A DNA stretch of 64,000 nt, from assembly GCA_026874595.1 (NCBI GenBank), contig CM049308.1, forward strand, positions 25,260,367-25,324,366. The letters run 5' to 3'. Both the position numbers and the translations under genes were made by a program. A model generated the notes under the pieces. It was not told where the DNA came from, made no database searches, and was given only the letters and a program-made list of their open reading frames with translations. This document shows positions 1 to 64,000 of the stretch, piece by piece. Origin of the DNA: Sipunculus nudus (lineage: Eukaryota; Annelida; Sipuncula; Golfingiida; Sipunculidae). Numbering within the stretch: the first letter of the stretch is position 1; every line of letters starts with the position of its first letter.

Positions 1-547
1 AAACATTGTGGAGTTCTGGCTAGGCCACACGCAAAATATTATGGCTCTATTTCTTTTTTCTTTTCTTTACTGGTCGAAACACAATACATATAATTTAGCA
101 AGCTTGCCTAGAAATGTACTTTAATTCTTGAAGGGTAATTTAAGCTCAACACTGTATGAAGTACATTTTCATTCCTTTAAGAGTTTTAAAGGGAATTCAT
201 GCCATAGCACAGATTAGCAACATTACCAAGGATCACATCCTCTTTCTGATCCATGAGTTGATCCACAAAAAAGAAGAGTTTTCTATTTAATCATTACTGC
301 CAGGTTCCTGGATCACCTTGGAATGAAATATTAGTTTGTAAAAAATCCAATTGTTGACATGAAATGCAGGCGCGGATCCAGGAATTTTTGCAGGGGGGGG
401 GGGTCAACGGTTGTCATTTGGTGATTTCCGAGCAATTAACCTGTCATGAGAGTGAGTGAGAGAAAGAGAGAGAGAAGAACCACTATACAATTTTCAAATA
501 CCTAACTCGTCTCGTTATATAAAAAAAAATCTCTGTATATCACACAG

Positions 548-3500
548 TTTGCTCTGGAAGCAACAGGGAGAGAACGGTGGGGAGGAAGATTTTCTGCCCC
601 GACAACATACTCCCTCGTCAACTACAGCCCAAACCAGACGGACATTCAAGTCCTAGCCAAATATGACCAGTGGGAATTTGGCAGGCATTCAATCGGACAG
701 AGTTTACCATGGATAGATAAAGACCATGTCTGTGCCCTCTTGACCACCAGAGTCCTGGCGTCAAATTGGTATGGTACCCTTGTGATGAAACCTTGTTATG
801 CTTTCGAAGAAAATGGGCCATCAGCTTGGCTTATGTCTGGATCCCATTACGTGAATAAAGCTACACCAGTTTACTATTGGTTACGCGAAAATGTCCCAGG
901 TATGTGTTTTGGATATGACACTCATCACGAGACTTTATATAAAACAAGTGACCCATGGGTCATGACGCTCAGCCAACTGACATGTTGACAATATGTCCTT
1001 GAACAGGCAACTAATTAAGATAATGTAAATGGCATCATCGTTCATGCATATTAGCTTAAGCTCATCCAGACCCATAAGCACACCAAATTTGATTACAACC
1101 CAACAAGCCTTTCCTGAGGAATCTGGCATTTAGTGTGTATTTTGCATTATTTCTGGGGTGCTCTAACATACCCCGAAACTCTGGGTATATAGTTCAGAGT
1201 GACCCAATTTCAGCTTTCTGGGGAGAACTTTCAGGATGTCAAGATAGAAGATTCTGGGTCCAATGGTTAGGATTTACTTTGGTATCAAATTTTTAATTAT
1301 TCTTGGGAGTGCTTATAAGCCCCATAGCTAGGAGAATATGGTTAAATAGAGACCTAATTTCAGGATTCAAATGAGAATTTTCATGGACCTCCCTGGATTT
1401 TAAGTTAGAAGATTCTAGGTCCAATGGTTATGATTTGTGCCCTGCTTTGGTATCAAACTTTAAATTATGCTAGGGGTCCTTGTAAGCCACATAGCTCAGA
1501 AGATATGAGTAACAGACACCTGATTTCAGGTTTCCAAGGGTATTTTACACGGATCTCCCTGGATATCAGGTTGGAAGATTCTAGAACTTATTGTTATGAT
1601 TTGTGCCCCGTTAACAGATGACAACATCTTTAAGGGTCTCAAAAACAGAGAAATAAAAATAAAAAAAATTAAAAAAAATACAGGTGGTGCCACCAGCCTG
1701 CAGAAACTGATGAAACATTCTATGACCAGTATCTATGCAAAGAATAATGGTGATCAATGCATTAGTTGTTCAGATACTTGAGCTATTATATCAAATTTTC
1801 TATGTTTCTTGAAGGGGGGGGGGGGTATTTCGAAGCCCCATAGCTCAGAGGTTATGGGTATCAGAGAACTAATTTTAGGTTTCCAAGGAGACTTTTCATG
1901 AGCCTCCCTTCATGTCAAGAAAAAAGATTCTAGGTCCGGCCGTTACAATTTGGGCCCCGTTAACAGATGATCGCATCTTTACCGGTCTCAAAAATAGAGA
2001 AAATCGTAAAAAATTTGAAAAAATAAAGATGGCGCCACCAGACTGCAGAAACTGATGAAACACTCCTTGATCAATATCAATACAAAGAATCATGGTGATC
2101 AATTCATAAGTTGTTCAGATACTTGAGCTTTTGTATCAAATTTTCCATTACTCTGGGGGGGTACTTCGAAGCCCCATAGCTCACAGGTTTTGGGTTATAG
2201 AGACCTAATTTTAGGTTTCCAAGGAGACATTTCATGGGCCTTCCTGCATTTTAAGATATAAGGGTCTAGGTCCAATCATAACCATTAGTGCCCTGTTGAC
2301 AGATGACCACATCTTTTAAGGTCTCAAAAATAGAGAAAAAAATCATTAAAAAAATAGAAAAAATACAGGCTGCACCACCAGTCTGCAGAAAATTAAAAAA
2401 AAAAATCCATGATCAATATCCATGCAAAGAATCATGAGGATCAATGCATTAGTTGTTCAAATACTTGAGCTTTTGTATCCTATTTTTCTTCATTCTTGGG
2501 GGTACTTCGGAGCCCCATAGCTCAAAGAATATTGGTAACAGAGACCTAATTTCAGTTTTCCAAGGAGATCTTTCATGGGCCTCTCTGGATGTCAAGTGAG
2601 AAGATTCCAGATTTAGCAGTTACGATTTGTACCTGGTTAACGGACAGACGGACGGACGACGGACAAAGAGTGATTGCTAAAGCTCAGATGACTTACAGTC
2701 AGCTGAGCTAATAAACATAACATCACAAACCCAGCTCCATCATCCAGGCCCGCTGGAGATGTAATCAATCCTCCATAGAAATGACGTCATTGCGGTGAAA
2801 TCATGGCTGTAATAGGACTACACACAAATTCATTGGAATGCATAAAGCTAAAAAAATCATTTCGTTGTTCCTCTGTTTGATTGTATACAAAATATTTGTA
2901 AACAAGTGAATATCTTTCGAGATGATTTGATCGAATTGTGTAAGATGGCTAAAAGAAATGTAATTAATTCTAGGTTTGGATCTTTGGAAACATTACAAAC
3001 AGAATAAAAAATATTGCATTAACTAAAGCATCAACCAGCCGCGTTCTTACATTTACTCGAATCGGCTATATATAAATTGTAAAAATTAATTGCTCCTTTC
3101 CGCAAACGTTAATTAATATTCATGTGCTCTTTGGTGAAACTTTGTTATAATAAATAAGGCTTAAAGAAAGAGACGGGAAGGGTCATGAAATACCATCTGT
3201 CAACGGAGGTAATAAATTATCATGCAAGTATATCTTATATAACGACCTTTTGCAGGAACTACTGAAACGCCAACACTTCTCCCGATCAGTGAAGCTGATG
3301 TTACTCGCCGGCCGATGGCGTGCGACAACGTGTCCCGATTGGTAGATAAAAACCTTCAGACCGGTCTGACTCTACCCGGAAGTGGAGGACCCGGATGTAC
3401 AGCCTCTTTCACGATCAACATGCCATCAAACAACACCGCAAGCATGAACTTTCTGGTACGTGTTTTTGGGGAAAATCTTGGCACAGAAAATCTGATCGTG

Positions 3501-3692
3501 GCCCACGCGGAAACACAGTCTCTGTCCAAAGGCTGGTTCAAATTGTGTCACGTGAATAAAAATTTCGCCGGGGTGGACGAACTTGATTTCGCCTGTGACA
3601 TGACCACTCCCAGCGTGCTTCATTTGGTTGTGTTCGCTATGGAGGAGGACATTACAGTCACAGAAATCATAGCGATCAGAATGAATTACTGA
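548..3692 (+). CDS. Fibrinogen-related secreted protein, unit A copy, exons 3 and 4 only (5' exons off window)
   Basis: Exon 3 is 548-899 (acceptor cacacag, donor G|GTATGT, phase 0 in and phase 1 out). Exon 4 is 3,256-3,692 (acceptor ttttgcag, ends in TGA). Exon 3 encodes the second half of a fibrinogen C-terminal (FReD) domain, about 117 residues running from [13 protein letters not shown] to YYWLREN. Exon 4 encodes about 144 residues of a C-terminal domain that starts with a short Thr/Pro linker and has the pattern [15 protein letters not shown]. That resembles the VDGNxxT start of F5/8- or fucolectin-type galactose-binding domains, an inference from pattern only. Intron 3 is 2.36 kb and filled with a mollusc-type repeat. 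The product differs from the unit B copy at three residues: N/K in exon 3, and S/R and N/Y in exon 4. The ORF starting at 456 is not this gene's frame. Confidence 0.75.
900..3255. repeat. Intron 3 (unit A), with a mollusc-type repeat of diverged tandem segments at about 1,150-2,720
   Basis: Landmark phrases such as 'gccccatagctca' and 'gagacctaatttcagg' recur near 1,306, 1,470, 1,815, 2,155 and 2,500, with spacings of about 150-165 and about 340 bp. The segments also share a run starting 'gtctcaaaaatagagaaa'. The right end carries a GGACGGACGACGGAC tract and then GTCAGCTGAGCTAA, the reverse complement of the TTAGCTCAGCTGA end of another repeat at 23.1 kb. No coding potential was seen. The remainder of the intron (2,720-3,255) holds nothing recognisable. 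Confidence 0.7.
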
Positions 3693-4084
3693 ATTGATGT
3701 TACATAATCACTGGAGTTATTTTTGTTTAAGATGATTTTAATTGACCACGGTAAACAAGAAATGTTTTGGTGTTGCAAATTTAAAGCCAGATTTGAATTT
3801 GGGAAAACTGAACGAAAGTAATGAACTGAGCATAACATTATATAACCTTTTTCTAACATTTTACTGATATAGTGTCTTCAGAATTCTCATATTTGAATAA
3901 TATAGAACAGGTGTGAACATAAAAAAGTACGACAATTCTTTAATACGTAATCACGAAAGTAGAATTATATCCAAAAATAAAATTCTGCGGACGTACAGTG
4001 CTAAGTAAGGCAAGCATTTAAACATTGTGGCGGTTACCTTGACAAAAAAAAGGATTTATATACAAAGACTTAGTCTTTACATTA

Positions 4085-4963
4085 CAGTAGAACGCGGTAT
4101 TTCCGAAAACGTCGGGGGACTAACATTTTGTTCGGGAAATGGTTTTCGGATAAACATTCAAGTGTCTGTTTCTCCGAGTAAGGATATGTAGCAACTTCAT
4201 TTTGTATTCGACAAGTTTCTCTCAACTATTTTGGACATCGATAATAGTGGATCTACCGATGTTGAAATCTTTGTGGTGATGGCAGTCACCATGGTCAAGG
4301 ATTGCCCGCTTGCCATCAAAGCGTAACGCCGTCCGTTTTTTTTCTTCTTTAATTCGATCCATATATTTGTCAAATGACCGTAGTGGTCTTGTGTTAGTAG
4401 AGTTCTTCTTAACGGGAACAGTGAAATGATGAATAGGCTAAATAATAATAATTTAAGAAGATGACACAATTGCTCTTGGGAGTGAACTGCTCATGCACAT
4501 GGCCCGTCTAGCACCTAACCTGCACGAGCACAAACGGGGAGTGAATCATATTTCACTGATGCCCATTCAAGTAACCGCTGCGGTTCGGCCTGATATACTA
4601 GTAGTATCCCAGTCGGCGACCGCTGCCTGCTTAAGGGACGAACAAGATATTTTTTATAACTCAACATATGCTTTTGGATAAACTCTGCCGCTTTCCAGGG
4701 ACATAGGGAGGCCGAGCGTTACTGGACTTGCAGTAGTTTCCATACCTTTGCTCCCAGACAACATAATCAGCCCAGGACTAATTAATTAGGTCACCACTGG
4801 GCTTACACACCTGACTACAAACCCTGGTGACTCGTAATTACAAAAATTTATGTCATATATTTATATGCTCGAACAAAATTCGTAAAACATTTCGGTTCTA
4901 CATTGAAATTTGGGAAAAAAGAATTCTCTAAAAAACGGCGTTCGAAAAAATGGCGTTCTACTG
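4085..4963. mobile_element. Pogo/Tigger-like non-autonomous DNA transposon (MITE), unit A
   Basis: Terminal inverted repeats CAGTAGAACGC at the left and GCGTTCTACTG at the right are flanked by TA on both sides (4,083-4,084 and 4,964-4,965). Length is 879 bp. The subterminal sequence (ggtatttccgaaaacgtcgg) fits the CAGT-GAAC terminal style of pogo/Tigger MITEs. There is no transposase; the 62-codon ORF at 4,493-4,681 lies inside and has no recognisable features. Confidence 0.75.
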
Positions 4964-5279
4964 TATATATTGTTTTCTTTTAATTGTTTTTTTTTTTCAT
5001 TTTAATTATTTTATTCAATTATAGGCGCAGTTGACAATTTGCGTTTTCTTGGGGGGAGGGGGGGGGGGGTCAAGGTACCTTTTGTTCCCCTCAATTTTCA
5101 TTGAACAAAATATGTAACTAGAAAAGGGGCAGTGGACAAGCAGCTACATGTATCCGCCAAATCACAGAAGCATTGGTAAAGTAAGGCATTGAATGCTCCT
5201 GACATGAAATGATTCCAAATATGTAGCACCAGTGATGCCAATTGAACGTCTTATATATGTGAAATTTTCACCAAAAACT

Positions 5280-5753
5280 AATCTACAGATGGATACAAAA
5301 AGTGCAAAATGTCAGGCCGAGACACCAATCTACTAATAAGACAACGTGTTTTAATGTATTCTATATAAACGGAACAGTAGATGGCGCCATCTGTCTGGTC
5401 TACAACAAAGCTATCCAAGAAGGATAACCATGCAGAATTTCAGACCAATACATTGAACCACTCCTGAGAAATGAGCGATTTTTACCTAGAGAAAACTAGC
5501 GAAAGGAATTACGCAAAAAATTGCAATTGGTAGTATGGATAACGAGATGGAGGTTACCAAGATTTATGGACATGTATAATTTCAAGCCAATACAGCTAAC
5601 CACTCTTGAGAAGAAAGCATCAATGTATTCTATAAAAACGGGAAGGTAGGTGTTGCCGCTTGACTGGTCTACGAGATAACTCTCCAAAATAGATGGACAT
5701 GCCAAATTTTGGACCATTAAACCACTACACTGATATATGAGCAATTTTCACCA

Positions 5754-5790
<37 letters not shown>

Positions 5791-5795
5791 TCTAA
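5280..5795. repeat. Diverged tandem repeat of about 265 bp, two units, plus a TG microsatellite
   Basis: A block around 5,349-5,500 ('aatgtattctatataaacgg', 'ctggtctac', 'gaaccactcctgag') recurs, diverged, at about 5,610-5,755. It is followed by a TG dinucleotide run at 5,756-5,788. Unit B keeps only the first block (46,870-47,050), so the second block plus the TG run is the roughly 255 bp present only in unit A. No coding features. Confidence 0.6.
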
Positions 5796-5829
5796 TTCCA
5801 TTTTGAAACGAAATAGTTGTGACATCATT

Positions 5830-6243
5830 AGTTCAGGACGAGTAACATACTGGTCAAGCTGTCAGCGGATGTATAGATTCATTATATATAATCTTTGAAT
5901 GTCAGCTGACAAATTGTTTACGTGAAGCATTCAGCACTTTTGTTCTCGTGTTGCTCAAATGTTTCACTCGCGTGAAACCATGTATTACGTGGGTCTAATT
6001 AAATGGCATGGGTCTTTGTATAAAGCATCGCCTGGCCGCGAGGCATTTTATCAAGGCTGCAAGTCTTGCATATACATGTACTAAATGCGATTTGTTGCAA
6101 ACCTAGCGCTATTTCGGCCCTCTGACATTAGAGAGTCTCCGACCAGAGTAATTTCGTATACTAGATGTAAAGTCAGGCTTTCAAGAACAATATACTGCCG
6201 ACTGAGTCGTATTGTCAGGGCTATTGCAAACCACCAACAATTC

Positions 6244-6245
<2 letters not shown>
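5830..6245. repeat. Segment paralogous to 25,870-26,170, ending at a TA microsatellite
   Basis: This stretch aligns by eye with 25,870-26,170: shared landmarks are 'ggatgtatagat', 'aatctttgaatgtcag', 'tttcactcgcgtga', 'catgtattac', 'gggtctaatta', 'ataaagcatcgc' and 'ccaccaacaattcg', in the same order. The unit B copy is at about 47,095-47,533. It records an intra-unit duplication older than the A/B duplication. The open frame here, which continues into an Ile-Tyr run, is just microsatellite translation. Confidence 0.6.
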
Positions 6246-6292
<47 letters not shown>

Positions 6293-6305
6293 TATATATA
6301 TATAT

Positions 6306-6795
6306 TTAATCTAAACATCCTTTCACGCTCCTCTGGCATGTTTGGGGGGGGGGGGGAGGGGTCGAGCAATTATGGGTTACACCTAAGAAAGGCAAACTTA
6401 TCTCTGGCATATAATCATCCAAGCTGTCATACTTCCGAAACATCCTTCCTCACTCCTACCTCATATAACTCACAGCGGGCATGTTCGCCGTAGGGAGAAA
6501 GTATCTTTTTTTTAAAATACCATACAAAAAAAAATATGGGGGAAATAAAAACTTTCCATTCATCTTCATTCATTCGCACATTCACCCTTCCTTCTCTCCT
6601 ACACACCTTTGCTCTTACCAAGGGTGAAACCAAAAATATAAGGCAAGATTTGTTGTTATGGCCGCCTTGGGCGACTAAAAAACGACATTTTAATAGTAAC
6701 AGTACGTGCAACATCCGTGTACAATTGATTGATATTCATTTTAACCTCCCTCCTTCGAAGTGGGGTCCGATCATGAAAACGCCATCAAGAATTAA
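6306..6795 (-). repeat. B2 repeat (outer end) of the YR retrotransposon
   Basis: Starts at TTAATCTAAACATCC directly against the TA microsatellite and is about 97% identical to B1 at 7,710-8,187. Both contain a poly-G run and the phrase 'ggggtccgatca' near their inner end. Confidence 0.8.
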
Positions 6796-7154
6796 ATTAT
6801 ACTCCTTGATGTAGGTACATGTTAACTAAAAATGTTCACTTTTTACTACTTCAGTAGGTATAGACAGGCGTTTAGCGATGTTCATATAGTCTGAGTTGCG
6901 GAGTTTTGTCAATCCCACCACACTTTGTTCAGCGCCCCATTTTCCTGCAGAAATGTTTCAGTGCCCTTTGAAGCTTGGAGTTATCATGTTCCCTGGAGAC
7001 AGTTTAGGGTACCTGGTGCTCAATTCTGGCTGTAATCTTGTACGAATGACATGAAGAATGCGAGGCTACGTCCGAAGAATTCTGTAACAAACTAAAATAA
7101 CAATGTAAATAAAAAATAATTGAAATGGGTGGCATTGATGGGGTGGTGGTGGGA

Positions 7155-7709
7155 AAAATAGCACGTTGTCTCTGATGTAAAATCTGATGTGATGCCCTAT
7201 CCTGAAAAGGCTGCTTATAAAACCTGTCTTCTGGACCAAAAGGGGGTGACCATTGGTCAGCGAATAATAACCAATCAGAGAAAAGGAAGGGGCAATTAGC
7301 TCCGCCCATGTTCAAGCTGATGCCAGCTGTGACTACACCCGTCATTGTCAGACAGGTTTGCAAGCAGGGGAGGGGGTTCCAAAGGAAATTACGTAATACC
7401 AAAAGGAGGCCCCCTTAAAGGCATTAGCAAGAACATACTTGAAGTAAGAACAATTTGAGTGTCTGTTATCAAGATTAAAATACCCGACCAGCTTGATATC
7501 AAATTAGTACATCTGTGAGGGGGAAATACAAGGATCAGCTATATATGTGTAGTAGTTAATTAGCTATAATGGACTGATTACAAAGTCCAGGAAATAGAAA
7601 CCTTACTTGCTGGTCCAAAAGTTTACCATATTAACAACTTAACAATTAACAGAAACAAAATCATGATATTTTGATTAAAGTAGCTCTATGCTATGCATAG
7701 ACCTTGTAT
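7155..7709 (-). repeat. A2 repeat of the YR retrotransposon
   Basis: About 98% identical to A1 (13,720-13,767 plus 20,078-20,586). It retains the uninterrupted 'ctgatgtgatgccctatcctg', the empty site for the LINE that split A1. Its end GTAT meets the B1 start TTAATC, giving the closed junction from which both element ends are derived. Bases 6,796-7,154, between A2 and B2, have no counterpart in A1 or B1. Confidence 0.8.
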
Positions 7710-8187
7710 TTAATCTAAACATCCTTTTACGCTCCTCTGGCATGTTTGCCGGGGGGGGGGGGTCGAGCAATTATGGGTTACACCTAAGAAAGGCAAACTT
7801 AGCTCTGGCATATAATCATCCAAGCTGTCATACTTCCGAAACATCCTTCCTCACTCCTACCTCATATAACTCACAGCGGGCATGTTCGCAGGAGGGAGAA
7901 AGTATCTCTTTTTTAAAATACCATACAAAATAAAATATGGGGGAAATAAAAACTTTCCATTCATCTTCATTCATTCGCACATTCACCCTTCCTTCTCTCC
8001 TACACACCTTTGCTCTTACCAAGGGTGAAACCAAAACTATATGGCAAGATTTGTTGTTATGGCCGCCTTGGGCGACTAAAAAACGACATTTAATAGTAAC
8101 AGTAAGTGCAACATCCGTGTACAATTGATTGATATTCATTTTAACCTCCCTCCTTCGAAGTGGGGTCCGATCAGGGAAACGCCACAT
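7710..8187 (-). repeat. B1 repeat of the YR retrotransposon
   Basis: Internal copy of the B repeat, adjacent to A2 on one side and to the element's unique region on the other. Similarity to B2 ends near 8,187, after 'gatcagggaaacgcca'. Confidence 0.8.
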
Positions 8188-8589
8188 GGCCGAAAGGCCA
8201 CCCCACTAATGCCCGGAGAGAGGTTAGGTGCGGAGGTCTCGTGATGGGCAGGTGAAACTTATCATCACTAACTGTACAAAACCCAAACTTGGGCGCTACA
8301 AACTGAATAACATTAGTGTTGAAGAATAAATAGGCTGACTGGCATCACAATACTACAATGAATAATCTACAAGTAATGGACAGGCATGTGTATTTAGAGT
8401 GTATAATGTATACAAATACTTCTTGGACGGGTCTTTTCTAGAACACAAATCCAAGTTTAGACTGTAAATTGCATGAACATACCTACTGAAAACAAACTCC
8501 TGTCGGTATGGGTCCATCCCGGAACACCATCCCCTATTTATTGCTTGGTTTATACTTATCTATATTAATTCAGACCTATGCTTTATATA

Positions 8590-10700
8590 CTATATATTGC
8601 AAAAGATTAAGTCTTTTTCTAGCTTGATGAAATCCCACAAGCTTTGTACAGGGCAAATGGAGGTCGGACGAGTTTTGATTTTGACGACTTGCCTCTCACC
8701 AGGGACTGCATTTTTTGTGTTTATCAGTGTGAGGCTGCAAAATGAAAAGCTTCCTTTCACTACTCCAAATGATACTTCATTCAACTGAACTACTTTGTTG
8801 TTTTCATTTGTGCTGTTTGGGACAAGCTCACCTATTCTAAAAAAAACTGTGAAAGCAGACAGAGTAAAGGGTCTTGAACAAGCATTTGTGATAGTAAGAT
8901 GAGGTTGTAAATTCCAGGTTGTTTATTAACTGTGTTAGCAGAACTTTTGTTATAGGATAACGGGAGTCTACCGATGGCGCACTCTTGAGAGCAGCCTGCA
9001 ATAATCTTTTAACTGCCGGTGATGTAGTCGGGTCTGGAAGACACCTGACTTTATGAATATACGAGAGTGCTGAAGCTGATGTTGCAAGGGTTGATCCGGT
9101 ACAACCATCAGCGAATTTAGCTGTCAAAAATAGGAACACAACCGTAGGGGACAAAGGTATTGTAACCCATTCAGGGTGAATGTGGTTGTTAGCAAACTGC
9201 CTAAGTGCACACCAGACGCCTTTATAGGAACGTTGGGTGGATGGTGCAATACTGTTTCTTATGAGGTTGCATCCTATTTGAAACAGTCTATCTGTAGCGG
9301 CAGTGCTGGGTGATGACTCTGAGACCCTTCTGCCCATGGTGCCATAGTCTTGAAATGCGCCACCTGTAGACGAGAAAGCGCATCGGCCAATTTATTTTTT
9401 ACCCCTGCTATATGCTGCGCCTTGATCTGAATATTAAATTCCAAAGTTGTTCTGACTAAAGCCCTTATAAAAATCATTACATTTTTGTCTTTTGAGCTTT
9501 GTTTATTTATGATATAGACTAAAGCGAGGTTGTCTGTATGCACCTTGAGTCGTTTATTGCGGAGCTGTTTGCCCCATGTTCTTAAAGCTAAGACAATTGG
9601 AACTAGTTCTAGTACAACAATATTGTGCAATTTCCATGGTTTTGGCCAGGCACCATTGAACCATTCAGTTTTGAACACTGCACCATAACCAAATTCCTGT
9701 GTTGCATCTGTGAACAGATTCAACGTGGACGAATTTTCCCAGTTATTATCAAGAAAAAATGATTTTCCATTATGGCTCTCCAAAAAAATCGAGCCAAACC
9801 TGCAAGTCCTCTTTAGTGGCTTTATCTAACCTTGTATGGTGATAAGGTTTTGCTAGCCCAATAGTTTTGTCTATAAGGCGCCTTAAAAAGGGCCTTCCAG
9901 GTATAACCACATTGCATGCGAAATTCAGGTAGCCAATAACTGACTGAAGACCTTTCAACGTCACCTTGTTTTTTTTCTGTAATTCTGTAAGTTAGGATAT
10001 TGCTTTAACAAGTTTGTCGAGGGGTAATTTTGCTATATGATTATATGCGTCTAGTTCTATTCCAAGAAAAGTTAATGCTTTGGTTGGAGCCACTGTTTTC
10101 TCACGTGCCAATGGAATGCCTAGTTGCTCACAAACGTGTTTGAAAGTGCCTAGCATTTTTGCGCATTCTTGTTCGGAGCGACCAATAAACAAAAAATCAT
10201 CCAGAACATGTAGAATGTTGGGGGTACCCACCAAGAACTGAACAATATGCTGAATTGCCGTAGAAAAGTTTCGATATTTTACATGACGATCTACAGCCCA
10301 TTGGAAGGCATCTGTCATGAAAAAATTTGCCTTGCCAAGTGAAGCCTAGCAAAGGATAATCTTTTGGTGAGACTGGGATTAACCTGAATGCTGATTCAAT
10401 ATCTGCTTTAGCCAGGAAAACGTTGTCACATGTATTAATGAGATGAATTGCATCGTCAATTGATGCATAATCTACAGTTGCATGTACTGGTGGAATTCCA
10501 CTGTTAACTGATTCCCCTTCTGGGTATGAAAGATGATGAATCAATCTGAATTTCCCCTGTTCCTTTTTTGGTACTAGTCCGAGAGGTGAGATTACAAAAT
10601 TGGGGAATGGTGGGCTGTCAAAGGGACCATCTATTCTGCCTAACTGCTTTTCTTCATGGAGTTTTGATTCAACTAAGTTTGGATTCTGGTTTAAGGACAC
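8590..10700 (-). mobile_element. Enzymatic part of the YR retrotransposon fossil (RT, RNase H, tyrosine recombinase)
   Basis: On the minus strand about 10.7-10.0 kb is reverse-transcriptase-like (GKFRLIHHLSYPEG, LAKADIESAFR, LDDFLF). About 9.9-9.35 kb is RNase H-like (LFTDAT, ELVPIVLAL, HTDNLA, NKLADALSR). About 9.3-8.6 kb resembles the N-terminal and first catalytic part of a DIRS-type tyrosine recombinase (APSTQRSYKG, then RIGEL). I did not find the later His-x-x-Arg and Tyr blocks, so the recombinase looks incomplete. Fossil and broken. Confidence 0.75.
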
Positions 10701-12010
10701 TAAGTTTTTTTATTCTGAAGCTTTTCGTATTCCTTCATACCCCAGAGAGAAACCAGTGGTGAAACCTGAGTGGAGATATTCTATTATCTCTGAAGAATAC
10801 CCTGTTTGTTCTAAATATAATTTAAGCTTATCTGCCTGAATTGGTGTTAGGATTGCCTTTTTCTTGGCTGCTGTTACCTGTGTTTCTTTGGGGGGTATGC
10901 TGATTGCATCTGTATGCTGGATGATTCTTGGAGCATTGTGCACACTTGTGTGCATACGTGCATGTTGACTGGGTACATGGTCTGCCCTTGTTGAACTTGA
11001 AACAGACCCTGTCTTTAGACCGAAAACGCTGAGGCTGTTCCCTAGGGGAAGGTCGAAAAAGCTGAGGCTGTTCCCTAGGGGAGGGTCGTAAGGTGTTAGC
11101 CATGGCATCCATCCATAATCTAGGGTGCCTAACCTCCCATGACCTGCCATATTTTGCTCTCAGTTTCCTAAAATTTTCATCATATGAGAGCCAGTCCCCC
11201 CCCCCCCCCCCCACTGTTTCTGATTTTTCTGACAGTATCAATATACGTAAGCATATTTGGAGCATGGATGGCTAATGCAGGTTTCTGACAGTAAACTGCC
11301 ATGTATTGTTGGAAAGCTTTTTCCCATTCTGCAAATGATTTGACTACCTTCCCTTTTTTGGAACTACCTCAAATGACGGACCGTTCTGTCCTTCTACTAC
11401 TGAAATGGTATAGCCTTGCTTGTCTTCAGTGGCTAAGGACCATATGTCTACATAAGATTCTGACCATATTTTTGATTTAAATTTATCATCTTCCAGTGTT
11501 CCTAGCAGAAGTCCCTCATCACTATTGTTACCTACAGCTGCAGCTGCCTTTACTCTGAATGAGACCTCCTCACCTGCTATTATGTCATCTGTGGCCTCTT
11601 CAGTGACCGCCTGCAGTGGATTGGCTGTCGATGACATTGCCATCTGGCCCCTAACTTCTGCCATCACTGTTTTGGTAATTGAGGCCACCATGCTGGACAT
11701 CTGTTCCTGTGTCATCATGATGACTTGGCCGCTAGTGGATGGTCCAGGGAGTGCTCAGCTGGTGCTGGGTGTAGCCGGTATCCTGTTTGTCTGTGGCATG
11801 GCCCCTTCCTGGTGTGTGGATTGTGAGGCCGTATCTGGTGAAGTATGCCGGCAAGTAGGTGTACTGGGTTCCACTAAGATAGTGCATTTTTGTGTCGCAG
11901 CAGCCTGTTGTCTTACCCTCCCCCTTTTGGGGACACTTTCAAGGGACTGCGCATATCTCCGTGTTGGCCGCCTCTTCCTTCCTGACATGGCTGAGCTTAT
12001 TAAAAACATA
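10700..12010 (-). mobile_element. Gag-like part of the YR retrotransposon fossil
   Basis: Minus-strand region upstream of the RT part. It includes a Lys/Arg-rich start, an acidic middle and a cluster with Cys/His spacing (CFKFNKGRPC, CTYAHKCAQC) like the CCCH/CCHC-type segment of DIRS-group gag proteins. Two similar decapeptide-scale repeats (PSPREQPQ) are visible. Broken. Confidence 0.6.
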
Positions 12011-12079
12011 AAGAAAGTGAATAAATTAGCAAGACTGAATTTAGTGGGGTGTCATGATCCCACAATTTTTAATTTGCTG

Positions 12080-12700
12080 ATAATATGACTAAGGCATGAC
12101 ATGCTGATCATATGACTAAGGCATGACATGCTGATAATATGACTTAGGCATGACACACTAGGGAGTCGTGGCCAAGAGAAAACAAAAGCCAAGGCATCAG
12201 GTAATTTGTGTACCCGGTGCTAACGACAAATGCCCAAATAAAACCAAGCGGCCCCATCACTGTTTGAAGTGAGAACTATGTTCAAGCATATCTCCAAAAT
12301 ATTATAAAAGGCATGACACACTTCTAACTAGGCTTGCCCTGGCCAAAAGAAAACAAATGCCAAGGCATCTGGATTACATGTGTACCAGATAACCATGATA
12401 AATGCCCAAATAAAACCAAACAGGCCAACCGTCATTGTTTGAAGTGAGAACAAGTTGTTCAAGCACGCCACCTTGTCCACAACTATAATTGTCAAGCATG
12501 ACACACTTCTAACTAGGCTGGCCCTGGCCAAAAGAAAACAAATGCCAAGGCATCTGGATTACATGTGTACCAGATAACCATGATAAATGCCCAAATAAAA
12601 CCAAACAGGCCAACCGTCATTGTTTGAAGTGAGAACAAGTTGTTCAAGCATGCCAAAGCTGATAGTAATGAGGCCAAATTAATTTAAATCACAATACTTT
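12080..12700. repeat. Internal direct repeats, about 180 bp, three units, inside the YR element
   Basis: The phrases 'gcatgacacact', 'ggccaaaagaaaacaaatgc', 'aaatgcccaaataaaaccaa' and 'gtttgaagtgagaac' recur at about 12,145, 12,305 and 12,500. The last two units are nearly identical. Short 'taaggcatgacatgctgat' repeats precede them at 12,090-12,140. No coding potential. They separate the hydrolase-like part from the gag-like part. Confidence 0.75.
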
Positions 12701-12849
12701 CCTGAATTTTAGGCATGACACACTATAATTAATATTGATTCAATATAAGGAACCAAATGCATTGCACTGAACCACTTGCTTAGTGAATATCCTAAGGGAA
12801 AATATCTGCCTACCTTATTATGTTTAACACTGTCTGCTGGTGAATTAAC

Positions 12850-13490
12850 CAGAGTTCAGGCTTTTGTACCAGAGTTTTGTGCCTACTTTAATAAAATGTA
12901 CACCATCAGAGTTGAACAAAAAGCGAGGCCACTTCAGCTTATCGTGTTTCCAAAAACTGGCAAGCGGGAGATCTTCCAGAGTCACTTGAAGATATATTTG
13001 TTACAAATAGCTACTCTGTCATTGTAATCTTCTGGGTAAGATCTTCCGCAAAAAGGAGGATATCTCGGATTAAGTTGCGACACTACCACTCGGTGGGCCC
13101 CTGCATCAAGAATTTCCTCGCATAGCCTAAGTATCGCTAGTCCTACGTTTTCTGGTCGTCCTTTTCTCCCAGCAGCTGATAAGTCGTTCCCCCCGATACA
13201 TATGATAACCACCTCCGGCTTAGAATCTAGTATGAACCCTAGCTCATACTTCCGTACTAACTCAACTGTTCGCCCTCCGACTCCTAAAAACCTTACATCG
13301 CTCTGACATAGTCCAAAATTCTCCTGTAAGGGATAGATTCCTGCTTCTATATCCTTGTTCAAATTTCTAACCTCTGAAGCGCCTAATACTACAGCAAGTT
13401 TCCTGTCCTGATGGGTAACCGAGGGCCAAATAGCAGCCGCCATCTTGTTTTTAACGGAAGTACAATATGTGGTAATGTGCACACACAAAA
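12850..13490 (-). mobile_element. SGNH/GDSL hydrolase-like part of the YR retrotransposon fossil
   Basis: The minus-strand peptide shows VVLGASEV where SGNH enzymes have the GDS block, VGGRTV (Gly block) and IICIGGNDLS (the GxND block). A DGVHF motif lies farther along the region. SGNH-type hydrolases are known from some Ngaro-group retrotransposons and from CR1/L2-type LINE ORF1s. Here the part lies between the A1 repeat and the gag-like part, on the same strand. Broken. Confidence 0.6.
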
Positions 13491-14390
13491 TTTGGATGTT
13501 TTGCAGCAGTTACGGAGAATGTTCGGGGAACGCTATCTAACTGCGTAGCAAAAATGTTTTGTTAGTAGTTCTGCTAAGAACAAGAGTATGAATTAAAAAT
13601 TATGCTCAGTGTTTCACTTGCGATTGTAGATCCCTGCTGTGTGAGTGGTTGGTTGGCGTTGTCGTGTTGACAAGTTCGTTTTCAGCGTGTCGTGAGCGAT
13701 AATCCAGGATGAAGAATAACAAAAATAGCACGTTGTCTCTGATGTAAAATCTGATGTGATGCCCTATACCATGTCCGTTACACCGCTCAGGCAATAACTA
13801 GGGTTTCTACGCCGCAGTTTTGCCTCTTCGGGTACCCCCCCTCTTTGCACTGAGGTCGCCAGAACTGACACGCCAGCCAGCCAGGTCCGGCCCGCCCTCG
13901 TTGACCGACCACCACCGGGGAATCCCCCAAGTAAACCCGGGAGCCTGAGCCTAGCAACCAGCCAGTAATGTCCGAGCGTCACCGGCCTACCCCTGGACTA
14001 CCGTGAGTCCTGCCCTGAGCCTTGTCCCTTTCGACCAGGTACGGTGTTCGTTCGATCTGAGCCTTTTCCGGAGCCTTTCCTGGTTCTCGTGCCATCATGC
14101 TTGAGCCTTGTCCCTGCTGATCCTGACCGGACCCCCGGTTTTTACGTCTCGGAGCCTTGTCCCTGATCCTTTCCGGATCCCCTCAACTTTTATCCACCAA
14201 ACGGCTGGCTCTTTAGGGCCTGGTTCCATACTGTCGGCAACGGACTGGCCTACTCTTCTATCGAAAAACAGTATGGGATCTTTTACGTGCCCATCCCCTT
14301 CTGGACACGGGACCGCCATTTTACGTCCTCATCCGATGGACGGCCCGTATTTTGCTTTTGCAGTCGGGCGCTGCAGAGCCCGGAGCCTTT

Positions 14391-17180
14391 CTACCCCTCC
14401 CCCACTTTTTCTAGTGGGGTGATGATACTGGGGTTCCGTTTGCCACTGATTTTTTGCCAATCGAGCCACGTTTTGAGGTCTTTATAGAACTTCTCTTGCT
14501 TCACCTTTTCGACATAGCCTTTGCTCAACCTTAGAATGTGGTCTTTCACATATTCTATTTCTGCCTTCTCGTGAAGCACAGATACTCGGGTTCGAGGCGG
14601 GAGTCTCAAGGCCGTCCTTAAGGCTCTGTTTTGAAGCCGTTGAAGTGTCTTAATGTGGTGCTCTTTGGCTGAGATCAGGGCTATGCAGCCGTACATCATA
14701 ACCGGTCTGATCCAGGCTTTATAAAGGTATATCAAACTTTGGGTTGACATGCCCCCTGTCCCTGCTTTTAGCACTCTTAAGCAGTTTAGTCTCGCTTTGA
14801 CCCTCTGTTCGATATCCTTTATATGAGCCGCCCATGTGAGTCTTTTATCAACCGTCAGCCCCAGGAATTTTACCTGGTCTGTGAATTGAATTGGTTCTCC
14901 GGCCAATTTCAGTTCTGGCGCTTTGTCGGCCTTGCTGCCTTTCAGGTGCCTACCGAATTTGCAAGCCTGCGTTTTTGTCGCATTGACTCTAACCCGCCAT
15001 CTGGCGCACCACTCGGTCACTTCGTCTAGACCTGCCTGTAGCCTGGGTGCTGCTCTCTTGCTATGTGTCCATAGCGCAGTGTCATCCGCAAATTGGCTCG
15101 TCGCCCCCGTGCGGACTCCCCCTTTCTCGGACAGGCTGGGCATGTCGTTGACGTATATGACGTAGAGCAACGGGCTGAGAGCTGAGCCCTGTGGTGTGCC
15201 AGCAGCGGGTTCGATCTCGTGCGACTTAGCGTCACCTACTCTGACCCATAGCTTCCTATCTCTTAGGAAGGATGAGAGAATCCTCACAATGCGAGCCGGC
15301 AGTTTAGCCTGCGTTGCGATCTTGTACCTTAGACCATCCCGCCATACTGCGTCGAAGGCTTTCTCGACGTCTAGGAATACACCTATAGTATCACAAGATC
15401 GCTGCAGGCATTGCCCTACCGCCTGTGTCAGCCTGAATAGTTGGTCATTTGTTGACCTGCCTTCACGGAACCCGCTCTGATTCGGGTTAAAGTACCCCGC
15501 TTTTTCCAGGTGTCCGCTGATCCTGCCAGTTATTATGCGTTCCAGCACTTTTCCTAGAATTGGCAGTAGGCTGATGGGTCGGTAGCTTTTCGGTAGCGAG
15601 CGATCCTTTCCCGGCTTCGGGATCATGATTACGCTGGCTCTTTTCCATGCCCTCGGGAAGTACCCCAGTTTTAGACACGCATTGAACACTGTCGTGAGCG
15701 CTTCCAGCCCTTCCTCCGGCAGCTTGATCAGTACTTCCCTGGTGAGGCCGTCCTCCCCCGGGGCTTTCCTGCTTTTGAGTTTTTTCAGCTTCTTGCTGAT
15801 TTCCGCTTTTGTGATCGCTCTCAAAAGCGGCTCATCCTCTGCTATTTGAGCGTAGCAGCTCTCCTCCTTTGCCAGAGGTGAGTAAAACTCTTTTTCGCCT
15901 TGCCTTACATACTGATCAACCTCCTCCTGTGTTCGGTCATCAAACTGGGGTCCCGTTGGGACCTGGTGTATGTTCCGGAGCGTCTCCGCGAACAAGTCAG
16001 CCTTGTCCTTTTCCGTACTAGCCACCGATCCCATCGGGCCTATTAGGTCTGTCGTTCCGACCAATGGCTTGTTCAGCGAGCCAGTATACTGGTGGACCTT
16101 TCGCCAGAATTCGCCCACGGATATTCTGTGGTCCATACTGCTCGTGAACTCGTACCATTCTGCCTTTTTCTGGGCTTTGATTGCATATTTCACCTTCCGA
16201 CTAATAGCGTTGTATTGGGATTTTAACTCCTCAGTCTGGAGTTGGATCTGGAGCCTTCTAATCCGCCTTCTTTCCCTTACAAGCGCTTTAATCGTGGGGG
16301 TGAATGACCACCAGTTACGGTTCTTTCGTTCCGCCATCGGGCACGCCCGATCTAGGCAATCTCTCATCTCCGAGGTCAGCTTATCGACCAGGCTGTCGAT
16401 TCCCTCTGGGGTCGATGGTTCAGCAATGTTTCGGAGCCTGTCTGCCAGTTCATTTTGGTATAGTCGCCAGTTAGCCTTTCTCCAAGGTCTAACCATCCTC
16501 GGCGGCTTCCTGTTTGCTCTCCAGTCGAGCTCTAAATGAATTGGCATGTGATCGCTGCCTACATCTTCCCCTACATAGAATTTGCTGACCAGGCCTACTT
16601 CGGGTGAGACTATTGCCAGATCGAGTATGTTCGTACTGCCTGTCGTGGGGTTGACCCTTGTTGGGCTCCCATCGTTCATTATCACCATACCGTTTCGGTC
16701 TATGCAATCCATCAGTGCCTTTCCGTTAAGATTCGAGGCTCTGCTGCCATATGAGGTGTGTGGGGCGTTTAGGTCCCCCAGCACCACATAGTGGCTGCTG
16801 TTCCTCTTTATCCTTTCGAATAGCTGGGCCCGGGGCCGTAACTGGGGTGGATTGTAATACACTATTACATCGATTGCCGGGTCCCCGCTGCTGACTGGTT
16901 CGACTCTAATCGTTAGAGCCTCTACATCGAGCCTTCCTAGCCAGTTTGTCTGGCGGTATACCAGGTTCTCTTTAATTAAGAGAGCCACTCCACCACCCAT
17001 GTTACCGTCTGGCCGTCCCCTGTGTAGCAGGTTATAGCCAGTGAAGGATACGTTTTTGGTCAGCTTGGTCTCGCTGATGGCCATGATGTCTACTGAGTGC
17101 CTGTGGATATAGTTGAGGATCTCGTTCCTCCTACCGTACAGGCCGTTCACGTTTACATGACACAGACCAAGCTTAACCAT
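14391..17180 (-). CDS. LINE ORF2: AP-endonuclease and reverse transcriptase
   Basis: 929 residues, uninterrupted. The endonuclease, about 1-220, has NVNGL (10-14), ISETKL (35-40), GDLNAPH (135-141) and SDHMPI (209-214). The reverse transcriptase, about 465-760, has KAPGEDGL, YRPISLLPILGKVLE, QSGFREGRSTNDQL, FLDVEKAFD, GTPQGSALSPLLY and the catalytic FADD (696-699), then KFLGLTVDKRLTW. The C-terminus has the Jockey-type IRPVMMYG and LQRLQNRALR segment. All core catalytic residues I looked for are present. The protein nicks target DNA and primes reverse transcription there. It is probably translated by reinitiation after ORF1, since its ATG is eight bases from the end of ORF1. Confidence 0.9.
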   Translation of the reverse strand: MVKLGLCHVNVNGLYGRRNEILNYIHRHSVDIMAISETKLTKNVSFTGYNLLHRGRPDGNMGGGVALLIKENLVYRQTNWLGRLDVEALTIRVEPVSSGDPAIDVIVYYNPPQLRPRAQLFERIKRNSSHYVVLGDLNAPHTSYGSRASNLNGKALMDCIDRNGMVIMNDGSPTRVNPTTGSTNILDLAIVSPEVGLVSKFYVGEDVGSDHMPIHLELDWRANRKPPRMVRPWRKANWRLYQNELADRLRNIAEPSTPEGIDSLVDKLTSEMRDCLDRACPMAERKNRNWWSFTPTIKALVRERRRIRRLQIQLQTEELKSQYNAISRKVKYAIKAQKKAEWYEFTSSMDHRISVGEFWRKVHQYTGSLNKPLVGTTDLIGPMGSVASTEKDKADLFAETLRNIHQVPTGPQFDDRTQEEVDQYVRQGEKEFYSPLAKEESCYAQIAEDEPLLRAITKAEISKKLKKLKSRKAPGEDGLTREVLIKLPEEGLEALTTVFNACLKLGYFPRAWKRASVIMIPKPGKDRSLPKSYRPISLLPILGKVLERIITGRISGHLEKAGYFNPNQSGFREGRSTNDQLFRLTQAVGQCLQRSCDTIGVFLDVEKAFDAVWRDGLRYKIATQAKLPARIVRILSSFLRDRKLWVRVGDAKSHEIEPAAGTPQGSALSPLLYVIYVNDMPSLSEKGGVRTGATSQFADDTALWTHSKRAAPRLQAGLDEVTEWCARWRVRVNATKTQACKFGRHLKGSKADKAPELKLAGEPIQFTDQVKFLGLTVDKRLTWAAHIKDIEQRVKARLNCLRVLKAGTGGMSTQSLIYLYKAWIRPVMMYGCIALISAKEHHIKTLQRLQNRALRTALRLPPRTRVSVLHEKAEIEYVKDHILRLSKGYVEKVKQEKFYKDLKTWLDWQKISGKRNPSIITPLEKVGEG

Positions 17181-19266
17181 GACGTCCCCCCACCGACTTC
17201 TTAAAACCGTTGCTACCGGCCTTCTTGGATCTGGGTTGCCTATAGCTACCCTTATCCTTTTTGGTTGGAGCGTTCCTGGCTGTTACCGATCGAGCCTTCG
17301 GCTCCTCACGGTCCTTGTCCGTTCCCCTGTCAGACAGCGCCGTCCACGACAATTCTAGACCTAGGTGTCTAGTAGCCGACTTTTTCACCACCGTTACGGC
17401 CCGTTCTCTGGGCTCGTCGACTTTAGCCAACTTCAGCGTTTCTGTGATCACTTCACAGAGAAACTTTATCAGTTTTTCTGGTTTGATCACTAACGGAGCC
17501 TGGTTTTCCTCCACGGCTTGCTCCTCCGTCGGAGCTGCCCCCTTGTCCGTATCCTTGCGGTTTTTGGCCGCGGCCCGCCCTCCGGCCAGCCTGGTGGACG
17601 TGCTACCGCTAGCCACGCCCTGCCCCCTTTCGGGAGCGGGAGCCTTCTGGGTCCTATCAGCCTCTGAGGCCGCGGGCCCCCGGGAGCCACCGGCGATCTT
17701 GGCATAGGTTAATCCCGTCTGTAGGGTATCACCACCATTTCCTTCTGCTTTTTTACTGTAGGGTTTTCCTACTTTGTCTTGTTTTGCCGATATCGGCCTC
17801 TGGCGGGCACCTTTGAAGGCTGTACAACCCTTGTACATCGCCCTGTGGTCGCCCCCACAGTTTGCACATTTCGGCTTGCTCTTGTCGGCCGCCCTTCGAC
17901 AATCTTTGGCATAGTGGCCTGCCTCGCCGCAATGCCTGCACCTGCCAGCCTCAGTGCATGTTTTGGCCGTGTGCCCGAACTGGTAGCAATTCAGGCACTG
18001 AATCGGCTCAACAGCCTTTCGGAAAGCCTCGCAGCGTATAAGCTCGCTCCCATAGCGGAACCCATGCTCGAGTGCCTTCTTGGCGCTCTCGCCCTGTTGG
18101 AAGTGCACTAGTACCTTCCATACCGGTTTCCTCCCGTGCCTGAGCCGCACGACCTCTTTGGCTTTTAGGCCCTGTTCTGTGAGCTCCGTCATTATCTCCT
18201 CCGTTGAGATATGCGGACTCACTCCCTTTGCCACCACCGATGTCAATCTTGTGCCCTTTGGTTTAGCTTGCTTGCTGCCCCGTGCAAGCTCTACTACTAC
18301 CTTGGGCCCAGTCTTGATCAGGGGGCGCCAGTCGGGCCTGGCCTCCCTAGCCGTTTCGGGGAGCGTGACTACCACTACTCCCTTATCTTTCTTGACCGTA
18401 CAGGTGGAGGTGCCCGTGCACTCCGTCACCAGCCTGTTAAGCCTTCTGCTGTTCTGTCTGAGGTCTACTGGTAAGCCCCTTACCCAGTATTTCCTCAATT
18501 CCTGGCTCTGAACCGGGCCCTCGACTTCTCGATCAGCCACCGTACCTCTCGGCTGGCTGTTCGCCGCGCTCCCTGACCGTACAGGCGAGCTCGGAGCCGT
18601 GGTGTCGACCGCCGTTTGATTATCCCGGGTCTCCAGTCTAGTGGGCGACCCGCTATCACCTGTGCGGTCGGCTTTTGAGGGCGTCAGTTCAGACCCCCTG
18701 GTTTGGGAATTCCCGCCAGTATGACCCGGGTTCGATCTCTCGGTCGGGCTCGGGGTCAGTGTCCTGAGTACCATCGGCCACTCAGGCGATCCCACATCGA
18801 TAATTAGAGACCCCGACCGTTCGGGCGTCTCTACCTTGTCCGGCCCCGGGACCTCCGGGGTGACCACTTCCGGGGTATCCGGGGTTGCCACCACCCTGGA
18901 TGACTCGTTGCTTTTCACCGGGGAGTCATCAAATAGTTCGAAGCTGGCGTCCCCGGTCGGGGTGGCCGGTGCCGAGCTCGGGGAACCCAGCGTAGAGCTC
19001 GGCGCGTTCGTTACCTCGTGTAACGGACCAACGCCCGCTGGGTTCAGTGGGGCCGATCCCGTGATCGCGCCCCGGCCCTCCGTCTCGGTCAGCTCGGCCG
19101 CCGCCGCGCTACCGATGCTCTCCGTGATTAGCCCCGCTATCATTCGTAGGGCGTGAGGCCCGTGCCTCGCTGCCTGTTGCAGCCCCCCTGTGATCTGGGT
19201 TAGACCCGGGACCACTTCTCTTTCTCTTTGAGAAAGCACTAACAGCCTAGTTAGCGCTTCTGCCAT
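17173..19266 (-). CDS. LINE ORF1: nucleic-acid-binding protein with three CCHC knuckles
   Basis: 697 residues. Residues 1-240 are Ser/Thr/Pro/Gly-rich and probably disordered. A Jockey/I-type ORF1 core follows from KYWVRGLPVDLRQ, about 270-415. Zinc knuckles come next: CLNCYQFGHTAKTC (CX2CX4HX4C, about 420-435), CRHCGEAGHYAKDC (same spacing) and CANCGGDHRAMYKGC (CX2CX3HX6C). The C-terminal 200 residues are Lys/Arg/Ala-rich. The knuckle set is typical of Jockey, I and R1 ORF1 proteins, which bind element RNA. Its stop TAA lies inside the ATGGTTAA that also starts ORF2, so the ORFs overlap by 8 bases, an arrangement compatible with termination-reinitiation. Confidence 0.85.
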   Translation of the reverse strand: MAEALTRLLVLSQREREVVPGLTQITGGLQQAARHGPHALRMIAGLITESIGSAAAAELTETEGRGAITGSAPLNPAGVGPLHEVTNAPSSTLGSPSSAPATPTGDASFELFDDSPVKSNESSRVVATPDTPEVVTPEVPGPDKVETPERSGSLIIDVGSPEWPMVLRTLTPSPTERSNPGHTGGNSQTRGSELTPSKADRTGDSGSPTRLETRDNQTAVDTTAPSSPVRSGSAANSQPRGTVADREVEGPVQSQELRKYWVRGLPVDLRQNSRRLNRLVTECTGTSTCTVKKDKGVVVVTLPETAREARPDWRPLIKTGPKVVVELARGSKQAKPKGTRLTSVVAKGVSPHISTEEIMTELTEQGLKAKEVVRLRHGRKPVWKVLVHFQQGESAKKALEHGFRYGSELIRCEAFRKAVEPIQCLNCYQFGHTAKTCTEAGRCRHCGEAGHYAKDCRRAADKSKPKCANCGGDHRAMYKGCTAFKGARQRPISAKQDKVGKPYSKKAEGNGGDTLQTGLTYAKIAGGSRGPAASEADRTQKAPAPERGQGVASGSTSTRLAGGRAAAKNRKDTDKGAAPTEEQAVEENQAPLVIKPEKLIKFLCEVITETLKLAKVDEPRERAVTVVKKSATRHLGLELSWTALSDRGTDKDREEPKARSVTARNAPTKKDKGSYRQPRSKKAGSNGFKKSVGGRHG

Positions 19267-19423
19267 CCTTTTCAGCGCCCTCTCACTGAATTTCCCAGTT
19301 CTACTCCCTTTCGGGCAGTATGCTAGGTTTCTGATCCTTTCGCCCCTTTTAGGTATTCCCTTTTTTAGGGGTATCTCGGGCTTTTCCTCTCGCCCTTTTT
19401 AACCACGATCTTTTGTCGGGTCT

Positions 19424-20015
19424 TATTATTTTATTCCCGTTCGGGCAATAAAATAATGATGGTTTTCCTCACTTATAATTCCTATGCAGGCAATTATAAT
19501 TTTCCGGCCCCTGATTTTCGCCCCGTTTATTCGTATCTATCCGTGAGCCAGCGAGCCGAGAGCGGGCTCTATTCAGCAGTTTTACCCAGAGCCGGGTTTC
19601 AAACTGTGAATTTTTGTGGTCGGTCGGGCCGAGAGCTAGCCTTGAGCCGAGAGCGGGCTCAGTGAATGAATTAATTAACTGTACCGAGAGCGGGTACCAG
19701 TTAATTAGATCGTTTGTAGGTTTCACCTACCCCAGAGAGCCAACAGAGAAAATTCAAAAAAATGATACTATACCTGATTCCCCTATGGTAAACCTTAACT
19801 ATAAGTCTAAACCCTAGCTAAAATACACCTGTTGCAGGGATGATAGCACTGAAAGAGAAATAATAGTCCTAATGAGGACTGTTGTGTGTGGCTCCGGCCT
19901 CCAGACAAGCTAATCACTAGTGTGAATAACCTGACTGGAGAGCAAGGCGCCAGTTAGTCTGCCGAGTCTCAGCGTCTCTGATTCCACTTGGCTAATTAGA
20001 CGACGGTCTAATTAG
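19424..20015 (-). promoter_or_regulatory. Serial hairpins in the LINE 5' UTR
   Basis: Plus-strand coordinates of the stems: 19,425-19,457 (15 bp, one bulged base), 19,473-19,499 (11 bp, one bulge), 19,553-19,569 (5 bp, loop GAGAGCG), 19,577-19,606 (6 + 4 bp with an internal loop), 19,643-19,661 (6 bp, loop GAGAGCG), 19,672-19,707 (14 bp, one bulge, loop GAGAGCG) and 19,992-20,015 (10 bp, 4-nt loop). The first, second and sixth share an AT-rich lower stem, a single bulged base (G in the sense RNA) and a short GC-rich upper stem. Three hairpins have the same 7-nt loop on different stems. Function unknown. Confidence 0.7.
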
Positions 20016-20061
20016 AGCTGCTCCCAGGCACGTCCGTTCTCCACGGCTGCTGGGTGTGCAA

Positions 20062-20180
20062 TGATGTGATGCCCTATCCTGAAAAGGCTGCTTATAAAAC
20101 CTGTCTTCTGGACCAAAAGGGGGTGACCATTGGTCAGCGAATAATAACCAATCAGAGAAAAGGAAGGGGCAATTAGCTCC
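20062..20180 (-). promoter_or_regulatory. Promoter-like segment in the A1 repeat (CCAAT boxes, TATA box)
   Basis: On the minus strand, going downstream: a GC-box-like GGGCGGAGC near 20,180, an inverted pair of CCAAT motifs (20,129-20,133 and 20,148-20,152), TTTTATAAG at 20,091-20,100, then a start expected about 30 bases further, near 20,065. The same motifs occur in A2 (about 7,195-7,320). This is the expected site for the YR element's own promoter. The nested LINE begins at 20,061. Confidence 0.45.
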
Positions 20181-20581
20181 GCCCATGTTCAAGCTGATGC
20201 CAGCTGTGACTACACCCGTCATTGTCAGACAGGTTTGCAAGCAGGGGAGGGGGTTCCAACGGAAATTACGTAATACCCAAAGGAGGCCCCCATAAAGGCA
20301 TTAGCCAGAACATACTTGAAGTAAAAACAATTTGAGTGTCTGTTATCAAGATTAAAATACCCGACAAGCTTGATATCCAATTAGTACATCTGTGAGGGGG
20401 AAATACAAGGATCAGCTATATATGTGTAGTAGTTAATTAGCTATAATGGACTGATTACAAAGTCCAGGAAATAGAAACCTTACTTGCTGGTCCAAAAGTT
20501 TACCATATTAACAACTTAACAATTAACAGAAACAAAATCATGATATTTTGATTAAAATAGCCCTATGTTATGCATAGACCT

Positions 20582-20636
<55 letters not shown>

Positions 20637-21130
20637 TTTTAGGCCTAAAATATGCACGTAACCCAAACAATACACAACTCACGGCCATAGGCAATCTTGC
20701 CATCGTGAAACCGATATCTGACAGGTTTAAATCAAGCTTTCTTTATGCAGGTTCGCATTATTGGAATCAACTTCCAAGTGATGTAAGACACGCCACTGAT
20801 GTATAGCATTCATACAACAATTCAAATCCTTTCTATACTAATTTCCATGTATCAAAGCTCAGAATTTTATTTACTTATCGATTTTAATAATTCTATGTTT
20901 ATATGTGTCTTATTTAGCAATATATGTATTTTAAATATGTATATGTTGAGATCATTATTTTGTACACTTTTTTAAAACTATATAAATGTGAGCATGTAAT
21001 GAATATCTCGTTGTGTATGTATATCTCTTTGTGATATATCCAGGACCCAATCGAAAAATATCTGAAAATGGTGAATGGGATATCCTGGTAAAATATATAG
21101 ATGTTCATGTGTGTGTAAATAAATAAATAA
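20637..21130 (+). mobile_element. CR1-like LINE 3' fragment, unit A
   Basis: Directly after the TA microsatellite the plus strand encodes about 55 residues ending in FKSSFLYAGSHYWNQLPSDVR, the signature near the C-terminus of many LINE ORF2 proteins (xWNxLPxxxR). AT-rich 3' UTR follows ('ccaggacccaatcg', 'gggatatcctgg') and then an AAATAAATAAAT tail at about 21,117-21,129. A 5'-truncated remnant, not autonomous. Confidence 0.65.
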
Positions 21131-23130
21131 TATATATTCACATAATCTCCTGGTAGTTAAATGTGCACTGTGCCATATACCTGATTTTAAAGGTTATTGT
21201 TCCCGCAGTGACCTCTCCGATATGAGAATAAATAATTTTTAATGTACACATTATTTTGAGTAATTTTTGCGTGTTTCAAGTTGCGTGGAGGATACCACCG
21301 AGAGCAGCCGAAGTGCCATCGGCAAAGACCGGAAAGCCTGCGTCGTCGCTGGATTATTGTGCATATTAATAAACCGTGCCGTCAGTGACGGATTTAAGCA
21401 TGTTCGACCTGACATTGGACCCTGTCACTAACCTACTTGAAGGGTCTGTAAATGTGAACAACAGGTGACCCTCGGTCCCTTGGCACTCATGTTTCATGTC
21501 AGCATGCAATAATGGCAGAAGCGGGTCCAGTGTGTGTGGATGTGTGTGTGTGGGGGGGGGGATCCAGGGGGTCCGGACCCCCCCCCCCCCCGCCACCACC
21601 CTGTATTCGCTTCTCCTACTAACGAGGTATGCATATTCCAATTTCTTTCTTTTAAAAATCCTTGCCTTAAAATAAACATTTAAATTATCTTTCACCTTAT
21701 ATGAACCTAGTCTGTATATGTCCAAAAATAATAAATGTAACCAGTCAAAGATCTTCGAAAATCTAAATGCCCCCGCGCCCCATTTCGTTTCGCAAATATA
21801 AACATCATCACTGACCAGGTTCAAGGTTGACATACAAATGTACGAATTTCTTGCCAGGAGCACAGCGCCATAAAATAACTGTAAAAATGGTTGTACTTAT
21901 TGAAACACTATCCTACTAAAAATCGATATTTTATTTTTACTTTAAGAATGAAAAAAATGAGCCGATATTCCTCGCCTCATTTAATACATACATCCCCCCA
22001 AGCCCGATAAAAAGCATGGTTACCGGATTTATCAGATAGTTGGAATATATACGCAAAATGCTCACCCACACGTTATTCAGCCATAATGTAATAACATCAT
22101 TATACAGTTTGCTAAGTTGTGGAACAAAAAATTTCTAAATCTACATCATTTCATCCATTCATATAATTGGTTCACCTTGTGTGATGTGTTTTTCTTATAC
22201 ACTTAATTTTGTAATATAAATACGAAGTACTCCTGGACATATGTTTAAAACTGATGGGATACACAAGTTTAATTAAAATAATTAATTTAAATATATTGAT
22301 TTTTTTTTTGGTTTTTCGTGTGTTTTTTTTTTCCTTGGTAGCTCCAGTTAAATTTTACTTAAAGATTTTTGCTTTATATCGTCTTCCGTTATTTTGAAAA
22401 AAAAAAATGCATTCCCATTGTCACACGTTCGTATTAATTTAAACGTTATTGTGATAGAGAGATGTTTCAGCGTATAAACTGTAGGCCTATTGTACCTTTC
22501 CTTTATAAGTTCTCCCAGTCTCTCCACATCACCATCAATGACCATCGTCTCTGTCTTCACTCATGCTGGCTTTGCTTTAGGCTCGTGCTGTTAACACAGG
22601 GATGCCCTCCCTTCCTGACGTCATGGTCATGAATTCCCACGTGGACATCGCTCTCGCTGACGCGCGTATATATATGTTATCGCTCTAGTGTTATTAAAGA
22701 TGCGATTTTTATTGCGCCCGCGTTCGCTCCCGCGTTCGTGTTTATGGCAACGCAGCTTAATATATAATACAATAATAATAATCTTGTTCTTGAAACTACA
22801 AACAATATTCCCTTCTAAAAACCTTATTAATACATGTTTAAATATTGTAAAGGTTTGGTAACATTATATTTAATCTTTCTTTGCACACAAAAATGTGTGG
22901 TTTTATTTACTGATTGAGAATGTAAGATGAGATGTTCTTTGTCATCGTTTTCATCGTCATTACATGTCTGTAACATTTAATCAATTCGTTATAGTTAGAA
23001 ATACAACTCATTCATGTTTTCTCTTAGTTTAATGATAACATGTTTACAACATTAATGTTTAATGTTCTTTGCAAAATGTGTGATTTTATTAACGGATTTT
23101 GGACGAATGATGAAACATCCTTTGTCGTGT
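21131..23130. other. Intergenic stretch, unit A: no gene recognised
   Basis: AT-rich. It holds the 13-bp palindrome CCGTCAGTGACGG near 21,380, a 'ggatccagggggtccgg' motif flanked by poly-G and poly-C runs (about 21,551-21,592), and poly-T runs around 22,300-22,330. Frames here (for example 21,366-21,863 minus) have proline-rich and low-complexity content and no family I recognise. The unit B equivalent is 48,096-50,103. Confidence 0.5.
22487..22765 (-). promoter_or_regulatory. CpG-containing, TATA-bearing minus-strand promoter candidate with short ORF, unit A
   Basis: In an AT-rich setting, 22,640-22,760 is unusually CpG-rich (cccgcgttcgctcccgcgttcg, cgctgacgcgcg). On the minus strand a TATATATAT box (about 22,667-22,676) is followed by an ATG at 22,648 opening a 23-codon frame (MSTWEFMTMTSGREG..., to 22,577). 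A further frame to 22,550-22,487 (TMVIDGDVERLGELIKER) ends at AAAG|GTAC. It could be the first exon of a minus-strand gene or a mobile-element fragment. I do not recognise the peptide. Confidence 0.25.
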
Positions 23131-23985
23131 TTTTTTTAGCTCAGCTGATTGAAAATGATCTAAGCCATACAGATCCCTCTATGTCTGTCTGTTAACAAGG
23201 TAAAAATGGTAACTGATGGACCTAGAATCTTCTTACTTATATCAAGAGAGGTCCGTGACACATCTCCCTTCACACCCTAAATCAGATCTATTCTTCGAGT
23301 AATTGGACCTGTTTGTGCATCCCAAAATAATCATAAAAGTGATACAATAGCTCTAGTATCGGAATAACAAACACATTGATTGCTGTGATTCTGGACTTGC
23401 ATATTGATCATGGACAGTTTTATAATTTCCTGAAGATTTTTTGCACCACCTGTATTTTATCTAATTTGTACGCGTTTGTTGTCTCTGAGACCATCAGATG
23501 ACGAAGTCCGGACTTTAACAGAGCACAAAACGTAAGCGTTAGACCTAGAAACTTCTAACTGTACATCCAGAAAGGTACTAAGCAAATATCCATGGAAACA
23601 TGAAATTAGGTCAATGGGATCTATATTCTGCGTGTCATAGAAAAAAGACAACATTTGAGCACCCTGAAAGTCAGATGGGCACTAATTTTATCTGTTTGGC
23701 AAAGGGGGGGGGGGGTGGTCTGGGAACTTTTTTTAACCTGAAATTAGATCATGGTGACCTATATTCTGCGAACTATGGGAGAAAAACATGATTTTGAGCA
23801 CCTAAACAGTTAGACAGATGGCAAAATCTGTAAAAGCTTTTAAGATGACTGATTTTTTACATCAAATTTGGTGATGCTAGCTCTTGCCGTTTTTGAGATA
23901 GCATGGGTTGACGTAAGGACGACAGACGACGGCGGACGGCGGACGCTGCTCCATCGCATAAGCTCACAGATTCGCTAAAAATAGA
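23131..23985. repeat. Bivalve-type TTTAGCTCAGCTGA / GGACGACGG repeat, unit A
   Basis: The left end TTTTTAGCTCAGCTGATTG and the right end (ACGACGGCGGACGGCGGACG ... AAGCTCACAGATTCGCTAAAA) face each other as imperfect inverted ends. The left end matches the reverse complement of the right end of the intron-3 repeat (about 2,640-2,720). Two internal segments ('cctatattctgcg', 'aaattaggtcaatgggat') recur diverged. There is no transposase, so it is a non-autonomous or decayed interspersed repeat. Confidence 0.6.
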
Positions 23986-25093
23986 CATTACGTTTTAATT
24001 AAAAGAAGAAAGAAATGAAATATTGTGATCATATAAAAAGTCCTTAAATATGGGATTTTGTAAGACATCGATACATAACACGTCTTCTGTACAACTCTAG
24101 TTAACATAATTGATATTCAGAGGAAATTTATAAGAACTTTATAATTATTGTTTGAGTCTAGGTGGCATACAGCACAGAACTTTATTCAGAGAAAATGGCC
24201 ACAGGGCCAACAATTCCCAACATTATTCAACATAATTAAAATTCTTTTTAACAACCGAGTGAAAATAATTTGAATATATATGTTAATAAACAATATGTTT
24301 GTTTATTTATTTATTAACATATTTTCTATTATATTAAACTTTTGATATGTATTAGTAATTGGTGAATATTTTCAGACAGATAACATGTATAGAATATACA
24401 TGTTCACACAGCATTTAAAGAAGATATATGCATATGTCATTGTCTGCATTTATTTCGATAATTGTCAGTTTGTGTGCATTCACTGTCTATTCTGTTTTTT
24501 TTTTTTTGCATGTATTTCGATAATTGTCAAGTTGTATGCATTCACTGCCTTTTCTATTTTAACATGAATTGTTTAATTTGGTATTTAGTTTATGAGAAAC
24601 CTTAGCCAGATGCATTTAATTTTGTTTATTTAGTTCTCTGTGTTTATATTAAGTTTGTTCATTTAACTGACTATATTCAGACTATTGAGATAAGGTGGCA
24701 TTCAGTATAAACGTATATGCGTTACATATGTTTATGGGTATTCGACTAGGAATCGGACACAGCCTCTCTCGAGTGATGATTATAAACGTATCCATATGCA
24801 GCATGTTTCGACCGCTCACTGAAGGGTCTGAAAATGCGCACGCATTGTTACGGACGGCGCAATTTCACACATTGACGTAAGTGATAGGGTTTTCCTCTGG
24901 CAGATGACTTTTCTACTCGTAAAGCGTATTAGTACTTTTACCACACCCCAAATTTGGCTGCAAACGTACCGGATGAATATACGTATTACTGGAATTACTC
25001 GAAGAGTATATAAAATATCAGCCGCCAGCGAGAGATTCTGCAGTTGTCCAAAAGTATCTGTAGGGGCCTTTCGAAACCAGGTACCCTTGTGTT

Positions 25094-25282
25094 TCATGTG
25101 GCCGTTCCGTTTATTTTACACCGCGTGCAGTTGGTAACTTTGTTTCCATCTGAAAATGGTTTAGCTCTTCCATTTACTGTGCACCACGTACAACTGGTAG
25201 CATAGGTCCCATCGCAATACGGGGGGCTGGTACATATGACGGAACTGCGTAATTCGTTTTCAGGACACTTTCCTTCCCACAT
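25094..25282 (-). CDS. Cys-rich small ORF (hypothetical, possible exon), unit A
   Basis: 62 codons, minus strand. Seven cysteines, with two matching motifs CTWCTVNG and CTRCKING about 20 residues apart, and PFSDGN between them. The spacing recalls small extracellular Cys-rich modules (VWC or pacifastin-like), but I cannot assign a family. There is no signal peptide, and splice boundaries were not resolved. The identical copy in unit B adds no conservation evidence because that block is near-identical throughout. Confidence 0.25.
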   Translation of the reverse strand: MWEGKCPENELRSSVICTSPPYCDGTYATSCTWCTVNGRAKPFSDGNKVTNCTRCKINGTAT

Positions 25283-26327
25283 TTTTCGTTCATGACGTCA
25301 GGTACGGAAGCACAGTGTTTTTTTAAATAAATTTAATTAAACTAAACTCCAAGATTGCATGGACTTTGTTTGCTGAGAAAATGAGGGGGTATTAATGTAT
25401 ATTACTACAAACACCGCATTTTTAGTAATCTCTTGGTTTACAAATATTTTGTGGAAAAGCTAAAGGTGGGGGACCGGGAAATATACCCAAATGAAATAAA
25501 ATGTGATATGGCTGAATGACAAGCATTTAAATCATAAATACGAACATTTAATAATGGGAATTGACGAATGCGTCATGAAACTTAAGCTGGAATCTCCAGC
25601 ATCCAGTCGAAAAATCGTATCAAATCGCTTGTAGAATAAGGCCATTGGTTGTTTTTACCAAATATAGGTACAATATGCATTTCATGACGGTTTAGGAAAC
25701 CAGTTAAAGTATATAAGCTGCGTTTACTGGAGGCTGCTAAAAAAATCTATGGACCCGGGCTTAAGGTTCGTGGATGTCTTATTCCGCCCCACCCCCATGG
25801 ATCGTCACGTATACGTCTGTATTTATTACTCATCTTATTGTATAGTGTACTAAAACAATTGTGGCATTAATTCAGGAGTAGTGATATGCCGGTCGAGCGG
25901 TCACTGGATGTATAGATATATAATAAATAATCTTTAAATGTCAGTTGACAAAGGTCAGTTTACGTAAAGCGATAAACACTTTAGTTCTCCTGTTGTTCAT
26001 AGGTTTCACTCGCGTGATAACATGTATTACTTGGGTCTAATTAATGGCATTGGTCCGGTTGCATAAAGCATCGCAAGGTCGCGAAGCGTTCAGATAAGGT
26101 CAAGTGTGAGAGTCGGATGGATAGACCATTGCAGATCGCCATATGTTGCAAGCCACCAACAATTCGCAAGTCAATCGCAGCTGATTTTAACCAAAATTGG
26201 CCATGGAATTCATACGCATTTGATCAGGAAGTTGGGAAGACACATCAGTACTTCAACAATTTTCCATTAGGAACACGTAATCCATTAGGAATAAATAAAT
26301 AAGACTAAATATATAATGATGACATGT

Positions 26328-26330
<3 letters not shown>

Positions 26331-26402
<72 letters not shown>
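26331..26402. repeat. TA microsatellite, unit A
   Basis: About 36 TA units. The orthologous run in unit B (53,311-53,361) is only about 25 units. Just downstream, 'tatccgaaaacatcgggttgacaa' resembles the subterminal part of the pogo-like MITE, a likely decayed fragment. Confidence 0.8.
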
Positions 26403-26404
<2 letters not shown>

Positions 26405-26539
26405 TCACAATATCGCATGCATATAGATTAGTGCGTCGTTTATCCGAAAACATCGGGTTGACAACCTTTTGTTCGGATATATGATTTTGCATGAGACTGC
26501 GCCTAGATTTTTGTGATTACTGCCGAGTTCCAGTAGGTA

Positions 26540-27718
26540 ATTTAGGGCCCTGCGCCGGCCGAAAAATTGAACCCGCACCCGCCCCGCATCATACCCTGTC
26601 AGCCCGCAGCCCGCCCCGCAGTCAAAAAAAAATTCAGCCCGCCCCGCCCCGCAGTTACTATGATTCTTGCAGCCCGCACAGTAATCCTTCAAACCATAAT
26701 TCGTAAAATATTTTAAAAGACATGTTTGATAGCTTGAATGGATTTAATATATACATAATAATCTAGCACACCTTAAATATGTTTTCATATTTTACAGGGT
26801 AAATAAACAAACCTTTGGTTTATTGTGTCTGCTTCTACTTAAATTTATGAATAAAAGTAAAGAAAAAAATGTAGATTTCTTCAAAGTATGTCAACCTGAG
26901 GCTTTGTGCAGTTCTAGGTCAACTGAGTCACCTACAGAGCCAGCTGTAGCCACACACTCTCTATTACAAGATCAAAGTTAATCAAGCCCTTGCTTCACTC
27001 CCAGCGGTAATCTGTGAGACCTAACACAGTACAGGGTTACAGTCCATATACAACTTCAGGCCAGGTAACTTTATATGACCAGTTCCCATTGGTAGGACCA
27101 TTGTTTAAAATCTAGAAATCAGGCCAGGTAACTTTATATGACCAGTTCCCATTGGTAGGACCATTGTTTAAAATCTAGATTTCAGGCCAGGTAACTTTAT
27201 ATGACCAGTTCCCATTGGTAGGACCATTGTTTAAAATCTAGATTTCAGGCCAGGTAACTTTATATGACCAGTTCCCATTGGTAGGACCATTGTTTAAAAT
27301 CTTGATTTCATAATAATGATAATGCATCATCTATTTTGTATAAAAAATGACGTTATACTTAGAAAAGAAATATTCGCATAGTGTTGTTACAATTGTCAGT
27401 CAGTATAAGGGCTAAACAGGAATAAATTAAAATTGATTAACATTTATCTTTTCATATTACTATTTTTACAACACCTGAAAACATTTAATACAAAAAAATA
27501 ATTGTCTTCAGATGATAGTTTTTTAAGTAGAAACTTATTCATGCTCTACTGAACTGATCATCAACCCGCAGCCAGCCCCGCCCCGGACAAACTTAATTTC
27601 GGCCCACCCCGTCCCGCACTTTCTTAGATGTAGCCTGCCCCGCCCCGCAAAGAATCCAAAAATGGGGCCCGCAGGGGCCCACGGGCTGTGGGTCAAAACC
27701 CACCCCGCTCAGGGCCCT
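26540..27718. mobile_element. hAT-like non-autonomous element with GC-rich ends and an internal 63-bp tandem repeat, unit A
   Basis: Flanked by the 8-bp direct repeat AGTAGGTA (26,532-26,539 and 27,719-27,726). Inverted ends AGGGCCCTG and CAGGGCCCT; on the left, 4 extra bases (attt) lie between duplication and inverted repeat. Subterminal tracts of CCCGCCCCGC occur at both sides (26,570-26,660; 27,565-27,715). The interior holds four 63-bp tandem units at 27,057-27,308 ('caggccaggtaactttatat' start). An 8-bp duplication is the hAT hallmark. No transposase. Confidence 0.75.
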
Positions 27719-27730
27719 AGTAGGTATCAG

Positions 27731-27910
27731 ATCATGACTCACCCAAATCAATTAAGATAGCCCTTAATCAAAGTTTGACTATATATTGTTACACTTTCGA
27801 TCGATTGAATAAATTTATCAACTGGAACACATCAAAATTATCATTGGGAAACCAATTGTCCTGGAATCAATCGCTAATGTACCTGCATCATGACACGCGT
27901 GGCTACCAAG
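27731..27910 (+). CDS. Possible Ig-like phase 1-1 exon, unit A
   Basis: An open 180-base stretch between GTATCAG| and CAAG|GTAAGG, phase 1 at both ends, which is the usual symmetry for extracellular module exons. The peptide has IALNQSLTIYCY, FINWN and SWNQSLMYLHHDTRGY, recalling the C, W and D-x-G-Y landmarks of an Ig fold, but the second Cys is not in this exon. The hAT-like element sits 4 bases before its acceptor and a Harbinger-like MITE sits in its donor. It lies upstream of the exon-4-like remnant at 28,577, which also accepts phase 1. The acceptor lacks a good pyrimidine tract, so this may not be used. Confidence 0.3.
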
Positions 27911-27914
27911 GTAA

Positions 27915-28252
27915 GGCCAAAATAAAAAAAAGGTATGGTTCTCAGGCCCTTTTTTCAGAAATCAATGCGGGCGGCCGCTTTTTTTATTATAATTTTTTTT
28001 GTATGTTTCGATAAAAATGTCAAATGATAAGGGAAAAGCATGAAAATAACAGTTGTATTTTGCTAAATAAGTAAAAGCACTACAAAACAAAGGAAATTGT
28101 ATGGTTTTATCTTCTTGAAAGAAATGTCGGAGCGGCAGCAGCTCAAAATTGGAAAGTTTTTTTTTTGAAAATCAAAATAAAAATTTTTGATGCGGGGTTT
28201 TAAAATTGATGCGGGCGGTGCCTGAGAACCATACCTTTAATTTTTTTTGGCC
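27915..28252. mobile_element. Harbinger-like MITE copy 1, unit A
   Basis: 338 bp with inverted ends GGCCaaaataaaaaaa-ggtatggttctcaggc and its complement, flanked by TAA on both sides (27,912-27,914; 28,253-28,255). A 3-bp TWA duplication with GGC-starting ends is typical of PIF/Harbinger. 'gatgcggg' tracts lie near both ends. The insertion falls at +2 to +4 of a splice-donor-like GTAAGA and recreates GTAAGG. Confidence 0.8.
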
Positions 28253-28576
28253 TAAGACCTTTTTTTTTTTATCGCAGTTTTACTTAATATCTTCACATTA
28301 ACCGTAAATAACAATGTTTACATGGCGTTGCGACTCGAAATTTATAGGGGCACGTTTCGCAAAGTTCAGTGTTTCATATTGTTTTACTTCAATGTTGTTA
28401 ACTAACTTAATTGATTCATATTTTTCCAATATATATTATGCGTAATTATTGCTGAATTTAGAATAAAAATTTTCCCCTAAAAATGTATTTTTATACCTGC
28501 TGTGTTTTCGTGTTTTTACAGAAGGTATTCGAACCCTGACTGAGACGGATAAAAACAGATTAAATTTTTTTTACAG

Positions 28577-29012
28577 TACACTCTGAAGTGCCAACACTTC
28601 TTCCAACGACGGAAGCCGATGTGACTCGCAGGATGGTGTGTGATCACGTGACCCGACTGGTAGACAAAGACCTTCAGACTGGTCTGACTCTACCCGGACG
28701 TGGAGGACCCGGATGTACAGCCTCTTTTACGATCAACATGCTAACAAATAACACATCAAACGTAAATTTTCTGGTACGTGTTTTCGGAGAAAATCTTGGT
28801 CACGAAAATCTAATCGTGGCCCATGCAGACATACAGTCTAAGTCCAAAGGCCTATTCAAATTGGGTCACGTGATCAAACATATGTCGCCGGGATGGACGA
28901 GCTTGATTTCTACTGTAACATGGCCACTCCCAGCGTGCTACATTTGGTTGTGTTCGCAAAGAAAAAAGTCACAGAAATCGCAGCGATCAGATTGAAGGAA
29001 TTATTTGAGTGA
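28577..29012 (+). pseudogene. Frameshifted paralogue of FReD-gene exon 4 (lectin-like exon), unit A
   Basis: The acceptor ttttacag and phase 1 start match exon 4. The first ~100 codons align with exon 4 at about 80% identity ([36 protein letters not shown]). Near 28,880 two extra bases relative to exon 4 shift the frame, so the open frame stops at 28,995. The exon-4-like reading ([22 protein letters not shown]) continues in the other frame to a TGA at 29,010-29,012. No matching signal or FReD exons were found upstream within 8 kb. Most likely a dead or partial gene copy; a working gene with a novel C-terminus is less likely. Confidence 0.65.
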
Positions 29013-29811
29013 TCAAATACTCAATTTAATAATGGCGGGAATATCAATATATCTGTTTGGAGAGGATTCACTGCGGTTGATACGAAACTCATCAGCAGTA
29101 GAAATAAAAAAAAAATGGATAATATCGTAAAAAAATTGAACGAGGCAAGAATGGAGTACCTGTTTTTCATTATTTACTATTATTATACATTTACATTTAA
29201 ACTTTTAAACTGGTATTCGACATAAAAGGTCGTGCATATACATACATGATGTATTTGGATGCTTTAGTATATATTACGAAAGTAGGTACGGGAGAGTTAG
29301 AACTATATAACAAATATTAAATTTTCTCTTCACAATTAATTTTTTTTTGCGCTTGGAACAGCATCTTATCGTATTGCCATATTCAATGCAGTATAATTAT
29401 AATTTCGGGTGCGTTATATTGGTTTTTTTTCCTGCATAAATGAGGAATTATTGAGGAATGCTTGCAGCCTCTCCCAGCCTCTGTTTTGATTTATGTTCGA
29501 GGTCTTCATTATATACAACTATAGCGCTGTGCTTACGTCATTAATTACTCATATATCGATGACTGGTCGGTTTCTTTCTTAATCATTTAAATCGATCGCA
29601 TTTTTCATAAACGATCACATGCGATTATGTATGCACATCCAAAGAAATATGATCCTGATAAAATATTCTAAATTTGTCAGGGATATAAAAAAGGGCACAA
29701 AAACAGCAACAGCATTAAACTTGACTTCATACAACGAATGAGTATCAATAACCTCAGCATAATGTACAAATGAGACCAAATGTACTCGGTCAATATTTCA
29801 GGTATAATTCC
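29013..29811. other. Intergenic, no gene recognised
   Basis: AT-rich sequence between the exon-4 remnant and the second Harbinger-like MITE. I see only short unsupported frames and mononucleotide runs. The unit B equivalent is 55,971-56,770. Confidence 0.5.
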
Positions 29812-29814
29812 TTA

Positions 29815-30155
29815 GGCCAAAATAAAAAAAAAGGTATGGTTCTCAGGCACTTTTTATAAGAAATCAGTGCGGGCGGGCGGTTTTTTATTTTTTTTTAATT
29901 TTTGGTGTGCTTCGATAAAAATTTCAATTTTTTAAGGGAAAAGCATGATAAAAACAGATTTATTTTGCTAAACAAGTAAGAGCACTACATAATAAAGGAA
30001 ATTGTATGATTTTATCTTCTTTGAAAGAAATGTCCGAGCGGCTGAAGCTCAAAATTGGTAAGTTTCAATTGTAAATCAAGATAAAAATTGTTGATGCGGG
30101 GGTTTAAAATTGATGCGTGCGGTGCCTGAGAACCATACCTTTTATTTTTTTGGCC
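29815..30155. mobile_element. Harbinger-like MITE copy 2, unit A
   Basis: 341 bp, same family as 27,915-28,252, flanked by TTA (29,812-29,814; 30,156-30,158). The two copies differ by roughly 10-15% and insert into different TWA sites, so they are separate insertions. Confidence 0.8.
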
Positions 30156-30689
30156 TTACAGCTGATTTCACGGTAATATAGATTGTCCGTAAAACAATCC
30201 ATTTATAATCGATCATTGGTCGTCTTTTTATCTTCAAGTCATCGAATATGATTTCACAACCGTTTTCTACCCCTAAAAACGACAAACTGGAAGCAATGTT
30301 TAATAATTGTTATTTTGGTTTAAACAGTATTGTCTTGTACAGCAGCAAAGAAATAAGTAAAAAGGGCACTGCCCGATATTAATTCTTCTCCTCGAATACA
30401 GATAATTATGTCATATAATATAACACAAGGGTTAAAAATTGTTTACACAAATATACAAGAATATTCGCAAGTACTGTATATTACAATATTTCATAGTTAG
30501 CTTTAACAATAACAATATACCAACTGGATGCTGATGGATAGATTGTATTTATCACGTTGTGTAGAATGGCTGGGTATAGTTTAAGGAAATTTTAGGACTT
30601 GGCCAGGCAAACAATGTTATTTACGTCCCCAATCAGTAAAAGTGAAGATTATATGATTCAGCTATGAAGCAGTTGACGGCTACTTGAAC

Positions 30690-30900
30690 ATAATCTTCGC
30701 CGAATTCCTGTGAGACAAATAATCCAAAATGTGGCGAAACACTTCGAAAATGATTGAGAGATATTCAGCACTGGAGAATAGATATAAAGCAATCCCAGCT
30801 GATGACGTCAGTGAATGCGATGGCATAGGCGATAGACCTTTGCGATGTATCTGTGACGTCACCATTGTCTTATAAACAGATCTCGCAACCATAGGCATGT
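30690..30900. repeat. CRE-pair repeat, left of the satellites, unit A
   Basis: About 200 bp, homologous by eye to 35,300-35,475. It contains two perfect CRE palindromes TGACGTCA (30,803-30,810 and 30,854-30,861). Shared phrases include 'gagacaaataatcca', 'gacctttg' and 'attgtctt'. The minus ORF across it has no recognisable content. Confidence 0.6.
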
Positions 30901-31900
30901 AGTACGCTGTTACGTTATTGAGCTTTAAATTTCTTGTGATTACTTATGAAAAATAAACGTATTTCTCTTGTATCATGCTTGCTTTGTTTCTTTACAGTTT
31001 GATTTTAGAATTTTGGAAATTGTTCTCAAAAGGACATTATCCACAACAATATTACGCCTAGTCTTTCATACTATCAGTTCAGTTTTGTTTTATACAAAAG
31101 TTTCCAAGCAAAACCATTACAGCAAATAGTTTCAATACCTCGCATGCGACTGTTTAACATATTGTTATTGCTCAGCGTGTCGGTAAACAGTCCACGTGTG
31201 TGTCTGTTTATTAAAACAAGGCCGCGTGACTGTAGGTCCGAATGTGATCCGCAACACGCGATGTTTCAGCCAGCATGAACATGTATTACACCAAGTCAGT
31301 CAAGGCATATCTTGATTGACACGTGCCGTGGCCCAGGCGATGCACGCGCGACATTTCTATGTTGAAACCTGTGATCGCGTCCGGTCCACTATTTTAACAC
31401 TCGTTGCAGGAGTAAGCAAACGGTTTCAGGGCAATATGTTTGCAGGTACAAATTTATTGTAAAGGGAAAAAACTTATTTTTTTCGTGTTAATTCATCATG
31501 CTCGATAGGTGATTAGGCCCTTCTTAGAAAAATGTGTGCAACATGTCTTATTCATGCTAGTTTTACAGACAAACGTTGACTGCGACAAGGCCATACCGAT
31601 AAAAATATTGATATTTTAAAGACAAACATGTCTGTCAAATAAGTTAGAATAGTCGCCCCTGGCAATGATGCATAACCATGGTAAAACAATAACAAAACCC
31701 TGAATCGTGTTGTTGTAGACAACAAACAAAAAGTTATTTAATGTGCCTTTAAATACATTGATAGACTCAAGTGTATGTTACAAAATTTTCTCGTGCAATA
31801 ATGATTAAGGGTAAGCTAAAAATTGATCCGTTTTCTGTACTATATTTTATTTAAATATCAATTCATAAGAAAGCAATCAGTGAATACGTGAACCCTTATC
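30900..31900. other. Intergenic, no gene recognised
   Basis: No supported exon, RNA gene or element. Somewhat less AT-rich at 31,190-31,390, with several 'acgtg' and 'cgcg' motifs. The unit B equivalent is 57,858-58,858. Confidence 0.5.
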
Positions 31901-31904
31901 AGAG

Positions 31905-32930
31905 CCATCGATTATTGTTTCGATTGTCGTCAGAGATATAACTTATTGTTTTGAATGTCGTCAGAGACATCGGTTACAGTTTTGATTGCAGTCAGAGACA
32001 TTGGGTATCATTTTACCTGCCGTCAGAGACATCGATTATCAATTTTATTGCCGTCAGAGATATCGATTATCGTATACATTGCATTCAGAGACAACAATTG
32101 TTTTTTTTACTGCCGTCAGAGAAGTCGGTTATCTTTTAGATTGTCATTACAGACATCGATCATCGTTTTGTTTGTTATCAGACACATCGATTTTCATATC
32201 AATTGTCATCAGAGACAGCGGTCAACTTTTTGCTTATTATCAGAGACATTGTCTTACGTTTTCCTTGTTAGCAGAGACATCGATAATCGTTTCGATTGTT
32301 ATCAGAGACATCAATCAACGTTTTGCTTGTCATCAAAGACATCGATTATCGTTTCGATTGTCGTCAGAGACATCGATTAACGTTTTGCTTGTTATCAGCG
32401 ACGTCGATTAACGTTTTGCTTGTTATCAGAGACATTGATTAACATTTTGCTTGTCATCAGAGACATCGATTATCGTTTCGATTGTCGTGAGAGACATTGC
32501 TTAACGTTTTGCTTGCTATCAGCGACGTCGATTAACGTTTTGCTTTTTTCTGAGACATTGATTATCATTCGATTGTCGTAAAAACATCGAAGAACGTTTT
32601 GCTTGTCAACAGAGACATCGATTAACTTTTCGATTGTCACCAGAGACATAGACTTACGTTTCGATTGTCGTCATCGATTGTTATCAGAGACACTCGTTTA
32701 GGCTTTGCTTTACATCAGAGACATCGATTATCGTTTCAATTTTCGTATGAGACATCGGATATCGTTTAGAATGTGACCAGAGACTTCATTATCGTTTTGA
32801 TTGTCGCTAGAGACATACATTATTGTTTTGCTTGTCGTCAGAGATAACGATTATTGTTTCTTGCGTCATCAGAGTCATGGGTTATCATTTTGATTGTTGT
32901 CAGAAACATCGATATTCGTATATATTCATG
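31905..32930. repeat. 31-bp satellite array, unit A
   Basis: About 33 units of consensus TCAGAGACATCGATTATCGT followed by ttcgattgtcg, with diverged units toward both ends. The period is one more than a multiple of three and most units lack stops, so overlapping frames of 141 codons are open. These are satellite translations, not genes. Confidence 0.85.
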
Positions 32931-32934
32931 TAAA

Positions 32935-34875
32935 TCGTGTAAGATCAGCTTTTTGGTCAGCAATATCCTGGTAAATCAGGAAGATAAAGATAAGATCAGC
33001 TATTGAGTCAGCATTGTCCTTTCTAATCTGGAAGATAAAGGTAAGATTAGCTATTGGGTCAGTTATGTTCTGTAAAATATAGAAGATAAAGATAAGATCC
33101 GCTAATGGGTCGGCAATGTCCTTTTTAATCGGGAAGATAAAGATAAAGGTAAGATAAGTTATTTGGTCAGCAATGTGCTATTTAATCAGGAAGATACAGA
33201 TAAAATCAGCTTTAGCAATATCCTAAGTAACTCAGGAATATAAGGATAAGATTAGCTTTTGGGTCAGCGATGTCCTGTTAAATCATGAAAATAAGATCCG
33301 CTTATGGGTCAGCTATGTTATGTTAAATCGGGATGATAAAGATAAAGGTAATATCAACTTTTGGGTCAGCAATGTCCTGTTAAATCAGGACGATAAAGAT
33401 AAGATCAACTAATTAGTCAGCATTGTCCTGTTAAATCAGAAAGATAAAGATAAGATCAGCTATTGAGTCAGCATTGTCCTGTCTAATCTGGAAGATAAAG
33501 ATAAGATCAGCTATTGGGTCAGTAATGTTTTGTAAAATATAGAAGATAAAGATAAGATCCGCTAATGGGTCGGCAATGTCCTTTTTAATCGGGAAGATAA
33601 AGATAAAGGTAAGATAAGTTATTTGGTCAGCAATGTGCTATTTAATCAGGAAGATACAGATAAAATCAGCTTTCAGTAATATCCTTAGTAACTCAGGAAT
33701 ATAAGGATAAGATCAGCTATTGAGTCAGCACTGTCTTGTCTAATCTGGAAGATAAAGATAAGATCAGCTATTGGGTCAGTTATGTTATGTTAAATCGGGG
33801 AGATAAAGATAAAGGTAATATCAACTTTTGGGTCAGCAATGTCCTGTTAAATCAGGACGATAAAGATAAGATCAGCTAATTAGTCAGCATTGTCCTGTTA
33901 AATCAGGAAGATAAAGATAAGATCAGCTATTGAGTCAGCATTGTCCTGTTTAATCTGGAAGATGAAGATAAGATCAGCTATTGGGTCAGCAATGTCCTGT
34001 TTAGTCTGGATGATAAAGATAAGATCCGCTACTTGGTCAGCGATGTCCTTTTTAATCGTGAAGATTGAGATACAGGTAAGATCCGTTTTTTTGGTCAGCA
34101 ATGTCATATTTAATCTGGAAGTTAAGATTAGATCAGCTTTTCGGTCAACAATATCCGTTGTAAATCACAAAGAAAAGGATAAGATTAGCTTTTTGGTCAG
34201 CAATATCCTGTTAAGTCGAAAGATAATTATTAGGGTAAGATCCATTATTCGGTCTGCAATGTCCGGTTTAATCAGCAAGATAAAGATAACATCAGTTTCT
34301 GGGTCAAAAATGTCCAGTTAAATCAGGAAGATAAAGATAACGGGAAGATCAACTAATGCGTCAGCAATGTCCTCTTAAATCAGGATGATAAAGATAAGAG
34401 CAGCTTTTCGGCCAGCAATTCCTATTAAATCGAAAAGGTTAGCTATTTGGTCGGAAATGTCATGTCAAATCAGGAAGATAAATATAAGTTCAGCTATTTG
34501 GTCAGTAATGTCATGTTTAAACTGGGAGAAACAGCTAAGTTCAGCTTTTGGGTCAGAAATGTCCTGTTTAAATTGGAAGATACAGATAAGATCAGATATT
34601 TGGTCAGAAATGTCGTTTCAAATCGGGAAGATAAAGATAAAATCAGTTATTGGGTCAGCAACATCGTGTCACATCGGGAAGATAAAGATAAGGTCAGCTT
34701 TTTGGTCAGCAATGTCCTGTTAAAGCCGGAAGATATGGATAAGATCAGCTATTAGGCCAGCATTGTGACGTTTAATTGGAAATATAAATTAATATAAAAT
34801 AAGCTATTAGGTCTGGAATGTCCAGTTAAATCAGGAACGGGGAAGATAAAGATAAGATCAGCTATTGGTTCAGCA
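32935..34875. repeat. 51-bp satellite array with higher-order structure, unit A
   Basis: About 38 units containing GGTCAGCAATGTCCTGTTAA and GAAGATAAAGATAAGATCAG. Each unit carries the small hairpin CCTG-ttaaat-CAGG. A block of about nine units (near 32,990-33,260) recurs about 460 bp later, so the array has a higher-order repeat. Because 51 is a multiple of three, 17-residue repeats (VSNVLLNQEDKDKISYW) appear in one frame. Confidence 0.85.
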
Positions 34876-34879
34876 TCTA

Positions 34880-36640
34880 TTAATTAATGATTCCAGGGGT
34901 CCTTTAGCCCAAGGACAACAATCACTTTAATCCGGAGCTGAAGATATGACTTTCTCAGAGATGTGAAATCCCAAGGGCCATAGAGAATATCTCTGTGTTT
35001 AACGGAATAGACCTTAATACCATATTCATTTAATGAATAATCATGAGCATAACTGTTCCGTGCAGCCAACCAGTATGCTGATTTTACTGTAAACCGTCAT
35101 TCACTTGACAATAAAATTTATTGCATAATTTGGGAGACGTCTCCCAAACAGAACGTGTGTAGTCTGTACCAGTTCCCATGTCGATATGTTTTCCGGGATA
35201 ATTTTTTTTAATACAGAGGAGACAGTATAAAAAGTTCTAGGCCAAAGGCTGCAGGAGCCATTCCTCCGACTACTGAGTGAATAATAATGTCTTACCTGCA
35301 TGGCACGTAATTCGTATGAGACAAATAATCCATAATATTGCTAGACAGTTCATAATGACTGCGATATATTCATCAGTGCAGCGAATCCAGTTGATGACGT
35401 CTATGTCATCGACCTTTGTGACGTCATTATTGTCTTGTCAAACAGTTGTCGCAAGGAAGACTTTCTGTTTAGGAGCTTTTAGTGGCTCAATATAGTAATT
35501 AGGTCAAAAGTGCGGGACATAAGGGCTCTGGTGGTGAAGACAATGAAATACAATTACTCTCATTTAATGTGAAAATTTGAAATACGTATAAATTATGAAA
35601 TATGTATTTTGAATCCCAAGGTCATGCACTAAATAGCCAAATCCCGTTTATCGCTCAGTTACCGGGGAGGGGTGATTCCAGGGATTGCTTGGAGATAGCA
35701 TTCAACTCTATTATGGAGTGATATTAAAACATATATCAACAGCTAAATTACTGTTCTTCTTACCATAAGAGGAACAATGTTTGGATGTAACCTGTGCATG
35801 ATTCCTTATCCCCAGTATCTTTGTGATCTCATGCCAGACAGGAAATGATGTCCGCGAGATATATCTATATGCATAAATTGTTGCAAAAATGCAAGTGTAC
35901 AGTAATGAAACCTGACTGATATTGTATATGTTTTCAACATTATTTTCTTTATATAATGTTCCTAGCGTACGTTATCCCCTAGATGCTGTAAGGAGGTCCT
36001 TGGTACGTTATAAACATGCAACAATATTTACTGGCTCATGGTTTGTCTATCGGTCACCATGGACATAACAGATGCAGATGGAGCTTTTAATATTGCAGAC
36101 CATAGTTATTATATGTGGGCATGTTGAAGTCAATCAATAAACATGCTGACTTCAGCCCAGGGCCACCTCGTTTATACAGACATTGTGTTCTCATCTTGTA
36201 TTGAACTATACTTTGTGCATGGGGTGTAGGCAAATGAAATGAATCTTGGCGTTTGTATGACAGTTTTTTTTCATTTTATGTTGAGGTAACCGACACTATT
36301 TCTTAATGGCTTTACTAGGTATAGTGTGTATCTGCAATATTCTGTTCCGGATTTCGTGACAGGGCTGAAACACATGAATATGCTGGCGTACGTCAACCAG
36401 GCTCTGTGTACCGCACCTGCGGGAACTGCATGTAAAACATCACGCGTTTCTTCAAATCGCAACTAGAAACACTTGTTCGGGAAAGCCTAAGGATAAAAGC
36501 AGAGATATATGAAATCTCAGTTGTTGAAACAAGATGTTGTCGGAGACATCAAACCCACGTAGGATTATCCTCTTTGCTGTGTAGGTTTACACACACTCAA
36601 AACGTAGGGTTGTCAAATCGACAACTTAAGGGCGGTCTAA
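34880..36640. other. Intergenic, no gene recognised (contains the right CRE-pair repeat)
   Basis: Apart from the repeat at 35,300-35,475 I see no supported gene. Unit B equivalent is 61,840-63,600, at about 97-98% identity with several small indels. Confidence 0.5.
35300..35475. repeat. CRE-pair repeat, right of the satellites, unit A
   Basis: Homologue of 30,690-30,900. One perfect TGACGTCA (35,419-35,426) and one broken version (TGACGTCT, 35,395-35,402) where about 15 bp are missing relative to unit B. Confidence 0.6.
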
Positions 36641-36679
36641 TGGGTGTACCTACAACGACAACCCATAAATAATTATGAT

Positions 36680-36712
36680 AATAAAAGTAATAATAATAAT
36701 AATAATAATAAC
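36680..36712. repeat. AAT trinucleotide microsatellite, unit A
   Basis: Eight or so AAT units; the unit B run (63,640-63,678) is longer by about four units. Confidence 0.8.
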
Positions 36713-36835
36713 GAACATATTCATGTAAAAATTTTTTCATTAAAATCAAGTGGTAGAGTGCCTTGTGATACGTACATATTTGTCTGCAACAGATTTCCGA
36801 CTGATTATTCCTTGGAATTTGAACAGGTTTCTATC

Positions 36836-37065
36836 CAAGTGTGTAGGCTATCAGTGCGTACGAAACGAGTGTGTAGGCTATTCACGTAACGAGTGTGTAG
36901 GCTATCAGTGCTTACGAAACGAGTGTGTAGGCTATGATCGTAACGAGTGTGTAGGCTATCAGTGCTTACGAAACGAGTGTGTAGGCTATTCACGTAACGA
37001 GTGTGTAGGCTATCAGTGTTCACGTATCGAGTGTGTAGGCTATCAGTGTTCAAGTAACGAGTGTG
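36836..37065. repeat. 54-bp composite minisatellite (GAGTGTGTAGGCTAT core), unit A
   Basis: Alternating 30-bp (core + cagtgcttacgaaac) and 24-bp (core + tcacgtaac) units, together 54 bp. In the plus frame it reads ECVGYQCLRN-ECVGYSRN, and in the minus frame DSLHTRYVNSLHTRF. Both strands are open, which argues for simple repeat expansion. A 156-codon plus-strand frame (36,750-37,220) spans it. Confidence 0.75.
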
Positions 37066-37079
37066 TGCCTTTATCGCAT

Positions 37080-38630
<1,551 letters not shown>

Positions 38631-38889
38631 AAAACGTTATTTATATTTAGCAGATGTATAATATATTCCGGGGATTGGTGCAAAATTGGTGCAAGATGGT
38701 CTGAGGATATTTAGTTGTACTAAGCCCTTGCATCGGTGCAGCCTTGGCTTGTTAATCCGTATTAATTTATCTTGGGTGGTGGTGACTGTGGAAGTCACCA
38801 GGCCTCTGCCATGAGGCGTGTCCCTATTGTGGGATGCTCCACAACTGTTGTTTGGATTCACTGATTCGGCCCATATTCCCAAGTTCATT

Positions 38890-39520
38890 CGTGCCTTAGT
38901 GACTCTACATTTGTGAATATTTTTTGATGGCGTTCCAGAATCTGGATCATGTGCTGGATCCACACCAAAATCTGATCGAATTTTTATTTGCCCATTCCTA
39001 CTGCAGCCGGGAGAGGGCATACATAAAATTATTTTATTTCGTGCGCATGCGATACTATTTGATGCACACGCGATACTACGAAATAAAAATAAATTCTATG
39101 TTTGTCCTCTCCCATGTGAAATAAAACTTTCATTAAACAGGATTAAATGAAACCTCGGAGGAAATATAATAGGACTGCAGTCAAACTTGAGGAGGTACAG
39201 AACTTCTTACCAAACAGAGGGAAAAAGAAACCTCGCCAATATTTGAAAAAAAGGTTGAATTGGTCCTTCATAATTATAGCAAACGCATCGAGAAACTATA
39301 AATCTATATTCGGAGAAATGCAAGCCTCCGCCATTTCGGAGTCCCTATTTTGGGATGCTCCCCAAAACACTTGTTCCTCAAGGTTCATTGTGCACAAGTG
39401 ACTGTACATTTGTGAATATTACTGTATGGCGTTCCTGAATCCGGATCAACACCAAAATCCAATCGATTCATCATTGGCCCATTCCAGAGATGCCCTGAAA
39501 TTGGAAGAGGCATTGATACA
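38890..39520. repeat. Duplicated interspersed repeat fragment
   Basis: A block at about 38,905-39,010 ('acatttgtgaatatt', 'atggcgttcc', 'cacaccaaaatc') recurs, diverged, at about 39,405-39,520. The 'ccggatcaacaccaaaatcc' style is familiar from mollusc interspersed repeats. The frames crossing it on either strand have no supported product. Confidence 0.45.
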
Positions 39521-40480
39521 GTTTGTGCAATATGAAAATTGCTGAAGTTTCTATATTTTTCACACCAATGTGCACTTATTGATCATAGTTTAGCGATATG
39601 ATAATCAACCAATGGTCTCACTGTGTTTTTTGGCAAGTTGTGTTCTTTTCGAGTTTTTGAAGATAAGGCTGAAATGAAAGGATGATCTGTAATGAAAAGC
39701 GGTACGCTCAGTGCCCGTGCAGGTGTGTTGAACGAACAGGCTGTTCAAGCTAAAACAATTTTTTTAGGTATCTACAATGTGACAAAAAAAAAATGTAGAG
39801 ATGCCTGAACCTTCTACTTTACATTTTCACACACATATATATTTAATCTGGCTAAAGACGCAAATGTTTATCTTTCTTTGAGATAATGCATATATTTTAA
39901 AATGCAGTTTACCCCTACTTGTGCAATTATAATTACATTTGTGCAGTTGCCATTCTGAATTTCTACAGTCCTATAATTGTTTATCCCGTCATAGAATGAA
40001 AACCCAATATTTTTCCCACTTTTATACCCACTTTTATGCCCGTGATCGGATTGAACCGTTCTCTCATAGAAAGGCTGTACATTATATAATTGGCTCAGGA
40101 ATAATTTTAACAAGTATTGTCCACTAATGTATAATAGTCATAGATAAAATTTGTTGACATTAAGTCTTTGGCTGCATGTCTTATTTTATACACTTGTGCA
40201 GATATAATACTGATAGCTGCTGAAGGGGGGGGGGGGGGGCTTAGTTCGAGGAATTTATTATACTTTTTTGTTTATATTTACAGTATATTTACATAAAGGC
40301 TTCGGTCCTCTAGAATGTATGAGTTTCCCTCTGACTTACAGTAGTTTTGGTAACCCTGCTTCTGAGCGCGCTCTCCTGCATCAGGCCGCCTTATTATAAT
40401 GTTGCGATCAATACAACACAGTGGAAATATAAACAGGAATACAGCGAACTTTGGATCATACCTGGCCGTCACAGTTTAGA
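39521..40480. other. Upstream region of the unit B FReD gene
   Basis: AT-rich, with a poly-G run at 40,225-40,239. No clear TATA or CCAAT arrangement was recognised in the last 300 bases before the ATG at 40,482. A 5' UTR exon or promoter must lie here or further upstream. Confidence 0.4.
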
Positions 40481-40481
40481 T

Positions 40482-40548
40482 ATGGATCTCATAGGAATCT
40501 TACTCCTGATTTTGTTTTACTTCAAAGCAAAAATTCATGGCGCTGAGG
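40482..40548 (+). other. Signal-peptide exon (exon 1) of the unit B FReD gene
   Basis: 22 codons plus one base. [14 protein letters not shown] is a short N-terminus followed by a strong hydrophobic core, with a plausible cleavage near IHG-AEG. The donor is GAGG|GTTGGT; its last base plus the first two of exon 2 (GC) make a Gly codon that keeps the frame into IQQSCYDH. A near-consensus start context (A at -3, G at +4) supports the ATG at 40,482. No clear TATA box was identified upstream. Confidence 0.65.
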
Positions 40549-43500
40549 GTTGGTAGACTTTATATTTACTTGTATAACAACCAAAAAAGTAAAAATAATT
40601 CCTTTGCACTTTATGTTTCGCTTTATGATCATATATTTGTGCAGTATACCAGTATATAAAATATATTTTATATAACAGTATTCAAGCAACTGTTAGTTAT
40701 CTATTAAAATAATTTAAAGCGTGAATATCTTTTTGAATGCAGGCTCGATTTGAGAATCTAAAAATATCGCCACTGACATTATTGGTTCATTTTTTATTAT
40801 TGATTGCTATCAATGTCTAGTTTCCATGGCTAATTATATTTACCTGAACATTTACACAAAACATTCATATTATTAAATTTAAAAGGGTCCATGGCATGCT
40901 GGTATTTTCTAGTAGAACCTTTCATCTGTGCGCTGCAGGCGCCTACTTAATGTTTTTCTTGATGATTCCCAGGCATACAACAATCCTGTTACGACCATCT
41001 TTTTTACAAAACCCTTCTTGGTGTGACGCCAACAGATGGTGTGTACAACGTCATGATTAACGGGGACGTCACGCCTGTCTACTGTGACATGACCACTGAC
41101 GGAGGAGGCTGGACGCTTCTGGTTGCCATGGTGGAGGGGTTGAACTGGAACTTGCAAAACATTCTCGAACGCAATGAACAGATGCCCGGTTTATCAGTGG
41201 ACTATTCGGTGCTAGGGAAAGCTGAATACATCAAAGAAAATGCACAGGGAAAACGTATTCAGGTACATTCATGCTAAAATATCATTATATAGAAACCTGG
41301 GAGGGTCAAACACATTTATATTGCATCGAATATACAATAATTTCATCTCACGACAGCTGCGGCTATAAAAGCTATTTTCTCCATTTGCAAAAATAGTTGC
41401 ATTTAAACGTGTGAAAGAAAACATTATGGATTTTTGGCTAGGCCACACGCAAAATATTATGGCTCTATTTCTTTTTTCTTTTCTTTACTGGTCGAAACAC
41501 AATACATATAATTTAGCAAGCTTGCCTAGAAATGTCCTTTAATTCTTGAAGGGTAATTTAAGCTCAACACTGTATGTAGAACATTTTCATTCCTTTAAGA
41601 GTTTTTAAGGGAATTCATGCCATAGCACAGATTAGCAACATTACCAAGGATCACATCCTCTTTCTGATCCATGAGTTGATCCACAAAAAAGAAGAGTTTT
41701 CTATATAATCATTACTGCCAGGTTCCTGGATCACCTTGGAATGAAATATTAGTTTGTAAAAAATCCAATTGTTGACATGAAATGCAGGCGCGGATCCAGG
41801 AATTTTTGCAGGGGGGGGGGGGGTCAACGGTTGTCATTGGGTGATTTCCGAGCAATTAACCTGTCATGAGAGTGAGTGAGAGAAAGAGAGAGAGAAGAAC
41901 CACTATACAATTTTCAAATACCTAACTCGTCTCGTTATATAAAAAAAAATCTCTGTATATCACACAGTTTGCTCTGGAAGCAACAGGGAGAGAACGGTGG
42001 GGAGGAAGATTTTCTGCCCCGACAACATACTCCCTCGTCAACTACAGCCCAAACCAGACGGACATTCAAGTCCTAGCCAAATATGACCAGTGGGAATTTG
42101 GCAGGCATTCAATCGGACAGAGTTTACCATGGATAGATAAAGACCATGTCTGTGCCCTCTTGACCACCAGAGTCCTGGCGTCAAATTGGTATGGTACCCT
42201 TGTGATGAAACCTTGTTATGCTTTCGAAGAAAAAGGGCCATCAGCTTGGCTTATGTCTGGATCCCATTACGTGAATAAAGCTACACCAGTTTACTATTGG
42301 TTACGCGAAAATGTCCCAGGTATGTGTTTTGGATATGACACTCATCACGAGACTTTATATAAAACAAGTGACCCATGGGTCATGACGCTCAGCCAACTGA
42401 CATGTTGACAATATGTCCTTGAACAGGCAACTAATTAAGATAATGTAAATGGCATCATCGTTCATGCATATTAGCTTAAGTTCATCCAGACCCATAAGCA
42501 CACCAAATTTGATTACAACCCAACAAGCCTTTCCTGAGGAATCTGGCATTTAGTGTGTATTTTGCATTATTTCTGGGGTGCTCTAACATACCCCGAAACT
42601 CTGGGTATATAGTTCAGAGTGACCCAATTTCAGCTTTCTGGGGAGAACTTTCAGGATGTCAAGTTAGAAGATTCTGGGTCCAATGGTTAGGATTTACTTT
42701 GGTATCAAATTTTCAATTATTCTTGGGAGTGCTTATAAGCCCCATAGCTAGGAGAATATGGTTAAATAGAGACCTAATTTCAGGTTTCAAAGGAGAATTT
42801 TCATGGACCTCCCTGGATTTTAAGTTAGAAGATTCTAGGTCCAATGGTTATGATTTGTGCCCTGCTTTTGGTATCAAACTTTAAATTATGCTAGGGGTGC
42901 TTGTAAGCCACATAGCTCAGAAGATATGAGTAACAGACACCTGATTTCAGGTTTCCAAGGGTATTTTACACGGATCTCCCTGGATATCAGGTTGGAAGAT
43001 TCTAGAAATTATTGTTATGATTTGTGCCCCGTTAACAGATGACAACATCTTCAAGGGTCTCAAAAACAGAGAAAAAAATAAAAAAATTTAAAAAAAAAAT
43101 ACAGGTGGTGCCACCAGCCTGCAGAAACTGATGAAACATTCTATGACCAGTATCTATGCAAAGAATCATGGTGATCAATGCATTAGTTGTTCAGATACTT
43201 GAGCTTTTATATCAAATTTTCCATGTTTCTTGAAGGAGGGGGGGGGGGTATTTCGAAGCCCCATAGCTCAGAGGTTATGGGTATCAGAGAACTAATTTTA
43301 GGTTTCCAAGGAGACTTTTCATGAGCCTCCCTTCATGTCAAGAAAGAAGATTCTAGGTCCGGCCGTTACAATTTGGGCCCCGTTAACAGATGATCGCATC
43401 TTTACAGGTCTCAAAAATAGAGAAAATCGTAAAAATTTGAAAAAATAAAGATGGCGCCACCAGACCGCAGAAACTGATGAAACACTCCTTGATCAATATC

Positions 43501-45232
43501 CATACAAAGAATCATGGCGATCAATGCACAAGTTGTTCAGATACTTGAGCTTTTGTATCAAATTTTCCATTACTCTGGGGGGTACTTCGAAGCCCCATAG
43601 CTCACAGGTTTTGGGTAATAGAGACCTAATTTAAGGTTTCCAAGGAGACATTTCGTGGGCCTTCCTGCATTTTAAGATATAAGGGTCTAGGTCCAATCAT
43701 AACCATTAGTGCCCTGTTGACAGATGACCACATCTTTTAAGGTCTCAAAAATAGAGAAAAAAATCATAAAAAAATATAAAAAAAAAACAGGCTGCACCAC
43801 CAGTCTGCAGAAAATTAAAAAAAAAATTCATGATCAATATCCATGCAAAGAATCATGAGGATCAATGCATTAGTTGTTCAAATACTTGAGCTTTTGAATC
43901 CTATTTTTCTTCATTTTTGGGGTACTTCGGAGCCCCATAGCTCAAAGAATATGGGTAACAGAGACCTAATTTCAGTTTTCCAAGGAGATCTTTCATGGAA
44001 CTCTCTGGATGTCAAGTGAGAAGATTCCAGGTTTAGCAGTTACGATTTGTGCCTGGTTAACGGACAGACGGACGGACGACGGACAAAGAGTGATTGCTAA
44101 AGCTCAGATGACTTACAGTCAGCTGAGCTAATAAACATAACATCACAAACCCAGCTCCATCATCCAGGCCCGCTGGAGATGTAATCAATCCTCCATAGAA
44201 ATGACGTCATTGCGGTGAAATCATGGCTGTAATAGGACTACACACAAATTCATTGGAATCCATTTTAAACGTTTAGATATATTATAAACGCAAAAAGATG
44301 TCATGGACAGTTTTTACTGTGTTCAGGTTGCCACTTGCGGTCATAAAATTTGACTGGCTGTCAATCGTATTCACTGAATTAAGCTAAAAAAATCATTTCG
44401 TTGTTCCTATGTTTGATTGTTTACAAAATATTTGTAAACAAGTGAATATCTTTCGAGATGATTTGATCGAATAGTTTAAGATGGCTAAAAGAAATGTAAT
44501 TAATTCTAGGTTTGGATCTTTGGAAACATTACAAACAGAATAAAAAATGTTGCATTAACTAGAGCATCAACCAGCCGCGTTCTTACATTTACTCGAATCG
44601 GCTATATATAAATTGTAAAAATTAATTGCTCCTTTCCGCAAACGTTAATTAATATTCATGTGCTCTTCGGTGAAACTTAAAGTGTCATAATAAATAAGGC
44701 TTAAAGAAAGAGACGGGAAGGGTCATGAAATACCATCTGTCAACGGAGGTAATAAATTATCATGCAAGTATATCTTATATAACGACCTTTTGCAGGAACT
44801 ACTGAAACGCCAACACTTCTCCCGATCAGTGAAGCTGATGTTACTCGCCGGCCGATGGCGTGCGACAACGTGTCCCGATTGGTAGATAAAAACCTTCAGA
44901 CCGGTCTGACTCTACCCGGACGTGGAGGACCCGGATGTACAGCCTCTTTCACGATCAACATGCCATCAAACAACACCGCAAGCATGTACTTTCTGGTACG
45001 TGTTTTTGGGGAAAATCTTGGCACAGAAAATCTGATCGTGGCCCACGCGGAAACACAGTCTCTGTCCAAAGGCTGGTTCAAATTGTGTCACGTGAATAAA
45101 AATTTCGCCGGGGTGGACGAACTTGATTTCGCCTGTGACATGACCACTCCCAGCGTGCTTCATTTGGTTGTGTTCGCTATGGAGGAGGACATTACAGTCA
45201 CAGAAATCATAGCGATCAGAATGAATTACTGA
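40482..45232 (+). CDS. Secreted fibrinogen-related (FReD) protein with C-terminal lectin-like domain, four coding exons
   Basis: Predicted exons are 40,482-40,548, 40,973-41,262, 41,968-42,319 and 44,796-45,232. All introns are GT-AG and the phases (1, 0, 1) join without breaking the frame, giving about 381 residues. Exon 1 is a signal peptide with core [12 protein letters not shown]. The frame is open upstream to an ATG at 40,347; I chose the ATG at 40,482 because it starts the signal peptide directly. Exon 2 holds the FReD start, SCYDHLFYK then DGVYNV and [15 protein letters not shown], the classic FReD motif. Exon 3 completes a domain of about 213 residues, the usual FReD length, but without the canonical C-terminal W-C-LNG motif, so it is a divergent member. 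Exon 4 is a lectin-like beta-sandwich candidate. Such proteins are commonly secreted pattern-recognition lectins; that role is inferred from the family. Confidence 0.8.
42320..44795. repeat. Intron 3 (unit B), same tandem mollusc-type repeat plus a 118-bp unit-specific segment
   Basis: Colinear with A 900-3,255, with about 2% substitutions and several small indels in A-runs and G-runs. It additionally contains about 118 bp (roughly 44,262-44,385) between 'cattggaat' and 'aagctaaaaaaatc' that are missing from unit A. I see no terminal repeats on that segment, so it may be a deletion in A rather than an insertion in B. Confidence 0.7.
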
Positions 45233-45621
45233 ATTGATGTTACATCATCACTGGAGTTATTTTTTTAAGATGATTTTAATTGACCACGGTAAATAAGAAA
45301 TGTTTTGGTTTTGCAAATTTAAAGCCAGATTTGAATTTGGGAAAACTGAACGAAAGTAATGAACTGAGCATAACGTTATATAACCTTTTTCTAACATTTT
45401 ACTGATATACTGTCTTCAGAATTCTCATATTTGAATAATATAGAACAGGTGTGAACATAAAAAAGTACGACAATTCTTTAATACGTAATCACGAAAGTAG
45501 AATTATATCCCAAAATAAAATTCTGCGGACGTACAGTGCTAAGTAAGGCAAGCATTTAAACATTGAGGCGGTTGCCTTGACAAAAAAAGGATTTATATAC
45601 AAAGACTTAGTCTTTACATTA

Positions 45622-46499
45622 CAGTAGAACGCGGTATTTCCGAAAACTTCGGGGGACTAACATTTTGTTCGGGAAATGGTTTTCGGATAAACATTCGAGT
45701 GTCTGTTTCTCCGAGTAAGGATATGTAGCAACTTCATTTTGTATTCGACAAGTTTCTCTCAACTATTTTGGACATCGATAATAGTGGATCTACCGATGTT
45801 GAAATCTTTGTGGTGATGGCAGTCACCATGGTCAAGGATTGCCCGCTTGCCATCAAAGCGTAACGCCGTCCTTTTTTCTCTTCTTTAATTCGATCCATAT
45901 ATTTGTCAAATGACCGTAGTGGTCTTGTGTTATTAGAGTTCTTCTTAACAGGAACAGTGAAATGATAAATAGGCTGAATAATGGTAATTTAAGAAGATGA
46001 CACAATTGCTCTTGGGAGTGAACTGGTCATGCACATGGCCCGTCTCGCACCTAACCTGCACGAGCACAAACGGGGAGTGAATCATATTTCACTTATGCCC
46101 ATTCAAGTAACCGCTGCGGTTCGGCCTGATATACTAGTAGTATCCCAGTCGGCGACCGCTGCCTGCTTAAGGGACGAACAAGATATTTTTTATAACTCAA
46201 CATATGCTTTTGGATAAACTCTGCCGCTTTCCAGGGACATAGGGAGGCCGAGCGTTACTGGACTTGCAGTAGTTTCCACACCTTTGCTCCCAGACAACAT
46301 AATCAGCCCAGGACTAATTAATTAGGTCACCACTGGGCTTACACACCTGACAACAAACCCTGGTGACTCGTAATTACAAAAATTTATGTCATATATTTAT
46401 ATGCTCGAACAAATTTCGTAAAACATTTCCGTTCTACATAGAAATTTGGGAAAAAAGAATTCTCTAAAAAACGGCGTTCGAAAAAATGGCGTTCTACTG
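45622..46499. mobile_element. Pogo/Tigger-like MITE, unit B copy
   Basis: Same inverted repeats and TA duplication (45,620-45,621 and 46,500-46,501) at the orthologous position as the unit A element. The insertion therefore predates the duplication of the two units. Confidence 0.75.
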
Positions 46500-47530
46500 T
46501 ATATATTGTTTTCCTTTAATTGTTTTTTTCATTTTAATTATTTTATTTAATTTTATAGGCGCACTTGACAATTTGCGTTTTCTTGGGGGGAGGGGGGGGG
46601 TTAAGGTACCTTTTGTTCCACTCAATTTTCATTGAACAAAATATGTAACTAGAAAAGGGGCAGTCGACAAGCGGCTACATGTATCCGCCAAATCACAGAA
46701 GCATTGGTAAAGTAAGGCATTGAATGCTCCTGACATGAAATGATTCCAAATATGTAGCACCAGTGATGCCAATTGAACGTCTTATATATGTGAAATTTTC
46801 ACCAAAAACTAATCTACAGATGGATACAAAAAGTGCAAAATGTCAGGCCGAGACACCAATCTACTAATAGGACAAAGTGTATTAATGTATTCTATACAAA
46901 CGGAACAGTAGATGGCGCCATCTGTCTGGTCTACAACAAAGCTATCCAAGAAGGATAACCATGCAGAATTTCAGACCAATACATTGAACCACTCCTGCGA
47001 TATGAGCGATTTTTTACCCAGAGAAAACTAGCGAAAGGAATTACGCGAAAAAATTGCAGTTGGTGCCATTAGTATTGATAACGAGATTCCATTTTGAATC
47101 GAAACAGTTGCGACATCATTAGTTCAGGACGAGTAACATACTGGTCAAGCTGTCAGCGGATGTATAGATTCATAATATATAATCTTTGAATGTCAGCTGA
47201 CAAATCGTTTGCGTGAAGCATTCAGCACTTTTGTTCTCGTGTTGCTCAAATGTTTCACTCGCGAGAAGCCATGTATTTCGTGGATCTAATTCAATGGCAT
47301 GGGTCCTCTTGTATAAAGCATCGCCTGGCCGCGAGGCATTTTATCAAGGCTGCAAGTCTTGCATATACTAAATGCGATTTGTTGCAAACCTAGCGCTATT
47401 TCGGCCCTCTGACATTAGAGAGTCTCCGACCAGAGTATTTCCGTATACTAGATGTAAAGTCAGGCTTTCAAGAACAATATACTGCCTACTGAGTCGTATT
47501 GTCAGGGCTATTGCAAACCACCAACAATTC

Positions 47531-47590
<60 letters not shown>

Positions 47591-47594
<4 letters not shown>

Positions 47595-48095
47595 TTTTAG
47601 GCCTAAAATATGCACGTAACCCAAACAATACACAACTCACGGCCATAGGCAATCTTGCCATCGTGAAACCGATATCTGACAGGTTTAAATCAAGCTTTCT
47701 TTATGCAGGTTCGCATTATTGGAATCAACTTCCAAGTGATGTAAGACACGCCACTGATGTATAGCATTCATACAACAATTCAAATCCTTTCTATATTAAT
47801 TTCCATGTATCAAAGCTCAGAATTTTATTTACTTATCGATTTTAATAATTTTATGTTTATATGTGTGTCTTATTTAGCAATATATGTATTTTAAATATGT
47901 ATATGTTGAGATCATTATTTTGTACACTTTTTTAAAACTATATAAATGTGAGCATGTAATGAATATCTCGTTGTGTATGTATATCTCTTTGTGATATATC
48001 CAGGACCCAATCGAAAAATATCTGAAAATGGTGAATGGGATATCCTGGTAAAATATATAGATGTTCATGTGTGTGTAAATAAATAAATAATATAT
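47591..48095 (+). mobile_element. CR1-like LINE 3' fragment, unit B
   Basis: Same fragment as 20,637-21,130, about 99% identical. Here it continues directly from the uninterrupted TA microsatellite (47,534-47,590), showing the arrangement before the 14.3 kb insertion. Confidence 0.65.
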
Positions 48096-49460
48096 ATTCA
48101 CATAATCTCCTGGTAGTTAAATGTGCACTGTGCCATATACCTGATTTTAAAGGTTATTTTTCCCGCAGTGACCTCTCCGATATGATAATAAATAATTTTT
48201 AATGTAATCATTATTTTGAGTAATTTTTGCGTGTGTTTCAAGTTGCGTGGAGGATACCACCGAAAGCAGCCGAAGTGCCATCGGCAAAGACCGGAAAGCC
48301 TGCGTCGTCGCTGGATTATTATGCATATTAATAAACCGTGCCGTCAGTGACGGTTGTAAGCATGTTCGACCTGACATTGGACCCTGTCACTAACCTACTT
48401 GAAGGGTCTGTAAATGTGAACAACAGGTGACCCTCGGTCCCTTGGCACTCATGTTTCATGTCAGCATGCAATTATGGCAGAAGCGGGTCCAGTGTGTGTG
48501 GGTGTGTGTGTGTGTGGGGGGGGATCCAGGGGGTCCGGACCCCCCCCCCCCCCCCACCCCCACCACCCTGTATTCGCTTCTCCTACTAACGAGGTATGCA
48601 TATTCCAATTTCTTTCTTTTAAAAATCCTTGCCTTAAAATAAACATTTAAATTATCTTTCACCTTATATGAACCTAGTCTGTATATGTCCAAAAATAATA
48701 AATGTAACCAGTCAAAGATCTTCGAAAATCTAAATGCCCCCGCGCCCCATTTCGTTTCGCAAATATAAACATCATCACTGACCAGGTTCAAGGTTGACAT
48801 ACAAATGTACGAATTTCTTGCCAGGAGCACAGCGCCATAAAATAACTGTAAAAATGGTTGTATTTATCTTATTGAAACACTATCCTACTAAAAATCGATA
48901 TTTTATTTTAACTTTAAGAATGAAAAAAAAGAGCCGATATTCCTCGCCTCATTTAATACATACATCCCCCCAAGCCCGATAAAAAGCATGATTACCGGAT
49001 TTATCAGATAGTTGGAATATATACGCAAAATGCTCACCCACACGTTATTCAGCCATAATGTAATAACATCATTATACAGTTTGCTAAGTTGTGGAACAAA
49101 AAATTTCTAAATCTACATCATTTCATCCATTCATATAATTGGTTCACCTTGTGTGATGTGTTTTTCTTATACACTTAATTTTGTAATATAAATACGAAGT
49201 ACTCCTGGACATATGTTTAAAACTGATGGGATACACAAGTTTAATTAAAATAATTAATTTAAATATATTGATGTTTTTTTTTGGTTTTTCGTGTGTTTTT
49301 TTTTTTCCTTGGTAGCTCCAGTTAAATTTTACTTAAAGATTTTTGCTTTATATCGTCTTCCGTTATTTTGAAAAAAAAAAATGCATTCCCATTGTCACAC
49401 GTTCGTATTAATTTAAACGTTATTGTGATAGAGAGATGTTTCAGCGTATAAACTGTAGGC

Positions 49461-49739
49461 CTATTGTACCTTTCCTTTATAAGTTCTCCCAGTCTCTCCA
49501 CATCACCATCAATGACCATCGTCTCTGTCTTCACTCATGCTGGCTTTGCTTTAGGCTCGTGCTGTTAACACAGGGATGCCCTCCCTTCCTGACGTCATGG
49601 TCATGAATTCCCACGTGGACATCGCTCTCGCTGACGCGCGTATATATATGTTATCGCTCTAGTGTTATTAAAGATGCGATTTTTATTGCGCCCGCGTTCG
49701 CTCCCGCGTTCGTGTTTATGGCAACGCAGCTTAATATAT
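49461..49739 (-). promoter_or_regulatory. CpG-containing promoter candidate, unit B copy
   Basis: Identical by eye to 22,487-22,765, including the TATA run and both short minus-strand frames. Confidence 0.25.
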
Positions 49740-50103
49740 AATACAATAATAATAATCTTGTTCTTGAAACTACAAACAATATTCCCTTCTAAAAACCTTA
49801 TTAATACATGTTTAAATATTGTAAAGGTTTGGTAACATTATATTTAATCTTTCTTTGCACACAAAAATGTGTGGTTTTATTTACTGATGGAGAATGTAAG
49901 ATGAGATGTTCTTTGTCATCGTTTTCATCGTCATTACATGTCTGTAACATTTAATCAATTCGTTATAGTTAGAAATACAACTCATTCATGTTTTCTCTTA
50001 GTTTAATGATAACATGTTTACAACATTAATGTTTAATGTTCTTTGCAAAATGTGTGATTTTATTAACGGATTTTGGACGAATGATGAAACATCCTTTGTC
50101 GTG

Positions 50104-50965
50104 TTTTTTTTAGCTCAGCTGATTGAAAATGATCTAAGCCATACAGATCCCTCTATGTCTGTCTGTTAACAAGGTAAAAATGGTAACTGATGGACCTAGA
50201 ATCTTCTTACTTATATCAAGAGAGGTCCGTGACACATCTCCCTTCACACCCTAAATCAGATCTATTCTTCGAGTAATTGGACCTGTTTGTGCATCCCAAA
50301 ATAATCATAAAAGTGATACAATAGCTCTAGTATCGGAATAACAAACACATTGATTGCTGTGATTCTGGACTTGCATATTGATCATGGACAGTTTTATAAT
50401 TTCCTGAAGATTTTTTGCACCACCTGTATTTTATCTAATTTGTACGCGTTTGTTGTCTCTGAGACCATCAGATGACGAAGTCCGGACTTTAACAGAGCAC
50501 AAAACGTAAGCGTTAGACCTAGAAACTTCTAACTGTACATCCAGAAAGGTACTAAGCAAATATCCATGGAAACATGAAATTAGGTCAATGGGATCTATAT
50601 TCTGCGTGTCATAGAAAAAAGACAACATTTGAGCACCCTGAAAGTCAGATGGGCACTAATTTTATCTGTTTGGCAAAGGGGGGGGGGGGGGGGGTGGTCT
50701 GGGAACTTTTTTTAACCTGAAATTAGATCATGGTGACCTATATTCTGCGAACTATGGGAGAAAAACATGATTTTGAGCACCTAAACAGTTAGACAGATGG
50801 CAAAATCTGTAAAAGCTTTTAAGATGACTGATTTTTTACATCAAATTTGGTGATGCTAGCTCTTGCCGTTTTTGAGATAGCATGGGTTGACGTAAGGACG
50901 ACAGACGACGGCGGACGGCGGACGCTGCTCCATCGCATAAGCTCACAGATTCGCTAAAAATAGAC
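50104..50965. repeat. Bivalve-type TTTAGCTCAGCTGA / GGACGACGG repeat, unit B
   Basis: Same element as 23,131-23,985. The only clear difference is the length of the internal poly-G run, longer here (about 50,679-50,695). Confidence 0.6.
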
Positions 50966-52073
50966 ATTACGTTTTAATTAAAAGAAGAAAGAAATGAAAT
51001 ATTGTGATCATATAAAAAGTCCTTAAATATGGGATTTTGTAAGACATCGATACATAACACGTCTTCTGTACAACTCTAGTTAACATAATTGATATTCAGA
51101 GGAAATTTATAAGAACTTTATAATTATTGTTTGAGTCTAGGTGGCATACAGCACAGAACTTTATTCAGAGAAAATGGCCACAGGGCCAACAATTCCCAAC
51201 ATTATTCAACATAATTAAAATTCTTTTTAACAACCGAGTGAAAATAATTTGAATATATATGTTAATAAACAATATGTTTGTTTATTTATTTATTAACATA
51301 TTTTCTATTATATTAAACTTTTGATATGTATTAGTAATTGGTGAATATTTTCAGACAGATAACATGTATAGAATATACATGTTCACACAGCATTTAAAGA
51401 AGATATATGCATATGTCATTGTCTGCATTTATTTCGATAATTGTCAGTTTGTGTGCATTCACTGTCTATTCTGTTTTTTTTTTTTTTGCATGTATTTCGA
51501 TAATTGTCAAGTTGTATGCATTCACTGCCTTTTCTATTTTAACATGAATTGTTTAATTTGGTATTTAGTTTATGAGAAACCTTAGCCAGATGCATTTAAT
51601 TTTGTTTATTTAGTTCTCTGTGTTTATATTAAGTTTGTTCATTTAACTGACTATATTCAGACTATTGAGATAAGGTGGCATTCAGTATAAACGTATATGC
51701 GTTACATATGTTTATGGGTATTCGACTAGGAATCGGACACAGCCTCTCTCGAGTGATGATTATAAACGTATCCATATGCAGCATGTTTCGACCGCTCACT
51801 GAAGGGTCTGAAAATGCGCACGCATTGTTACGGACGGCGCAATTTCACACATTGACGTAAGTGATAGGGTTTTCCTCTGGCAGATGACTTTTCTACTCGT
51901 AAAGCGTATTAGTACTTTTACCACACCCCAAATTTGGCTGCAAACGTACCGGATGAATATACGTATTACTGGAATTACTCGAAGAGTATATAAAATATCA
52001 GCCGCCAGCGAGAGATTCTGCAGTTGTCCAAAAGTATCTGTAGGGGCCTTTCGAAACCAGGTACCCTTGTGTT

Positions 52074-52262
52074 TCATGTGGCCGTTCCGTTTATTTTACA
52101 CCGCGTGCAGTTGGTAACTTTGTTTCCATCTGAAAATGGTTTAGCTCTTCCATTTACTGTGCACCACGTACAACTGGTAGCATAGGTCCCATCGCAATAC
52201 GGGGGGCTGGTACATATGACGGAACTGCGTAATTCGTTTTCAGGACACTTTCCTTCCCACAT
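52074..52262 (-). CDS. Cys-rich small ORF (hypothetical), unit B
   Basis: Identical to the unit A ORF at 25,094-25,282: seven Cys, CTWCTVNG and CTRCKING motifs. No family recognised. Confidence 0.25.
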   Translation of the reverse strand: MWEGKCPENELRSSVICTSPPYCDGTYATSCTWCTVNGRAKPFSDGNKVTNCTRCKINGTAT

Positions 52263-53307
52263 TTTTCGTTCATGACGTCAGGTACGGAAGCACAGTGTTT
52301 TTTTTAATAAATTTAATTAAACTAAACTCCAAGATTGCATGGACTTTGTTTGCTGAGAAAATGAGGGGGTATTAATGTATATTACTACAAACACCGCATT
52401 TTTAGTAATCTCTTGGTTTACAAATATTTTGTGGAAAAGCTAAAGGTGGGGGACCGGGAAATATACCCAAATGAAATAAAATGTGATATGGCTGAATGAC
52501 AAGCATTTAAATCATAAATACGAACATTTAATAATGGGAATTGACGAATGCGTCATGAAACTTAAGCTGGAATCTCCAGCATCCAGTCGAAAAATCGTAT
52601 CAAATCGCTTGTAGAATAAGGCCATTGGTTGTTTTTACCAAATATAGGTACAATATGCATTTCATGACGGTTTAGGAAACCAGTTAAAGTATATAAGCTG
52701 CGTTTACTGGAGGCTGCTAAAAAAATCTATGGACCCGGGCTTAAGGTTCGTGGATGTCTTATTCCGCCCCACCCCCATGGATCGTCACGTATACGTCTGT
52801 ATTTATTACTCATCTTATTGTATAGTGTACTAAAACAATTGTGGCATTAATTCAGGAGTAGTGATATGCCGGTCGAGCGGTCACTGGATGTATAGATATA
52901 TAATAAATAATCTTTAAATGTCAGTTGACAAAGGTCAGTTTACGTAAAGCGATAAACACTTTAGTTCTCCTGTTGTTCATAGGTTTCACTCGCGTGATAA
53001 CATGTATTACTTGGGTCTAATTAATGGCATTGGTCCGGTTGCATAAAGCATCGCAAGGTCGCGAAGCGTTCAGATAAGGTCAAGTGTGAGAGTCGGATGG
53101 ATAGACCATTGCAGATCGCCATATGTTGCAAGCCACCAACAATTCGCAAGTCAATCGCAGCTGATTTTAACCAAAATTGGCCATGGAATTCATACGCATT
53201 TGATCAGGAAGTTGGGAAGACACATCAGTACTTCAACAATTTTCCATTAGGAACACGTAATCCATTAGGAATAAATAAATAAGACTAAATATATAATGAT
53301 GACATGT

Positions 53308-53362
<55 letters not shown>

Positions 53363-53497
53363 TCACAATATCGCATGCATATAGATTAGTGCGTCGTTTA
53401 TCCGAAAACATCGGGTTGACAACCTTTTGTTCGGATATATGATTTTGCATGAGACTGCGCCTAGATTTTTGTGATTACTGCCGAGTTCCAGTAGGTA

Positions 53498-54677
53498 ATT
53501 TAGGGCCCTGCGCCGGCCGAAAAATTGAACCCGCACCCGCCCCGCATCATACCCTGTCAGCCCGCAGCCCGCCCCGCAGTCAAAAAAAAAATTCAGCCCG
53601 CCCCGCCCCGCAGTTACTATGATTCTTGCAGCCCGCACAGTAATCCTTCAAACCATAATTCGTAAAATATTTTAAAAGACATGTTTGATAGCTTGAATGG
53701 ATTTAATATATACATAATAATCTAGCACACCTTAAATATGTTTTCATATTTTACAGGGTAAATAAACAAACCTTTGGTTTATTGTGTCTGCTTCTACTTA
53801 AATTTATGAATAAAAGTAAAGAAAAAAATGTAGATTTCTTCAAAGTATGTCAACCTGAGGCTTTGTGCAGTTCTAGGTCAACTGAGTCACCTACAGAGCC
53901 AGCTGTAGCCACACACTCTCTATTACAAGATCAAAGTTAATCAAGCCCTTGCTTCACTCCCAGCGGTAATCTGTGAGACCTAACACAGTACAGGGTTACA
54001 GTCCATATACAACTTCAGGCCAGGTAACTTTATATGACCAGTTCCCATTGGTAGGACCATTGTTTAAAATCTAGAAATCAGGCCAGGTAACTTTATATGA
54101 CCAGTTCCCATTGGTAGGACCATTGTTTAAAATCTAGATTTCAGGCCAGGTAACTTTATATGACCAGTTCCCATTGGTAGGACCATTGTTTAAAATCTAG
54201 ATTTCAGGCCAGGTAACTTTATATGACCAGTTCCCATTGGTAGGACCATTGTTTAAAATCTTGATTTCATAATAATGATAATGCATCATCTATTTTGTAT
54301 AAAAAATGACGTTATACTTAGAAAAGAAATATTCGCATAGTGTTGTTACAATTGTCAGTCAGTATAAGGGCTAAACAGGAATAAATTAAAATTGATTAAC
54401 ATTTATCTTTTCATATTACTATTTTTACAACACCTGAAAACATTTAATACAAAAAAATAATTGTCTTCAGATGATAGTTTTTTAAGTAGAAACTTATTCA
54501 TGCTCTACTGAACTGATCATCAACCCGCAGCCAGCCCCGCCCCGGACAAACTTAATTTCGGCCCACCCCGTCCCGCACTTTCTTAGATGTAGCCTGCCCC
54601 GCCCCGCAAAGAATCCAAAAATGGGGCCCGCAGGGGCCCACGGGCTGTGGGTCAAAACCCACCCCGCTCAGGGCCCT
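53498..54677. mobile_element. hAT-like non-autonomous element, unit B
   Basis: Same position, target duplication (53,490-53,497 and 54,678-54,685) and internal 4 x 63-bp repeats (54,016-54,267) as the unit A element. Only A-run lengths differ. Confidence 0.75.
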
Positions 54678-54689
54678 AGTAGGTATCAG

Positions 54690-54869
54690 ATCATGACTCA
54701 CCCAAATCAATTAAGATAGCCCTTAATCAAAGTTTGACTATATATTGTTACACTTTCGATCGATTGAATAAATTTATCAACTGGAACACATCAAAATTAT
54801 CATTGGGAAACCAATTGTCCTGGAATCAATCGCTAATGTACCTGCATCATGACACGCGTGGCTACCAAG
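54690..54869 (+). CDS. Possible Ig-like phase 1-1 exon, unit B
   Basis: Identical to 27,731-27,910, with the same flanking elements. See that entry for the peptide landmarks. Confidence 0.3.
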
Positions 54870-54873
54870 GTAA

Positions 54874-55211
54874 GGCCAAAATAAAAAAAAGGTATGGTTC
54901 TCAGGCCCTTTTTTCAGAAATCAATGCGGGCGGCCGCTTTTTTTATTATAATTTTTTTTGTATGTTTCGATAAAAATGTCAAATGATAAGGGAAAAGCAT
55001 GAAAATAACAGTTGTATTTTGCTAAATAAGTAAAAGCACTACAAAACAAAGGAAATTGTATGGTTTTATCTTCTTGAAAGAAATGTCGGAGCGGCAGCAG
55101 CTCAAAATTGGAAAGTTTTTTTTTTGAAAATCAAAATAAAAATTTTTGATGCGGGGTTTTAAAATTGATGCGGGCGGTGCCTGAGAACCATACCTTTAAT
55201 TTTTTTTGGCC
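54874..55211. mobile_element. Harbinger-like MITE copy 1, unit B
   Basis: Orthologue of 27,915-28,252 with the same TAA duplication. Confidence 0.8.
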
Positions 55212-55534
55212 TAAGACCTTTTTTTTTTATCGCAGTTTTACTTAATATCTTCACATTAACCGTAAATAACAATGTTCACATGGCGTTGCGACTCGAAATT
55301 TATAGGGGCACGTTTCGCAAAGTTCAGTGTTTCATATTGTTTTACTTCAATGTTGTTAACTAACTTAATTGATTCATATTTTTCCAATATATATTATGCG
55401 TAATTATTGCTGAATTTAGAATAAAAATTTTCCCCTAAAAATGTATTTTTATACCTGCTGTGTTTTCGTGTTTTTACAGAAGGTATTCGAACCCTGACTG
55501 AGACGGATAAAAACAGATTAAATTTTTTTTACAG

Positions 55535-55970
55535 TACACTCTGAAGTGCCAACACTTCTTCCAACGACGGAAGCCGATGTGACTCGCAGGATGGTGTGTG
55601 ATCACGTGACCCGACTGGTAGACAAAGACCTTCAGACTGGTCTGACTCTACCCGGACGTGGAGGACCCGGATGTACAGCCTCTTTTACGATCAACATGCT
55701 AACAAATAACACATCAAACGTAAATTTTCTGGTACGTGTTTTCGGAAAAAATCTTGGTCACGAAAATCTAATCGTGGCCCATGCAGACATACAGTCTAAG
55801 TCCAAAGGCCTATTCAAATTGGGTCACGTGATCAAACATATGTCGCCGGGATGGACGAGCTTGATTTCTACTGTAACATGGCCACTCCCAGCGTGCTACA
55901 TTTGGTTGTGTTCGCAAAGAAAAAAGTCACAGAAATCGCAGCGATCAGATTGAAGGAATTATTTGAGTGA
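55535..55970 (+). pseudogene. Frameshifted paralogue of FReD-gene exon 4, unit B
   Basis: Same remnant as 28,577-29,012 with the same two-base shift, so the shift predates the A/B duplication or was spread by conversion. One replacement relative to A (GEN to GKN). Confidence 0.65.
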
Positions 55971-56773
55971 TCAAATACTCAATTTAATAATGGCGGGAAT
56001 ATCAATATATCTGTTTGGAGAGGATTCACTGCGGTTGATACGAAACTCATCAGCAGTAGAAATAAAAAAAAAAATGGATAATATCGTAAAAAAATTGAAC
56101 GAGGCAAGAATGGAGTACCTGTTTTTCATTATTTACTATTATTATACATTTACATTTAAACTTTTAAACTGGTATTCGACATAAAAGGTCGTGCATATAC
56201 ATACATGATGTATTTGGATGCTTTAGTATATATTACGAAAGTAGGTACGGGAGAGTTAGAACTATATAACAAATATTAAATTTTCTCTTCACAATTAATT
56301 TTTTTTTGCGCTTGGAACAGCATCTTATCGTATTGCCATATTCAATGCAGTATAATTATAATTTCGGGTGCGTTATATTGGTTTTTTTTCCTGCATAAAT
56401 GAGGAATTATTGAGGAATGCTTGCAGCCTCTCCCAGCCTCTGTTTTGATTTATGTTCGAGGTCTTCATTATATACAACTATAGCGCTGTGCTTACGTCAT
56501 TAATTACTCATATATCGATGACTGGTCGGTTTCTTTCTTAATCATTTAAATCGATCGCATTTTTCATAAACGATCACATGCGATTATGTATGCACATCCA
56601 AAGAAATATGATCCTGATAAAATATTCTAAATTTGTCAGGGATATAAAAAAGGGCACAAAAACAGCAACAGCATTAAACTTGACTTCATACAACGAATGA
56701 GTATCAATAACCTCAGCATAATGTACAAATGAGACCAAATGTACTCGGTCAATATTTCAGGTATAATTCCTTA

Positions 56774-57113
56774 GGCCAAAATAAAAAAAAGGTATGGTTC
56801 TCAGGCACTTTTTATAAGAAATCAGTGCGGGCGGGCGGTTTTTTATTTTTTTTTAATTTTTGGTGTGCTTCGATAAAAATTTCAATTTTTTAAGGGAAAA
56901 GCATGATAAAAACAGATTTATTTTGCTAAACAAGTAAGAGCACTACATAATAAAGGAAATTGTATGATTTTATCTTCTTTGAAAGAAATGTCCGAGCGGC
57001 TGAAGCTCAAAATTGGTAAGTTTCAATTGTAAATCAAGATAAAAATTGTTGATGCGGGGGTTTAAAATTGATGCGTGCGGTGCCTGAGAACCATACCTTT
57101 TATTTTTTTGGCC
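56774..57113. mobile_element. Harbinger-like MITE copy 2, unit B
   Basis: Orthologue of 29,815-30,155 with the same TTA duplication; one fewer A in the left A-run. Confidence 0.8.
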
Positions 57114-57647
57114 TTACAGCTGATTTCACGGTAATATAGATTGTCCGTAAAACAATCCATTTATAATCGATCATTGGTCGTCTTTTTATCTTCAAGTCAT
57201 CGAATATGATTTCACAACCGTTTTCTACCCCTAAAAACGACAAACTGGAAGCAATGTTTAATAATTGTTATTTTGGTTTAAACAGTATTGTCTTGTACAG
57301 CAGCAAAGAAATAAGTAAAAAGGGCACTGCCCGATATTAATTCTTCTCCTCGAATACAGATAATTATGTCATATAATATAACACAAGGGTTAAAAATTGT
57401 TTACACAAATATACAAGAATATTCGCAAGTACTGTATATTACAATATTTCATAGTTAGCTTTAACAATAACAATATACCAACTGGATGCTGATGGATAGA
57501 TTGTATTTATCACGTTGTGTAGAATGGCTGGGTATAGTTTAAGGAAATTTTAGGACTTGGCCAGGCAAACAATGTTATTTACGTCCCCAATCAGTAAAAG
57601 TGAAGATTATATGATTCAGCTATGAAGCAGTTGACGGCTACTTGAAC

Positions 57648-57858
57648 ATAATCTTCGCCGAATTCCTGTGAGACAAATAATCCAAAATGTGGCGAAACAC
57701 TTCGAAAATGATTGAGAGATATTCAGCACTGGAGAATAGATATAAAGCAATCCCAGCTGATGACGTCAGTGAATGCGATGGCATAGGCGATAGACCTTTG
57801 CGATGTATCTGTGACGTCACCATTGTCTTATAAACAGATCTCGCAACCATAGGCATGT
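57648..57858. repeat. CRE-pair repeat, left of the satellites, unit B
   Basis: Copy of 30,690-30,900 with both TGACGTCA sites (57,761-57,768; 57,812-57,819). Confidence 0.6.
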
Positions 57859-58862
57859 AGTACGCTGTTACGTTATTGAGCTTTAAATTTCTTGTGATTA
57901 CTTATGAAAAATAAACGTATTTCTCTTGTATCATGCTTGCTTTGTTTCTTTACAGTTTGATTTTAGAATTTTGGAAATTGTTCTCAAAAGGACATTATCC
58001 ACAACAATATTACGCCTAGTCTTTCATACTATCAGTTCAGTTTTGTTTTATACAAAAGTTTCCAAGCAAAACCATTACAGCAAATAGTTTCAATACCTCG
58101 CATGCGACTGTTTAACATATTGTTATTGCTCAGCGTGTCGGTAAACAGTCCACGTGTGTGTCTGTTTATTAAAACAAGGCCGCGTGACTGTAGGTCCGAA
58201 TGTGATCCGCAACACGCGATGTTTCAGCCAGCATGAACATGTATTACACCAAGTCAGTCAAGGCATATCTTGATTGACACGTGCCGTGGCCCAGGCGATG
58301 CACGCGCGACATTTCTATGTTGAAACCTGTGATCGCGTCCGGTCCACTATTTTAACACTCGTTGCAGGAGTAAGCAAACGGTTTCAGGGCAATATGTTTG
58401 CAGGTACAAATTTATTGTAAAGGGAAAAAACTTATTTTTTTCGTGTTAATTCATCATGCTCGATAGGTGATTAGGCCCTTCTTAGAAAAATGTGTGCAAC
58501 ATGTCTTATTCATGCTAGTTTTACAGACAAACGTTGACTGCGACAAGGCCATACCGATAAAAATATTGATATTTTAAAGACAAACATGTCTGTCAAATAA
58601 GTTAGAATAGTCGCCCCTGGCAATGATGCATAACCATGGTAAAACAATAACAAAACCCTGAATCGTGTTGTTGTAGACAACAAACAAAAAGTTATTTAAT
58701 GTGCCTTTAAATACATTGATAGACTCAAGTGTATGTTACAAAATTTTCTCGTGCAATAATGATTAAGGGTAAGCTAAAAATTGATCCGTTTTCTGTACTA
58801 TATTTTATTTAAATATCAATTCATAAGAAAGCAATCAGTGAATACGTGAACCCTTATCAGAG

Positions 58863-59890
58863 CCATCGATTATTGTTTCGATTGTCGTCAGAGATATAAC
58901 TTATTGTTTTGAATGTCGTCAGAGACATCGGTTACAGTTTTGATTGCAGTCAGAGACATTGGGTATCATTTTACCTGCCGTCAGAGACATCGATTATCAA
59001 TTTTATTGCCGTCAGAGATATCGATTATCGTATACATTGCATTCAGAGACAACAATTGTTTTTTTTACTGCCGTCAGAGAAGTCGGTTATCTTTTAGATT
59101 GTCATTACAGACATCGATCATCGTTTTGTTTGTTATCAGACACATCGATTTTCATATCAATTGTCATCAGAGACAGCGGTCAACTTTTTGCTTATTATCA
59201 GAGACATTGTCTTACGTTTTCCTTGTTAGCAGAGACATCGATAATCGTTTCGATTGTTATCAGAGACATCAATCAACGTTTTGCTTGTCATCAAAGACAT
59301 CGATTATCGTTTCGATTGTCGTCAGAGACATCGATTAACGTTTTGCTTGTTATCAGCGACGTCGATTAACGTTTTGCTTGTTATCAGAGACATTGATTAA
59401 CATTTTGCTTGTCATCAGAGACATCGATTATCGTTTCGATTGTCGTGAGAGACATTGCTTAACGTTTTGCTTGCTATCAGCGACGTCGATTAACGTTTTG
59501 CTTTTTTCTGAGACATTGATTATCATTCGATTGTCGTAAAAACATCGAAGAACGTTTTGCTTGTCAACAGAGACATCGATTAACTTTTCGATTGTCACCA
59601 GAGACATAGACTTACGTTTCGATTGTCGTCATCGATTGTTATCAGAGACACTCGTTTAGGCTTTGCTTTACATCAGAGACATCGATTATCGTTTCAATTT
59701 TCGTATGAGACATCGGATATCGTTTAGAATGTGACCAGAGACTTCATTATCGTTTTGATTGTCGCTAGAGACATACATTATTGTTTTGCTTGTCGTCAGA
59801 GATAACGATTATTGTTTCTTGCGTCATCAGAGTCATGGGTTATCATTTTGATTGTTGTCAGAAACATCGATATTCGTATATATTCATGTA
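58863..59890. repeat. 31-bp satellite array, unit B
   Basis: Colinear with and essentially identical to 31,905-32,930. Confidence 0.85.
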
Positions 59891-59892
59891 AA

Positions 59893-61835
59893 TCGTGTAA
59901 GATCAGCTTTTTGGTCAGCAATATCCTGGTAAATCAGGAAGATAAAGATAAGATCAGCTATTGAGTCAGCATTGTCCTTTCTAATCTGGAAGATAAAGGT
60001 AAGATTAGCTATTGGGTCAGTTATGTTCTGTAAAATATAGAAGATAAAGATAAGATCCGCTAATGGGTCGGCAATGTCCTTTTTAATCGGGAAGATAAAG
60101 ATAAAGGTAAGATAAGTTATTTGGTCAGCAATGTGCTATTTAATCAGGAAGATACAGATAAAATCAGCTTTCAGCAATATCCTAAGTAACTCAGGAATAT
60201 AAGGATAAGATTAGCTTTTGGGTCAGCGATGTCCTGTTAAATCATGAAAATAAGATCCGCTTATGGGTCAGCTATGTTATGTTAAATCGGGATGATAAAG
60301 ATAAAGGTAATATCAACTTTTGGGTCAGCAATGTCCTGTTAAATCAGGACGATAAAGATAAGATCAACTAATTAGTCAGCATTGTCCTGTTAAATCAGAA
60401 AGATAAAGATAAGATCAGCTATTGAGTCAGCATTGTCCTGTCTAATCTGGAAGATAAAGATAAGATCAGCTATTGGGTCAGTAATGTTTTGTAAAATATA
60501 GAAGATAAAGATAAGATCCGCTAATGGGTCGGCAATGTCCTTTTTAATCGGGAAGATAAAGATAAAGGTAAGATAAGTTATTTGGTCAGCAATGTGCTAT
60601 TTAATCAGGAAGATACAGATAAAATCAGCTTTCAGTAATATCCTTAGTAACTCAGGAATATAAGGATAAGATCAGCTATTGAGTCAGCACTGTCTTGTCT
60701 AATCTGGAAGATAAAGATAAGATCAGCTATTGGGTCAGTTATGTTATGTTAAATCGGGGAGATAAAGATAAAGGTAATATCAACTTTTGGGTCAGCAATG
60801 TCCTGTTAAATCAGGACGATAAAGATAAGATCAGCTAATTAGTCAGCATTGTCCTGTTAAATCAGGAAGATAAAGATAAGATCAGCTATTGAGTCAGCAT
60901 TGTCCTGTTTAATCTGGAAGATGAAGATAAGATCAGCTATTGGGTCAGCAATGTCCTGTTTAGTCTGGATGATAAAGATAAGATCCGCTACTTGGTCAGC
61001 GATGTCCTTTTTAATCGTGAAGATTGAGATACAGGTAAGATCCGTTTTTTTGGTCAGCAATGTCATATTTAATCTGGAAGTTAAGATTAGATCAGCTTTT
61101 CGGTCAACAATATCCGTTGTAAATCACAAAGAAAAGGATAAGATTAGCTTTTTGGTCAGCAATATCCTGTTAAGTCGAAAGATAATTATTAGGGTAAGAT
61201 CCATTATTCGGTCTGCAATGTCCGGTTTAATCAGCAAGATAAAGATAACATCAGTTTCTGGGTCAAAAATGTCCAGTTAAATCAGGAAGATAAAGATAAC
61301 GGGAAGATCAACTAATGCGTCAGCAATGTCCTCTTAAATCAGGATGATAAAGATAAGAGCAGCTTTTCGGCCAGCAATTCCTATTAAATCGAAAAGGTTA
61401 GCTATTTGGTCGGAAATGTCATGTCAAATCAGGAAGATAAATATAAGTTCAGCTATTTGGTCAGTAATGTCATGTTTAAACTGGGAGAAACAGCTAAGTT
61501 CAGCTTTTGGGTCAGAAATGTCCTGTTTAAATTGGAAGATACAGATAAGATCAGATATTTGGTCAGAAATGTCGTTTCAAATCGGGAAGATAAAGATAAA
61601 ATCAGTTATTGGGTCAGCAACATCGTGTCACATCGGGAAGATAAAGATAAGGTCAGCTTTTGGGTCAGCAATGTCCTGTTAAAGCCGGAAGATATGGATA
61701 CGATCAGCTATTAGGCCAGCAATGTCCCGTTAAATTGGAAAGATAAATTAATATAAGATAAGCTATTAGGTCAGGAATGTCCAGTTAAATCAGGAACGGG
61801 GAAGATAAAGATAAGATCAGCTATTGGTTCAGCAT
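59893..61835. repeat. 51-bp satellite array, unit B
   Basis: Colinear with 32,935-34,875. Essentially identical until about 61,660, after which the last three or so units differ from unit A at many positions. Confidence 0.85.
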
Positions 61836-62254
61836 CTATTAATTAAGAATTCCAGGGGTCCTTTAGCCCAAGGACAACAATTACTTTAATCCGGAGCTGA
61901 AGATATGACTTTATCAGAGATGTGAAATCCCAAGGACCATAGAGAATATCTCTGTGTTTAACGGAATAGACCTTAATACCATATTCATTTAATATAATCA
62001 TGAGCAAAACTGTTCCGTGCATGCAACCAGTATGCTGATTTAAATGTACACCGTCATTCACTTGACAATAAAATGGATTGCATAATTTGGGAGACGTCTC
62101 CCAAACAGAACGTGTGTAGTCTGTACCAGTACCCATGTCGATATGTTTCCCGGGATATTTTTTTTAATACAGAGGAGACAGTATAAAAAGTTCTAGGCCA
62201 AAGGCTGCAGGAGGCATTCCTCCGACTACTGAGTGAATAATAATGTCTTACCTG

Positions 62255-62445
62255 TATGGCACGTAATTCGAATGAGACAAATAATCCATAATATTGCTAG
62301 ACAGTTCATAATGACTGCGATATATTCATCAGTGCAGCGAGTCCAGTTGATGACGTCAGTCAATGCGACGTCTATGTCATCGACTTTTGTGACGTCATTA
62401 TTGTCTTGTCAAACAGCTGTTGCAAGGAAGACTTTCTGTGTAGGA
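62255..62445. repeat. CRE-pair repeat, right of the satellites, unit B
   Basis: Both palindromes intact (62,351-62,358; 62,390-62,397), unlike the unit A counterpart. Confidence 0.6.
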
Positions 62446-63642
62446 GCGTTTTGGTGGCTCAATATAGTAATTAGGTCAAAAGGGCGGGAGATAAGGGCTC
62501 TGGTGGTGAAGACAATCAAATACAATTAATCTCATTCAAATACGTATAAATTATGAAATATGTATTTTGAAGCCCAAGGTCATGCACTAAATAACCAAAT
62601 CCCGTTTATCGCTCAGTTCCCGGGGAGGGGTGATTCCAGGGATTGCTTGGAGATAGCATTCAACTCTATTATGGAGTGATATTAAAACATATATCAACAG
62701 CTAAATTACTGTTCTTCTTACCATAAGAGGAACAATGTTTGGATGTAACCTGTGGATGATTCCTTATCCCCAGTATCTTTGTGATCTCATGCCAGATAAG
62801 AAATGATGTCCGCGAGATATATCTATATGCATAAATTGTTGCAAAAATGCAAGTGTACAGTAATGAAACCTGACTGATATTGTTTATGTTTTCAACATTA
62901 TTTTCTTTATATAATGTTCCTAGCGTACGTTATCCCCTAGATGCTGTAAGGAGTTCCTTGGTACGTTATAGACATGCAACAATATTTAAAGGCTCATGGT
63001 TTGTCTATCGGTCACCATGGACATAACAGATGCAGATGGAGTCTTTAATATTGCAGACAAAAGTTATTATATGTGGGCATGTTTGAAGTCAATCAATAAA
63101 CATGCTGACTTCAGCCCAGGGCCACCTCGTTTATACAGACATTGTGTTCTCATCTTGTATTGAACTATACTTTGTGCATTGGGTGTAGGCAAATGAAATG
63201 AATCTTGGCGTTTGTATGACAGTTTTTTTTTCATTTTATGTTGAGGTAACCGACACTATTTCTTAATGGCTTTACTAGGTATAGTGTGTATCTGCAATAT
63301 TCTGTTCCGGATTTCGTGACAGAGCTGAAACACATGAATATGCTGGCGTCAACCAGGCTCTGTGTACCGCACCTGCGGGAACTGCATGTCAAACATCACG
63401 CGTTTCTTCAAATCGCAACTAGAAACACTTGTTCGGGAAGGCCTAAGGATAAAAGCAGAGATATATGAAATCTCAGATGTTGAAACAAGATGTTGTCGGA
63501 GACATCAAACCCACGTAGGATGATCCTCTTTGCTGTGTAGGTTTACACGCACTCAAAACGTAGGGTTGTCAAATCGACAACTTAAGGGCGGTCTAATGGG
63601 TGTACCTACAACGACAACCCATAAATAATTATGACAATAAAA

Positions 63643-63677
<35 letters not shown>

Positions 63678-63799
63678 GAACATATTCATGTAAAAATTTA
63701 TTCATTAAAATCAAGTGGTAGTGTGCCTTGTGATACGTACATATTTGTCTGCAACAGATTTCCGACTGATTATTCCTTGGAATTTGAACAGGTTTCTAT

Positions 63800-64000
63800 C
63801 CAAGTGTGTAGGCTATCAGTGCTTACGAAACGAGTGTGTAGGCTATTCACGTAACGAGTGTGTAGGCTATCAGTGCTTACGAAACGAGTGTGTAGGCTAT
63901 TCACGTAACGAGTGTGTAGGCTATCAGTGCTTACAAAACGAGTGTGTAGGCTATTCACGTAACGAGTGTGTAGGCTATCAGTGTTTACGTATCGAGTGTG
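63800..64000. repeat. 54-bp composite minisatellite, unit B (cut by window end)
   Basis: Same repeat as 36,836-37,065 with more regular alternation; it runs into the window end. Confidence 0.75.

Follow-up and report, generated by a model that had tools for sequence, protein, structure and literature searches.

A repeated bulged-hairpin plan in the 5' leader of a Jockey-type LINE from Sipunculus nudus: possible docking sites for the ORF1 protein

The 5' leader of a full-length LINE in the genome of Sipunculus nudus contains an array of small hairpins that share a common plan. On the sense (minus) strand, each has a lower stem that varies, a single bulged base in its 5' arm, a 3-bp CCN/NGG upper stem, and a 4-nt loop. 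Individual hairpins have been lost from one subfamily or another (H5 and H8 from subfamily A, H2 from subfamily D) and the array itself has been retained. Hairpins that are numerous and individually dispensable, and that keep their bulge, core and loop although the lower stem is free to vary, are the pattern expected of protein docking sites. Our preferred explanation, held tentatively, is that the leader RNA offers a protein a redundant array of small hairpins to bind; the likeliest partner would be the ORF1 protein (ORF1p), and binding would mark the RNA for assembly. A sequence-only reading of the window, by which we mean the whole 64,000-nucleotide stretch analysed here, had singled out three of the hairpins (H1, H2, and H3) and had proposed selection on their structure, for example for ribosome entry, packaging by ORF1, or protection of the 5' end. 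Binding by ORF1 appears to be the likeliest of these.

By its domain content the element is a two-ORF LINE of the Jockey type, with an endonuclease and reverse transcriptase in ORF2 and a CCHC knuckle in ORF1 (Table 1). The two frames overlap by 8 bases. Three CCHC-like motifs can be made out by eye in ORF1, of which Pfam calls one as a zinc knuckle. The knuckles are preceded by a weak RRM-like stretch, and a PRE_C2HC match at 355-399 falls below the cut-off. The structural model of ORF1 has an RRM-like order of strands and helices, but it is a poor model (mean pLDDT 45). Elsewhere in the window, a TA microsatellite is present upstream of the LINE at 20584-20633, and an open frame at 36750-37220, in which a NECVGYQ-like unit recurs, resembles a tandem repeat read in translation.

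Table 1. Features of the LINE and of its leader hairpins, in window positions.
Feature	Position	Strand	Description
Full-length LINE	13768..20061	-	16-bp target-site duplication ATAGGGCATCACATCA at 20062-20077 and 13752-13767
ORF2, endonuclease-reverse transcriptase	14391..17180	-	929 aa; Pfam RVT_1 1.2e-37, Exo_endo_phos_2 2.9e-19
ORF1	17173..19266	-	697 aa; Pfam, one zinc knuckle
5' leader	19267..20061	-	~795 nt, ATG-free
GGACGTG, candidate DPE-like downstream promoter motif	20029..20035	-	~+27 to +33
H3 (named in the sequence-only reading)	19672..19707	-	9-bp lower stem, G bulge, 5-bp upper stem
H3 inner part	19681-19697	-	GTA-c-CCG-CTCT-CGG-TAC; carries the shared loop
H4a	19643..19661	-	TGAG-c-CCG-CTCT-CGG-CTCA
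H7	19626..19642	-	Imperfect class-2 relative, loop GCUCU
H9	19584..19597	-	ACCC-GGCTCT-GGGT, GCUCU in loop
H4b	19553..19569	-	GAG-c-CCG-CTCT-CGG-CTC
Site of extra stretch in subfamily B	~19540..19541	-	~87 extra bases with H8 and H5, lost from the window's subfamily
H2 (named in the sequence-only reading)	19473..19499	-	TTATAATT-g-CCT-GCAT-AGG-AATTATAA; 8 bp, G, 3 bp
H1 (named in the sequence-only reading)	19425..19457	-	ATTATTTTATT-g-CCC-GAAC-GGG-AATAAAATAAT; 11 bp, G, 3 bp
H6	19352..19377	-	Decayed in the window
H0	19302..19320	-	TACT-g-CCC-GAAA-GGG-AGTA; ~35 nt ahead of the ORF1 start

All three hairpins of the sequence-only reading were recovered with the same ends, and each has, as it had described, a single bulged G on the 5' arm, a short upper stem, and a lower stem of 8-11 bp. 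They stand far above shuffled sequence. When a lower stem of at least 8 bp was required, the sense strand of 19267-20061 gave four matches, H3 being scored twice since its bulge has more than one possible position. Dinucleotide shuffles gave 0.003 on average, and none of 300 reached four. The same search of the leader found no hairpin with the bulge on the 3' arm. With lower stems of at least 4 bp, two matches were present in 115 kb counted over both strands outside the LINE. Within the 6.3-kb element, matches with the CC core are restricted to the leader; dropping the CC requirement adds one 5'-bulge and one 3'-bulge match in ORF1, at ~17612 and 18420. In 46 copies of the family, scanned for lower stems of at least 3 with G-U permitted there and in the third pair of the core, the bulge is on the 5' arm in 193 plan matches and on the 3' arm in two.

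The loop reported as common to three hairpins with different closing stems, GAGAGCG on the plus strand (CGCTCTC in the RNA), is indeed shared by H4b, H4a, and the inner part of H3, the last of these being the core of H3 itself. Two things had been missed: H0 is a fourth hairpin with a bulged G, and the shared-loop hairpins fit the same plan when drawn with a bulged C before CCG-CTCT-CGG. This drawing is one of those possible and is a choice, since RNAfold favours a 7-nt loop there. The joint plan, with either a G or a C bulge, was drawn up post hoc after inspection of the hairpins; it describes six hairpins, all of them in 19302-19697, and the rest of the window's minus strand has no other. 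H0 is present in less than half of the predicted ensemble. The array is arranged in two blocks. Upstream are the hairpins with a GCUCU loop (class 2: H3, H4a, H7, H9, H4b, and H8), and downstream are those with the core g-CCY-GNAN-RGG (class 1: H5, H2, H1, and H0, together with H6, which has a bulged a).

A query with the leader returned 40 copies including that of the window, which with the 39 others makes up 32 distinct leaders; later additions (L078-L081, L083, and L086) brought the total to 46, some of which cover only part of the leader. There are three copies in subfamily A (the window, L009, and L010), four in B, three in C, and 34 in D, and L083 and L086 are old singles. Three loci were dropped for lack of a match (L082, L084, and L087), two for lack of a plan hairpin (L126 and L127), and one because it is unlike the copies of its own family (L128); L085 is a small degenerate piece. 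No relatives were found in viral contigs. Many of the subfamily D copies come from two clusters, so the 46 copies are not independent; many of the 46 are near-identical. These dense clusters, at C3 12.95-13.27 Mb and C14 19.17-19.30 Mb (many of L017-L047), are arranged in part as head-to-tail repeats every 6.32 kb and are intermixed with a related LINE family. They could be centromere- or telomere-like LINE arrays of the kind described for Drosophila. At C50:17348-20002 a LINE ORF2 is found, oddly, within a reported open frame of 6783 aa.

The relatives add two plan hairpins that the sequence-only reading had not seen, H5 (TCGTA-g-CCT-GAAY-AGG-TACGA) and H6, which is intact in L021 as GATATACC-a-CCT-GAAA-AGG-GGTATATC, as well as the related H8. 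H5 and H8 are in the stretch missing from subfamily A; subfamilies C and D have a stretch similar to the H8/H5 segment of B, at other lengths. The proposal of selected hairpins had been made to depend on their presence in most full-length copies, and here the outcome is divided. H1 is present in 44 of the 46 copies, H0 in 42, and H5 in 40, but H2 is found in just 10, because subfamily D (34 of the 46) lacks it, and the inner stem of H3 has mismatches in subfamily D. Exact matches to a 17-mer from H1 number 45 genome-wide. Of these, 44 fall on leader matches of the family, and the other, C9:53038333, is the relative L083.

Shorter motifs are less informative. An 11-mer from the shared loop was tried as a genome-wide hairpin marker and rejected: it has 172 matches, against 109 for the reversed control, and among the 100 of these that were listed, 42 are outside the family, at 37 loci where the paired flank is at most 4 bp throughout. 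The flanks were checked in the register of the plan; one reached 4 counting G-U and one was cut at 4 bases. Without longer stems at these loci, the motif by itself marks nothing. A class-1 13-mer has 380 genome matches, against 247 for its control. Two of the 37 loci, L088 and L089, belong to an unrelated repeat element with copies of CCACTCTCGGG / CCCGCTCTCGGG about 160 nt apart by eye, and we take the shared motif as coincidence.

Which protein might read such hairpins? GCUCU occurs eight times in an 806-nt piece of the leader against 0.8 expected, and five of these are within the loops of described hairpins. Polypyrimidine-binding proteins prefer CUCU. A host RNA-binding protein of this sort could therefore be the reader, with effects on stability, export or translation, and the different loops of the two classes could even mean two proteins. 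We consider a host protein an unlikely reader: the class-1 core is not rich in pyrimidine, and a related LINE family that is exposed to the same host proteins in the same genome has, as far as seen, no array. This control family was found by endonuclease profile (L129-L135). Its kinship is judged from leader pieces of 36-81 nt with 75-86% identity in the first part of the leader, and AGTCCT-NNNN-AGGACT is common to both; the rest of the control leader is A-rich. Neither plan hairpins nor GCTCT were found in the control leaders (L131-L135 to the presumed ORF1 start, L129 and L130 in part), and L131-L135 have one ATG each. The array thus looks special to the present lineage.

Selection on the hairpins, as the sequence-only reading proposed, is borne out for H1 and H3. 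Between subfamilies A and D, these two differ at 3 of 69 sites, compared with 39 of 210 in the leader outside the hairpins (both from the window and L018) and 97 of 384 fourfold sites in ORF2 (the window and L056). The rate of change in H1 and H3 is thus about one-sixth of that at fourfold sites (Fisher p 2.7e-5; against the non-hairpin leader sites, p is 0.003), and the conservation of these two hairpins is firm. The 69 sites cover H1 and H3 alone because subfamily D has no H2. Since both hairpins were named by a reader blind to the relatives, the rate test is unbiased by choice. In the wider hairpin set, compared over eight rows, 28% of paired columns are variable and 64% outside; the hairpins beyond the named three were chosen once relatives had been inspected, which inflates their apparent conservation. 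Nor is conservation unique to hairpins, since the 5' end of the leader is conserved as strongly as H1. Bases ~7-50 of the element are identical between subfamilies A and D, and the candidate promoter motif GGACGTG falls inside this stretch. A similar downstream motif is reported for jockey, Doc, G, I, F, SART1, and TRAS1 in the available text of PMC4748587.

Selection for shape over sequence has less behind it, and the covariation in the hairpin stems is suggestive only. In a table of pairs from 12 chosen rows of the 46 copies, 94.2% of 1016 cells are paired, and this falls to 34-45% when the partner is slid by 1-3 columns. Both sides have changed in 5 of 94 pairs, compared with 3.3 in shuffles, of which 61 of 500 reach five. 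The covariation score is 0.052 against 0.044 and is reached by 2 of 500 shuffles, a score that related rows inflate. Compensatory change is clear in H3 (A-U to G-U to G-C), in H8 (U-A to A-U), and in H6 (C-G to U-A). The wobble test for the folding strand gave no bias, with 17 G-U against 16 A-C one-sided pair types.

Weak covariation and a wobble test without strand preference are what conserved DNA might give, as might the nearly dyad-symmetric core. The palindromes would then be sites for a transcription factor or chromatin protein, with the hairpin shape as a by-product. This we judge improbable. DNA sites would not be expected to have arms as long as 11 bp that are unrelated in sequence and still match each other, nor a one-base asymmetry that keeps to one arm in 193 of 195 matches; the promoter-like motif, moreover, is ~320 nt upstream. 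Template switching can create new hairpins. That the palindromes are neutral and unselected products of such switching during reverse transcription would agree with hairpin sets that differ by subfamily and with the many copies that lack H2, but it is very improbable in view of the slow change of H1 and H3 relative to fourfold sites and the fixed bulge side and core sequence.

The leader also avoids ATG. None is present in that of the window, where 13.6 are expected from base content, and 1000 dinucleotide shuffles have a mean of 9.1 and never fewer than 2. Seven other triplets were counted in the leader, and depletion is nowhere as strong among them; CAT occurs 9 times against 12.2 expected, and in the 3' UTR there are 7 ATG against 9.1. 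Stop triplets in 19267-20061 number 46 in all frames. Among the 32 distinct leaders, 28 are free of ATG; those with ATG are L016 and L021, which are diverged copies with 2-3 each, and L047, the 5' part of which is unlike the others, and L015 was left out of the scoring because of a break inside its leader. Avoidance of ATG over ~800 nt makes cap-dependent scanning likelier than ribosome entry. An internal ribosome entry site for ORF1 is the least credible of the explanations. In its favour, the leader is long and more stably folded than 20 shuffles (z -4.1), but an entry site would tolerate upstream AUGs (an indirect test), the isolated hairpins are weak (-3.7 to -13.6 kcal/mol), and the 900-nt leader of human L1 is described as cap dependent in the available text of PMC2881922. 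Protection of the 5' end is likewise unlikely, because the hairpins are about 350-760 nt downstream of it.

How, then, might an array of docking sites for ORF1p function? An internal promoter at +1 probably drives RNA synthesis, and ribosomes would scan from the cap through the ATG-free leader. The hairpins would be expected to fold in the RNA within the cell, and with energies this low a scanning ribosome should pass them unless they are bound. The protein would contact the CC/GG upper stem together with the adjoining bulge and loop, with the lower stem as a mere holder. ORF1p, of the CCHC type, is the likeliest to dock, and in doing so it may mark the RNA for RNP assembly in cis. Bound ORF1p could slow scanning, and the RNA would move from translation to packaging. 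To our knowledge, how LINE proteins choose their own RNA is open for most families. A repeated plan beside ORF1, with slowly changing H1 and H3, supplies defined short RNAs on which ORF1p binding could be assayed, and the related family in which no array was found is a natural control.

Bulged hairpins of this kind are familiar from other systems. In the MS2-type operator, a small hairpin has a single base bulged from its 5' arm, a short upper stem, and a 4-nt loop. The leader hairpins match it in all three respects, a resemblance in the way of working only. The dispersed packaging signals of RNA viruses, in the accounts available, also consist of several degenerate hairpin copies. Unlike these, the LINE is not a virus, the bulge is G or C, the upper stem is a 3-bp CCN/NGG, and the copies are found in the 5' leader. 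A more specific version of the ORF1p explanation, which we regard as rather doubtful, is a phage-like multi-copy RNA operator. On this view, ORF1p would use two tuned sets of bulged hairpins within the AUG-free leader to pick out its own RNA in cis and to divert it from translation into packaging. If true, this would give the cis-preference of a Jockey-type element a basis in sequence.

The iron-responsive element has a bulged C on the 5' arm, as do the class-2 leader hairpins. These differ from it in their 3-bp upper stem and CUCU loop, and an Rfam search of 14000-20300 returned no family at E<=1, including the iron-responsive element and ribozyme models. This also separates the leader from the structured 5' RNA and HDV-like ribozyme of R2, which it resembles, from what the available text describes, as structured RNA on the 5' side of a LINE. 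No comparable hairpin array in a LINE leader was recognised in the portions of the literature at hand. SART1, of the R1/Jockey type, is similar in its gag-like zinc knuckles in ORF1 and its ORF1-dependent RNP assembly; its three zinc knuckles reportedly function in the specific packaging of mRNA (PMC4120745, available text, where no hairpin array is named). In the 3' stem-loop of stringent-type LINEs, as the accessible accounts describe it, an element-specific RNA stem-loop is likewise the recognition mark for a LINE protein; in the present element the hairpins are instead in the 5' leader, in many copies, and close to ORF1.
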